Shown: one piece after another, positions 1 to 49,950 of the stretch
How positions within the stretch are numbered: the stretch's first letter is position 1
Layout of the letters: every line of letters begins with the position of its first letter
DNA from: Bacteroidota bacterium
GTDB lineage: Bacteria > Bacteroidota > Bacteroidia > J057 > JAJTIE01
Reading direction: 5' to 3'
Assembly (NCBI GenBank): GCA_019638695.1
Contig: JAHBTG010000014.1
Coordinates: 1-49,950, forward strand
Length of the DNA stretch: 49,950 nt
Translations under genes and position numbers: made by a program
The notes under the pieces: model-generated
Seen by the model: only the letters and a program-made list of their open reading frames with translations
Told to the model about the DNA's origin: nothing
Database searches by the model: none

Positions 1-27
1 GAGACCCCGAAATAAATTCGGGGTCTC
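1..27. terminator. Perfect hairpin, probable transcription terminator
   Basis: An 11-bp perfect inverted repeat (GAGACCCCGAA at 1-11, TTCGGGGTCTC at 17-27) surrounds a 5-nt A-rich loop. It resembles the GC-rich hairpin at 13907-13942 that follows a T9SS gene. No clear U tract follows on the plus strand and the minus side lies outside the window, so direction and function are inferred. Confidence 0.5.
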
Positions 28-127
28 CTGCTGTGGGTCCGGAACCCGTTCGGTGTGACGGGTACTTTACGCACATGGTCAGCGCCGCGTATGCGGGCAG
101 ACATGAGCAGATAAAGCCGGTAAACGC

Positions 128-154
128 AAAAACCCGCCGTAGAAGGCGGGTTTT
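128..154 (-). terminator. Rho-independent terminator of the tRNA
   Basis: AAAACCCGCC and GGCGGGTTTT form a strong stem around the loop GTAGAA. Read on the minus strand the stem ends in a run of U, directly after the 3' end of the tRNA at 156. The symmetric A and T flanks would also allow it to work in the plus direction. Confidence 0.8.
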
Positions 155-155
155 G

Positions 156-228
156 TGGGCCTGGTAGGGATCGAACCTACGACCAATTGATTATGAGTCA
201 ACTGCGCTAACCCCTGCGCTACAGGCCC
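156..228 (-). tRNA. tRNA with CAT anticodon (elongator Met or Ile2)
   Basis: On the minus strand a 73-nt cloverleaf can be read. The acceptor arm is GGGCCTG paired with CAGGCCC, the anticodon stem-loop is TTGACTCATAATCAA with anticodon CAT, and the T arm contains GGTTCGATCC. The discriminator base is A and no CCA is encoded. A CAT anticodon fits either elongator methionine or the lysidine-modified minor isoleucine tRNA. The GGTCG variable loop resembles tRNA-Ile2, but I cannot separate the two by eye. Confidence 0.92.
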
Positions 229-332
229 TTCTGCGGTTGCAGGCTGCAAAGATACGGGATGGGCACAAATTGCCAAGTAAAATGCAAGAGAATGTGCCGC
301 CCATCCCGGCGCGCCGGGCGTGGGGGGGGGGC

Positions 333-1616
333 CTATTGCCGCACTATCCGCAGGTGCTGTGGCTGTTTGCCGGGCGCTTGTGCCTCCAGCAGGTATACAC
401 CGGCGGGCAACTGTGCCAGGGAGAGACGGGTCTCCGTGCTGTGGAGCACCACTTTGCCGGTGGCGTCCCGCAGGGTTAGGGTTGCAGGTACCGGGCTGTG
501 TATGGTGATGAGGTCCGTGGTGGGGTTGGGCCATACCCGCAGGTTCCAGGACTGTGCGGCCAGCGGGTGGCGGTCTACAGTGCCGGTGGGCGCCGGTTCA
601 AAGCGCATGACGCGGGCGCTGATGCCTACGGTACGAAGCTGGCTGCTCTCGCTGCCGTCCCACAGGAACAGGCTGTCGGGATTGGTAAAATCGGAATCGC
701 TGAAGAAGGTGATGTCTTCATAGCGGTGCGCCGCGTACAGGTTCAGGGTGTTGATCGCAGCGGGGGCCTGCGCTTTTTCAAAGACTACCGGGTTGTCCAC
801 GGTGCCGCTGGCAATGTCATAGCTGCGGATACGCTCTGAGCGGAAGGTGCTGGTATTGACTTCTCCAAACCATATCTTGTCGTCCACCGGCAGGAAAATG
901 CCATAGGTGTCTATATACGTGGTATCGCTGCGCAGTATGGTGTGGGTAGCGGTGTCCAGTTTGCTCACGATCAGTCCCAGCCCGGTGTAGTCTATGCTTT
1001 GTACATAGAGATGCTCGTCTATCAGCGCCATGGCATTGGGGTTGATGGGGGTGGTGACGGTAGCCAGCGTGTCTTCCGCCAGCAGGTCTATGACTACTAC
1101 CTGGTTGTTATCGCCCAGGAAACCGGGCAGACTCACCCAGGCGCGGTTTCCGGCAATCACAATGGCTTCTGCTTCTGCGGGGAGCTTGTCATCTCCCAGG
1201 CTCCAGAGCTCGGCATAGTTGTTAGCAGGGTCCAGCACCCGCACCCGCTTGGCAGACTGGTAGGAAGTGACCACCAGTTGGTTGTTCCACAGGGCCAGCT
1301 TGCGTGCGCCCAGGTTCTTGAGGGTATCCAGCACCTGTTTGGTGGCGGTGTCTATACGGACGATGCTGCCGTTGGCAGGTGCGCCGCCGCCTACGGCATA
1401 TAGCACCCCGTTGTGAATGAGCAGGTCATTGCCGCCGCCGTCCATGGCGGTCACCTGGGTGTAGGTGTTGCCGGGATACTGCACATAACCTATTGCGCCG
1501 CTGGCGCCGAACGGTCCTTCGTTGAGCACCCAGAGCTTGCCTGCAGGTACCTGGGCAAAGGCGCATTCGCAGAGGCTGATCGCGAGCCCTGTGAACAGAA
1601 TGAGTTTGGAAAACAT
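333..1616 (-). CDS. Secreted beta-propeller protein with T9SS type A sorting domain, behind a cobalamin riboswitch (BtuG-like candidate)
   Basis: The protein of about 427 residues begins MFSKLILFTGLAISL, a signal peptide ending near CAFAQ. This start was chosen because the longer open frame runs back through the riboswitch. Residues about 20-345 contain recurring blade-like segments, such as GKLWVLNEGPFG, NGVLYAVGGG and VRVLDPANN, typical of YncE/DUF5074 propellers. The last 70 or so residues (VWPNPTTDLITI to LRIVRQ) are a T9SS type A C-terminal sorting domain. In Bacteroides, BtuG is a surface propeller lipoprotein that binds vitamin B12. The riboswitch upstream makes a B12 or cobamide capture role plausible, but here export would be by T9SS instead of a lipid anchor. 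That function is inferred. The gene appears monocistronic, followed by a same-strand tRNA. Confidence 0.8.
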   Translation of the reverse strand: MFSKLILFTGLAISLCECAFAQVPAGKLWVLNEGPFGASGAIGYVQYPGNTYTQVTAMDGGGNDLLIHNGVLYAVGGGAPANGSIVRIDTATKQVLDTLKNLGARKLALWNNQLVVTSYQSAKRVRVLDPANNYAELWSLGDDKLPAEAEAIVIAGNRAWVSLPGFLGDNNQVVVIDLLAEDTLATVTTPINPNAMALIDEHLYVQSIDYTGLGLIVSKLDTATHTILRSDTTYIDTYGIFLPVDDKIWFGEVNTSTFRSERIRSYDIASGTVDNPVVFEKAQAPAAINTLNLYAAHRYEDITFFSDSDFTNPDSLFLWDGSESSQLRTVGISARVMRFEPAPTGTVDRHPLAAQSWNLRVWPNPTTDLITIHSPVPATLTLRDATGKVVLHSTETRLSLAQLPAGVYLLEAQAPGKQPQHLRIVRQ

Positions 1617-1777
1617 GGGAATAGAATGGGAAAAAGTGAAACCATGCGGCCTCTGCGGACGGCTGCCGCCCTCATCACCATAGTTTCCTGCTTTGCCATA
1701 CGTTTCCTTACGGAGAAGGAATATTCCGGCAAAAAGTAAAACCACAGCCTGTTGGCGCGCAGGCGCGTTCTGTAATA

Positions 1778-1970
1778 CAGGGCAGGTCTCCTGGCTGGCC
1801 CCCATACAAGCCGCCTTCCCATGTTGCAGCGTATGCACCACAGTGGCTATGACTTGCCTGATAGCAGGGCTTCACAGTTGCGCGACAGCCTCCGATTTGC
1901 ACGGAGTTCCCTTTTCACCTCATACCGGTTCATACCTGTATGAGACACCTTGTATGCCAGTTACCGAAAA
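1778..1970 (-). promoter_or_regulatory. Cobalamin (B12) riboswitch
   Basis: On the minus strand the cobalamin-riboswitch landmarks occur in the right order: AAGGTG near the 5' end, AAAAGGGAA, then the B12-box region GCTGTCGCGCAACTGTGA (about 1873-1889), AGCCACTG, GGGAAGGCGG, and finally CCAGGAGACCTGCC (1781-1795). It ends about 160 nt before the start codon at 1616. That stretch holds a short GC hairpin followed by TTTTACTTTTT near 1730-1765, which could be the expression platform. The class normally represses B12 uptake or synthesis genes when adenosylcobalamin is plentiful. The outer boundaries are approximate. Confidence 0.92.
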
Positions 1971-2051
1971 GAACCACAGCAAAGATACTAAGCATTCTCC
2001 CGCTATCGCCGCTGCTTTGTATACTTGTCCCCCTTTTCGTATTTTTACCAG

Positions 2052-2519
2052 ATGTTGAAACTAATTGCTATCGGAAACCTGGGGGGCGATGCCGAAGTGC
2101 GCGACCTGCCCAGTGGTCAGAAAGTCATCTCGTTCTCCGTGGCGCATACGGAGAAATTCACAGACCGCAATAACCAGTTGCAGGAGCGTACTACCTGGGT
2201 GCGTTGCAGTTATTTCCGTCCCTCGGACAGGGTGGCGGTGGCACAATACCTCACCAAGGGTACGCAGGTCTATGTAGAGGGCACACCCGATGCGCGGGGC
2301 TATACCACCCGGGACGGCCAGCAGGGCGTTTCCCTGGAGCTTAATGTGCGCGACCTGCAATTGCTGGGCACACGCGGCAGCGGTGGGGGAGAAGGCGGCG
2401 GCATGTCTGCCAGCAGTACACGTCCTGCCGGTGGCGGTTACGGTAATATGCCTGCGGCGTCCTCTTCAGCTCCGGAACCTTTGCCCCCTGTGAGCGAAGA
2501 AGACGACCTGCCTTTCTAG
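2052..2519 (+). CDS. ssb: Single-stranded DNA-binding protein
   Basis: The 155-residue protein has an N-terminal OB fold (MLKLIAIGNLGGDAEVRDL; TTWVRCSYFRPSDRVAVAQY; VYVEGTPDARGYTTRDG). A Gly/Ser/Pro-rich linker follows, then the acidic tip EEDDLPF, which matches the canonical SSB tail that recruits replication and repair proteins. The ATG at 2052 is preferred over the in-frame start nine codons earlier because it directly precedes the conserved fold. The gene is divergent from the cobalamin riboswitch. Its stop overlaps the bioA stop by four bases. Confidence 0.95.
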   Translation: MLKLIAIGNLGGDAEVRDLPSGQKVISFSVAHTEKFTDRNNQLQERTTWVRCSYFRPSDRVAVAQYLTKGTQVYVEGTPDARGYTTRDGQQGVSLELNVRDLQLLGTRGSGGGEGGGMSASSTRPAGGGYGNMPAASSSAPEPLPPVSEEDDLPF

Positions 2520-3799
2520 GCAGTGGTACCCGGTTGCCAGCTGGCCGCCATTCCGGCGCGGATCACGGCTGTTGCCCGCTGGATATCCGCCTCCGAACTT
2601 ACGTAGGGAGGCACCAGATAGATCGTATTGCCCAGCGGGCGAATCAGTACATCATGCGCCAGGCACCAGTCATAGATGACGGGTCCTGTATTACCCAGGT
2701 AACCGGTGGACTCACCTACTTCCATAGCCAGTACGCACCCCGTGCGTCTTACGCGGTGAAGCCCCGGGGTCTTTTCCAGCATTTCTTTGGCCGCCTCCAG
2801 CCACTGGGCCAGTTGCCGGCGTTGCAGTGTACAGGCTTCGCCGGTGAGCAGCCGCAGGCTGGCTATGGCCGTGGCACAAGCCATAGGGTTGGCCGTGAAG
2901 CTGTGCCCGTGCAGGAAACTGCGGGATTTTTCGCCCTGGAATGCCGCATGGATCTCCTCCGTGGTGACAGTGAGCCCCATAGGCAGAAACCCGCCTGTGA
3001 GGCCCTTGGAGAGGCACAAGAAGTCGGGTAACTGGCGGATATGATGGTGGGCGAACAATTCCCCGGTACGGCCGAACCCCGTGAATACTTCATCAAAGAT
3101 GACATGGATACCCAGCATATGGGCCACTTCTGCCAGCAGCGCCAGCTTGTCTGCACTATACATGCGCATGCCGCCTGAGCCCATGATCAGCGGTTCCACG
3201 ATAAGGGCTGCCACCCGCTGCGTCTGCACGGCTTCCTGTAGCTGACTGACCAGGGTTTCTGCGTCGGTGTTATCGGGGTCATCCAGCCAGCTCACCTGGA
3301 AAAGCTGCCGCTGGAAAGGGGCGGTGAAGGTGCCGCGGGCAGAGACACTCATGGCGCCAAAGGTATCTCCGTGGTAGGCCGAACGAAAGGCCACAAAGGT
3401 GTCCCGCGCCTCTCCCAGATTATGGAAATACTGCAGGCTCATTTTCAGCGCTACCTCCACGGCCGTGGAACCGTTATCCGAGAAGAAAAAGCGGCTGAAA
3501 TTGGGGTGCAGTATAGTTTGCAGCCCGGCGATCAGTTCCAGGGCAGGCTCATGGGTGAAGCCGGCAAAGATCACCTGCTCCAGCCGGGCGGCCTGTGCGG
3601 CCACGGCCTGTGCGATCTCCGGGTGGGCATGCCCGTGCAGGTTTACCCACCAGGAGCTGATGGCGTCAAATATGCGGCGGCCTTCCGCTGTGTGGAGATA
3701 GGGCCCGCTGCCGTGGGTAACCAGTTGCGTGGGTTGATCCGCCCGGTAAGTGAACGGGTGCCAGATATGGCGGTGGTCAAAAGCGAGTGCGTCTTGCAT
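2516..3799 (-). CDS. bioA: Adenosylmethionine-8-amino-7-oxononanoate aminotransferase
   Basis: This 427-residue class III PLP aminotransferase converts 8-amino-7-oxononanoate (KAPA) to 7,8-diaminononanoate (DAPA), with SAM as the amino donor, in biotin synthesis. Diagnostic features are HIWHPFTY near the N terminus, SSWWVN at 49-54, SDNGSTAVEVA at 107-117, DEVFTGFGRTG at 236-246 and the PLP-binding Lys265 in CLSKGLTGG. The paired Trp residues and the HPFT motif favour BioA over other class III aminotransferases. No other biotin genes are visible here, so it may act with bio genes elsewhere. It converges on ssb with a four-base stop overlap. Confidence 0.93.
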   Translation of the reverse strand: MQDALAFDHRHIWHPFTYRADQPTQLVTHGSGPYLHTAEGRRIFDAISSWWVNLHGHAHPEIAQAVAAQAARLEQVIFAGFTHEPALELIAGLQTILHPNFSRFFFSDNGSTAVEVALKMSLQYFHNLGEARDTFVAFRSAYHGDTFGAMSVSARGTFTAPFQRQLFQVSWLDDPDNTDAETLVSQLQEAVQTQRVAALIVEPLIMGSGGMRMYSADKLALLAEVAHMLGIHVIFDEVFTGFGRTGELFAHHHIRQLPDFLCLSKGLTGGFLPMGLTVTTEEIHAAFQGEKSRSFLHGHSFTANPMACATAIASLRLLTGEACTLQRRQLAQWLEAAKEMLEKTPGLHRVRRTGCVLAMEVGESTGYLGNTGPVIYDWCLAHDVLIRPLGNTIYLVPPYVSSEADIQRATAVIRAGMAASWQPGTTA

Positions 3800-3871
3800 A
3801 CTGCAAAGGAAGTGAAATAGCCGGCAGCCGTGCGCTGCGCACCCATGATGTTGTGCAAATCCAATGGTCTG

Positions 3872-5260
3872 TCAGAAGACCTGCCCAATCCCGAAGAAGA
3901 ATAACCTGTCTTCCCTGGATATTCCATAATCACATGAAATGATCGTTGATTGATTCCATGCAAACCTCAATCCTGCCCCATAGGATGTTCTGATGCGGGC
4001 AAAACTTAACGTTTGCCAGCGGTCTCTGACGGTGCCTGCATCCACAAAAGGAGCTATTCCCAGGGCAAATCGCTGCTTGCCCAGAGTGGTCTCGGCGAGC
4101 CTTACCCTTAGTTCCAGGTTCGTAAACCATAGCGACCTTGCCAGGAACCGGTTGGCCCTGTATCCGCGCAGGGATTGTTTGCCCCCCAGCGCATTGACGC
4201 TGCCGTCCGGAGACCATTGGTCCTGGAACTCAAAGAACGGTGCCTGCGCTCCAAATATATTTCCAACGGCTACTCTCCCGGCTACTACTGTTCTTTTTCC
4301 CCAGGGGAGCTTCTGGTAGAAACGACCCTGGATAAAAAGCTTATCGAACTCAAATTGCGAGGCTATATACTTGCCCGAATACTCATTAGCCGCTTCACAA
4401 TATATGCCGCGTGTGGGATCTGGTTCAAAGTCCCTGGTATCATATATCAGGGCCGTTTGCAGAATGGATACCCAGCCTCCGTGCAGTCCTGAAACGGCGT
4501 CTTGGTCAGAATCTCTCTTTAGCAGAGACCGTCCGTTGGGGGCGACCATGTGGTGGCCTGTTGCGGGATCAATGGCATCGGTTTCCAGGCCTTCAAAGGT
4601 TTTGTAACTCAGGTGTTGAATTTCATATCCACCCATGATGCGCCACTTTCCTTTTCCCAGCGCATAGTCGGCTTTGAGGTTCAGCATAAACTCCGTTTCC
4701 CTGAATCTGTTGGACAGCGCATCCGTTACAAGATCAGACTCACCTGCGTGCCCTTCCCGCAGCCGTTTTCTGGCCCGGTCAAATTCCTTGTAAGCAGAGA
4801 ATGTGGTGTTCTCATCAGATGGCAGATGCAGTTTGCCTAATGTCTTCTCCGTTAGCCCGAAGTATAAATTAGAGGGGTTTTGCTGCGCCTTGAGGTCTAT
4901 CCTGAACCGCCAGCGCGTGCCTTTGTAATACGGGGCATCCAGCGATAGCACCAGTTCTCTGGCATGGGTGGTGTAATATGCCGCATTGGCCTTAAGCTTC
5001 AGCAGATAGGGGGTGTAGGCAAAAAACGGATGATCCCGCCTGCCATTCCAGTATAGGTTGGTCCTTACTCCAAACCCAAAACCCGTTACAGGATCTGACA
5101 AAATATCGGGTATCCCGGTAAAGAATGTGCCCTCCCTCTTTTTTGCCAGGTCCGGGTCAGACATTCGTTTGGACTGGATAAATGAAAGACTGTCTTTCTC
5201 CTGGGCATTGACGGCGGAGCATAAGCATGAAAGTAAACAAACCAAAGATAAACGCTTCAT
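3872..5260 (-). CDS. Omp85-like (BamA/TamA family) outer-membrane beta-barrel
   Basis: This 462-residue protein has a signal peptide (MKRLSLVCLLSCLCSAVNAQ). A short N-terminal part of about 50 residues is too small for a POTRA array. The rest alternates amphipathic strands, with typical surface-antigen phrases such as DPVTGFGFGVRTNLYWNG, AALIYDTRDFEPDP-like turns and a final strand ending RLFFFGIGQVF. The terminal Phe is the outer-membrane beta-signal. Full BamA is about 800 residues, so this is a barrel-only relative of unknown substrate. It lies 60 bp downstream of the histidine-kinase gene. A copy of the putative regulator site (5300-5319) lies in that gap, so the two-component system probably controls it. 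The DNA is AT-richer than its surroundings. Confidence 0.8.
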   Translation of the reverse strand: MKRLSLVCLLSCLCSAVNAQEKDSLSFIQSKRMSDPDLAKKREGTFFTGIPDILSDPVTGFGFGVRTNLYWNGRRDHPFFAYTPYLLKLKANAAYYTTHARELVLSLDAPYYKGTRWRFRIDLKAQQNPSNLYFGLTEKTLGKLHLPSDENTTFSAYKEFDRARKRLREGHAGESDLVTDALSNRFRETEFMLNLKADYALGKGKWRIMGGYEIQHLSYKTFEGLETDAIDPATGHHMVAPNGRSLLKRDSDQDAVSGLHGGWVSILQTALIYDTRDFEPDPTRGIYCEAANEYSGKYIASQFEFDKLFIQGRFYQKLPWGKRTVVAGRVAVGNIFGAQAPFFEFQDQWSPDGSVNALGGKQSLRGYRANRFLARSLWFTNLELRVRLAETTLGKQRFALGIAPFVDAGTVRDRWQTLSFARIRTSYGAGLRFAWNQSTIISCDYGISREDRLFFFGIGQVF

Positions 5261-5299
5261 ATCAGGACCATTCTGGGTATCCTGCGAAGTTTGGGCGTG

Positions 5300-5319
5300 A
5301 TTTGGAAGAAATTCTGAAT
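5300..5319 (-). promoter_or_regulatory. Putative response-regulator operator upstream of the Omp85-like gene
   Basis: On the minus strand the site reads ATTCAGAATTTCTTCCAAAT. It matches the site at 7296-7315 in 19 of 20 positions. It contains two direct half-sites, TTCAGAA and TTCCAAA, with an 11-bp repeat distance, the arrangement expected for an OmpR-family dimer. It sits 40-59 bp before the Omp85 start codon, in the gap after the kinase stop. Binding by the adjacent regulator is inferred. Confidence 0.6.
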
Positions 5320-5320
5320 C

Positions 5321-6604
5321 TCAGAACACCACCGAGAAAGTATGCAGGTTTCCCTCAAAACGATAGCTGACCTGCCAGCCATGGCGGTTGCAGATCTCTT
5401 TGACAATAGCCAGCCCCAGCCCGCTTCCCGAATTGGGGCCTGTGAGCTTTCCAAAACGCTTGAACAATGTGATACCGTCCAGGGCCGAGCTTCCTGAGTT
5501 CGCAAAGATGATTCCGCTTGGATGCAGCGTGATGCGTACGTTGCCATACTCCCGGTTATGCCGAACGGCATTGAGCAACAGATTGTTGAGCAGGACCTCG
5601 AACAAGATCTTATTTCCCTCGATAGTTATATCCGTGAGTTCGGTTTGAATAGGGATTTTTTTGTGATCAAAGTGCTCTTTAAGCTGCTCTATGCAGTGTT
5701 CAATTAATAAGCGAACATTGATAGCTTCCCTGTCGTCAAACTGATGGTTCTCGATCTTTGCCAGCAGCAACAGGTTCTTATTGATCCGGGTGATTCGTGT
5801 CAGCGCCCTGTTGGCTTCCTCAATAATCCGGTATTGGCGGTCTGTCAGCGGTTCTTGCTGCAATAACAGGTCTAGTTTGTTCTTGATGATTGCCAGGGGC
5901 GTTTGCAGCTCATGCGCGGCATTCTCTGTAAATTCCTTCTGCGACGCATACACAGAGATATTCTGCGCGATTAATTTGCTTAATGCGTCGTTCAGTTCCT
6001 CAAACTCAAGCGTGTCTGATTGCTCAAACTCAATGGGTGATTGGGAACTAAGCCTGAAGGTTTTTAGCCTGGCCAGGGTACTCCGGAATGGCTTCCAAAG
6101 CCTGGCGGATAATCTCTTGTTCAGGAGCAGGAAGCCGATAACCATGACCAGAAAGAAAAAGAAGGTTACAATGGCAATTGCCGCCACCGTTTCTTCTGTT
6201 TCTTCGATATTGGTTTCAATGATCAGCTCATAAGAGCTGCCATGGATTTGAATAATCCTGGATAATCCTCTGAACCGGTCAATATCTTTCTGTTCGGTAT
6301 AAGGATTTTGCCTCAGAACCGTGTAGGTACTGTCCGGCCGGGACAGCGTGCCTGTGAGCCTCCTCAGGTTGGTACCTGGTTGTATGGTATTCCAGAGCTG
6401 TATGCTTTCGGAAAGTGCTTCGTTGCTCAGATGCAGCCTGTTCAATCCCTGCGCTGTCCTGTAGGCGATGATCTGATTATGTTCGTCTAATTCTCGCTGC
6501 CATATGCTGTCTACCAGGTAGTAATAGGCAGGGATGCTCGCCATGAGCACCAGCAGTGCATAGAGTGTCAATGGCTTTAATGACTTGCTTAGGAGCTTTC
6601 TCAT
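5321..6604 (-). CDS. Two-component sensor histidine kinase
   Basis: The protein has 427 residues from the ATG that overlaps the regulator stop as ATGA; a second in-frame ATG lies three codons upstream. A transmembrane segment at about 13-31 and another at about 140-162 flank a periplasmic sensor of about 105 residues. Then come a linker, the HisKA motif ENAAHELQTPLAII with phosphoacceptor His231, the N box NLLLNAVRHN, and the ATP lid with NSGSGLGLAIVKEI. It should sense an envelope signal and phosphorylate the regulator encoded immediately upstream. The ligand is unknown. The DNA is AT-rich relative to the flanking genes, which suggests acquisition as a cassette. Confidence 0.93.
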   Translation of the reverse strand: MRKLLSKSLKPLTLYALLVLMASIPAYYYLVDSIWQRELDEHNQIIAYRTAQGLNRLHLSNEALSESIQLWNTIQPGTNLRRLTGTLSRPDSTYTVLRQNPYTEQKDIDRFRGLSRIIQIHGSSYELIIETNIEETEETVAAIAIVTFFFFLVMVIGFLLLNKRLSARLWKPFRSTLARLKTFRLSSQSPIEFEQSDTLEFEELNDALSKLIAQNISVYASQKEFTENAAHELQTPLAIIKNKLDLLLQQEPLTDRQYRIIEEANRALTRITRINKNLLLLAKIENHQFDDREAINVRLLIEHCIEQLKEHFDHKKIPIQTELTDITIEGNKILFEVLLNNLLLNAVRHNREYGNVRITLHPSGIIFANSGSSALDGITLFKRFGKLTGPNSGSGLGLAIVKEICNRHGWQVSYRFEGNLHTFSVVF

Positions 6605-7275
6605 CTTTCCCATTTGTAACCCGTCCCATAGATTGTTTTCAAGTAGTTTCCATATCCTGCTTCATTAAGTTTCTTCTTTAGGTTTTTAATGTGCGCATAA
6701 ATAAAATCGTGATTATCCAGCATATCCGCAAAATCTCCCGAAAGATGTTCTGCCAGGGTGCTTTTGGAAATCACCTTGTTCTTATTTCCCATAAAATACA
6801 TAAGCAGATCAAATTCCTTCCTGGTCAGGGAGATGGGTTCGCCGCTCACCGAGACGGTTTTGGCAAGCAGATCTATCTGCAATTCACTTTGCTGAATAGT
6901 ATTGGCATTGCCAAATTGTTTCCTGCGGATGATGGAATATATCCTGGCGGCCAGTTCTGCGAGGTGAAACGGTTTGGTCAGGTAATCATCAGCGCCCATC
7001 TGCAAACCTTTGACCTTGTCATCCAGGGCGTCTTTGGCCGATACGATAATCACCCCGTCTTGTTTATCCATTCGTTTGATGGCTTCCAGGATCCTGATCC
7101 CATTCCCATCTGGCAGCATGATGTCCAGGATAATACAATCATAATGATAAGCCTCTATTTTATTCAGCGCCTCACCCGCAGTAGGGGCAAACTCACACAA
7201 ATAGCTGCTCTCAGAAAGGTATGCTGCAATACTTTCTGCCAGCTCATATTCGTCTTCAATGATCAGGATCTTCAC
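6601..7275 (-). CDS. OmpR-family response regulator
   Basis: The 224-residue protein has a receiver domain with acidic residues near 8-9, phosphoacceptor Asp51 (CIILDIMLPDGNG), the Ser/Thr switch in VIIVSAKD, and Lys101 in YLTKPF. A winged-helix DNA-binding domain follows (residues about 125-224) and ends with the typical TIYGTGYKWER. Translation appears to begin at GTG (7273-7275). The stop overlaps the kinase start by four bases, so the two are co-translated. The near-duplicate 20-bp sites at 7296-7315 and 5300-5319 suggest autoregulation plus control of the Omp85-like gene. This segment is strikingly AT-rich; one 60-bp line I counted is 28% GC. Confidence 0.95.
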   Translation of the reverse strand: MKILIIEDEYELAESIAAYLSESSYLCEFAPTAGEALNKIEAYHYDCIILDIMLPDGNGIRILEAIKRMDKQDGVIIVSAKDALDDKVKGLQMGADDYLTKPFHLAELAARIYSIIRRKQFGNANTIQQSELQIDLLAKTVSVSGEPISLTRKEFDLLMYFMGNKNKVISKSTLAEHLSGDFADMLDNHDFIYAHIKNLKKKLNEAGYGNYLKTIYGTGYKWER

Positions 7276-7295
7276 CCGTTCAATTTATGAATTCA

Positions 7296-7315
7296 ATTTG
7301 GAAGACATTCTGAAT
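7296..7315 (-). promoter_or_regulatory. Putative response-regulator operator upstream of the regulator gene
   Basis: On the minus strand the site reads ATTCAGAATGTCTTCCAAAT, one mismatch from the site at 5300-5319. The half-sites TTCAGAA and TTCCAAA repeat with 11-bp spacing. It lies 21-40 bp upstream of the GTG start, where an autoregulating OmpR-type protein could contact RNA polymerase. Assignment to this regulator rests on position and duplication only. Confidence 0.6.
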
Positions 7316-7390
7316 GTGATAATCGAGTGCTGCCGCAAGAATATCGGGGTGCTGGCCCGAACCGTAAATCCTTGGGGCATATCATTCGGC

Positions 7391-8548
7391 TCAATACCCG
7401 CTTTCCAGTCCGCTGGCGCGTTTGAGGCTTTTTTCCCCATACTTCAGTTTAATGGCGTCCATTGCCCGGTGCAGTTGTTCCTGGTGCATAGCGTCTTCAA
7501 AGAGCGACTGCTGCCCCGGGGTATCCTGTAGGTCGCTCAGGCGCACGCCCAGCAGGCGCAACGGCTTGCGTCCGCTGAAGCGATGGGCGAGCAGGGATTT
7601 GGCAGTTTGCAGAATAACCTCGTCCGACCGGGTGAGGGCTATATGCTGCTGGTGGGTCTGGTACGTGAAGTCCGCATACCTGAACTTGAGGGTCACGCAG
7701 CTGCACCAGAGCCCTTGGGTGCGCAGCTCGTGCCCGCATTTTTCCACCAGGCGGGTAAGCACGGCGGTTAGCCGTTTTTTGTCGGCAATATCTTCCATAA
7801 ACGTCCGCTCATGCCCCAGGCTTTTGCGTACCCGTTCGGTCGTCACCAGGCTGCCGGGATAACCCTGTGCTTTGTGCCAGAGCACGTATCCCATCTTGCC
7901 CAGCCGTTTTTCCAGCACCGGCAAGGGGTGCTGTTGCAGGTCGCCTATGGTATGGATGCCCATGTGGACCAGGGCGGCTATCGTGCGTTTGCCTGCACCG
8001 GGAATTTCCCCTACCGGCAGCGGAGCCAGCCACCGGGCTTCTGTGCCGGGCGGCACCCATAATTCCCCGTTGGGTTTGGCCATACCGGTGGCGATCTTGG
8101 CCACTGTTTTGCTGCTGGCCAATCCCATGGAAATAGGCAGGCCCGTTTCGGCAATAATTTCCCTGCGGAGCTTCTGGGCAAAAGGCCAGGGGTCATGAAA
8201 GCGCTCCATTCCCGTGAGGTCGCAATAGAACTCGTCTATGGAGGCTGCCCGGAAGAAAGGCACGGCGGCGCGCACCTTGTGTTGGATCAGGCGGCTGAAA
8301 TGGCCGTAGGCGGCGCCGTCTCCTTTGAGGAAAATAGCCTGCGGACAAAGTTTGCGTGCCTGGTGCCCGGGCATGGCCGAGTGCACACCGTACACCCGTG
8401 CTTCGTAGGAGCAACTGGTAACCACGCCGCGCCTGCCCGTTCCGCCCACAATGACGGGTTTGCCCCGCAAGGCAGGGTTTTTCAGCACTTCCACAGATGC
8501 AAAGAATGCATCCAGGTCCATATGCAGGATATAAGGGGTATGTGTCAT
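7391..8548 (-). CDS. dinB: DNA polymerase IV (Y-family translesion polymerase)
   Basis: The protein has 385 residues starting MTHTPYILHMDLDAFFASVE. The catalytic acidic residues are visible: Asp11 in HMDLDAFF, and Asp105-Glu106 in AASIDEFYCDLTG. The helix-hairpin-helix thumb segment IPGAGKRTIAALVHMGI and the little-finger domain follow. The C terminus contains QQSLFE, a plausible beta-clamp-binding motif (QxxLF), at about 350. The longer in-frame start is rejected because this ATG directly precedes the conserved catalytic motif. The gene follows the DUF1761 gene on the same strand with a gap of about 67 bp. It carries out error-prone bypass of damaged template bases. Confidence 0.95.
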   Translation of the reverse strand: MTHTPYILHMDLDAFFASVEVLKNPALRGKPVIVGGTGRRGVVTSCSYEARVYGVHSAMPGHQARKLCPQAIFLKGDGAAYGHFSRLIQHKVRAAVPFFRAASIDEFYCDLTGMERFHDPWPFAQKLRREIIAETGLPISMGLASSKTVAKIATGMAKPNGELWVPPGTEARWLAPLPVGEIPGAGKRTIAALVHMGIHTIGDLQQHPLPVLEKRLGKMGYVLWHKAQGYPGSLVTTERVRKSLGHERTFMEDIADKKRLTAVLTRLVEKCGHELRTQGLWCSCVTLKFRYADFTYQTHQQHIALTRSDEVILQTAKSLLAHRFSGRKPLRLLGVRLSDLQDTPGQQSLFEDAMHQEQLHRAMDAIKLKYGEKSLKRASGLESGY

Positions 8549-8615
8549 GAGGCGTACGATCCGCCCCAAGCTACATGACGCTGCGCCCGCTGTCAAGCCA
8601 TGAGCGGTAGAGATA

Positions 8616-9482
8616 CTAGCGCATCAGGCCGAACAGGAGTGCAAAGGCTGCGATGCTGATACCCGGGTAGACAGCCTTGATAAACCATGCTTTGAGGCTA
8701 CGGCCCTCATAGACGCAGTGCATGCCCACCAGTGTGGCGTGCAGCATGGCGATGGGTGGCCCCACTAGCATGCCGCCTATCCAGCCGTGAACGGTGAAGG
8801 CAAAGAATACCGTGAGCAGCAGGAAAGCCAGTGCGGAGAACGTCATGCCCAGTGCCAGGGCCTTGCCAAAGCTTCGCTGCGTATGTTCCGGGGTGATGCC
8901 CATTTCCTGCATCCATATCTGGCCAAACATTCGTTTGCTGTACCACAGCGCGCCCAGCGCCTGGTGGAAGATAAAGGCAATGACCAGGGCCAGCCACGGA
9001 ACCTTGCCCAGCAGTTTTGCCAGCGGGAAGACAAATACCGTTTGCATACCGGGCTCCAGTGTAGCTATGTAACGCTGGGAGTGGATCACGGCATAGACGA
9101 CCAGCCCCATCAGGATGGGCAGTTCGTTGAGCAGCCACAGCCGCACTCCGTGCCCTTCGTAGGCATAGTTCATGGCCGAGAGCAGGCTGTGGGTGAGGCC
9201 CATGATCAGCACGAATATGCCGAGCTTGGCAATGGTCTGATCATAGCCCGTCATCTCGGGATTGATGAGCACGCCCACATGCAGCAGGCCCACGGCAGCC
9301 AATGCGCCCCCCAGCGCAAAAGCAGTAAGGGGAATGCGCCTGGAGGGTTGTCCCAGCGCCAGCGCCCAGTGTTTGCTCAGGGCTTTGTACCAGATCACCT
9401 GGATGCTTACGAATACCAGCACCGCCAGCGCCAGTGCTACAAAGTCAATGCTTTCCAGTCCTTGAAGAATAATCTCTACCAT
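8616..9482 (-). CDS. DUF1761-type integral membrane protein, apparently duplicated
   Basis: This hydrophobic protein of about 288 residues has roughly eight predicted membrane segments. The second half carries the DUF1761 signature ALGALWYSKRMFGQIW followed by M-x-E-M-G. The first half has a degenerate counterpart (IQVIWYKALSKHWALALG) at the same relative position, so the protein looks like two fused DUF1761 units where family members often have one. The start MVEIILQGLES was chosen because upstream codons lie in a likely promoter region. Its biochemical function is unknown. It is divergent from the ABC exporter gene and upstream of dinB. Confidence 0.75.
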   Translation of the reverse strand: MVEIILQGLESIDFVALALAVLVFVSIQVIWYKALSKHWALALGQPSRRIPLTAFALGGALAAVGLLHVGVLINPEMTGYDQTIAKLGIFVLIMGLTHSLLSAMNYAYEGHGVRLWLLNELPILMGLVVYAVIHSQRYIATLEPGMQTVFVFPLAKLLGKVPWLALVIAFIFHQALGALWYSKRMFGQIWMQEMGITPEHTQRSFGKALALGMTFSALAFLLLTVFFAFTVHGWIGGMLVGPPIAMLHATLVGMHCVYEGRSLKAWFIKAVYPGISIAAFALLFGLMR

Positions 9483-9515
9483 AGCAATTAATGTTTCTAC
9501 AATAATACTAAACTT

Positions 9516-9523
9516 TACCTTTG
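9516..9523 (+). promoter_or_regulatory. Bacteroidota -7 promoter box for the ABC exporter gene
   Basis: TACCTTTG is a perfect match to the Bacteroidota TAnnTTTG element. A T-rich -33-like stretch (GTTTCT) lies at about 9493-9498. The predicted start of transcription is near 9530, about 35 nt before the ATG at 9566. Confidence 0.55.
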
Positions 9524-9565
9524 TACAAACTGTTCCCAGCAAATAGAAACTCCCAATTTTGTAGC

Positions 9566-11366
9566 ATGTATTTATTCCGTCAGTTATGGCCTCACTTGCG
9601 CAAGTATCGCTGGATTTTGCTGCTGGGGGGCGCTGTTTATCATCATCTCCAATGTATTTGCCATTTACCCTGCCCAGGTGGTGCGCGAGAGTTTTGACCT
9701 GGTGGCAGACTACATCCGGCGGTACAATGCCACTGCAGACCCTGCCGAGCAGGCCGGTATTCGCACAGAAGGACTATGGCTGGCGCTCAAATATGGCGGA
9801 CTGGTGTTGCTGCTGGCCATCCTGCGGGGGCTCTTCCTGTTTTTCATGCGGCAAACGGTGATCGTGGTGTCCCGCAGGGTGGAGTATGACCAGAAGAAAG
9901 AGTTATTTGAGAAATACCAGAGCTACAGCCTGCGCCTGCTGCGCAGCCAGCGTACGGGAGACCTGATGGCGCGTATCAATGAGGACGTCAGCAATGTGCG
10001 CATGTTCACCGGTCCCGGCCTCATGTATACCTTCAATACCATCACCCTGTTTGTGATGATACTGGTCACCATGCTGGCCGTCAACCCCCTTCTTACGCTG
10101 TATGTCCTCCTGCCGCTGCCTTTGCTGGCCCTTACGATTTATATCGTACACAAGGTGATCATCCAGCGGACGAACGTGCAGCAGCAGCAGCTTTCGTTGC
10201 TCAGCAGCTATGCGCAGGAGGCATTTTCCGGCATCCGCGTGCTCAAGGCGTATGTGCGCGAGCAAAATGCGGCAGACCGGTTTGACAAAGAAAGCGGGGA
10301 ATACATGCGCCGGGCATTGCGGCTGGTGGCAGTGGATGCCCTGTTCTTTCCCATCATCATGCTGATGATAGGCGCCAGTATCGTGTTCACCATCTGGATA
10401 GGCGGGGAGCAGGTGATCGCCGGCAACCTTACGTATGGCAACATCGCCGAGTTCATTATCTATGTAAACCTGCTGATATGGCCCGTTACGGCACTGGGCT
10501 GGGTCACCAGCCTCAGCCAGCAGGCTGTGGCCAGCCAGCAGCGCATTGCGGAGATGCTGGCGCTGAAGAGCGAACTGCACTTCCCGGAAAAGGCGGATCC
10601 GCCTGCCCGTTATGACCTGGAGCTGGATAACCTGAGCCTGACCTTTGCCGATTCCGGGATACGGGCGCTGCAGGAGGTATCCGCCCGCCTGCCGGAGGGT
10701 AAAACCATCGGGATCGTGGGGGCTACCGGCAGTGGCAAGACCACGCTGGCCAACCTGATGGTGCGCTTTATGGACCCCGACAGCGGTACCGTGCGGCTGG
10801 GCGGCAGGGATATCCGCAGCTATACCGAAGCGCAGCTGCGCACCCTCTTCGGGTATGTGCAGCAGGATGTGCTCCTCTTTTCGGATACTGTGGCCAATAA
10901 CATTGCGTTTGCCCGTCCCGAAGCTACTGAAGAAGAGATTGCGGAGGCTGCCCGCTTTGCCGGCGTATACGAGGATATCATAGACTTTCCCCATGGGTTC
11001 CAGACGATGGTAGGGGAGCGGGGCGTTTCCCTCTCCGGCGGACAAAAACAGCGCATTAGTATTGCACGCGCCTGGCTGGCACGTCCTCGTATCTGTATCC
11101 TGGACGATGCTCTGTCTGCAGTAGATGCAGCCACAGAAGCCCATATTGTGGAACGGCTCAAAGACCCGTCTGCTTTTGGCGGCAGCATACCAACCCTGGT
11201 GCTGATCAGCCACCGTATCCGCACTGTGCAGCATGCCGATTTGATCCTGGTTATGGATGACGGGCAGATCACCCAGCAGGGTACGCATGAAGAGCTGATC
11301 GTCCAGGAAGACGGTTATTATGCCCGGCTTTATATGCGGCAGGAACTGGAAACCCAGGTGCTGTAG
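9566..11366 (+). CDS. ABC exporter half-transporter (fused permease and ATPase), frameshifted in the first membrane helix
   Basis: The reading frame from ATG 9566 gives MYLFRQLWPHLRKYRWILLL, the usual N terminus of this family. It then goes out of frame at a run of six G (9625-9630). The rest (ALFIIISNVFAIYPAQVV onward, intact from GTG 9678) lies in the frame that five or eight G would give. Downstream is a normal exporter: six-helix permease, Walker A GATGSGKTT, Q-loop YVQQDVLLFS, signature SLSGGQKQR, Walker B CILDDALS, and H-loop LISHRI. The length with correction would be about 600 residues. The substrate is unknown. Either the tract is a sequencing error, or the gene is slipped or phase-variable. 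The alternative start at GTG 9678 would lose the first helix. Confidence 0.8.
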
Positions 11367-11491
11367 GCGGCTTCTTCTACCGGTATCTTTTCCCATCTTG
11401 CAGATATACACCCCTCCAAAATCGGCCTAACAACAAAAGGGGACCTCTCCCCTTGAGGAGGAGGTGGAAGGGGGCAAACACCCCTGCCAAC

Positions 11492-11632
11492 CGGCCTAAG
11501 CGAAAAGGGCGAACCCGCGGGAGCGGCCGGCAGGCGAAATGCCCAAAACACTGTCTGAGCCCCTGCCAGGGGCGAGTTTGTTTTGGGCCGCCGAAAGGCC
11601 GCACACACCGCCCTTTTCAGTTCAGCCTTGAT
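11492..11632 (+). repeat. Dispersed structured hairpin repeat, core copy 1
   Basis: The core runs from CGGCCTAAGCGAAAAGGGC to CAGCCTTGAT. It folds on itself: 11523-11528 pairs with 11597-11602, 11533-11536 with 11589-11592, and 11541-11550 with 11579-11588. The conserved apical part contains CACTGTCTGAGCCCC and GGGGCGAGTTTG. The arms resemble copy 2 (21234-21375) and differ from copy 3 (36760-36900). This copy lacks the GTAC hairpin and the flanking inverted termini seen in the others. The rest of the gap 11367-11776 holds GC-rich low-complexity sequence and a terminator; I see no gene in it. Confidence 0.75.
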
Positions 11633-11711
11633 CTTTGACTTACTAAGAACAAGGTTCTTCATATGGAACACCCTGACCGGCTCATGCTGCTATGGGTGTA
11701 TCGTTACCAAA

Positions 11712-11750
11712 CGGGTTGAGCGCAATGTTGAAGAATGTGCGCTCAACCCG
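11712..11750 (-). terminator. Terminator of the 643-residue T9SS gene
   Basis: A 13-bp perfect inverted repeat, CGGGTTGAGCGCA (11712-11724) and TGCGCTCAACCCG (11738-11750), lies 26 bp downstream of the stop codon of the minus-strand gene. There is no strong U tract. Confidence 0.6.
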
Positions 11751-11776
11751 CCAGTAGTATTTCTTGTTAAGGAAGC

Positions 11777-13708
11777 TTATCTCAGCAAGGTAATGGTCCC
11801 TGCACGCTCCTGTGCACCTCCCTGGGGCATGGTATACCAGGCACGGTAGACATACACACCTTCCGGTGCGGGTTTGCCGTTGGGAGCATTGCCGTCCCAG
11901 CCGGGCAATACCTGGCGGCCTTCGTACACGGGCACACCCCAGCGATTGAATATCTGGATAACATACTCTTGGGGAGGACCTCCCAGCGGGTGGAAGAAAT
12001 CGTTGATGCCGTCGTTGTTGGGTGAGAAGGCGTTGGGGAAGCGCAATGGATCCTGGGGCCCGGGCACCGGCGGGTGCACACTGATCAGGGAGGTATGCGC
12101 AATGACACAGGCATGCGGCGGCGGGTTGATGGTGACTACTACACCCACCTCATAATCGCCATAGGCATCGTACTGGACAGGCGGCGGGACGAGTCCCGTA
12201 TAAGTTGCCGGGGTTCCGTTGCGAAACTCCCAGGTAATGTTACTGCCTTGTGCCACCGGGGCATTGAGGCTGTATTGCCGGGCTGCCGTAAAGCCGGGAA
12301 GCGGATCCAGCTCTGTTACGGTGAAGGTCAGCGCGCTGGGCTGGCGGAAGACGGTAACCTCATCCGAGGCGTCTCCACAGGCCGCGGATCCTGCTACCGT
12401 GTAGCGGAACGTATACGCCCCGGCCGCCGTCATGCCATCCGCATAGTTAGGGGTTGATCCGGGGAAGGTCACTTGTGCGCCTTCCGGTGCGGAGACTACC
12501 GTCCAGGCGCCGCCGCCGCCGGTGGCCAGCGGAGACAGGGAATGCCCGTCCTGGCAAATAACTTCATCCGGACCGGCATCTGCTACGGGCGGCAGGTCCC
12601 GGGTAACGGTGACCTCTGCCCAGGTAGGCGGGCAATAGGAATTACTCACGGTGTACCGGAGGGTATAGCTTCCGGCTGCGTTTAACCCCTGTACCGTATT
12701 GCCGCTGAAGCTTGCCGTGGAACCCGGGGGAGCGCTTTCTATGCTCCAGGAGCCGGTGCCGTTTGTGGCGCTGGGGGTAAGGTCGATACTGCTGTTACAG
12801 GTAACGGGGGGTACCGGGTCTATAGCCGCTGCCGGTAGCGCATGCGTGGTAACACTCACCACATTGGAGTAGGCGATGTTGGTTGGCAGGGCGGCATCCA
12901 GCACACGACGGCGGTAATACACGGCCCCCTGAATAGCACTGGCTGCTGGACTGTACGTATCGCTGTTTCCACTGGGGCTGATGTCTGTCCAGGGGCCGAG
13001 CGGATCGTTCGCTTGCTGCCACTGGTAGCTGTAGGGAGGAGTACCGCTGGAGGGGGCAAGCAGGTTGGTCAGGGTATTGGGTGCAACGTTGGTGCATACC
13101 GCCTGGTCTGTCCCTATAAAACCGGGTGACAGTATGGTTGTGGATGGGCGTATGGCTACATAAGAAGCGCTGTGCCTGAGCATGTTGCAAGTGGTACTTT
13201 CCAGTTGGGCGGGACAGTCGCAAAATACAGCTGTGTAGATACCCAGGCTAAAGCTGGCGCCGGATGAAGCAGGTGTAATGGTAATGGTCACGTAGGACGT
13301 TACTTGCGGAGCGCCGCCTGGTATGCACGTGGTGCCCGGGCTGATATAATGCGGAGTGAGTTCGGGAGCGGAGGATGAAGGATAATCGCAGTTTTGTTCT
13401 ACGATGGCATCAAAGCGTTCGCTGGCCTCATTCTGGACGAATGGTCCGGTGCCGTGGACCGGGTTATCCGAAACGATGCTGTTGATGACCCAACCCGGCG
13501 GCAGGTTGGAGAAGGCAAAGGCCAGGTGCCAGTTTTCACCACAAAAACCGGAGTGAGCTCCGCCTATCTGTATCTGGAAAGGAACCCCCTCTGTATAAAC
13601 TATAGGCGTCCCGGAGGAGTAATGGTAATTGGCAATTTGCGCCCATCCGGAAGATACCAGTAGCAGGTATAACGGCAGTACCAGGAAAAGTGAGAGTGAT
13701 CGTTTCAT
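11777..13708 (-). CDS. Large secreted adhesin-like protein with gliding-motility-associated (T9SS type B) C-terminal domain
   Basis: This 643-residue protein has a clear signal peptide (MKRSLSLFLVLPLYLLLVSS, ending GWAQ). After a unique N-terminal region of about 185 residues rich in Cys and Ser come Ig-like or PKD-like modules. One contains PPYSYQWQ with GPWTDI and YYRRRV, and two are of the type ending AYTFRYTV...EVTV. The end is a CHU_C-type domain: FPNAFSPNNDGINDFF, IQIFNRWGVPVYEG, GWDGNAPNGKPAPEGVYVY. That domain directs T9SS export and surface attachment or release. The ligand is unknown. It lies next to a paralogue at 13972-16110 and shares modules with it and with the giant protein at 41824. 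Confidence 0.88.
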   Translation of the reverse strand: MKRSLSLFLVLPLYLLLVSSGWAQIANYHYSSGTPIVYTEGVPFQIQIGGAHSGFCGENWHLAFAFSNLPPGWVINSIVSDNPVHGTGPFVQNEASERFDAIVEQNCDYPSSSAPELTPHYISPGTTCIPGGAPQVTSYVTITITPASSGASFSLGIYTAVFCDCPAQLESTTCNMLRHSASYVAIRPSTTILSPGFIGTDQAVCTNVAPNTLTNLLAPSSGTPPYSYQWQQANDPLGPWTDISPSGNSDTYSPAASAIQGAVYYRRRVLDAALPTNIAYSNVVSVTTHALPAAAIDPVPPVTCNSSIDLTPSATNGTGSWSIESAPPGSTASFSGNTVQGLNAAGSYTLRYTVSNSYCPPTWAEVTVTRDLPPVADAGPDEVICQDGHSLSPLATGGGGAWTVVSAPEGAQVTFPGSTPNYADGMTAAGAYTFRYTVAGSAACGDASDEVTVFRQPSALTFTVTELDPLPGFTAARQYSLNAPVAQGSNITWEFRNGTPATYTGLVPPPVQYDAYGDYEVGVVVTINPPPHACVIAHTSLISVHPPVPGPQDPLRFPNAFSPNNDGINDFFHPLGGPPQEYVIQIFNRWGVPVYEGRQVLPGWDGNAPNGKPAPEGVYVYRAWYTMPQGGAQERAGTITLLR

Positions 13709-13906
13709 AAACAGCAGGTTTCAGGATAAATCAATAGCTGAAATTACGCCTGGTTTCTGCGAGAGGTTGCTAACCCACGGCTAATCGCGTGTTTTTGACG
13801 TTGAATAGCATAATTAATATGTTCTGTGTTTCATTTTTTGATCGAATGGTGTGATTCCGGGTCTCAAATGACCGGAGAGATTGAGGGCAGTTACCTGAAA
13901 ACACAA

Positions 13907-13942
13907 GCCCGGGTCTCTGCATGTTACACAAGAGACCCGGGC
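13907..13942 (-). terminator. Terminator of the 712-residue T9SS gene
   Basis: Perfect 12-bp arms GCCCGGGTCTCT (13907-13918) and AGAGACCCGGGC (13931-13942) lie 30 bp beyond the stop codon of the minus-strand gene. The remaining gap 13709-13906 is AT-richer and shows no gene or clear site. Confidence 0.65.
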
Positions 13943-13971
13943 AGGCTGGGATGAAGCAGTATTCCTGGCTT

Positions 13972-16110
13972 TTAGCGGATCAGCGTGATGGAGCCATTCT
14001 TTTCCACGGTCTCTCCACGGGCATTCACTCCTTTGAGCACGTATACATAGCTGCCTTCGGCGGCATCGTTCCCGGTATTCTGGTATTTGCCGTTCCAGTA
14101 TTGAGCAGGGTCATTCGTCTGGAACACCTCTTTTCCCCAGCGGTCATATACCACAAAGGTAAAACTGGCGAGCGCCTGGGTCTGGAAGCTCAGGACGTCG
14201 TTCAGTCCGTCGTTATTGGGGGTGAAACCAGAGGGCATGATCAGCGGGTCGTCATTGGTTACTTCCAGGAGCATGTTCTCGGAGAAACGGCACCCTTGCG
14301 GGGTAGTTACCGTAAGCGTGGCTATGTACGTCCCGCGTTGGGTGTAAGTAACCGGCGGCGGTATCTCTCCGGAGGCGGTGGGAGGGACAGCCTGGCTGCC
14401 AAAGCTCCATTGGTAGGAGCTGCCGCCGGGCGCCGTGCCGGTGTAGAGGAAGTGTACGGTGGGATTGCCGGGCACAGTGGGGCGGGTATTGTCTGCTATG
14501 AACAGGGCGGTAGCTTCTTCATAGGTGACCGTCACGGTTGCTTCCTGGTTGCCGCAGGTGTTGGATAACGCATAGCCGAACGTATAGCTACCCGGTGTAT
14601 TGAGGCTTACGGTAGCTGTCTGACCCGAAGGTGTAAGCGTAGCGGCGGGGCCTGTGATCTGCCGCCAGGAAGGGGTGAAGCCGCCCGGGTTGCTGCCGTT
14701 CAGCGTCACATTACCTGCTGTGCAGCGTATGGGCACAGGGCTGATCGCAGGCATGCCGGGTGCACCCAGTACGGCCACATTCACGGTTGCGCTTGCTGCC
14801 GTACAAGTAGGCCTGCTCATTGTCCACTGGAACGTATAGGTTCCGGCAACGGTCAGTCCCGTCACCCCTGTCGCCGCCGCAGCGCTGGCAGAGAACCCTA
14901 TACTTCCCGGTGATACTCCGGAAGGGGTTGCGGTCACCGTCCATAGCCCTGTTTCCCCGGCTGCGGGTGTATTACCGGTGAGGCTTAGCGAAGCCATATC
15001 CGCCAGGCATATGGGTGACGTACTGGCGCTTGCCGTAGCCGTGGGGGGCAGTACCCTTGTGATGGTCACCTCACTTGTGCTAGGTGTGCAGGGTGCACTG
15101 GAGATGGTGTATCTGAAGACATAATCTCCGGCAAGCGTCATGCCGGAGACCGCCCCGGAGGAAGCATTGACCGAAGCGGTGGCCGGTCCGGAGACAAAGC
15201 TCCAGGCGGCTGTGCCCACCGCGGGGGTATTGCCTGATAGGGTAGTGGTGGGAGTGCACACGGTGGCCGGGCTGCCGGCATTGGCGGTGGTGGGGGCACC
15301 ATTAGTCGTGATGCTGATCACATTGGAGAAGGCTTCCTGCACGGGGCCGCTATTGTCCCGCACTCTCCGCTGATAATAAGTGGTGCCAGCCGTCAATATG
15401 GCGGGAGGATCATAAGTGAGGCTATTCCCGCCCACATCCGTCCAGGGTCCGGTACCGGATGGGCCGGTTTGCCATTGATAGGTATAAGGTGCTGTTCCTC
15501 CACTGGCCGGGGTTGTACTGGTAAAGGCTGCGGGATCGTCTCCTGCACAGATAGGGGAGGTGCCGGCCACAGCGCCGCCTGCGAGCGCCGGCGGGCCGGT
15601 AGGTATGATGTTCTGGTCCGGGCAGTCTCCCGGTGTAGTGGGCATTCCGCCACCGTTTTCTCCATAGATCACGGCAAAGAGGTCAAAGGCCGGTGCCGGC
15701 GGAGAAGAATTGGGAGTAATATTCAGTGTAATGGTGGCAGATCCTGCCCCGCAAAAAACACTTGCCGCGTTCAGTGGATCGCCATGTATGATCCATCCCG
15801 TGGTATTGCAGCCCAGTAAGCCCAGCAAGCCCAGCCCGTCCAAAGGGATTGTTGTATTGCCTGGCAGTGTGGAAGTCACGGAGTTGACCGTCCAGCCGGC
15901 CGGTACGCGTGCGCCCACAAAAACCCTGGCGCCATAGATGAAACAATTCGCATCATAGGTGCCACTCAGCACTACGTTAAACGGTGTCCCCGGCGTATAG
16001 CTGCCCGGTGCGCTGGCTACACTCATATTGATAACCTGTGCCTGCATGGCCGGTAGGGCTAGCAGAATGGATAAGAGGCTTAGTAAAGCAATATGAGTAG
16101 TTCTGTACAT
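13972..16110 (-). CDS. Large secreted adhesin-like protein with T9SS type B C-terminal domain
   Basis: The protein has 712 residues and a signal peptide (MYRTTHIALLSLLSILLALP, ending MQAQ). An N-terminal region of about 170 residues is followed by a PYTYQWQ module with GPWTDVGG and YYQRRV. Several modules of the form SPATVCTPTTTLSG...YVFRYTISSAPC then repeat, followed by a PKD-like domain (YQWSFGSQAV...YTQRGTYIATLTV). The terminal CHU_C domain reads MPSGFTPNNDGLNDVLSF, FVVYDRWGKEVFQT, ...EGSYVYVLKG. It is probably exported by T9SS and held on the cell surface. It is a paralogue of the gene at 11777-13708, with which it shares orientation and a 263-bp gap. The spacer upstream is AT-rich and probably carries its promoter. 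Confidence 0.87.
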   Translation of the reverse strand: MYRTTHIALLSLLSILLALPAMQAQVINMSVASAPGSYTPGTPFNVVLSGTYDANCFIYGARVFVGARVPAGWTVNSVTSTLPGNTTIPLDGLGLLGLLGCNTTGWIIHGDPLNAASVFCGAGSATITLNITPNSSPPAPAFDLFAVIYGENGGGMPTTPGDCPDQNIIPTGPPALAGGAVAGTSPICAGDDPAAFTSTTPASGGTAPYTYQWQTGPSGTGPWTDVGGNSLTYDPPAILTAGTTYYQRRVRDNSGPVQEAFSNVISITTNGAPTTANAGSPATVCTPTTTLSGNTPAVGTAAWSFVSGPATASVNASSGAVSGMTLAGDYVFRYTISSAPCTPSTSEVTITRVLPPTATASASTSPICLADMASLSLTGNTPAAGETGLWTVTATPSGVSPGSIGFSASAAAATGVTGLTVAGTYTFQWTMSRPTCTAASATVNVAVLGAPGMPAISPVPIRCTAGNVTLNGSNPGGFTPSWRQITGPAATLTPSGQTATVSLNTPGSYTFGYALSNTCGNQEATVTVTYEEATALFIADNTRPTVPGNPTVHFLYTGTAPGGSSYQWSFGSQAVPPTASGEIPPPVTYTQRGTYIATLTVTTPQGCRFSENMLLEVTNDDPLIMPSGFTPNNDGLNDVLSFQTQALASFTFVVYDRWGKEVFQTNDPAQYWNGKYQNTGNDAAEGSYVYVLKGVNARGETVEKNGSITLIR

Positions 16111-16240
16111 ACTTATAACACAGATCAGGTTAGGTAATATTTTGCTGCTGATACTTAAACAAAACTAATGGTTTATTGGTAGATATTGAATATTTTTGGC
16201 TAAATAGGGTTTTTACGGGGTTAAGTTGCCGGATATCGGA

Positions 16241-16258
16241 TAACGATCGTTAGTTTAG
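16241..16258 (+). promoter_or_regulatory. 12-bp palindrome overlapping a -7-like box upstream of the E1 gene
   Basis: TAACGATCGTTA (16241-16252) is a perfect palindrome. It overlaps TAGTTTAG (16251-16258), a one-mismatch TAnnTTTG promoter box, 28 bp before the ATG at 16287. A dimeric repressor site is a reasonable reading, but there is no second copy in the window. Confidence 0.4.
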
Positions 16259-16286
16259 CAGTTTACAGTCTCTCTTATCCGCAAAG

Positions 16287-18362
16287 ATGTCTCTTACACA
16301 TATTTCTTCTGCACCTCATAAAACGCTCCTGAAAAGTGCCTGGCAGCATATGTCTGCCGTGCAGGAGATGGCTCGCTTGTATGATGCTCACCGGGATGTG
16401 TGCAAGTATGTGCACAGCACCAGCCGCGGCCATGAGGCCGTGCAACTGGCCTGCGCCTATTTGTTGCGGCCGCATGATTTTGTATACCCTTATTATCGCG
16501 ATGAGAGTATCCTGCTGGGCATGGGCATGACGCCTTATGAGCTCATGCTGCAGCTACTGGCCAAGCGGGATGATCCCTTCTCCGGCGGACGTACCTATTA
16601 TGCGCATCCCAGCCTGAGACGGCCCGATATGCCGCAGATCCCTCACCAGAGTTCCAGCACGGGTATGCAGGCCATCCCCGCTACCGGGGCGGCTCAGGGC
16701 ATTAAATACCGGGAACAGCAGGAGCTGGGAGACTGGCCGCAGGATAGCCCTCCGTTGGTCGTGTGTTCCATAGGAGATGGCGCTATGACGGAAGGAGAGG
16801 TGAGCGAAGCCCTGCAAATGGCTGTCCTTCATAGCCTCCCTATTCTTTTCCTGGTGCAGGACAACAACTGGGGGATATCTGCCAGCGGAGAGGAAATGCG
16901 GGCAATGGACGCCGTGGAATTTGCACAGGGCTTCAAAGGCCTGGAGGCGCTGCGCATGGATGGCGCGGATTTCTTTGAGAGCTATACTACCCTAGCAAAA
17001 GTCTGTGAGGTCATCCGCAAGGAGCGCAGGCCCGTGCTGGTGCAGGCCAACTGCCCCTTGCTGGGTCACCATACCAGCGGGGTGCGCAGCGAATGGTACC
17101 GGGAAGAAGCCGAATGGTCTGAAGCCAAGGGCAATGACCCTTACCTGCGGCTGAGGGCACAACTGTTGAGCCAGGGTTTTACTGCCAGGCAACTGGACCA
17201 ACTGGCGCAGGAAACCTTTGCCAGCGTGCAGGCAGATTTTGAGCGGGCCCGCGCTGCGGCAGAACCGGAAGATCTCTTTGCCCATATCTATGCGCCCACT
17301 CCCGTGACCGAAGAACGCGGGCAGCGCAGCCCTGCAGATGCACCCACCGTGGTGATGGTGGATGCGGCTCTGCATGCCTTGCAGGAAATTATGCAGGACC
17401 ACCCCGAAGCGCTGTTGTATGGGCAGGACGTGGGGCACCGCCTTGGTGGGGTGTTCAGGGAGGCTGCTACGCTGGCGGGCAAGTTCGGTAAAGACCGGGT
17501 GTTTAATACCCCTATCCAGGAGGCCTATATTATAGGCAGCACGGCCGGTATGAGCGCCGCCGGCTGCAAACCTGTGGTGGAGGTGCAGTTTATGGACTAT
17601 GTGTGGCCAGGGCTCAACCAGTTGTTTGCAGAGCTTAGCCGCAGCTATTACCTGAGCAATGGCAAGTGGAACGTACAAGCCCTCATCCGTGTCCCTTTGG
17701 GCGCATATGGCAGCGGAGGGCCTTTCCACAGCAGTAGCCTGGAGAGTGTGATCGCCAATATCCGCGGTGTGAAGATTGCCTATCCCAGCACTGCTGCCGA
17801 TATGAAGGGCCTTTTCAAAGCTGCTTTTTATGACCCTAATCCCGTGGTATTGCTGGAACACAAGGGGCTTTACTGGAGCAAGGTGCCCGGTACCGGCGCT
17901 GCCAAAACACCCGAGCCCGACAGAGACTATATTATTCCCCTGGGCAAAGGCCGCATAGTGCAGGAAGCCGGCGAAGAGGCTGTCCGTAAAGGCACCAGTT
18001 GCCTGGTGGTGACCTATGGGATGGGCGTGCACTGGACGCTCAATGCCGGTAAACACTTCCCCGGCCGGGTGGAGATCCTGGACCTACGTTCCCTGGAGCC
18101 GCTGGACTGGGACCTCATTGCCAGCCGGGTGCCTGTACACAATAAGGTGCTGGTGGTGACCGAAGAGCCCGCTCCCAACTCTTTTGCCGAAGCGCTTACC
18201 GGGCGCATAGCCACACAGTTCTTTCGTGTGCTGGATGCCCCGGTGATGCTGGTGGGCAGCGAGAATACCCCCGCCATACCGCTCAACAGCGGCCTGGAGC
18301 AGCAGTTCCTCCCCAGTGCAGACAAGGTGGCCGCCCGGCTGGAAGAGTTGCTGGGGTGGTAA
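16287..18362 (+). CDS. Fused alpha/beta E1 component of a 2-oxoacid (probably branched-chain) dehydrogenase
   Basis: This 691-residue protein joins two subunits that are separate in many bacteria. Residues about 1-330 are the alpha part, with thiamine-diphosphate motif GDGAMTEG (163-170) and DNNWGIS (192-198), and HTSGVRSEWYR in the phosphorylation-loop region. Residues about 350-691 are the beta part (LLYGQDVGHRLGGVFREA, FNTPIQEAYIIGSTAGMSAA, VEVQFMDYVWPGLNQL, PFHSSSLES). The enzyme decarboxylates a 2-oxoacid and passes the acyl group to E2. The fused form is common for branched-chain or 2-oxoisovalerate E1 in Bacteroidota. No E2 or E3 gene is adjacent. It converges on the M1 peptidase gene with a 15-bp gap. 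Confidence 0.9.
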   Translation: MSLTHISSAPHKTLLKSAWQHMSAVQEMARLYDAHRDVCKYVHSTSRGHEAVQLACAYLLRPHDFVYPYYRDESILLGMGMTPYELMLQLLAKRDDPFSGGRTYYAHPSLRRPDMPQIPHQSSSTGMQAIPATGAAQGIKYREQQELGDWPQDSPPLVVCSIGDGAMTEGEVSEALQMAVLHSLPILFLVQDNNWGISASGEEMRAMDAVEFAQGFKGLEALRMDGADFFESYTTLAKVCEVIRKERRPVLVQANCPLLGHHTSGVRSEWYREEAEWSEAKGNDPYLRLRAQLLSQGFTARQLDQLAQETFASVQADFERARAAAEPEDLFAHIYAPTPVTEERGQRSPADAPTVVMVDAALHALQEIMQDHPEALLYGQDVGHRLGGVFREAATLAGKFGKDRVFNTPIQEAYIIGSTAGMSAAGCKPVVEVQFMDYVWPGLNQLFAELSRSYYLSNGKWNVQALIRVPLGAYGSGGPFHSSSLESVIANIRGVKIAYPSTAADMKGLFKAAFYDPNPVVLLEHKGLYWSKVPGTGAAKTPEPDRDYIIPLGKGRIVQEAGEEAVRKGTSCLVVTYGMGVHWTLNAGKHFPGRVEILDLRSLEPLDWDLIASRVPVHNKVLVVTEEPAPNSFAEALTGRIATQFFRVLDAPVMLVGSENTPAIPLNSGLEQQFLPSADKVAARLEELLGW

Positions 18363-18377
18363 CAGCCAGTTTCCGGT

Positions 18378-20801
18378 CTATTTCTCAAATACGGGTTTCA
18401 GAATTTCCTTTTCCCAGGGTTGCCAGTTGCGGCTCCGGTAGAAGGCCAGTACCTGTGCACGGTAAGCGGTTTTCCCCAGGTAATACTTCAGGGCATCCTG
18501 TGCCGGTCCTGCCAGGCGGGTATTGGGGCTCAGCGCTGCATCGGAGAGGTTTTGCAGCAGAGTATTATCCACGTAGTTAAGGTCGGTGAGTGCCTGTATA
18601 GCGGATATGCGGGTGCGGAACTCATAACTGGGGCCGGCATATGCTACCAGCAAAGCCAGTGACTTGCCGTCTCCTGACTGGGCAGACAGGGTAAGCCAGT
18701 CGATCTCCAGGCGTTTGCCCACACTGCCCTGCTGGGAGGCCGTTTGTTGCAGGTAGCGGCGCGCATGGGCAGGATAGTCTGCACACAGCTTCTTCAGCAC
18801 CTCGCGGATGACGTCATAGCTGCTATCGGCCAGCAGCGACTCATAGCCGGGGCGCAAGGCTTCGGGTATGTGGCGGATATGTTGCACGCAGGCTTTGCGC
18901 ACGTTCACATCTGGGTGTTGGAGTGCTTTGCGGATAAGCGCCTGACTTTCGGCATGCGGATCATTCGCCAGCTGACGGACGATCTCTGCGGGTACTGCAT
19001 GGAACTTCTCCCGTGCAAATACCTGTGCCAGCAGTGTGCGTTTGCGGTCGGCCGGCACGGTGTCCAGCGCCGCCACCGCATCATAACGGTCTATCATAAG
19101 AGGGGCCTTCAGCGCTTGTGCTTCCAGTTCCCGGAAGGGTTTGCGGAAAGTTACCTGCTTGAGTACATGGCTGCCCGGGTCAAAGAGTACGAAGTCAATG
19201 GTTTTATTACCGGGGTTGGGGAGGTTCAGGATGTGGTAAGCCTTTTCTATCCATACCCGCTGATGATCCCGGCTGCCGTCTGTATAATGTACTTCGATGT
19301 CTATGGGCATTTTGAACGGGCCAATGAGGGCATGCTGTTCGTGGATCTGCTCCACCAGGATTTCCGTGTAGCGCTTCCCGTCCACCTGTTCGTCTTCATA
19401 GCTTACCCGGTAATGCGGTTCGCCCCCCCGGTACACCCATTGGTCGAAGAACCAGTGGGGAGATAGGCCCAGGGTATCCTGGAAAGCCTGGTAGAGATCA
19501 TTGGTCTCCACATTGGCATAGGCATGCTTTTTCAGGTAGTGATAGATGACACGGCGGTAAGCGTCTTCGCCAAACGTATGCAGCATCATATCCAGCACGG
19601 CACTGCCTTTGGGGTACCAGCGGGTAGTCCCTCCGGACAGGGAGCGGATAGGGTGATTGTCGGTTTTGGCAGCGTGCAATGCACTGTTGTGCTCTCCCCT
19701 GCGCTGCCATTGGTAGGCATCTTCTCCATATACCTCGCGGGTGAACAGTTTGGGGTAGAACGTGGCGAAGCTTTCCTGCAGCCAGCCTTCCTTGCTGCTG
19801 CGCCCGGTGATCAGGTCGCCGAACCACTGGTGCGTAAGCTCATGGACGTTCACGTTGATATAGTTACGGTCCAGGCTGTCGCGTTTGTTGCCGCAGAAGA
19901 AATCGCCGAACAGGGTAGCCGTGGTATTTTCCATGGCGCCGTACATAAAGTCCGCCACGGGTATCTGGCTATAGCTTTCCCAGGGGAAAGCAATGCCCAG
20001 GTGCTTCTCCATGAACTCTATGCTTTCCACACTGTACCGGTAGATGGTTTCCTTGCGGTCTTCGTGTTCCGGGTAATACCACAGGCGCACGGGCAGGCCG
20101 TTCCGGGTTTTGGTCTCCATGATCTTGTATTCGCCTATACCCAGCATCAGCAGGTAATTGGGGTGGCGGTGCGTCATGCGATAATGCCAGGTGGTGGTGC
20201 CGTTGCCATTCTCTTTTTGGCTGACCAGTGTGCCGTTGCTCAGCACCTGGTATTTGCTTTCGAACGTCACATGATTTTCAGTGATCATCTTGTCGTTGCC
20301 AAAGTCATAGCTGGGGATCCAGTAGCGGTTGTCTATGCCTTGTCCCTGGGTCCATATCTGCTTCTTGTGCAGGCCCTTAGGGTCGTTCCAGCCGATAAAG
20401 TAGATACCCTTGCGGGGGGTACAGGTGTATTCAAAGGTGATGCGCCCGTTCTGTTCCTCCCAGGTCAGGGGTTTGTCCGGGTGCAGGGTGACACCTGTGG
20501 CGCTGGTGGTAAAACGCACCGGCTGGCCGTTCAGCGTGGCAGACTTTATCTGAATGCCGGGCGCATCGAAGAACAACGTATCCACTCGCTGCTGTAGCAC
20601 CCGGAAGTAATGCGTCACTTTACCGTTCACCCGGCCATCTTTGGGTACAAACGACACGTGCAGCTCCTGTCGTTCGATATTCAGGCTATGCTCCCTGGGT
20701 TCTTCATCGTTCAGATGATGATAGTGGCAGCTCATGTGCGGGAGCTGTGCCTGAACGCTATATATACCCAGCAGGCAAAAGAGAATCAGTAGCTTTTTCA
20801 T
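18378..20801 (-). CDS. M1-family zinc aminopeptidase, exported
   Basis: This 807-residue protein has a signal peptide (MKKLLILFCLLGIYSVQAQ). It shows the M1 exopeptidase motif GAMEN (288-292) and the zinc site HELTH (320-324), with the third ligand Glu343 in GWLQESFATF. The catalytic Tyr region follows, then a C-terminal helical repeat section (about 560-800). It probably trims N-terminal residues from peptides in the periplasm or at the cell surface. The family is well known and the motifs are complete. The gap upstream to 20890 is too short for a gene. Confidence 0.93.
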   Translation of the reverse strand: MKKLLILFCLLGIYSVQAQLPHMSCHYHHLNDEEPREHSLNIERQELHVSFVPKDGRVNGKVTHYFRVLQQRVDTLFFDAPGIQIKSATLNGQPVRFTTSATGVTLHPDKPLTWEEQNGRITFEYTCTPRKGIYFIGWNDPKGLHKKQIWTQGQGIDNRYWIPSYDFGNDKMITENHVTFESKYQVLSNGTLVSQKENGNGTTTWHYRMTHRHPNYLLMLGIGEYKIMETKTRNGLPVRLWYYPEHEDRKETIYRYSVESIEFMEKHLGIAFPWESYSQIPVADFMYGAMENTTATLFGDFFCGNKRDSLDRNYINVNVHELTHQWFGDLITGRSSKEGWLQESFATFYPKLFTREVYGEDAYQWQRRGEHNSALHAAKTDNHPIRSLSGGTTRWYPKGSAVLDMMLHTFGEDAYRRVIYHYLKKHAYANVETNDLYQAFQDTLGLSPHWFFDQWVYRGGEPHYRVSYEDEQVDGKRYTEILVEQIHEQHALIGPFKMPIDIEVHYTDGSRDHQRVWIEKAYHILNLPNPGNKTIDFVLFDPGSHVLKQVTFRKPFRELEAQALKAPLMIDRYDAVAALDTVPADRKRTLLAQVFAREKFHAVPAEIVRQLANDPHAESQALIRKALQHPDVNVRKACVQHIRHIPEALRPGYESLLADSSYDVIREVLKKLCADYPAHARRYLQQTASQQGSVGKRLEIDWLTLSAQSGDGKSLALLVAYAGPSYEFRTRISAIQALTDLNYVDNTLLQNLSDAALSPNTRLAGPAQDALKYYLGKTAYRAQVLAFYRSRNWQPWEKEILKPVFEK

Positions 20802-20890
20802 GTGGTCAGATTACGAAAGGCTGCAAAATAAAACCTATCGGCCAAAAGGGAAGACCGTTTATCCTTTTATAGGGAAGCGGCACTACAGCC

Positions 20891-21130
20891 CGTCACGCTG
20901 AGCAATATGAATGATCTCTGCTGTGGCGGAATAACCCTCCCTAACCCCCTCCCGCAGGGAGGGGAGCCCCGCCTGCTTACTCTTCCCCCCTGCGGGAAAG
21001 AACGGCCTAAGCGAAAAGGGCGAAAAGAGGGGGGACTTGGCGGGCACTTCCGGGTAATGACTCCGGCTCCCCTCCTTTATAAGGAGGGGCAGGGGGTGGT
21101 TCTGCTGCCCCCCCCCGCTCGCACCGTTCG
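20891..21130 (+). repeat. Degenerate partial copy of the composite repeat
   Basis: It starts with a decayed version of the terminal repeat (GTCACGCTGAGC...GATCTCTG, 20891-20919). Next come a CCCTCCCGCAGGGAGGGGAG hairpin (about 20949-20968), CCTGCGGGAAAG, and the left end of the core, CGGCCTAAGCGAAAAGGGC, from 21003. After about 21035 the core is replaced by GACTCCGGCTCCCCTCC and AAGGAGGGG...GGTTCTGCTG (about 21045-21112). That part recurs inverted at about 37085-37148. The order up to the core matches 36648-36778. There is no gene in 20802-21618. Confidence 0.65.
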
Positions 21131-21132
21131 GC

Positions 21133-21469
21133 GTCATCCTGAGCGCAGCGAAGGATCTCTGTCCTGCTGGCGCATACAGGGTACAGCCCGATTCTGTATT
21201 TGTACTTTTTTATCAAGAAAAAAGTACCAAAAAATCAAGGCTGAACCGAAAAGGGCGGCGTGCACGGCCTTTCGGCGGCCCAAAACAAACTCGCCTCCTT
21301 ACAGGGGCTCAAACAGTGTTTTGGGCGATTCGCCTGGCGGCCGCTCCCGCGGTTTCGCCCTTTTCGCTTAGGCCGTTTGGGCAGGGAAGTGCTCTCCCCT
21401 CCCTGTAGGAGGGGTTGGGGGGAGAGTTATTCCAATAGGGCAGAGATCCTTCGCTGCGCTTAGGAGGAC
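21133..21469 (-). repeat. Composite repeat copy 2, bounded by inverted termini; core 21234-21375
   Basis: The outer ends are 29-bp inverted repeats with two mismatches: 21133-21161 (begins GTCATCCTGAGCG) and 21441-21469 (ends in the complement). Inside, on the minus strand, lie a GGGAATAAC-type stretch, a CCCTCC/GGAGGG hairpin, the structured core (21234-21375), and the GTAC hairpin. The hairpin arms are GTACTTTTTT (21202-21211) and AAAAAAGTAC (21218-21227). The core arms are of the same class as copy 1. It lies head to head with the partial copy at 20891-21130. No transposase is encoded, so any mobility would depend on an enzyme elsewhere. Confidence 0.75.
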
Positions 21470-21560
21470 GCGGGGGAGTATGCGAAGAATGCTGCCGAAA
21501 ACCAGTTCGGCATAACGGATGTGGGTGGCGTACCGCCCCCTGAAGAGGGGATACTTCACC

Positions 21561-21597
21561 AAAACAGGGGCCCCCCGGAATGAAGTGCCCCTGTTTT
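21561..21597 (-). terminator. Rho-independent terminator of the E1 beta gene
   Basis: AAAACAGGGGC (21561-21571) pairs perfectly with GCCCCTGTTTT (21587-21597). It lies 21 bp after the stop codon of the minus-strand gene at 21619. The A-rich outer end gives a U run on the minus-strand transcript. Confidence 0.75.
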
Positions 21598-21618
21598 CGT
21601 AAGATGTGAATCCCCGGT

Positions 21619-22602
21619 TTAGTTGCGGTATAGCACCTGGCGCACAGCTTCTATGATGCGCGCAGGATTGGGCAGGCACTCCTCGATAAGGGTGGGTGCA
21701 TAGGGCAGGGGAGTGTCCCGGTTAGTTACGCGGATCACGGGAGCATCCATGTAGTCGAACGCATGACGCTGCACATGGTAGGTGATCTCGGAAGAGAGGC
21801 TGCCCAGCGGCCAGGCCTCTTCTACCACCACCAGGCGGTTGGTCTTGCGGATGCTGGCAACAATGGTATCGTAGTCCATGGGGCGCACGGTGAGCAGGTC
21901 TATGACTTCTGCATCTATACCCTGGGCTTCCAGCTGCTTCACGGCATCCATTACGGTATGCAGCATTTTGCCGAAAGTCACGATGGTCACCTCATTGCCG
22001 GGGCGCACGATCTCGGCTTTGCCGATGGGCAGGATATAATCGGCATCGTCGGGCACCTGGCCTTTCATACCATACATCAATTCACTCTCCATGAATATGA
22101 TGGGATTCTCATCCCGAATGGAGGCTTTGAGCAATCCCTTGGCGGTGCGGGGGGTGCTGGGCACTACCACCTTGAGGCCGGGGGTATTAGCATACCAGTT
22201 CTCAAAGTTCTGGCTGTGCTGCTGGGCCAGCTGGCCGGCATTGCCAGTGGCACCCCGGAATACCATGGGTGCGCCAAACTGACCTGCACTCATCTGGCGC
22301 ATCTTTGCGGCGCTGTTGACAATGGCGTCTATGGCCAGCAGGGCAAAGTTCCAGGTCATGAACTCCACTACAGGGCGCAGGCCCGCCATAGCGGCGCCCA
22401 CTCCCACACCGGCAAAACCCAGCTCGGAGATGGGGGTGTCTATGATGCGTTTCTCGCCAAACTCGGCCAGCAAGCCCTCGGTTACCTTGTAAGCACCGTT
22501 GTACTCGGCTACTTCTTCGCCCATGATAAACACGCGCTCATCGCGCAGCATTTCCTCGCGCAGGGCGGCACGCAGGGCTTCTCTGAATTGTAGTTCTGCC
22601 AT
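21619..22602 (-). CDS. pdhB: Pyruvate dehydrogenase E1 component, beta subunit
   Basis: The protein has 327 residues, the usual length for stand-alone E1 beta. It begins MAELQFREALRAALREEM and shows VFIMGEEVAEYNGAYKVTEG, IIDTPISELGFAGVGVGAAM, EFMTWNFALLAIDAIVNSAA and FRGATGNAGQLAQQHSQNFE. These match PDH-type rather than branched-chain E1 beta. With an alpha partner it decarboxylates pyruvate using thiamine diphosphate. The alpha subunit, E2 and E3 are not in this window. The fused E1 at 16287 carries its own beta half, so this gene probably serves a separate complex. Confidence 0.9.
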   Translation of the reverse strand: MAELQFREALRAALREEMLRDERVFIMGEEVAEYNGAYKVTEGLLAEFGEKRIIDTPISELGFAGVGVGAAMAGLRPVVEFMTWNFALLAIDAIVNSAAKMRQMSAGQFGAPMVFRGATGNAGQLAQQHSQNFENWYANTPGLKVVVPSTPRTAKGLLKASIRDENPIIFMESELMYGMKGQVPDDADYILPIGKAEIVRPGNEVTIVTFGKMLHTVMDAVKQLEAQGIDAEVIDLLTVRPMDYDTIVASIRKTNRLVVVEEAWPLGSLSSEITYHVQRHAFDYMDAPVIRVTNRDTPLPYAPTLIEECLPNPARIIEAVRQVLYRN

Positions 22603-22689
22603 GGTAGAAGATAAGGGATGGAAGTGTGGACGAAATTAGGAAAACTTGGCTTTCACAAGCTGCCTGGCCGGTAAATACGGCAGATAAGT

Positions 22690-23694
22690 TTAGCGGATAG
22701 CAGGTAGCTGGTCGGAGTTCTCGTCGGGCACGCCCAGCTTGCTGATGCGGGGTTTGGCTACCGGCACCAGCAGTTCCCAGCTTTCCCCGGTACGCACAGG
22801 CAGCTCCAGGCCGTTCAGCCAGGGGTTGAGCCACATGATCATCTTGTAAGTGGTGCCGTGGTCGGCGGCAAACTTCACCAGGTTGGTAGTTTGGTTCACC
22901 CGCACCACCCGGGTGGCGGGCGGGGTATAACGGTCCTTCATGGGCACATGGTAGCCATATTTCTCCGGGTTACGGAGTACATACTTGAATGCCGCGATGC
23001 GGAAGATATAGCGGCTGGTCTCCTGGTTCAGGTGGAGGTCGTAATAGTTCTGCTGCGCCTGGGAACGCATGTTATAGCTGAGCCCGCCTGCACCCATGTT
23101 GTAGGAAGCTGCCGCCAGTGTCCAGCTGTTGAACTGGCGATAGCTTTCCTTGAGGTACCGGCAGGCCGCGCGGGCGCTTTTGAGCGGATGATTGCGTTCG
23201 TCCATAAAGGCATCCTGGCGCAGCTGGAAGTCCCGCCCGGTCTGGGGCATGAACTGCCAGTATCCCTGCGCGCCGGCCAGGGAGGTGGCGTTGCGCACGG
23301 CGCTTTCAGCTACCATCAGGTAGATGAAATCTTCGGGCACACCTTCCTCTCGCAGGATCTGCCGCATGGGCTGCTCCCAGCGGTTGAGCCGTTTGAGGAT
23401 CATGGTAGTGGTGGCGAAGTCGTAGATGGTGATCATCATCTCCCGCTCGAAACGTTCGCGTACTTCTTCATCCTGCAGGGGCATCGTTTCTCCGCAGAAA
23501 TCCACTTGCCGGGGCATTTGCACCTGCCCGAAGGCCGCCGGTTTCTCACCGGTGCCTTCTCCCGGGCCGGGACTGCCGGAAGAAAAGATGAACAGCGTAC
23601 CCAGGGTGCCTGCTACCAGCAACAGGGCACTGAAGGAGAATAACCGGATGCCTCTTTTGGGCTTGGAGATGGGGGAGTGCATGGATAAAGACAT
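22690..23694 (-). CDS. Membrane-anchored lytic transglycosylase (SLT domain, MltD-like)
   Basis: This 334-residue protein has an N-terminal membrane anchor or signal at about 18-37. After a linker comes the SLT fold at about 110-240: FIYLMVAESAVRNATSLAGA with catalytic Glu130, then GYWQFMPQTGRDF and AAASYNMGAGGL. Residues about 265-315 (TNLVKFAADHGTTYKMIMWL, ending in a short LLVPVAK) look like a degenerate LysM peptidoglycan-binding module. The enzyme cleaves glycan strands to 1,6-anhydro products. It lies 9 bp downstream of the VWA gene and is probably co-transcribed with it. A second in-frame ATG four codons later is also possible. Confidence 0.88.
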   Translation of the reverse strand: MSLSMHSPISKPKRGIRLFSFSALLLVAGTLGTLFIFSSGSPGPGEGTGEKPAAFGQVQMPRQVDFCGETMPLQDEEVRERFEREMMITIYDFATTTMILKRLNRWEQPMRQILREEGVPEDFIYLMVAESAVRNATSLAGAQGYWQFMPQTGRDFQLRQDAFMDERNHPLKSARAACRYLKESYRQFNSWTLAAASYNMGAGGLSYNMRSQAQQNYYDLHLNQETSRYIFRIAAFKYVLRNPEKYGYHVPMKDRYTPPATRVVRVNQTTNLVKFAADHGTTYKMIMWLNPWLNGLELPVRTGESWELLVPVAKPRISKLGVPDENSDQLPAIR

Positions 23695-23703
23695 AAAGAA
23701 GAT

Positions 23704-25863
23704 CTAAACCTGGCCCTGGCGTTTGCGGAGTATCCATTCTGTGGACAGCAGGGCCAGGATACAGAGCAGGGGCAGCCAGTAACGGTGCAGGCTGCGGGAA
23801 CTGCGCCGGAGTTCGGCCATGGGCTGCAGGGTGGGCGAGGCCAGGATCTTGTCCGCCAGCCGGTCCAGTTGTTTACTATAGAAGAAAGCGCCGTCCGTTT
23901 GCAGGGCCAGCTGCCGCATCAGGGGTTCATCTGCCCGCAGGTTCCGGTATTCTATGGCCGACCTGCCCAGTGTGAATGCGCCGTTATCTGTGCCCAGCGC
24001 CTGAGCGCCCTGCTTGCCCGAGGCTACGTAGGTATACACACCGGGCGCCAGGTTATCTATAGAAAGGCCGTAGGTGGCCGGGGGATCTTCCTGCAGGAAG
24101 TAGTCTGTCTGCTGGCCTTTTTCGTCTTTGATGGCCAGGCGGATCTCGGCGCCCTTGACAGGTTTGTTACTGTCGTCATAAGCTTCACCGCGAAACACGA
24201 CCCGTTCTTCCCCGGATAAGGCACGCCTCGTGGGGTATACCCGGAACCGCTGGCCTTTTTCCACGGTAGCCAGCCAGTCGATCAGGTTTAAGATCCAGTT
24301 GTCAAAGTGCTCAAAATGACCACTTTGTGAGAAGTTATGCACGCGAAGCCGCCATAAGCCTTCTGCCGTAAAGGTTACGGCCTTGCGGCCGTCGTGCTCC
24401 TGCAATACCAACAGGGGATAGTCCAGCGCCACGCTCTTGATACGGGCCTTGCCATAGGCTTGGGCTCCGGCCTGGAGGTTCCACTCGGTTTCTAGTCGCA
24501 GGAGAGGCGGGGCGGTCTGTAACCAATCGTTAAAGCCTGAGGCGTCTTCTGTGCGGTAGGTGCTGTGGTTGCGGTAAGCCGGGTCCAGGTATAGGAAGGC
24601 TTCGGCCAGCGTGGGCGCAGGCTTGCGTGGGGCCACACCTGTAAACTCTGCCTGGCGGGTGTGCACTCCAAAGCGGGTGTGCGTACCCAGTATATGCAGC
24701 AAGGGAGTATGGCGGCGGGAGACCTCTGCGTATACGCGCTCCAGCACGTTGTTGTCGGCAGGCAGGGTGGGGTAGCTGTGCAGGATAAACAGGTCTGCTT
24801 TGCCGAAGTCTGCAGCGGCAGGGTCTGTGAAAAAACTGCCGGCATCGCGGCGCACATATTCCGTGACCTCGAAGCGTTTGCTCAGCCGGAACAGCTGCTT
24901 GAGGGCACCGATATCGGGGTGGGGGGCTCCGGCCAGGATGACCACCCGGAACCGGTTATCCCTGACGTCTATGAAGAACCGCTGCTGGTTGTTCAGGTAA
25001 CTGATCTCTCCGTCCTTCCGGGTGATCACCACATCCCAGGCCTGTATGCTCGGTTCCGTCATTTTCAGGTTGAATTCTACCTGTTTAGCGGGTTCATTAT
25101 CAGATAGTTGTGTGACGGCTCCCGCCACGCGGTTCCCGTTCTTCAGCAGGGTGACTTCCACGGGAATATTGCCGTATCCGTGCTGGCGCACCTGTACCAT
25201 AACTGGGGTTTCGGCCTCCAGGTAGCTGGTTTCGTTGTGGAAGATGGCTTCTATCTGCAGGTCTTTGGGAGCGGTGGTATCGCCCAGCAGCACGGTGAAC
25301 AGGGGCGCCTTGAGCTGTTCGGCGGCGGTGCGCGGACTCCGTCCCCCGGTCTGGATGCCGTCCGAAAGCAACACCACAGCGCCCAGGTTCTGGCTGGCGT
25401 AACGCCCGGCCACCTGCTGCAATACCCCCCCGATATCCGTGCCTTGTGCCTTGTGGGTGAGGCTGTCCGGGGTGGAGACGGGTATGGCCTCCGTACCAAA
25501 GCGGTAATGCACCACCTGGGCGCCTTTGTCGCGCAGTTTATCGCTTAGCGCATGGACCAGGGCAGGGTAGTCCCTGCGCACAAAACTGCTGTCTTTGGAG
25601 GCGGGTATGCTTTCGCTGTCATCGTGCAGCAGGACTACCAGGGGCGGGTATTTTTCCTCGCTGATGGCTGTGAGCACCGGCTCCAGCAGCAAAAGGAAGG
25701 CCAGCCATATCGCCGCAAAACGAAGTGCGGGCAGAGTGCGGCGCAACCAGCGGGGCCAGTCTGCGGGCATGCGGCGGTACATAAGCCAGGTGAGCCCGGC
25801 AGCTACGGCCGTGGTCAGCAGCAGCCAGGCTGCCGAATAGCTGAAATAGAGTTCAATATCCAA
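23704..25863 (-). CDS. Membrane protein with VWA-like domain, probable envelope protein
   Basis: The protein of 719 residues has two N-terminal membrane helices (about 8-27 and 45-66) and one C-terminal helix (about 693-712). Between them is a von Willebrand A-like domain with a MIDAS-type DxSxS (Asp81, Ser83, Ser85 in LLHDDSES) and VVLLSDGIQTGG. A region resembling glutamine-amidotransferase-like folds follows (VVILAGAPHPDIGALKQL), then a carbohydrate-fold-like segment. This layout is common in conserved Bacteroidota membrane proteins of unknown role. The only start codon before the first helix is TTG at 25861-25863. A TATCTTTG promoter box lies just seven bases upstream, implying a near-leaderless transcript. 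It precedes the lytic transglycosylase gene. Confidence 0.75.
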   Translation of the reverse strand: MDIELYFSYSAAWLLLTTAVAAGLTWLMYRRMPADWPRWLRRTLPALRFAAIWLAFLLLLEPVLTAISEEKYPPLVVLLHDDSESIPASKDSSFVRRDYPALVHALSDKLRDKGAQVVHYRFGTEAIPVSTPDSLTHKAQGTDIGGVLQQVAGRYASQNLGAVVLLSDGIQTGGRSPRTAAEQLKAPLFTVLLGDTTAPKDLQIEAIFHNETSYLEAETPVMVQVRQHGYGNIPVEVTLLKNGNRVAGAVTQLSDNEPAKQVEFNLKMTEPSIQAWDVVITRKDGEISYLNNQQRFFIDVRDNRFRVVILAGAPHPDIGALKQLFRLSKRFEVTEYVRRDAGSFFTDPAAADFGKADLFILHSYPTLPADNNVLERVYAEVSRRHTPLLHILGTHTRFGVHTRQAEFTGVAPRKPAPTLAEAFLYLDPAYRNHSTYRTEDASGFNDWLQTAPPLLRLETEWNLQAGAQAYGKARIKSVALDYPLLVLQEHDGRKAVTFTAEGLWRLRVHNFSQSGHFEHFDNWILNLIDWLATVEKGQRFRVYPTRRALSGEERVVFRGEAYDDSNKPVKGAEIRLAIKDEKGQQTDYFLQEDPPATYGLSIDNLAPGVYTYVASGKQGAQALGTDNGAFTLGRSAIEYRNLRADEPLMRQLALQTDGAFFYSKQLDRLADKILASPTLQPMAELRRSSRSLHRYWLPLLCILALLSTEWILRKRQGQV

Positions 25864-25870
25864 GGTAAGG

Positions 25871-25878
25871 CAAAGATA
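25871..25878 (-). promoter_or_regulatory. Bacteroidota -7 promoter box of the VWA operon
   Basis: On the minus strand TATCTTTG matches TAnnTTTG exactly. It ends seven bases before the TTG start codon, so the transcript would have almost no leader. Apart from this box, the intergenic stretch 25879-26001 shows nothing recognisable. Confidence 0.5.
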
Positions 25879-26001
25879 AGGGCCGCAGCGGCCTGCGTTA
25901 TCCTCTTAACGCAGGTAATGTCCACATCCGTATTAGCAATCATACCAGTGCCCCTCTCAAGTATCACCAAAGAGGTATAGGGCTGGTGAGGGTGTCATAA
26001 A

Positions 26002-26394
26002 TTACAGCCGGTGCAGGCCCTGAGCTATGAAGTATCCCAGCCAGACGGCCAGCACGCCCAGCACCAGGCTGGTCAGCATATAGGCCAGGGCCGTGAAAGT
26101 GTTACCGGTTTGCAACAGGCGCAGGTTCTCAAAGGCAAAAGCCGAGAACGTGGTATAGCCTCCGCAGAAGCCGGTCATCCAGAAGAGCTTGCCGGGGTTT
26201 TCTGCGGCGGGATCTTTCATCAGCAGCCCCCAGAATATACCTATGAGCAAACAACCGGACACATTGATGAACAAGGTGGCTACCGGTGCACACCCGGAGA
26301 TATACCGCTGGGTGAGGACGGACACCGTATAGCGCAGGGCACTGCCCAGTGCGCCACTCAGGCCTACCCATAGTATTTTCTGCAGCATATTCAT
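26002..26394 (-). CDS. crcB: Fluoride channel CrcB/Fluc
   Basis: This protein of about 130 residues has four membrane helices. Family motifs are GSALRYTVS near the N terminus, NVSGCLLIG in helix 2 and GFCGGYTTFSAFAFEN in helix 3. The dual-topology dimer exports fluoride from the cytoplasm. Two ATGs two codons apart (26394 and 26388) are possible starts. Upstream codons belong to the end of the DUF4256 gene, whose stop is 13 bp away. There is no visible fluoride riboswitch in the short gap, so control is probably through the upstream gene. Confidence 0.93.
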   Translation of the reverse strand: MNMLQKILWVGLSGALGSALRYTVSVLTQRYISGCAPVATLFINVSGCLLIGIFWGLLMKDPAAENPGKLFWMTGFCGGYTTFSAFAFENLRLLQTGNTFTALAYMLTSLVLGVLAVWLGYFIAQGLHRL

Positions 26395-26407
26395 ATCTGA
26401 GCCGCAT

Positions 26408-26974
26408 TCAGACCCGCAGCGAGCCGCGGAAGCCCCGGGCGGCATAATAGGACTCTGCGCCGTTGTGGTAGGTAAAGACCTTATCGTAGCGGCGGTCACA
26501 AAACAGGGCGCCGCCGAGTTTCCTCACATCAGCAGGTGTGAGGATCCAGCTCGATGTTTTCATATCGAAATTTCCAAGCTGCTGCAGCTCGCGGTATTGC
26601 TCCTCGGTGAGCAGCGCAATGCCCATTTCGGCCGCCATGCCTAAGGCGCTATGCCCGGGCTTATGTTCTTTCCGGGAAGCCAGTGCTTCCGGGTCGTAAC
26701 ACACGCTTCTGCGGCCTTTGGGACTTTCCGCGGAGCAATCATAGAAGAGGTATTCGCCCGTTTGGGTATCCCGGCCCACCACATCCGGTTCACCGCCTGT
26801 GTCTTCCATTTCCTGGAGCGCCCACAGTTTGTCCGGATGGGCTTCCAGCCTGGCCTGTACATCGGCCCATGTAAGTCCCTTATGACGGCTCATATGCTTC
26901 TCAAAGCGGGCTTTTAAGGTGCTAAGCAGTTCTTTCTGTTGGGAAGCTGATAACTTATTCTTAGGGTTACTCAT
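26408..26974 (-). CDS. DUF4256 family protein
   Basis: This 188-residue soluble protein starts MSNPKNKLSASQQKELLSTL. Residues about 25-186 fit DUF4256: GLTWADVQARLEAHPDKLWA, MEDTGGEPDVVGRD, YLFYDCSAESPKGRRSVCYD, and TSSWILTPADVRKLGGALFC, ending AARGFRGSLRV. Conserved Cys, Asp and His residues are present but no enzymatic role is established for the family. The start was chosen at ATG 26972-26974 because upstream codons show no similarity to the family. It lies upstream of crcB with a 13-bp gap and downstream of the AlkD-like gene, so it is probably in one operon. Confidence 0.88.
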   Translation of the reverse strand: MSNPKNKLSASQQKELLSTLKARFEKHMSRHKGLTWADVQARLEAHPDKLWALQEMEDTGGEPDVVGRDTQTGEYLFYDCSAESPKGRRSVCYDPEALASRKEHKPGHSALGMAAEMGIALLTEEQYRELQQLGNFDMKTSSWILTPADVRKLGGALFCDRRYDKVFTYHNGAESYYAARGFRGSLRV

Positions 26975-27009
26975 GATATAATGCTTTCTCTGGTTATTGA
27001 GTGCCAAGT

Positions 27010-27675
27010 TCACCCCTGCCTGCGCACCATTTCGTTGATCCATATGGGGGCAAAAGGGGAGGTGCAGCCTTTGGAAACGGGGTAATCCCTGTAGATCCCC
27101 AGCTTCTCGCCAATAGCAAGGGCTCGGCTGCGATGTTCCGGGAAGTGGATACCGATCTGCGCCAGGGTAGAGTTCATGGTCCACTGCACTTCGGGCGCGG
27201 CGCCGGGCATTTCAGCTTCGATCCTGTCCAGCAGGGCGGGGAGGTCCAGTATCCCCGGGTTCCTCACCACACATCCGCTGGTCAGGCTCCAGCCGGCACG
27301 GGCGGCCATCCCATCCGCAGATTGCATCCACGCTTGCCGCAGCGGTTCAGTGTCCGGGTAGGGTTTGATGACATAGGCATATAGCCAGTCGGCCACCTGC
27401 ACAAACCGCTCCGAGGTGACCATCCTGTGGAGGTCATCGTGCGACAGTTTTTTGGGGCTGATGACCAGGGTGGCCAGGAGCCGGGCCTCTATATTATCCG
27501 TATCCCATAGCTCCAGCGCCAGGGCGTGGTCGGATTTTATCTTTTTGGCCACGGTGCGGATGTCGCCCATCTTGACGCCAAACTGGTTATCGCGGGCGCC
27601 GTGCTTCCGGTTATGCGCCCGCATCTTTTCGTTACCGAAGGCTTCGAGTTGGGCAAGTGCTTCCTGGAGTGTCAT
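27010..27675 (-). CDS. AlkD-like DNA alkylation repair protein (HEAT-repeat)
   Basis: This 221-residue protein is made of alpha-helical HEAT-like repeats, with the family features NQFGVKMGDIRTVAKKI, ALELWDTDNIEARLLATL, MVTSERFVQVADWLYAYV and GWSLTSGCVVRNPG, and a C-terminal YPVSKGCTSPFAPIWINEMV. Members either excise alkylated bases or are structural relatives without glycosylase activity. I cannot tell which from sequence alone. It heads a minus-strand run with DUF4256 and crcB (gaps of 35 and 13 bp). Confidence 0.85.
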   Translation of the reverse strand: MTLQEALAQLEAFGNEKMRAHNRKHGARDNQFGVKMGDIRTVAKKIKSDHALALELWDTDNIEARLLATLVISPKKLSHDDLHRMVTSERFVQVADWLYAYVIKPYPDTEPLRQAWMQSADGMAARAGWSLTSGCVVRNPGILDLPALLDRIEAEMPGAAPEVQWTMNSTLAQIGIHFPEHRSRALAIGEKLGIYRDYPVSKGCTSPFAPIWINEMVRRQG

Positions 27676-27729
27676 ATCTGGTGGCTTGTGGTGGAAACTA
27701 GGGAGGTTGAAGCCGGGATAAGCTCAAAT

Positions 27730-28029
27730 TTAGCGGTAAGTTTTTATACCAGGGGCGCCTTTACCGGTCATTACGCCGGTTTTTGTTGGTAGCACGGGGT
27801 TCCTGTAGCCTGGTATTCGCCGACCGGAAAAGGTCCAGAGCACGCTGCACCGAAACCAGGTGGCGAGGTATAACCGCTCTTTGCGGTTAGGTATCTCGCT
27901 GGGGTTCAGGCGTATCTCGTGGAACCGCTCATAGGTCATGTTGAGCAATAACGGATAGTCCTCCTTGGGCATGACTTGGAAGCGCGGGTCATTTTCATAG
28001 TGTTGTTGTATAGTGTTCAGATATGGCAT
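27730..28029 (-). CDS. Small hypothetical protein
   Basis: This 99-residue open frame begins MPYLNTIQQHYENDPRFQVM. It has a plausible amphipathic, acidic N-terminal half (DYPLLLNMTYERFHEIRLNP) and a basic C-terminal half without membrane segments. I recognise no domain. The N-terminal half has protein-like composition and a well-placed ATG; the C-terminal 40 residues look less constrained. It lies 54 bp upstream of the AlkD-like gene on the same strand. It could be a real small gene with a degraded or shifted end. Confidence 0.5.
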   Translation of the reverse strand: MPYLNTIQQHYENDPRFQVMPKEDYPLLLNMTYERFHEIRLNPSEIPNRKERLYLATWFRCSVLWTFSGRRIPGYRNPVLPTKTGVMTGKGAPGIKTYR

Positions 28030-28187
28030 AAGCGTATATCATATTAATTTTTAATTTCTGACAAATTGACATGCTGTTTGTGGTGTCTTTTGATCGATTT
28101 CAAATGATCAGAAGCGATCAGAAAGATTCTGCTAATGTTAGGGTAATGGTACTTATCGCATTCGTCTCTCTGGGTTTTCTATCTCCT

Positions 28188-28317
28188 TTTGTCCTATAAT
28201 TTACATTATGTTAAATAGGATATATGCAAAACCAAAACCCCACTTATAACCCCACTTCAAAATATCAAAACGAACAAAACAAGCAGCAAGAAAGCCGACA
28301 TGTTAAAGTGTCGGCTT
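28188..28317 (+). ncRNA. Candidate small RNA ending in a strong terminator
   Basis: An A/C-rich stretch (28224-28291) includes the near-direct repeat AACCCCACTTATAACCCCACTT-type unit (ACCCCACTT twice, about 28237-28258). It runs into a perfect 9-bp hairpin, AAGCCGACA (28292-28300) with TGTCGGCTT (28309-28317), followed by CTCTTGTTTT. Upstream are TTTG (28188-28191) and TATGTTAA (28207-28214), which could be a promoter. A 63-codon open frame spans the region but has no protein-like character and runs into the end of the next gene. Function is unknown. Alternatively the hairpin only ends transcription toward 28363. Elsewhere the gap 28030-28362 shows no gene. Confidence 0.4.
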
Positions 28318-28362
28318 CTCTTGTTTTAAATACGCTGAATTGGAAGGGAACTACGTCAACAC

Positions 28363-29523
28363 TCACTCATCCCTCAGATAATCCTCATCCGTCAGGTAAT
28401 TGTGGTGGGTATTGACGAAGTGCGTGGCGCGGCTGAAGGTGGGCCGTATCTTCCAGTTGCCGTCCGGGTCTATATAGCCCCACAGGCCGGTCTGCTCATC
28501 CTGCACCAGGGCCAGGCCTTCGCTGTAGATATCTGCCAGCGGGAACATTAGCGGCACGATCACCTTGCCGTCGCCGTCAATATACCCATACCGGCGCTGG
28601 TCGCCCACTACACGCCCCACCAGGATGCGGTTGTGCGCGGCGTAACCGCGGGTATCGATAAAATCGAACACAAAATCCACCACCTGGCGGCCATTCTTGT
28701 CGATAAGGCCCCATTTGGGTTCGCGCTGGGTATCATACCCCAGTACTGGTGCGCGGTCCTTGCGGAAGCCATGTGCAAACAGGTAGGCGGGCTTGAAGAT
28801 CACCTCACCTTTCATATCTATAAAGCCGAACTTCCCTTCTTCGCTGAAGCGCGTCAATCCCTGGCGGAACTGCGGGCCTAGGCCCTTGTACCTGAGCGGC
28901 AGCACCTCCTTGCCCTCGGTATTCACCACCCCCCAGAAGTATTCCACGCCCTTGGCGGTGGAATCGGCCCGCACCACCATGGCCAGCCCGTTGTGGAAAG
29001 GCTTCACCTTGTCATATTTCAGAGGCACCACTACCCTGCCTTCCGGGTTGATAAACCCCCGCTTGCCCTTGGGGGTTTTGCCCACCGCCACCAGCCCTTC
29101 GCTGAAATGCATGGCAAACTGCCAGTCCGTGCGCAGCACCGCTTTGCCGGTTTTGTCTACGAACATCAGCTTTTCGCCGTCGCGCACCAGGGCCAGGCCC
29201 TCGCTGTGGGGGAACGCCAGCTGGAACTGGGGCTGCACCGCCCATTTGCCGTCGGTGCCCAGGTAGCCGTAACGAATACCCCGCGGGGCTGTCAGATCCG
29301 TGGTGTCAATTTCTTCGGACTTTACCATAAACACCAGCCCCTCGTTAAACTGGCTGGGCACCGGGAACTGCGGCTGGATCACCCAGTTACCCTGGCGGTC
29401 TATCCAGCCCCATTTGCCCTGAAACTCTGCCGCAGCCAGCACCTTCGCTTCATCCGCTTCGCTGCCGCAACCTGTTGCCAGCCATCCCAGCAGCAACAGC
29501 GCCCCCATGTATAGTACCTTCAT
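28363..29523 (-). CDS. WG-repeat lipoprotein
   Basis: The protein has 386 residues starting MKVLYMGALLLLGWL, with a lipobox at LATGC (Cys near residue 19), so it is probably anchored in the outer membrane. The mature part is built of about eight WG/beta-strand repeats such as KWGWIDRQGNWVIQPQF, RYGYLGTDGKWAVQPQF, KFGFIDMKGEVIFKPAY, KWGLIDKNGRQVVDFVF and LWGYIDPDGNWKIRPTF. The repeats have no assigned biochemical role. The ATG at 29523 was chosen because it directly starts the lipoprotein signal. A TACTTTCG box at 29530-29537 on the minus strand would again give a very short leader. It is divergent from truA. Confidence 0.9.
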   Translation of the reverse strand: MKVLYMGALLLLGWLATGCGSEADEAKVLAAAEFQGKWGWIDRQGNWVIQPQFPVPSQFNEGLVFMVKSEEIDTTDLTAPRGIRYGYLGTDGKWAVQPQFQLAFPHSEGLALVRDGEKLMFVDKTGKAVLRTDWQFAMHFSEGLVAVGKTPKGKRGFINPEGRVVVPLKYDKVKPFHNGLAMVVRADSTAKGVEYFWGVVNTEGKEVLPLRYKGLGPQFRQGLTRFSEEGKFGFIDMKGEVIFKPAYLFAHGFRKDRAPVLGYDTQREPKWGLIDKNGRQVVDFVFDFIDTRGYAAHNRILVGRVVGDQRRYGYIDGDGKVIVPLMFPLADIYSEGLALVQDEQTGLWGYIDPDGNWKIRPTFSRATHFVNTHHNYLTDEDYLRDE

Positions 29524-29588
29524 AGAGGGCGAAAGTAACAAAAACCTATGGCATTGCCGTGGGGAGAAGTATCTTCGCAGACTCCCCC

Positions 29589-30359
29589 ATGCGGCTATTC
29601 TTGCATACGGCTTACGACGGCACGGCTTACCACGGCTGGCAGGTGCAGCCCAATGCCCAAACGGTACAGGCGGTGCTGGAAGCTCGCCTGGCTACTTTGC
29701 TGGGGCAGCCGGTGCCCGTAGTGGGCAGCGGACGCACGGACGCCGGGGTACATGCCGAAACACAGTGGGTACACCTGGACTGGCCGCCGGAGCTGCCTCC
29801 CCCACCCGCCGACCTGGCCTACCGGCTCAACTGCCTGCTGCCGCCCGATATCGCCGTTAAGCAGGTGTGCACTCCCGCAGACGACAGCCTGCATGCCCGG
29901 TTCTCAGCGGTGGCCCGCAGCTACCGCTACAGCATCGCCCGGGTAAAGAGTCCCTTGTGGCGGCATATGAGCCTGCTGTACACGGCGGAACTGGATGCAG
30001 AAAAGATGCAGGAAGCCACGGCTATCTTATTGAGATACAATGATTTCGCCTGCTTCTGCAAAACCGGTGGAGACCAGCAGACTACCCTGTGCCGGATCAG
30101 CCGTGCCGAATGGGTGCTGACACCTGAACGCTGGGATTTCCACATCACGGCAGACCGCTTTCTCCGGGGAATGGTGCGCGCTATCGTGGGCACGCTCCTG
30201 GAAGTGGGCAAGGGCAAACGAACCGTGGAATCCGTGGAAGCACTGATCTTGTCCGGGGACCGCAAGCTGGCGGGGATGGCCGCTCCGGCGCAGGGACTTT
30301 CCCTGTATGAAGTTACCTATCCCCCGGACAGCCTGCTCCCCTACCCTTTGCCCGGATAA
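29589..30359 (+). CDS. truA: tRNA pseudouridine(38-40) synthase
   Basis: The 256-residue protein has the full TruA pattern: MRLFLHTAYDGTAYHGWQVQ, GSGRTDAGVHAETQWVHLD with the catalytic Asp in RTDAG, SFHARFSA-like HARFSAVARSYRY, FACFCKTGGDQQTTLCRI, and FHITADRFLRGMVRAIVGTL. It isomerises uridines in the tRNA anticodon arm. The start at ATG 29589 matches the family N terminus; an upstream in-frame ATG is rejected. A TATCTTCG box at 29570-29577 suggests a short leader. Confidence 0.95.
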   Translation: MRLFLHTAYDGTAYHGWQVQPNAQTVQAVLEARLATLLGQPVPVVGSGRTDAGVHAETQWVHLDWPPELPPPPADLAYRLNCLLPPDIAVKQVCTPADDSLHARFSAVARSYRYSIARVKSPLWRHMSLLYTAELDAEKMQEATAILLRYNDFACFCKTGGDQQTTLCRISRAEWVLTPERWDFHITADRFLRGMVRAIVGTLLEVGKGKRTVESVEALILSGDRKLAGMAAPAQGLSLYEVTYPPDSLLPYPLPG

Positions 30360-30409
30360 TTCACCGGTTTTTATCCGGGCGGCAGCTATCCTCCCGGTGG
30401 CAAAAGCAT

Positions 30410-30417
30410 TAACTTTG
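30410..30417 (+). promoter_or_regulatory. Bacteroidota -7 promoter box of the M61 peptidase gene
   Basis: TAACTTTG matches TAnnTTTG exactly and ends eight bases before the ATG at 30426, implying a transcript leader of only a few bases. The stretch from the truA stop to this box holds a short GC-rich inverted repeat (TCCGGGC...GCCCGGAT-type) spanning about 30350-30382, which may terminate truA. Confidence 0.5.
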
Positions 30418-30425
30418 CCTGCCAT

Positions 30426-32288
30426 ATGAAACCTTGTTTGCCAACCTCCTTACGGTCTTTTGGCCTCCTGATAAGCCTCTGTATCCTTATGTCCGAAACC
30501 CTTGCGCAAAGTACCGCACACAGCACCTATACCCTGCGCTGGGATGCCGTGGACCAGCATACCTACAGGGTAACGCTTCACACCGCACCCACACCCGCAG
30601 CCAAAAGCAGCAAGACCAAATCTGCCGCCCCGGGAGGCAATACCGCTTTCCTGATGCCCCAGTGGCGCCCCGGACGCTATATAGACCAGGATTTTGCGGC
30701 GGGCATCATCGCCATACGGGCATGGGACGACGACCGCAAACCCCTGTCTGTCACCAAGACCAGCCGCTCCCGCTGGGTGGTGCAAAACCCCGCCAAAGGC
30801 AATATCACGCTGGAATACGAGGTATACGCCAATACCCAGGACGCAGGCAGCAGCTATATAGACAGCCGCATGGCCTATTTTAACGGTGCCACCCTGTTCC
30901 TGTACCCCGAAGGGCGCCTGGGCGCCAGGTGCACCCTCAGCCTGCCGGATCTCCCTGCCGACTGGAAAGCCGCTACCGGACTGCCGCAGGGGCCTTCCCG
31001 CACGGTATACATCGCCCGCGATTACCACGAACTGGTGGATTGCCCCACTATTTTCTCCCCCACCCTCAAGAGCTTTTCTTTTGAAGAGGGCGGCAAGCGC
31101 TACTGGCTGCACTTCCAGGTCAACCGGGATATGGATGAGGCGTTCGTCGCTCCCTTCCGCGAGCAGGTGCGCAAGATCATACAGGTCCAAATGGCCGTAT
31201 TTAACGGCGATGCGCCCTTTAAGGAATACCATTTTATCTACTGGCTGGTGCCGTTCCAGATACACCATGCAGTGGAGCATGCCAACAGCGCCATGTTTTG
31301 CAAGCCCGAGGCCGTGGCGGACACTCCCCAGAGCCTTAGCGAGCTGAATGGCATTACCAGCCATGAGTTCTGGCATGTGTGGAACGTCAAAGCCATCCGT
31401 CCGGCGGCGCTGGCGCAGTATGACTATAACGTGACTCCTTACACGCGCCTGCACTGGTTTACGGAGGGCGTGACCGATTATTATACCAACCTGATGCTGG
31501 CCCGCGCCGGATTGCTGAGCAAGGAACGCCTGCTAGCCATGCAGGCAGATGCCTGGGCGCGGCTGGATAACAGCATGGGGCCCCGCTATGTCAGTCCGGC
31601 CGAGAGCAGCTTTGACAGCTGGCTGGCCACCTCGCGCTACCAGCCCGATTTCCTGCGCACCTCCTATTATTCGCTGGGTTCCCGTGTGGGGGCGTTGCTG
31701 GACTGGCATATCCGCCATCACAGCAACCACAAGCATAGCCTGGATGATGTGTTCCGTTACCTCTACAAGACCTATGGCAACAAACCCGTGGGCATCCCCG
31801 AGGATGGCATAGAACAGGCCTGCAAAGCCGTTACCGGCAGAGACTATACCGCCTTCTTTGCCGCGTATGTCTACGGTACCGCCCCGGTGAACTATGAAGC
31901 CGTGCTGGCGCCGATGGGGCTTTCTCTGGTAGCCAAGCGCAAGACCGATGCCTTCAAAGGCGCAGATAAGGTGGGTATTCTCAATGTGCAGACCATCCAG
32001 GACGGGTACCAGTATGTGCTGGAAGTCGCCCGCGAAAGTCCTGCCGCCGCAGCAGGCATTGGCCAGGGAAGTATTCTCCTGATGATAGACGGCAAATCGC
32101 CGGTGGGCTATGACTGGAGCGTCCTGCAACCCGGGCAGTCTGTGGAGGTGATGCTGGATGCCAGAGACAAACCCCGCCTGGTAAAACTTACCTTTGAAGA
32201 AAGCCGCTTGCCCATAGGCTATACTTTTGAGATCAACCCGGCCAAAGCCGCCTGGCTGGATGCCTGGATAGCTCCCCAGGACAAGTAA
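30426..32288 (+). CDS. M61-family peptidase with PDZ domain, exported
   Basis: The 620-residue protein has a signal peptide ending near SETLAQ (residue 28). An N-terminal beta-domain (30-200) is followed by the M61 zinc site HEFWHVWN (313-320) and WFTEGVTDYY (344-353), with Glu347 as likely third ligand. A C-terminal PDZ-like segment (about 510-600) includes VLEVARESPAAAAGIGQGSI and MIDGKSPVGYD. The family includes glycyl aminopeptidases and M61 proteases of the periplasm. The gene is 19 bp upstream of the second ABC exporter, but the two need not be functionally linked. Confidence 0.9.
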   Translation: MKPCLPTSLRSFGLLISLCILMSETLAQSTAHSTYTLRWDAVDQHTYRVTLHTAPTPAAKSSKTKSAAPGGNTAFLMPQWRPGRYIDQDFAAGIIAIRAWDDDRKPLSVTKTSRSRWVVQNPAKGNITLEYEVYANTQDAGSSYIDSRMAYFNGATLFLYPEGRLGARCTLSLPDLPADWKAATGLPQGPSRTVYIARDYHELVDCPTIFSPTLKSFSFEEGGKRYWLHFQVNRDMDEAFVAPFREQVRKIIQVQMAVFNGDAPFKEYHFIYWLVPFQIHHAVEHANSAMFCKPEAVADTPQSLSELNGITSHEFWHVWNVKAIRPAALAQYDYNVTPYTRLHWFTEGVTDYYTNLMLARAGLLSKERLLAMQADAWARLDNSMGPRYVSPAESSFDSWLATSRYQPDFLRTSYYSLGSRVGALLDWHIRHHSNHKHSLDDVFRYLYKTYGNKPVGIPEDGIEQACKAVTGRDYTAFFAAYVYGTAPVNYEAVLAPMGLSLVAKRKTDAFKGADKVGILNVQTIQDGYQYVLEVARESPAAAAGIGQGSILLMIDGKSPVGYDWSVLQPGQSVEVMLDARDKPRLVKLTFEESRLPIGYTFEINPAKAAWLDAWIAPQDK

Positions 32289-32307
32289 CCCACCCAATCC
32301 GGACATC

Positions 32308-34134
32308 ATGGCAGGAAGACGCGGCAGAAACAGGGATGACGACAGTGCGGACGCTCCCCCCAAAGGCAAGCTGAACAAAGAGGGCCTGCATACGCTGCGC
32401 CGCCTCTATCGCTACTTCAGACCCTATCGTTTCCTGTTCTCGGTGGCGCTGGTGCTGCTCCTGCTGAGCAGTGTCACCACCATGGTGTTTCCCTATGTTA
32501 TCCAGCAACTCCTGGATAAAGCGCTGGCACAGGCCGGCAGCGGCAACCTGGCCCCTATCAACCTGATAGCTGCGGTCCTGGGTATCGTGGTAGTAGCGCA
32601 GGCCGTGATCAGCTACTTCCGGGTATATATCTTCAGCTGGGTGGGCCAGAAAGCCATAGCCCATCTGAGGCAGGACCTGTACCGGCATATTGTGGAGCTG
32701 CCGCTGGCGTTCTTTGGCCGGTCCCGTGTGGGTGAGCTTTCCAGCCGCATCGCTTCCGATGTATCCATGATACAGGACACCTTTGGCACTACCCTGGCCG
32801 AGATCCTGCGCGGTATCCTCACCTTCGGCATCGGCATGGCGTTTATCCTGTGGACCTCTGCAGAGCTTTCGCTGGTCATGCTGCTGACCATCCCGGTGGT
32901 CATTGTGGCTGCTATGCTGTTCGGGCGGTTTATCCGCAAGCTCAGTAAGCTCAGCCAGGACAAGCTGGCCGAGAGTGTCACCATCGTGGAAGAAACCCTG
33001 CAGGGCATTCACAGCGTGAAGTCCTATGCCAATGAATACTACGAACAAAGGCGCTATGGCAACGCTATCCAACAGGTGCTGCGGGTGTCCCTGAAGGCGG
33101 CGCACCACCGGAGCGCCTTTGTGGCCTTTATCGTGGGCGCTATGTTTGGCGCGGTGGTATTCATTCTGTGGTACGGCGCGGGCATGGTAGCCGCCGGAAA
33201 GCTGACCGTAGGCGAACTGGTAGGCTTTGTGATGTATACCTTTTTCGTGGCCGGTTCCATGGCCAGCTTCGGCCAGGAGATCACCCAGGTACAGCGCACC
33301 ATAGGCGCCACACAGCGCGTGTGGGAGATCCTGGACGAGGGCCGCGAGCCTATTGCGCCCCCTGATGCCGCGGCACCTATGATCTCTCTGGAAGGTGCGG
33401 TGTGTTTCCGCGAAGTAGGATTTGCCTACCCCGGCGCAGAGGAGATTCCCGTGCTGCAGGATCTGAGCTTTGAGGCACAAGCCGGGCAGCGTATTGCACT
33501 GGTGGGCCCCAGCGGTGCAGGCAAGTCCACGGTGGTGGCGCTGATCCAGCGTTTTTATGACCCTACCCTCGGCAGTGTGCTGATCGATGGTAAAGAAATA
33601 ACTACCTACCCTGTCTCAGCGCTGCGCCGCCAGATGGCGCTGGTGCCGCAGGATGTGTTTCTATTTGGCGGAACCATCCGCGAGAATATTGCTTATGGCA
33701 AACTGGACGCCGGCCCGGAGGAGATTGAAGCGGCGGCCAGGCAGGCATTCGCCCATGATTTTATTGCGGCTTTCCCCCAGGGATATGATACCGTGGTGGG
33801 CGAGCGCGGCCTGAAGCTGAGCGGGGGCCAGCGGCAGCGCATAGCCATTGCGCGGGCTATCCTGCGGAACCCCCGCATCCTGATACTGGACGAGGCCACC
33901 AGCGCGCTGGACAGCGAGAGCGAACGCCTGGTACAGCAGGCACTCAACCACCTGATGAAGGAGCGCACCACGTTTATTATTGCGCACCGCCTGAGTACCA
34001 TCCGGGCCGCTGATACCATCCTGGTTTTGCAGAAAGGTAGGCTGGTGGAACAAGGAAGCCACGAGGCTTTGCTGGCGCAGCAGGGCCTGTATGCCATGTT
34101 GGCCCGCCTGCAATTCGATTCAGAGTCAGTTTGA
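32308..34134 (+). CDS. ABC exporter half-transporter (MsbA-like permease-ATPase fusion)
   Basis: This 608-residue protein has a charged 30-residue N-terminal tail and six membrane helices (about 45-320). The ATPase domain (about 360-600) carries Walker A GPSGAGKST, Q-loop LVPQDVFLFG, signature LKLSGGQRQR, Walker B ILILDEATSALD and H-loop IIAHRLST. All catalytic residues are present and the length is typical of homodimeric type IV exporters. The substrate is unknown; lipid, lipopolysaccharide precursor or drug export are the usual options. It is probably co-transcribed with the M61 gene. Confidence 0.92.
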   Translation: MAGRRGRNRDDDSADAPPKGKLNKEGLHTLRRLYRYFRPYRFLFSVALVLLLLSSVTTMVFPYVIQQLLDKALAQAGSGNLAPINLIAAVLGIVVVAQAVISYFRVYIFSWVGQKAIAHLRQDLYRHIVELPLAFFGRSRVGELSSRIASDVSMIQDTFGTTLAEILRGILTFGIGMAFILWTSAELSLVMLLTIPVVIVAAMLFGRFIRKLSKLSQDKLAESVTIVEETLQGIHSVKSYANEYYEQRRYGNAIQQVLRVSLKAAHHRSAFVAFIVGAMFGAVVFILWYGAGMVAAGKLTVGELVGFVMYTFFVAGSMASFGQEITQVQRTIGATQRVWEILDEGREPIAPPDAAAPMISLEGAVCFREVGFAYPGAEEIPVLQDLSFEAQAGQRIALVGPSGAGKSTVVALIQRFYDPTLGSVLIDGKEITTYPVSALRRQMALVPQDVFLFGGTIRENIAYGKLDAGPEEIEAAARQAFAHDFIAAFPQGYDTVVGERGLKLSGGQRQRIAIARAILRNPRILILDEATSALDSESERLVQQALNHLMKERTTFIIAHRLSTIRAADTILVLQKGRLVEQGSHEALLAQQGLYAMLARLQFDSESV

Positions 34135-34200
34135 TCGGTTCGGAATAGCTCGAATTAAAAGAATGATCCTGCTATGCAGGAATAGACAAATGTTTGACTT

Positions 34201-34509
34201 CTAGAAATTATCGTTTTCCTCCGGCGGCCAGCCAGGGAGCTGGGTAGCCGTTACCAGCGTATCCAGTTCCCGTTGCACCCGCTCTGCCAGCAGGGCAAAT
34301 GCCACGGCGTCGCTGCTATGCAGCAAAGGGTGTTCCAGCAGCCAGCTGATGCGTTCCGGGCTATCTATCAGGGATAAACTGAAGCGGAAGGTGTTCCATT
34401 CTTTTTCCTGCTCCATACTAACCATATAGCAGGCTTGTGGATTAGCAAACATATATTGACGTTCCAACCCGGTACGCAGCATTTTTTTGTAGAAAGGATA
34501 GCGAACCAT
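34201..34509 (-). CDS. Small hypothetical protein
   Basis: This 102-residue open frame begins MVRYPFYKKMLRTGLERQYM and is mixed alpha/beta in character. It has an acidic, Pro-rich end (LPGWPPEENDNF). No membrane segment, signal peptide or known motif is visible. Its start is 116 bp from the start of the divergent XRE-type regulator gene, so the two could share a control region. I do not recognise a family. Confidence 0.55.
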   Translation of the reverse strand: MVRYPFYKKMLRTGLERQYMFANPQACYMVSMEQEKEWNTFRFSLSLIDSPERISWLLEHPLLHSSDAVAFALLAERVQRELDTLVTATQLPGWPPEENDNF

Positions 34510-34612
34510 ACAGGTAAAAATGGAACTCAGAGGGGTTACTATATTATCCGAAATTCACATAAAATACCCGAATTTTGCATACTTCATAAAAAGTAAGGAG
34601 CAAGGTAAATGC

Positions 34613-34620
34613 TATATTTG
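34613..34620 (+). promoter_or_regulatory. Bacteroidota -7 promoter box of the XRE regulator gene
   Basis: TATATTTG matches TAnnTTTG exactly. Only five bases (CAGAT) separate it from the ATG at 34626, so the mRNA is predicted to be leaderless. Confidence 0.6.
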
Positions 34621-34625
34621 CAGAT

Positions 34626-34994
34626 ATGAACGCAATAGGTAATAAGATTCGCATGGTGCGGGAACTACGCGGTTACAGCCAGGAATATATGGCCGATCGC
34701 ATGGGTATCAGCCAAACGAGCTATAGCCGGCTGGAAAGTGAAGCCACAGACCTTACGCTGAGCCGGCTGGACCAGGTGGCCAACGTGCTGGAGATCAATC
34801 CCATGGATCTGCTCGCAATGGAAGAGAAATTTATATTCCAGAACAACACTAACTGCGGTATTGCGGCTTACAATCATGGGTCGTTCACCATGAATGATAT
34901 CAAAAGCCTGGAAGACAAGATAAAGCAACTGGAGAACCGGCTGACTCTCCAGGAAGAGCTGCTGGCGATCTACCGAAAGAATACGGAGGCATAA
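34626..34994 (+). CDS. XRE-family DNA-binding protein with C-terminal coiled coil
   Basis: This 122-residue protein has a helix-turn-helix at residues about 6-64 (IRMVRELRGYSQEYMADRMG, SQTSYSRLESEATDLTLSRL). A short linker (NTNCGIAAYNHGSFTMNDIK) is followed by a heptad-rich helix (SLEDKIKQLENRLTLQEELL) likely to dimerise. Its target is unknown; it may regulate itself or the small divergent gene at 34201-34509. Its promoter box lies five bases before the ATG. Confidence 0.9.
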   Translation: MNAIGNKIRMVRELRGYSQEYMADRMGISQTSYSRLESEATDLTLSRLDQVANVLEINPMDLLAMEEKFIFQNNTNCGIAAYNHGSFTMNDIKSLEDKIKQLENRLTLQEELLAIYRKNTEA

Positions 34995-35058
34995 AGAAGC
35001 GCCCGTTCTACCCTCCCCTCTCTCTGAGTCCTGCCTTAGAAGATTATGGGCTATATAG

Positions 35059-35066
35059 TATATTTG
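35059..35066 (+). promoter_or_regulatory. Bacteroidota -7 promoter box of the CDF transporter gene
   Basis: TATATTTG matches TAnnTTTG exactly. With a transcript start near 35073, it favours the GTG at 35110 or the GTG at 35089 over the TTG at 35080 as the translation start. Confidence 0.5.
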
Positions 35067-35109
35067 CAGGCTATCCTGTTTGCACAGGGTGGGCATATAC
35101 CTCTTTACA

Positions 35110-36111
35110 GTGCCTTCTTCCACCCAGCATACACAGAACCTGCGGCTGATGCGCCGGGTGTTATTTGCAGGCATATTGCTGGCCGTTGTCAAATTCGTGG
35201 CCTGGTACCTCACCGGTTCGGAGGCGCTGTTTTCAGATGCACTGGAGAGCACCATCAATATTGCTGCGGGCACGTTTACGTTGCTGAGCCTGCGCTATGC
35301 CGGCCGGCCCAGGGACAGCGACCATCCTTATGGGCATGGCAAGGTGGAGTATTTTGCGGTAGGCTTTGAAGGCGGACTGGTATTGCTGGCAGGAGTGGGT
35401 ATTGGCGCCAATGCGCTCTATGCCTGGTTACACCCAGTTCCGCTGCAAAAACTGGATGTAGGTATCTTGCTGGGCACCGTGGCAGGGATCACCAACCTGG
35501 TGCTGGGCTTGCTGCTCATACGCCGGGGCAAGCGCACCCGTTCGTCTGCCCTGGTGGCAGATGGCAAACATTTGCTGACGGATACCTGGAGCAGTGCGGC
35601 CATGATCGTCGGCCTGCTGCTGGTGTGGCTCACCGGGGAGCAGTGGCTGGATTACCTGTTTGCCCTGCTGCTGGCGCTCATGGTATTTTACACGGGCTTT
35701 TCCCTGGTGCGCAAATCCATAGGCGGGCTGATGGATGCCGCCGATGATGACTTGCTGAAAGTGGTGGTGCAGGTGCTGCGGCAGAATCACCGGGCTGCCT
35801 GGATAGACGTGCATAACCTGCGGGTAAAGCGCATGGGCAGCTTTATTCACCTGGATTGTTACCTGACGGTGCCCTATTTCATCACCCTGCAGGAGGCCTG
35901 GGAGCTTAAGGAAGACTTGCGCAAAGCTTTTGCCCCGGTTTGGGGAGATGAATACGAGGTGTTTATTCACAGTGTGCCGTGCATGCAGCAATATTGCCAT
36001 GCCTGTGCCGTGGCGGATTGTCCCGGCCGGCTGGCTCCCCAGACCGAAGGGGCCTGCCAGCACCTGGACCGGCTGGAGGAACTGCGCATGCCCGGCGGAC
36101 TCAATGCTTAG
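35110..36111 (+). CDS. Cation diffusion facilitator family transporter with Cys-rich tail
   Basis: This protein of about 333 residues has six membrane helices. The family motifs are ALFSDALESTINI in helix 2, HPYGHGKVEYFA between helices 2 and 3, and LVADGKHLLTDTWSS in helix 5, whose His and Asp are likely metal ligands. A cytoplasmic C-terminal domain (RVKRMGSFIHLDCYLTVP) follows. The tail is unusual: VPCMQQYCHACAVADCPGR, then EGACQHL, giving five Cys and two His. It exports a divalent metal ion such as zinc, iron or manganese; which one is not resolvable here. The start is uncertain: GTG 35110, GTG 35089, TTG 35080 and ATG 35149 are all in frame. Its stop overlaps the SRPBCC gene stop by three bases. 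Confidence 0.87.
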   Translation: MPSSTQHTQNLRLMRRVLFAGILLAVVKFVAWYLTGSEALFSDALESTINIAAGTFTLLSLRYAGRPRDSDHPYGHGKVEYFAVGFEGGLVLLAGVGIGANALYAWLHPVPLQKLDVGILLGTVAGITNLVLGLLLIRRGKRTRSSALVADGKHLLTDTWSSAAMIVGLLLVWLTGEQWLDYLFALLLALMVFYTGFSLVRKSIGGLMDAADDDLLKVVVQVLRQNHRAAWIDVHNLRVKRMGSFIHLDCYLTVPYFITLQEAWELKEDLRKAFAPVWGDEYEVFIHSVPCMQQYCHACAVADCPGRLAPQTEGACQHLDRLEELRMPGGLNA

Positions 36112-36587
36112 GAACTAACGGGCGCAACGTAAATCCCAAAGATGGCTTCCAGCTGCTGCTTGCGGTAGGCAAAGCTGCGGAGAATGTCCTTGCGCAGGAA
36201 CCAGCTGTGCCCCCACTCCCCCAGCCTTCCGTAAGGCACCTCATATTCCAGTTCATCAATGACCTCCGTGCCGCCGGGGATCTCCCGCAGGGTGTGCCGG
36301 TGTTTCCAGTAGCGGAAAGGACCTTCCTGCTGCATATCTACGAAGTATTCGTTGGGTTTCCAGTCCTGTATCCAGCTTTTCCATTTCATGTCCATGCCAA
36401 ACTTGCGCAAGCGGTAAGTGAGCACGGTATCCTGCTGTATGGGGCGGCTGGTGGTGTGCAGCACCTTGAAGCGCATGCCCTCTGGCGTAAGACGGCCCAG
36501 GTTCTCCGGCACGGAAAAGAAGGCCATCAGTTTCTCACGGCTGATGGGCAGTTGCTGGCTGTCGGTAAATGCGTGGCGTCTGGACAT
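36108..36587 (-). CDS. SRPBCC (START-like) family protein
   Basis: The protein has 159 residues starting MSRRHAFTDSQQLPISREKL. The fold features are an N-terminal strand-helix (AFFSVPENLGRLTPEGMRFK), hydrophobic central strands (TVLTYRLRKFGMDMKWKSWI), FVDMQQEGPFRYWKHRHTLR, and the C-terminal helix (ILRSFAYRKQQLEAIFG). This is the hydrophobic-ligand cavity family that includes cyclase/dehydrase-like proteins. The ligand is unknown. The start was chosen at ATG 36585-36587, since the frame upstream runs into repeat DNA. It converges on the CDF gene. Confidence 0.82.
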   Translation of the reverse strand: MSRRHAFTDSQQLPISREKLMAFFSVPENLGRLTPEGMRFKVLHTTSRPIQQDTVLTYRLRKFGMDMKWKSWIQDWKPNEYFVDMQQEGPFRYWKHRHTLREIPGGTEVIDELEYEVPYGRLGEWGHSWFLRKDILRSFAYRKQQLEAIFGIYVAPVSS

Positions 36588-36647
36588 ATGCTCACTAACG
36601 CAGGAAAGGGTTGCTGGGTTGTACGTTGGGGATACAGATGCGGTTCT

Positions 36648-37059
36648 GTCATCCTGAGCGTAGCGAAGGATCTCTGCCCTGTGGGAATAACCCTCCCCCA
36701 ACCCCTCCCGCAGGGAGGGGAGTCACGCCTACTTACTCTTCCCCCCCTGCGGGAAAGCACGGCCTAAGCGAAAAGGGCCAAAAGAGGGGGCTGTGGGGAG
36801 GTGAACAGTCAACCACACTGTTTGAGGCCCCGCCAGGGGCCGAGTTTGGGGTTGACCACCTCCACACAGCCCCCTCCGCCCTTTTCGGTTCAGCCTTGAT
36901 TTTGGGGTACTTTTTTATCAAGAAAAAAGTACAAATAAAGGATTGGGCCATATCCTGTATGTGTCAGTAGAGCAGGATGCCGCTCACGCGGCTGGAGCCG
37001 CGCGAGAGCGGGAGAATCTGCGCTACAAGGCAGAGATCCTTCGCTACGCTCAGGATGAC
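36648..37059 (+). repeat. Composite repeat copy 3, bounded by perfect inverted termini
   Basis: The ends are 31-bp perfect inverted repeats (36648-36678 and 37029-37059; the left begins GTCATCCTGAGCG, the right ends CTCAGGATGAC). With one mismatch the match extends to about 35 bp. Between them, in order, are the CCCTCCCGCAGGGAGGGGAG hairpin (about 36703-36722), the structured core (36760-36900), the hairpin GTACTTTTTT/AAAAAAGTAC (36907-36932), and about 95 bp of unrelated sequence. The terminal sequence resembles the widespread CCTGAGCGnAGCGAAGGAT repetitive extragenic palindromes. No protein is encoded. It occupies most of the gap between the SRPBCC gene and sppA. Confidence 0.8.
36760..36900 (+). 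repeat. Dispersed structured hairpin repeat, core copy 3
   Basis: It has the same ends as copy 1 (CGGCCTAAGCGAAAAGGGC and CGCCCTTTTCGGTTCAGCC) and the same apical part (CACTGTTTGAGGCCCC, GGGGCCGAGTTTG), but different arms that still pair. 36784-36795 (GAGGGGGCTGTG) pairs with 36865-36876, 36797-36803 (GGAGGTG) with 36857-36863, and 36808-36814 (GTCAACC) with 36850-36856. The compensating difference from copies 1 and 2 is strong evidence that the fold matters. Confidence 0.8.
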
Positions 37060-37346
37060 GCGGCGTGGGAACAGGACAAGTATTTTTACAGCAGAACCAC
37101 CCCCAGCCCCTCCTTAAGAAGGAGGGGAGCCGGAGTCGTCACCCCGAACTCGTCTCAGCAGGACACGAATGTGCAGGGAGACAACGTGCTGCGCTCACTC
37201 TAACACGGGAACAGAGAGACCGGCAGTTGTTGCAACTGTACCGGGAAGGCTCATCCATGAACAAGCCCGCGACACTACCCGTCAGCCCGCATATCCGCGT
37301 CCGTTGCCGCAGGTGTAGTACCTCCGGTGCAGGCCACGATTAGCCC
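37060..37346 (+). other. Gene-free stretch between repeat copy 3 and sppA
   Basis: It contains the module GAACCACCCCCAGCCCCTCC ... GGAGGGGAGCCGGAGTC (about 37085-37148), which is the inverse of 21045-21112, and otherwise unrelated sequence. Open frames here do not look like protein. A segment at 37208-37252 has words resembling a B12 riboswitch (GGGAA, CAACTGTA, GGGAAGG) but in the wrong arrangement. Confidence 0.4.
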
Positions 37347-37354
37347 TACCTTTG
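37347..37354 (+). promoter_or_regulatory. Bacteroidota -7 promoter box of sppA
   Basis: TACCTTTG matches TAnnTTTG exactly, 27 bp before the ATG at 37382. The predicted transcript start near 37361 would give a leader of about 20 nt. Confidence 0.5.
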
Positions 37355-37381
37355 CCTTCATATTTTTTGCTACTTTATAGA

Positions 37382-39187
37382 ATGAGATCCTTCTTCAAAT
37401 ATTTCCTCGCCTCCTTTGCAGCAGTGCTCATTGCCGGCATATTCCTGCTATTCATCGCCAGCTGGAGCATCAGCAACCTGCTGAACAGCCTCACAGCAGA
37501 AAAGACACCCACCGTAGAAGAGGGGAGTTTGCTGGTACTAAAACTGCAAGGAACCGTGGAGGAGCGCGTATCGGAAGATCCGCTGACAGCCATGATAGAA
37601 GGAAACGGCGAAAGCAAGATAGCCCTGAACACAACCCTGCAGGCATTGAAAGCCGCCAAGAAAGATGACCGTATCCGTGGTCTGTACCTGCATTGCGACA
37701 TGCTGAACGTGGGGATAGGGCATGCTGAAGCTTTGCGCAACGCGATCCTGGACTTCAAACAATCCGGGAAGTTCGTATGGGCCTATGGCGACAGCTACAT
37801 GGAACGGGTGTGGTATATAGCCAGCGCAGCGGACTCCATATTTATGCAACCCACCGGGTATATGGAGTGGAACGGACTGGTCAGCACCCCCCTCTTTATC
37901 AAAGGCAGCCTGGAAAAACTGTACATCACCCCGCGGGTATTCCGGGTAGGTGAGTTCAAAAGCGCGGGGGAGATGTTTGACCGCACAGACCTGAGCACAG
38001 AGAACCGCCGCCAGGTGCAAGCTTATATAGACGACATCTGGGAACATATGCTGGCGCAGATCCATAAAAGCCGCAAGCTGGATACCCGTCAGTTGAACGA
38101 ACTGGCGGCCACGCTGGCCATAACCCATGCCAGGGAAGCCCACAAACACCATATGGTAGATGCGCTGCTGCATAAAGACCAGCTGCGCGACCTGCTGAAG
38201 AAGAAAGTAAAGACCTCCGAAGACGGGGAGATCGTGCAGATCACGACGGACAGCTATGCCCAGACCCTGAAAAGCACCGGCAAGAAGGACCCGGAGGCCA
38301 AGATAGCCATTGTATATGCCAACGGCGGCATCATGACCGGCAAGGGAGATATCTCCACGGTGGGCAGCGACGGCATGGCCCGCACACTCCGCAAACTGCG
38401 CGAGGACAAGACCGTGAAGGCCGTGGTCTTCCGGGTGAACAGCCCCGGGGGCAGCGCACTGGCCAGCGATATCATCGCACGTGAGATGCAGCTGCTGTGC
38501 CAGGAGAAACCGGTGGCCGTCTCTATGGGCGATGTAGCCGCATCCGGCGGGTATTACATCAGCGCACATGCGCACCGCATCTTTGCAGAACCCACCACAC
38601 TTACCGGCTCCATAGGGGTCATTGGCCTGTGGCTCAATACCCAGCAGTTCTTCAACCGGCACCTGGGCGTCACCTTTGGCGAGGTCACCGGCACCCACAC
38701 CCCCTACGCCAATATGCTGAACCCCACCCGCCCCCTGAGCGAGCTGGAAGCGCAGACCCTGCAGCGGCAAATAGAAACGGTCTATAAGGAGTTTGTGGAG
38801 GTGGTGCAGCAAGGCCGCAAGTTCCCCAGCTTTGAGGCCGTGGACAGCCTGGCCCGCGGCCATGTGTATAGCGGCATCACGGCGCTGCACCTCAAACTGG
38901 TGGATGAGCTGGGGGGAGTGCCCCAGGCGCTTAGCTACGTAGCCAAAAAGGCCGGCCTGGGAGAAGACGCTTATACACTGGCAGAATACCCGCACCTGGA
39001 GTCCCCTTTTCAGAAACTACTGGCAAGCTTCCTGGGCGAAGCCGAAACCTGGGTGCCTGTCTACCGGATGCTGGGCACCGTCTTCTCCAGGGACGACAAG
39101 GTTTTCCTGCTGAACCTGCTGCAGGCGCACCGCCAGTCCGCAGTGGGCATCTATATGCACACAGGCAACTTCTTCAACATACACTAA
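37382..39187 (+). CDS. sppA: Signal peptide peptidase, 67K type
   Basis: This 601-residue protein has an N-terminal membrane anchor (about 8-36) and tandem S49 peptidase domains. The catalytic dyad is visible: Lys193 in RVGEFKSAGEMFDR of the first domain and Ser388 in GDVAASGGYYIS of the second, with FRVNSPGGSALASDIIAREM and TLTGSIGVIGLWLN around the active groove. It digests cleaved signal peptides in the membrane. The start at ATG 37382 directly precedes the anchor; the frame ten codons longer has no homology-like sequence. A strong terminator follows at 39226. Confidence 0.94.
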   Translation: MRSFFKYFLASFAAVLIAGIFLLFIASWSISNLLNSLTAEKTPTVEEGSLLVLKLQGTVEERVSEDPLTAMIEGNGESKIALNTTLQALKAAKKDDRIRGLYLHCDMLNVGIGHAEALRNAILDFKQSGKFVWAYGDSYMERVWYIASAADSIFMQPTGYMEWNGLVSTPLFIKGSLEKLYITPRVFRVGEFKSAGEMFDRTDLSTENRRQVQAYIDDIWEHMLAQIHKSRKLDTRQLNELAATLAITHAREAHKHHMVDALLHKDQLRDLLKKKVKTSEDGEIVQITTDSYAQTLKSTGKKDPEAKIAIVYANGGIMTGKGDISTVGSDGMARTLRKLREDKTVKAVVFRVNSPGGSALASDIIAREMQLLCQEKPVAVSMGDVAASGGYYISAHAHRIFAEPTTLTGSIGVIGLWLNTQQFFNRHLGVTFGEVTGTHTPYANMLNPTRPLSELEAQTLQRQIETVYKEFVEVVQQGRKFPSFEAVDSLARGHVYSGITALHLKLVDELGGVPQALSYVAKKAGLGEDAYTLAEYPHLESPFQKLLASFLGEAETWVPVYRMLGTVFSRDDKVFLLNLLQAHRQSAVGIYMHTGNFFNIH

Positions 39188-39225
39188 CGCACGCATACCC
39201 GTTTCCTTCTTTATACGAAAGCAAG

Positions 39226-39253
39226 AAAACCTGGCGAAAGCCGGGTTTTTTTT
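39226..39253 (+). terminator. Rho-independent terminator of sppA
   Basis: The stem AAAACCTGGC and GCCGGGTTTT (one G-T pair) closes on a GAAA tetraloop and is followed by more T, giving a run of about eight. The rest of the gap to 39368 is AT-rich and includes AATATTTG at 39348-39355, a one-mismatch promoter box 13 bp before the sigma-factor ATG. Confidence 0.9.
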
Positions 39254-39368
39254 GGCATCCGGGTCCGGTTATTATCAATCACACGCCTAAAAGTGGAATT
39301 GTATAGGTATTTGGGAACTGCCATACAGGCAACTATAGTTTATCTAGAATATTTGTACGTATATTCGG

Positions 39369-40088
39369 ATGTTCGTTAACCTTCCATCTGTGTCCAAGAA
39401 TAGTTTTCCCACCGCTTCCACCCCGGAAGAGGCCATACCTGATGGCAAATCGTCTGCCTCTCAGGAATCAGCCCCACCTGAGGATATGGCGGATGCCGCA
39501 GAGCATGCCGAGGAAGCACTGGATCCGGCCGTCAAGGCACAATACGACCACCTGTTTGAGGCGGAAATGATGCCGCACCTGCGCAGCCTCTATCACTTTG
39601 CCTACCGGCTTTCCAACAATGAAGACGATGCGCATGACCTGGTGCAGGACACCTATCTGAAGGCATACCGCTTTATCAAAAGTTATGAGCAGGGCTCAAA
39701 TGCCAAAGCCTGGTTGTTCCGCATACTCAAGAACAGCTTCATCAACAACTACCGCAAGCAAAGCAAAGAACCTAATAAGATTGATTACGAGGAAGCGGAA
39801 ACCTTTCTGCAAACCGGCAAAGCTGCGTATTCCGAGAGCATAGACGGCCGGGAGAAGATGTTCCACAGCATGATAGGCGATGAAGTGACCAAAGCCCTGA
39901 ACGCGCTGCCGGTGGATTTTCGCACGGTGATCATCCTGTGCGATATCGAAGAATTCACCTATGAGGAGATTGCCAAGATCATAGACATCCCCATTGGCAC
40001 CGTGCGTTCGCGCCTGCACCGTGCCCGCAAAATGCTGCGCGATGCCCTGCTGGATTATGCCCTCTCTATGGGATATGATACAGAATAA
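39369..40088 (+). CDS. ECF-type sigma-70 factor with acidic N-terminal extension
   Basis: This 239-residue protein has region 2 at about 55-115 (FEAEMMPHLRSLYHFAYRLS, EDDAHDLVQDTYLKAYRFIK, NAKAWLFRILKNSFINNYRK) and region 4 at about 170-230 (LPVDFRTVIILCDIEEFTYE, IDIPIGTVRSRLHRARKMLR). The first 50 or so residues are Ser/Pro/Glu/Ala-rich and likely disordered, an unusual addition for the family. It directs RNA polymerase to alternative promoters. The small protein encoded 54 bp downstream is its likely anti-sigma partner. Its regulon is unknown. Confidence 0.93.
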   Translation: MFVNLPSVSKNSFPTASTPEEAIPDGKSSASQESAPPEDMADAAEHAEEALDPAVKAQYDHLFEAEMMPHLRSLYHFAYRLSNNEDDAHDLVQDTYLKAYRFIKSYEQGSNAKAWLFRILKNSFINNYRKQSKEPNKIDYEEAETFLQTGKAAYSESIDGREKMFHSMIGDEVTKALNALPVDFRTVIILCDIEEFTYEEIAKIIDIPIGTVRSRLHRARKMLRDALLDYALSMGYDTE

Positions 40089-40142
40089 GCCGCAATCCAT
40101 CCAAACTTTAACTATATAGAAGAAAACCGAGTTATACGAGTC

Positions 40143-40448
40143 ATGGAAAAGAACAAAGTCGGTGTGCATGCCCCCAACAGCCCCTACAGTGCAGAGGAGT
40201 GTGAGGAAATTATTGCCAAGCTGGAGGATATGCTGGATGGCCGCCTGACCGGTGAGGAGCAGAAGGCGTTTGAAGAAATGGTGACCAACTGCCAGTTTTG
40301 CCTGGAGCAATACCGCATTGAGAAATCGCTGCGGCAGCTGATCAAAAATGGCTTCAATAATATGGTGATGTCTAACAAACTGGTAGCCAATATCAAAAGC
40401 AGTATACGCGCCATGCGGGGTAACCTGCCGGAGAACACCGGCAGGTAA
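40143..40448 (+). CDS. Small putative anti-sigma factor (zinc-finger-like, no membrane helix)
   Basis: The 101-residue protein has an N-terminal helical part with EEIIAKLEDMLDGRLTGEEQ, resembling anti-sigma/zf-HC2 domains. Cysteines are at residues 20, 50 and 53 (VTNCQFC). The usual HxxxCxxC histidine is absent, so metal binding would have to be different or lost. The rest is helical and basic (MSNKLVANIKSSIRAMRG), without a transmembrane segment, so it would act in the cytoplasm. Its location right after the sigma gene supports the assignment, which remains inferential. Confidence 0.7.
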   Translation: MEKNKVGVHAPNSPYSAEECEEIIAKLEDMLDGRLTGEEQKAFEEMVTNCQFCLEQYRIEKSLRQLIKNGFNNMVMSNKLVANIKSSIRAMRGNLPENTGR

Positions 40449-40542
40449 TCATACCGGGCTTAACATGATTTAACGCCAAACCGCCAACCTGTCGGCATAG
40501 CCTGCGTTAAGTTCGTATATTTCGACCAACAACCCCGCAGCT

Positions 40543-41310
40543 ATGGAATGGTGGAGTGCTATTGTAGAGTTTTTTCAGATTGCAGTTAACCCGGAATCCA
40601 TCATCAAGTATGGCGGCCTGTGGTTATTGTTTACCGTGATATTTGTAGAGACCGGTCTGCTGGTGGGGTTCTTCCTGCCGGGAGACGGCCTGTTATTCAC
40701 TGCGGGCCTGCTGGCAGCAGATCCTCATCTGGCGCCGGACACCGCCGGTATGTTTGAGTTCAGCTACTGGAGTGTACTCTTCTTCATCAGTATTGCCGCC
40801 ATTACGGGAGACAGCCTGGGCTATTATATAGGCAGCCGTTTCGGCCCCAAGGTATTCGTAAGGCCCAGGTCGCGCATCTTCCGGCCGGAATATGTACAAA
40901 TGACCCGCGTGTTTTTTGACAAACACGGGGGCAAAGCACTGGTGCTGGGCCGGTTCCTGCCCGTTATCCGAACCTTTGCACCTGTGATGGCCGGTGTAGC
41001 AGGTATGCGCTATACCCAGTTCCTGCGGTATAATATTGTGGGCGGGCTGATATGGGTGGTCAGCCTGGTCAGCCTGGGGTATTTCCTGGGCACCACTTAC
41101 CCGGCCATCTCGCATTACTACGAGTGGATTATCATTGGCTTTATTGTCATTACCACCATTCCGCTCATTCGCTTCTACTGGAAACAGCGGAAGGAAAAAC
41201 GGGAGAATCCCCGCAGCGAGAAGGAAGTAGACGCCCTCTATGCTGAGGAGGTAGCCCACATACATGCCCTGCGCGAACGGGAACAGAACACCCGGGCTCA
41301 CATTAAATAA
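40543..41310 (+). CDS. DedA/VTT family membrane protein
   Basis: This 255-residue integral membrane protein shows the family motifs [33 protein letters not shown], and [20 protein letters not shown], the last with conserved Arg and Pro in the reentrant loop. A C-terminal charged tail ([20 protein letters not shown]) is cytoplasmic. DedA proteins act in lipid scrambling or transport across the inner membrane and in membrane homeostasis; a specific substrate is unknown. A TATATTTC box (40516-40523) could be its promoter. dtd follows after 14 bp, so they are probably co-transcribed. Confidence 0.92.
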
Positions 41311-41324
41311 TACCGTACACACAC

Positions 41325-41777
41325 ATGCGCCTACTCATCCAGCGCGTAAGTCAGGCAAGCGTGGTGGCCAACGGCCAGCTTACCGGGCATATCAGCCGCG
41401 GGCTACTGGTACTGGCAGGCATCACCCATACGGATACGGCCGAAGACATCGAATGGCTTTGCCAGAAACTGGTACAGCTCCGCATCTTCAGCGATGCAGA
41501 AGGCAAGATGAACCTGAGCATAGAGGAAGCGGGCGGAGACATACTGGTTATCAGCCAGTTCACCCTGCATGCCAGCACCCGCAAAGGCAACCGCCCCAGC
41601 TACACCGCCGCCGCCCCGCCGGAAGTAGCGATCCCCCTTTACGAGCAATTCCTGCAATGCCTGCAGGACCGGTTTACGGGCAAGATAGCCACCGGTGTAT
41701 TTGGTGCGCATATGCAAGTGAGCCTGGTGAATGACGGCCCCGTAACCATCTGGCTGGATTCCCATCAGAAAGAATAA
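41325..41777 (+). CDS. dtd: D-aminoacyl-tRNA deacylase
   Basis: The 150-residue protein has the length and motifs of Dtd: [20 protein letters not shown], the catalytic segment SQFTLHAST (around residue 77), and the cross-subunit [11 protein letters not shown] (around residue 136) carrying the GP motif. The dimer removes D-amino acids and glycine mischarged on tRNAs. It follows DedA on the same strand. The terminal hairpin begins at its stop codon. Confidence 0.95.
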
Positions 41778-41801
41778 GGCCACTCCCTGCGGAATGGCCT
41801 T
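41776..41801. terminator. Hairpin shared by convergent genes dtd and the giant T9SS gene
   Basis: AAGGCCA (41776-41782) and TGGCCTT (41795-41801) form a hairpin that starts at the dtd stop codon and lies 22 bp from the end of the convergent minus-strand gene. The arms end in A or T on both sides, so it could work in either direction, but it is weak. Confidence 0.5.
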
Positions 41802-41823
41802 ACACTTCATAGCGCGTTAGTAA

Positions 41824-44800
41824 CTACCGGATCACGGTAACATCTCCGCTGCGGGTAGCCATACCTGGGGCGTTCCAGATATAGTAATATACCCCTTCGG
41901 GAACATCCCTTCCGTTACTCTTGCCATCCCACTGGTTCTTGCCCTGGTAAATGAGCACCCCCCAGCGGTTAAAGATCTGGATGTCTACCCCACTGGGCCA
42001 GGGAAGCTGGGTACCGGGCCACAGGTCGTTTATCCCGTCATTATTGGGCGTAAATACATTGGGCAAAACAATGACCGGCCGGTTCTCTTCTACCAGCACC
42101 GTAGCCGTGCGGGTATACACACACCCTGCCGGAGACTCTACCCTCAATGCCACCGGATAGGTGCCCGGAGTAAAATACTGCACCTGCGGGGGTGTATCCC
42201 CGGTGTAACCGGCAGGTGTTCCGCCGGTGAAGGTCCAGGTATAGGTACTGCCATTCGGCACAGCAGAGGCATTGACCAGTGTCAGCAGGTTATTATCGGG
42301 CAGCATCAGCTGCGCAGGCGCCAGTACAAAATCGGCGGTGCCTTGCTCCCGGGTAACGGTCACCAGGTCCGTTGCCGGAGGGCACCCGGGGACTGTTACG
42401 GTATATTCGAATATATACGCTGCTTCTGTGAGTCCGATTGCCTCATTGCCCACAAACACCACGCTGGCGCCCGCAGGACTCACCACCTGCCAAGTACCGC
42501 TACCTACCGGGGACAGTAACGCACGGTCTCCGCAGATGTCTTCCACATTCGGACCGGCATCTGCCGTGGGCGCCGTTGTAATGGATACCGTCAGGCTGGC
42601 GGCAGATCCCCAGCAGGTGCCATTGTAGGCCCGCAGGTGCAGGGTACTATCGCCGGGGAGGGATTTATCGCGGGGGGCGGTATACGCATCGGCGGTGCTT
42701 TCGCCGGTGGCCGAGGTCTGCCAGTAATAGGTCTCCCCGGCAGCGGGTGTTGAAGTAGCAGCTACCGATATACTGCCCGCACACACCGTGTTGCCAGGCG
42801 TAGCTGCCAGCACAGGTGCCGCAGGTGTAGGCAGGATCTCCACATCTACGCTCACGGCTGTGCTCCAGCAAGTGCCCCGGTTGGCCCGCAGGAAATACGT
42901 GCCATCGGCGGTTACGGTGCGGGGACCGGTATATTCATCTGAGGTGGAAGTACCACTAGCAGACGTCTGCCAGTACCAGGCTACACCGGTAGGAGGCGTA
43001 CCTGCAGTGCTGATCTCCGTACTCAGGCAGGCAGGCGACACCGCAGACAAGGCGCCCGGAACGGCCGGGGTATGGTCTACGACAATGGCCAGGCTGTCCA
43101 CATCGCTCCAGCATACGCCATTATAGGCGCGGATATAGAAAGTATTACTGGCAGTGATGATACGGGGCGTCAGCGGGTCATACTCCTGTGCGGGGTCTGC
43201 AACGGTAGACTGGCCATTGGCCTGCCAGTACCAGGCTACACCCGCAGGAGGCGTACCTGCAGCGCTGAGCGTGGTGGTCTCACAGGCAGGGCTGGCGGCA
43301 GCCAATGCGGGGGGCGTCAGGTCAGCCGTTACACTGAGGGTCACCACATTGGAGAAGGCTTCATTACCAGCACCGTCATCGTCGGTCACTTTGCGGCGAT
43401 AGTAGAAAGTACCGGCAGTATTGGCCTGCGGCATGGAGTAGTTTACCCCATTGGCAGACGGAATATCCGTCCAGGGACCGGCAGCTGCCGGGGCGCTTTG
43501 CCACTGGTAGCGGTAGGGAAGCACCCCGCTGCTGGCAGCCACTACGTTCGTCAGGGGATTGGGGGTGTTACCCACGCAGACCGTCTGGTCCTGGGCTATT
43601 GTGCCGCCCGTTACGGGTGCCAGCGCATCCCCTTCTATCAGGATATTAAAGGACGAGGAGTTGCCTCCTACCCCATCCACCATGATCATATAAGTGGTAT
43701 TGGCCGGGTAGGTAGTGGGGCCATACACAATGGGGCTTATCGGGCCGGGATTGGTGCAATAGACCGTTGCACGGTCCGCCGGGTTGCAATGGTCGGGCCC
43801 GGTCACCGCCATGATTTCTACCTGGATACCGGTATTGGGCACAGACACAATATCTGTGAAGCTCACGGTCAGCTCACCGCCGGCTGGCCCGGTACTGAAG
43901 GTATACCACACGGTCTGTTCCCGGCCGGGCGCCGTCCCGGTTTCCCCGGCCGTGGGCGGGCAGCCGGCAAACACCCCGTCTTCCAGGTCATTGATGGTAG
44001 CGCGGTCATTCTGGGAAGCCAGGGTAGTCCCTATAGCCAGCGGAATGGCATTGGCGCAATGGTCATTACAGTTGGGGAAGGTATTCAGGTTGGCCACAAT
44101 AGAGTCATTAAAGGCCAGCTGGTCCACCAGGCCATTGGGCAGCTTCACCCACGCCCGGAGCGTAGCGCTCTGGTCCGGCACCACCACATTGGGGATGTTC
44201 ACTATCTGGGTGGCATTGGGCGCAATATTCAGCCCGGTCAGGGGTACCGTAGTGCGCACGCCGTTCAGCTCATAGGTCAGCTGGGCAGAGGTGATGGCCG
44301 GCGCACCCGGGCACCGCTGGCGGTTGCGGATACCGATCTCCAGCTGGTATTGCGCGCCGTAACACCCTACTACCGAGGTGAGCTCGGCATCCAGCGGGGT
44401 ATTAGTCACGGTAAAGTTGTCTACCGCAAACTGGTTGGGCTGGTTCGACTGGTTGGGAGAGCGGGTGCGGAAGCGGAACTGCACGCAACTCTGGTTAGCA
44501 TAGGCGCACAGGAGGTACTGGGCCTGCGTCCAGCCGGGTACCGTGCGGCGGGTAACCCCGCTGTGATTGCCGCCCCAGCTGTTGCTGGTACCATGCGGCG
44601 CCAGGTTATACCAGTTGGGTGTAGTGAGGTCTCCCAGCTGGGTCCAGTTCTGGCCGCCATTGGTGCTCACCTCCATAAACACACCATTCCACCCGCCGGG
44701 ACTGTTCATGTCCAGCTTAAAGTCAAAGGCCAGTTCGGGATTGTTCACCCCGGTAAAGTCAAACACCGGCGAATAGAGGAAGAGGTCTCCCGAACCGGAT

Positions 44801-47800
44801 GTGGCCGTGAGGCGCCAGCTATTGCCTGCACCCTGGGGCCCACCACTGGTATAGGTGGGCGGCAGCTCTCCGTAAGTCCACTCCCAGGTGGCCGTAGGCG
44901 TGGTGCCGCCTGCCTGCCACTGGCCGTCATTGGCGTTAAACGTCTCCAGGTAAGGGAAGGTATTGACAATGGGAGACAGCACCGTGATCACCCGGACGGC
45001 CGTGTCATTGCTGTTATCCGCATCGGGGCTCAGGTTGCTATAGGCGCGCAGGTTATAGGTGCCCGGCAGGGAAAGGTTAATCTGCCCGGTAAACGTATAG
45101 TCTACGGAAGTATTGGCATTGATGATGGGTATGGTCTCCGTCAGCGTGGTGTTCACAGGGCCGGTCACTTCCATTACCACCGGCACACCGGCCATAGGGG
45201 CGCAGTTAAAGTTAAAGACCCGGACCTGCGTAGGCACTTGTTCCCGATAGGAGCAGGCGCTGTTGCCGCCCGTGGTAGGTTGCAGCACAAGGCCCACCCC
45301 GGCATCGGGCGCGCCGCTTTCTATGCGGAAGTTATCCAGCGCAAACTCCTGCGGAGAGACCCCCGCGTTGATGGAGCGGGTAATGATCCGGAATTTCACA
45401 CACGCCTGTCCGGAGATGGCGCAGAGGTTGCGGCTGACCCGCATCCAGTCACCTATCGTGCGGCGCGTGACACCACTGGTGGGCGCACCAAAGCTGTTAT
45501 TGGTACCATGCGGGGCAGCGCCATACCAGGTGGGTTCATTTACATTGCCCAGCAAGGTCCAGTTGGAGCCGCCATTGATGCTGTATTCTACATACACGCC
45601 GTTCCACCCGCCGGAACTATTGATATCCATCTTGATATCGAAGCTCAGCTGCGGGTTGGACAGCATGCTGAGATCAAACACAGGGGTTTCGATAATAGGT
45701 TGCGCCACGGTGCCCCCTCCGGGTGTGTATAACCGCCAGCTGCTGCCTTGCCCGTCCGGGCCATCCACCGCATAGGCAGCCGGCAGGAGACCCCACAGCC
45801 ACATATAATCTGCATTGACAGGACGCGGCACAAAGCCGCCATTGTCCGTATCAAAGGTCTGCACATAGGGATACGTATTGATGCGGGTACTGGTGCGGGT
45901 ATGCGTCAGCGTATTGTTGGCCAGGTTGGCCTCCGGGGTTACCGGCGGGGCATCTGCGGGCAGGCTCACACTTGCCGTGATGGTATAGGTGCCGTTCGCA
46001 CTCATATTCACCGTGCCGGGGAAGGTGAAAGTAACCCGTCCCCTGCGGGGCACAGAAGGCACCACACCATTCAGGGTAACATTCACAGGACCGGTAATGA
46101 CGGCGGTCACCGGCAGGTTACGGATAGGCACACAGGCGTCGTTCTCTATCACGATGGTCACCGTCTCGGCATTGCTGTAAGCCGTGCAGTTGACGGAAGC
46201 GGGCGCCTCTATATTGAGCAACGAAATATCATAGGGACGAGGGTCTGCAATGGAGAAGTTATCCATGGCAAACTGGTAGGGCTGCACGGTGCGGTTGGGA
46301 GAACGCAGCGTGAAGCGGAAGCGCACGCAGGACTGCCCCCCCAGGTCGCACAGGCGGATGCGCGCCTGCACCCAGTCTCCCAGGGTGCGGCGCGTGACGC
46401 CACTGTGCAGGCCGCCCCAGCTGACGCTGGTGCCATGCGGTGCCAGGTTATACCAGTCCGGCGTGGTCAGGTCGCCCAGAGTAGTCCAGACGCCGCCATT
46501 GTCCAGCGTATACTGCATAAATACCCCATTCCATCCACCGGAACTATTGATATCCAGCTTGAAGTCAAAGGAAAGTTCGGGGTCATTGATGGCGCTGAGG
46601 TCAAAGATGGGGGAGATCAGGTTCACTACCGGGTTGGCAGTGCCGGCCGTGTATCCCAGGCGCCAGCTGCTCCCCTGCCCGTCCGGGCCATCCACAGTAT
46701 AAGCAGGAGGTAATGGTCCCCAGAACCAGCCCTGGTCGGGGTTATCCACCTGGCCCTCCCAATTGCCGTTATCGGCATTAAAATCCTGGAAATAGGGATA
46801 GGTATCGATAGTGGGCACCGTAACACTGATCTGGCTGGTGGTCGTATCATTACCGGTATTCACATCTCCCGCCAGGCTGGTAAAGGCGCGGAGGGTATAG
46901 TTGCCGATATTGCCCAGGTCCAGGGTAGTGGAAAAGGTGTAGTCCACAAAACTGTTCCCTGCAATGGCAGGCACCACCTCGGACAAGGATGCGGTACCGG
47001 CGCCGCTGGCATTGATGGTGACCGGCACATTGCTCACGGGGTCACAACGGTAGTTATGCACCCGCAGGATCACCCTGGTAGACGCCACCGTGCCGCAGGC
47101 GCCGCTGGCGGAGCTCTGGGGCTCCAGGATGGCGGACACGGCCACATCCGGCGCATTGCTGAAGATGGTGAAGTTGTCTATGGCAAACTCGCGGGGACTT
47201 TGGCTGGCGTTGATGGAGCGGGTAATGATGCGGAACTTGACACAACCACGCTGCGCCACCGGGATGGGACAGAGGTTGCGTTCCACGTGCAGCCAGTCTC
47301 CTATGGTACGCCGGGTATTGCCGGTGGTCATAGCGCCCCAGCTATTATTGGTCCCATGCGGTGCTGCCCCATACCAGGTGGGGTCTTGTGCGGTAGCACC
47401 CAGCAGGGTCCAGTTGGTACCGCCATTGGTGCTGTATTCTACATATACGCCGTTCCACCCGCCGGAACTATTGATATCCATCTTGATATCGAAGGCGATC
47501 ACCGGGTTTTGCAGGCCGGAGAGATTAAAATGCGGGGTCTCGATAGTGGGTTGCACGGCCGAGCTGCCGCCGGGTGTGTATAAACGCCAGCTGCTCCCCT
47601 GCCCGTCCGGGCCGTCTACGGTATAGGTGGATGGCAGCGGCCCCCACAGCCACATAAAGTCCGGGTTGACGGGACGGGGCGCAAAGCCTCCGTTGTTGGC
47701 ATCAAAGTTCTGGACGTAGGGGAACGTAGTAATGGGCACACTGGTGCGGATATGCGTCAATGTATTGTTGGCCAGGTTGGGCTCCGGGGTCACCGGGGGC

Positions 47801-49950
47801 GCCGTGGGTGGCAGGCTGACACTGGCTGTGAAGGTATAGGTACCCACAGTAGCCATATTTACCTGCGTAGGGAAGGTATAGGTCACCCTGCCTTTGCGGG
47901 GAACCACGGGCACTACACCATTCAGCATAACGTTGGTAGGGCCGGATACCTGAACGCTGACGGGCAGGTTCCGCAAAGGCACACACGCATCGCTTTCGAT
48001 GACCACCGTGACATTCTCACTGCCCGTGAACGCGGTGCAATTACTGGTACCGGGCGCTTCTATATTGAGGAGGGAGATGTCATAAGGCTCCGGGTTGCCG
48101 ATGAAGAAATTATCCATGGCAAACTCAAAGGGCTGCAGGGTGCGGTTGGGAGAACGCAGCGTGAAACGGAAGCGCACGCAGGACTGCCCGCCCAGGTCGC
48201 ACAGGCGGATGCGCGCCTGGGTCCAGTTACCCACGGTGCGGCGGGTAGCCCCGCTATGCAAAGCGCCCCAGCTGATGCTGGTACCATGCGGCGCCAGGCT
48301 ATACCAGTCCGGCGTAGACAAATCACCCAGGGTAGCCCAGGTATTGCCATTATCCAGCGTATACTGCATAAATACCCCGTTCCAGCCACCCTGGCTGTTA
48401 ATATCCAGCTTGAAGTCGAAGGTCATCTCCGGGTTATTGATGGTACTGAGGTCGAAGATGGGAGAGGTGAGGTTGACCACGTTGTTAGCGGAACCGGCGT
48501 TATAGATCAGGCGCCAGCTGCTCCCCTGTCCTTCTGCACCGTCTACGGTGTAAGATGCCGGCAATGGGCCCCATGCCCATTCCTGTTGCCCGGCAGCGCT
48601 GATATCTCCCTGCCACAATCCGTTATCGGCATTGAAGTTCTGGACATAGGGGTAGGTATCGATGGTGGGTACCGTGACGGTAGCCGGCGAAGTAGTGGCA
48701 TCATTGGCCGTGGTGACATCCCCGGGCAGGTGCGTGGTAGCCGTGAGGGTATAGGCCCCCACTACCCGGAGGTCCAGCGGTGCGGTAAAGGTATAGTCCA
48801 CAAAACTATTGCCAGCCACGGTGGGTACCTGCTCCGTGACCGACTGCGGTGTGGGCCCCGTCACATCCACCGTCAGCGGGATATTGTTGACAGCCTGGCA
48901 ACGGAAGTTGTGCACCCGCACGGTAACCTGCGTGCTCTGGCTGTAATCGCAACCGGCGGCGGTGCCGCTGCCGGGGCTCACGATAAGCGTAGCCCCTACG
49001 TCGGGGGCATCATCTACGATCTCAAAATCATCAAAAGCGAACTCAAAGGGAACATTGGAAGTATTGAGCGAGCGGGTGATGAAGCGGAACTTGACGCAAC
49101 TGCGCTGTGCCACCGGAATGGGACAGAGGTTGCGCTCTACCTGCAGCCAGTTGCCCACGGTGCGGCGGGTGGTGCCGCTGTGCAGGCCGCCCCAGCTATT
49201 GCTGGTGCCGTGCGGCGCCGCCCCATACCAGGTGGGGTCTGCCACGGTACCCAGGTCTGTCCAGTTGGCCCCGTTATTGGTGCTGTATTGTACGTATACC
49301 CCGTTCCAGCCGCCGGGACTGTTGATATCCATCTTGATCTTGAACTTGATGGCGGGATTGGTGGTGGCCGACAAGTTAAAGTGCGGGCTTTCTACAAAGG
49401 GATTGGTACTGCCGGCCTGTATAAGGCGCCAGCTGCTGCCCAGTCCGTCCGGACCATCCACGGTGTAAGCGGGAGGTAAAGGCCCCCACTCCCAACGGGA
49501 GTCGGTGGTAGAAGAGGATACCCACCCCCCGTTGTTGGCATTAAAGCGCTCCAGGTAAGGGAATGCGTTGATGCGGTTACTGCGGGTAATGGCCACACTG
49601 TTGTTAGCTGTGTAGGCATCGCCAGGGAGTCCCGTGGTAATCAGGAACTGGTAGGTGCCGCCTGCCGTCATGTTCACGGTACCGGCCAGGGTGATGTCCA
49701 CGCTGCTTTCGGCGTCAATAGTGCCGCTCCAGGTTTCGTTATGTGTGACGGTGGCCATGCCTGTAACCGCCACCTGTATAGGCATATTGGTCACGGTAAC
49801 GGGTTCTGCGCTGTAGTTGAAGACCCGCACCGTGATGGGTTCGGTAGTGGAATAGGTGGTCGCACAGGTCAGCGGCTGAGGCGCCACCAGGGCAGTAGCG
49901 CCCACATCGGGATGCGTGTAGATGAATATATTATCGAGGTACCAGAAGCG
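41824..49950 (-). CDS. Giant multi-module surface protein with T9SS type B C-terminal domain (partial, 5' end outside window)
   Basis: The frame stays open to the window edge, so at least 2,708 residues are present and the N terminus is missing. In order are six large modules of about 300 residues. Each pairs a Cys-containing strand-rich domain (VTVRV-N...ANDT) with a lectin- or MAM-like domain (WGPLP...YTVDG, QGSSWRL, FDLS, DINSxGGWNGV, WYxxAPHGT, TRRTxGxW, CVKFR, EFAxDNF). A unique section follows (CANAIPLAIGTTLASQNDRA), then a PYRYQWQ module, three Cys/Trp modules of the form GVAWYWQ, two PKD-like domains, and the CHU_C end (VFTPNNDGINDLWPG, IQIFNRWGVLIYQG, PEGVYYYIWNA). It is likely a T9SS-exported adhesin or extracellular scaffold. 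The ligand is unknown. Confidence 0.9.
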   Translation of the reverse strand, partial: RFWYLDNIFIYTHPDVGATALVAPQPLTCATTYSTTEPITVRVFNYSAEPVTVTNMPIQVAVTGMATVTHNETWSGTIDAESSVDITLAGTVNMTAGGTYQFLITTGLPGDAYTANNSVAITRSNRINAFPYLERFNANNGGWVSSSTTDSRWEWGPLPPAYTVDGPDGLGSSWRLIQAGSTNPFVESPHFNLSATTNPAIKFKIKMDINSPGGWNGVYVQYSTNNGANWTDLGTVADPTWYGAAPHGTSNSWGGLHSGTTRRTVGNWLQVERNLCPIPVAQRSCVKFRFITRSLNTSNVPFEFAFDDFEIVDDAPDVGATLIVSPGSGTAAGCDYSQSTQVTVRVHNFRCQAVNNIPLTVDVTGPTPQSVTEQVPTVAGNSFVDYTFTAPLDLRVVGAYTLTATTHLPGDVTTANDATTSPATVTVPTIDTYPYVQNFNADNGLWQGDISAAGQQEWAWGPLPASYTVDGAEGQGSSWRLIYNAGSANNVVNLTSPIFDLSTINNPEMTFDFKLDINSQGGWNGVFMQYTLDNGNTWATLGDLSTPDWYSLAPHGTSISWGALHSGATRRTVGNWTQARIRLCDLGGQSCVRFRFTLRSPNRTLQPFEFAMDNFFIGNPEPYDISLLNIEAPGTSNCTAFTGSENVTVVIESDACVPLRNLPVSVQVSGPTNVMLNGVVPVVPRKGRVTYTFPTQVNMATVGTYTFTASVSLPPTAPPVTPEPNLANNTLTHIRTSVPITTFPYVQNFDANNGGFAPRPVNPDFMWLWGPLPSTYTVDGPDGQGSSWRLYTPGGSSAVQPTIETPHFNLSGLQNPVIAFDIKMDINSSGGWNGVYVEYSTNGGTNWTLLGATAQDPTWYGAAPHGTNNSWGAMTTGNTRRTIGDWLHVERNLCPIPVAQRGCVKFRIITRSINASQSPREFAIDNFTIFSNAPDVAVSAILEPQSSASGACGTVASTRVILRVHNYRCDPVSNVPVTINASGAGTASLSEVVPAIAGNSFVDYTFSTTLDLGNIGNYTLRAFTSLAGDVNTGNDTTTSQISVTVPTIDTYPYFQDFNADNGNWEGQVDNPDQGWFWGPLPPAYTVDGPDGQGSSWRLGYTAGTANPVVNLISPIFDLSAINDPELSFDFKLDINSSGGWNGVFMQYTLDNGGVWTTLGDLTTPDWYNLAPHGTSVSWGGLHSGVTRRTLGDWVQARIRLCDLGGQSCVRFRFTLRSPNRTVQPYQFAMDNFSIADPRPYDISLLNIEAPASVNCTAYSNAETVTIVIENDACVPIRNLPVTAVITGPVNVTLNGVVPSVPRRGRVTFTFPGTVNMSANGTYTITASVSLPADAPPVTPEANLANNTLTHTRTSTRINTYPYVQTFDTDNGGFVPRPVNADYMWLWGLLPAAYAVDGPDGQGSSWRLYTPGGGTVAQPIIETPVFDLSMLSNPQLSFDIKMDINSSGGWNGVYVEYSINGGSNWTLLGNVNEPTWYGAAPHGTNNSFGAPTSGVTRRTIGDWMRVSRNLCAISGQACVKFRIITRSINAGVSPQEFALDNFRIESGAPDAGVGLVLQPTTGGNSACSYREQVPTQVRVFNFNCAPMAGVPVVMEVTGPVNTTLTETIPIINANTSVDYTFTGQINLSLPGTYNLRAYSNLSPDADNSNDTAVRVITVLSPIVNTFPYLETFNANDGQWQAGGTTPTATWEWTYGELPPTYTSGGPQGAGNSWRLTATSGSGDLFLYSPVFDFTGVNNPELAFDFKLDMNSPGGWNGVFMEVSTNGGQNWTQLGDLTTPNWYNLAPHGTSNSWGGNHSGVTRRTVPGWTQAQYLLCAYANQSCVQFRFRTRSPNQSNQPNQFAVDNFTVTNTPLDAELTSVVGCYGAQYQLEIGIRNRQRCPGAPAITSAQLTYELNGVRTTVPLTGLNIAPNATQIVNIPNVVVPDQSATLRAWVKLPNGLVDQLAFNDSIVANLNTFPNCNDHCANAIPLAIGTTLASQNDRATINDLEDGVFAGCPPTAGETGTAPGREQTVWYTFSTGPAGGELTVSFTDIVSVPNTGIQVEIMAVTGPDHCNPADRATVYCTNPGPISPIVYGPTTYPANTTYMIMVDGVGGNSSSFNILIEGDALAPVTGGTIAQDQTVCVGNTPNPLTNVVAASSGVLPYRYQWQSAPAAAGPWTDIPSANGVNYSMPQANTAGTFYYRRKVTDDDGAGNEAFSNVVTLSVTADLTPPALAAASPACETTTLSAAGTPPAGVAWYWQANGQSTVADPAQEYDPLTPRIITASNTFYIRAYNGVCWSDVDSLAIVVDHTPAVPGALSAVSPACLSTEISTAGTPPTGVAWYWQTSASGTSTSDEYTGPRTVTADGTYFLRANRGTCWSTAVSVDVEILPTPAAPVLAATPGNTVCAGSISVAATSTPAAGETYYWQTSATGESTADAYTAPRDKSLPGDSTLHLRAYNGTCWGSAASLTVSITTAPTADAGPNVEDICGDRALLSPVGSGTWQVVSPAGASVVFVGNEAIGLTEAAYIFEYTVTVPGCPPATDLVTVTREQGTADFVLAPAQLMLPDNNLLTLVNASAVPNGSTYTWTFTGGTPAGYTGDTPPQVQYFTPGTYPVALRVESPAGCVYTRTATVLVEENRPVIVLPNVFTPNNDGINDLWPGTQLPWPSGVDIQIFNRWGVLIYQGKNQWDGKSNGRDVPEGVYYYIWNAPGMATRSGDVTVIR
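44900..49570 (-). repeat. Tandem protein-coding modules (six, about 920 bp each) in the giant gene
   Basis: The first residues of the lectin-like halves fall near 49550, 48640, 47705, 46785, 45850 and 44940, giving spacings of about 910-935 bp. Modules 2 and 4 are one type (TxDWYxLAPHGTS; GGQSCVRFRFTLRSPNRT). Modules 3 and 5 are another (GGFAPRPVN or GGFVPRPVN; YTPGG). For example TATATTG occurs at 46210 and again at 48061, an offset of 1,851 bp or 617 codons. So a two-module unit was itself duplicated. Such repeats are prone to recombination and mis-assembly. Confidence 0.8.

Follow-up and report, generated by a model that had tools for sequence, protein, structure and literature searches.

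B12 is traded and contested across most microbial communities, with Bacteroidota among its major consumers. Capture of the vitamin at the cell surface is so far known only from lipoproteins of gut Bacteroides, for example BtuG, which sits on BtuB. Specifically, the BtuG proteins of these bacteria are lipoproteins encoded beside btuB (PMC6143338, PMC10404256). BtuG combines an export signal with Cys32, as expected of a lipoprotein, and it acts as a lid on BtuB. In BtuG2, the loop from Asn54 to Thr64 is reported to grip B12, Tyr316 narrows the pocket that holds the upper ligand, and the binding face is acidic (PMC10404256). BtuH and BtuJ (DUF4465) of Bacteroides are likewise accessory surface B12 binders from riboswitch-controlled loci, and both are lipoprotein-anchored (PMC8941943, PMC13398666); their folds, a globular domain and a jelly roll, respectively, are unrelated to a propeller. 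HmuY-type haemophores also capture a cofactor at the surface or as secreted proteins and feed a TonB-dependent receptor, and because both fold and ligand differ, the comparison is one of analogy only.

Here, we describe a BtuG-like beta-propeller that carries the sorting tail of a type IX secretion system (T9SS) cargo and whose gene lies behind a cobalamin riboswitch. Its closest known relatives are BtuG1, BtuG2, and BtuG3 of Bacteroides thetaiotaomicron (PDB 8blw, 8ptd, 8bmy, 8okv, 8p97, 8bai). With T9SS type A cargo (TIGR04183/PF18962), it shares a Sec signal peptide, a C-terminal sorting domain, and a T9SS core gene in the genome. We found no BtuG-like T9SS cargo under B12-riboswitch control in the open-access literature searched.

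A propeller gene behind a cobalamin riboswitch

The window, meaning the whole stretch of DNA analyzed, comprises 49,950 nucleotides of one contig from a Bacteroidota genome assembly (2.9 Mb, 146 contigs, 96% complete). Its relevant features are collected in Table 1.

Table 1. Features of the propeller locus (coordinates refer to the window)
Feature	Position	Strand	Basis or remark
Cobalamin riboswitch aptamer, RF00174	1764..1967	minus	cmscan, 100.1 bits versus gathering score 31.5, E 6e-24 (window-wide)
Terminator-like hairpin at the 3' edge of the aptamer, then T-rich run	1747..1764	minus	possible expression platform, weak
Second terminator-like hairpin, in the leader	1638..1653	minus	weak
Gene of the T9SS-tailed BtuG-like beta-propeller, 427 aa	333..1616	minus	ORF; fold and profile homology
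Sec signal peptide, residues 1-21, AFA/Q cut	1554..1616	minus	by-eye sequence reading
Propeller domain, residues 25-343	588..1544	minus	first row of alignment A2; profile, model, hhalign
LNEG motif and next loop, residues 31-41	1494..1526	minus	equivalent to BtuG2 Asn54-Thr64, via alignment chain
Tyr294, nearly invariant in the family	735..737	minus	aligns with BtuG2 Tyr316
T9SS type A C-terminal sorting domain, residues 358-427	336..545	minus	PF18962 and TIGR04183
tRNA-Met(CAT)	155..228	minus	about 105 nt downstream of the gene; marks the end of the unit, outside the system

A reading made earlier from the sequence alone had claimed a minus-strand B12 riboswitch, and the riboswitch is real. 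Specifically, the covariance-model scan proposed by that sequence-only reading returned a strong RF00174 score, well above the gathering score, and the match at 1764-1967 is full length, spanning model positions 1-189 of 189. The whole 2.9-Mb genome holds only two RF00174 matches, the other being on contig C70. The ATG start of the propeller gene lies 147 nt downstream of the riboswitch. Low intracellular cobalamin would be expected to turn the gene on. How the aptamer might act on expression was sought in the hairpins of the leader. Similar hairpins occur in 9 of 73 relatives, with 3.2 expected from shuffled sequences; because they are so rare among relatives, a role of the hairpin as expression platform is not established, and a transcription terminator as a conserved platform is unsupported.

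The signal peptide and the search for a lipobox were judged by eye rather than with SignalP; on inspection, the signal peptide of the 427-aa protein contains no canonical lipobox. The Gln that follows the cleavage site agrees with the Bacteroidetes Q-rule, as set out in PMC5837995. At the other end of the protein, the proposed T9SS sorting tail exceeds both curated cut-offs (PF18962, 29.1 bits, cut-off 27; TIGR04183, 31.2 bits, cut-off 23). The description of the gene as standing alone also held: only the tRNA-Met gene lies behind it, its upstream neighbors, SSB-like and BioA-like by sequence reading only, are unrelated to the propeller, the local neighborhood contains no other B12 gene, and btuB is absent from the window.

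Relationship of the propeller to BtuG

The propeller had been called YncE/DUF5074-like. That label is apt for fold and ancestry, as profile searches, Foldseek, and hhalign indicate, but no DUF5074 model fires. Specifically, the Pfam search gave no DUF5074 (PF16819) match for the 427-aa protein, and only 1 of 42 family members has such a match. Single-sequence searches by Pfam or phmmer likewise matched no BtuG chain, and profiles were required. A profile built from eight members of the family, searched against PDB sequences, finds BtuG1 (8blw_B) along the whole propeller at E 4.7e-8 and 8ptd/8ptf at 1.4e-7. When the T9SS-tailed family is aligned with seven BtuG-type lipoproteins by hhalign, the probability is 99.7% over 294 columns, with E 5e-27 for this one single comparison.

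The structural comparison with BtuG led to the same relatives. The AlphaFold2 model of the protein (pLDDT 79.6, pTM 0.70) has a BtuG-like fold: in a Foldseek search of the PDB, 16 of the 17 top matches are BtuG or 3DSM, the BtuG structure of B. uniformis. TM scores on the target, that is, on the BtuG side, are 0.71-0.82 for propeller-only chains, and identity in the structural alignments is merely about 12-15%. The possibility that the likeness reflects generic propeller similarity is weakened because BtuG structures top the PDB ranking, with nearly all other PDB propellers below them, and because the hhalign alignment covers the whole propeller. In an unrooted tree, the lipoprotein and T9SS-tailed forms lie apart, and the lipoproteins form one clade with support 0.998.

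Features of the BtuG2 binding site can be traced in part. BtuG2 numbering was anchored on Trp272, Tyr316, and Tyr335 in the alignment and in the text of PMC10404256. The LNEG loop and Tyr294 occupy positions equivalent to the gripping loop and to Tyr316, respectively, and the propeller has an acidic pI of 4.7. These features support a putative BtuG-like pocket, judged by alignment and composition. Neither Trp194 nor Trp272 of BtuG2 can be matched clearly to a residue here.

In sum of likeness, the protein and BtuG have in common the propeller fold, the NEG-loop motif, the equivalent of Tyr316, the acidic propeller, the B12 riboswitch, and an extracellular destination. Unlike BtuG, the protein lacks a lipobox, ends in a T9SS tail, is encoded by a lone gene, and is distant in sequence. 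Given a homologous propeller that lacks three usual marks of BtuG, namely the lipobox, the btuB neighbor, and the DUF5074 match, we class it as a BtuG-like variant exported by the T9SS.

Recurrence of the riboswitch-propeller pair

The arrangement is not unique to the source genome. In a set of 395 genomes from the class, a propeller of this family (E <= 1e-10) occurs in 87 and RF00174 in 344. Many of the propellers and riboswitches in those genomes lie side by side by their coordinates, and these regions were read. A scan of GTDB genomes based only on protein alignment revealed 57 related loci, mostly from environmental MAGs labeled Flavobacteriales, Crocinitomicaceae, Cryomorphaceae, Saprospiraceae, or plainly Bacteroidetes. 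A usable ORF exists at 54 of the 57 loci, and in 48 of them a B12 riboswitch lies at the start of the ORF on the same strand. One of the remaining loci lies at the end of a contig, and the other five have no riboswitch; thus, the pair is present at 48 of 53 judgeable loci. At one extreme, the riboswitch is located 87 nt within the called ORF, and at the other, it is 397 nt upstream of the start; the median distance is 112.5 nt. This tally was made with an nhmmer profile built from 18 RF00174 hits, and a re-check of propeller loci by cmscan agreed for 24 of 24 positives and 10 of 10 negatives. Because some named loci and numbered genomes come from identical MAGs, the counts of the two sets are kept apart.

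By Pfam, 34 of 42 family members carry the T9SS tail, and several more look tailed on inspection. The pair of a B12 riboswitch and a T9SS-tailed propeller is widespread in little-studied Bacteroidota, at dozens of loci.

In most loci, the propeller stands alone behind the riboswitch, as in the window, and few propellers adjoin btuB. One relative (G012) has the order riboswitch, btuB, btuG lipoprotein, T9SS propeller, and its btuG lipoprotein matches BtuG by phmmer at E 2e-51. Apart from G012, the propellers that adjoin strong BtuB matches are the lipoprotein forms. Behind the propeller of a Flavobacteriales-type group come varying combinations of DUF6580, a PF01902 protein, and a PF01497 (BtuF-type) binding protein.

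B12 and type IX secretion genes elsewhere in the genome

The genome encodes the T9SS core protein SprA (TIGR04189, 2142 bits), the gene on which the presence of a T9SS was judged. It also encodes MetH, methylmalonyl-CoA mutase, and IcmF, enzymes that use B12, so the vitamin would be useful to the owner of this genome. The best candidate for the receptor is a 643-aa TonB-dependent receptor on contig C101, whose top NCBIfam model is TIGR01779 (E 1.9e-17, a score under the equivalog cut-off of that model); judged by sequence, it is probably BtuB. A BtuG-type lipoprotein is encoded on contig C35 (phmmer 8p97_B, E 7e-29; DUF5074, E 3e-14), a BtuF-like protein on C57, and a DUF6580 protein on C59.

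The T9SS-tailed propeller is thus not the only BtuG-like form in the genome. Because a classical BtuG-type lipoprotein is present as well, the propeller may supplement rather than replace BtuG. The probable BtuB and the lipoprotein BtuG are unlinked to the propeller gene, and cmscan finds no riboswitch in the regions of BtuB (C101), BtuG (C35), or DUF6580 (C59). For this reason, the T9SS-tailed propeller is the candidate for B12-switched capture in this genome, beside a lipoprotein BtuG that has no riboswitch.

Two further surface proteins of this genome deserve mention. The second riboswitch, on C70 (L037:9389-9597, plus strand, 104.4 bits), precedes a lone secreted protein (9702-11063, plus strand) that contains the sequence NLVPNPSFEDY, a weak CBM_4_9 match, and, by eye, a T9SS-like end. 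It has no relatives in PDB or NCBIfam, and its AlphaFold model, made without relatives, has a pLDDT of 39, from which no fold was inferred. This protein might be another B12-related surface protein, unrelated to the propeller. On C59 (L137:4720-12271), a T9SS-tailed, weakly HmuY-like protein is encoded beside genes for a TonB-dependent receptor and a Hmu-like ABC transporter, possibly another cofactor-capture protein exported via T9SS and not as a lipoprotein.

Proposed function and alternatives

We consider it probable that the protein is a B12-repressed, BtuG-like, seven-bladed propeller that is exported by the T9SS, captures cobamides outside the cell, and supplies them to a BtuB-type receptor. 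Riboswitch, fold, homology, and recurrence all support T9SS-routed B12 capture, the function first suggested for the locus, with the qualification that they are drawn from sequence and model. The notion is that scarce intracellular cobalamin would free the riboswitch and switch the propeller gene on. Sec and signal peptidase I would take the product across the inner membrane, and the T9SS across the outer one, in place of the surface-lipoprotein route. At the surface, it would probably be anchored like usual T9SS type A cargo. There, judging from its relationship to BtuG and its predicted structure, the propeller would bind B12 or other cobamides and so raise the supply to the BtuB-type TonB-dependent receptor encoded elsewhere. 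Its final location at the surface and the handover to BtuB are presumed steps of this scheme. Counting against capture are that btuB is not adjacent and the probable BtuB has no riboswitch, that one genus has the propeller without RF00174, and that a divergent T9SS-tailed branch has no riboswitch nearby.

If the proposal is right, a T9SS-exported form in environmental Flavobacteriales-like, Crocinitomicaceae, Saprospiraceae, and related lineages would take B12 capture beyond the gut, would connect the T9SS to vitamin uptake, and would open the testable option of a diffusible B12 scavenger. It would also suggest a putative role for a large set of proteins in which family models recognize nothing but the T9SS tail. 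A bolder version strikes us as rather doubtful: non-gut Bacteroidota would possess a non-lipidated, T9SS-exported, B12-regulated scavenger that acts away from BtuB, possibly as a released "corrinophore" that is shared or contested. Were this scavenger to exist, B12-capturing propellers would come in two export forms, as lipoproteins and as T9SS cargo.

We judge it unlikely that the propeller is a B12-regulated surface protein that binds no cobamide itself, such as an adhesin, a protein that binds a B12-carrying partner, or one required only once B12-dependent metabolism fails. The nearest relatives by fold and by profile bind B12, the NEG loop and the position of Tyr316 are conserved, and the family is found in a btuB-btuG operon and together with the PF01497 binding protein. 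These points have to be set against the readiness with which propellers switch ligands, the low identity to BtuG, the loss of two pocket tryptophans of BtuG2, and the usual absence of btuB from the neighborhood.

Very unlikely, in our estimate, is a propeller that is no surface-anchored partner of BtuB at all but a diffusible, released B12 binder, either a scavenger or a shared "corrinophore". Part of T9SS cargo is released from the cell. The protein has no lipid anchor, its T9SS tail is cleavable, btuB is not adjacent, and the probable BtuB is outside riboswitch control. BtuG2 is able to work in trans, but a btuG2 mutant was not rescued by BtuG2-producing cells in co-culture (PMC6143338), and PMC9143113 describes type A cargo as covalently anchored to the surface.

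The suggestion that riboswitch and propeller adjoin by chance, or that the riboswitch serves another gene, has in its favor that no further B12 gene lies nearby, but we regard it as having a practically negligible probability and reject it: the pair recurs in many families with gene order and strand unchanged, at the proportion of loci given above, though most genomes have just one or two RF00174 riboswitches, a number from which we estimate well under one chance pairing.

Variation among related loci

Returning from the favored function, cobamide capture outside the cell, to the wider family, we note several departures from the common arrangement. One genus (G011, G019, G020) and a further genome (G007) keep the propeller, and RF00174 is absent genome-wide (L041, L042, L044, L047). 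In G019 and G007, a TonB-dependent receptor adjoins the propeller. The divergent branch of T9SS-tailed propellers that have no riboswitch nearby (L043, L045, L046, L048) includes a tandem duplicate at L045, and this branch may have a different ligand.

DUF6580 (PF20221), often together with PF01902, recurs by B12-riboswitch propellers (L095, L096, L098, L105, L110, L111, L115, L120, L151); at L115, it follows a btuB-btuG pair. No paper in the available open-access literature names this domain, which may be a transport component for B12 or a precursor.

Finally, six relatives of one genus (L093, L102, L106, L107, L109, L123) have a tRNA-Thr(CGT) gene immediately behind the propeller and in the same orientation, an arrangement that the tRNA-Met gene behind the propeller in the window echoes.
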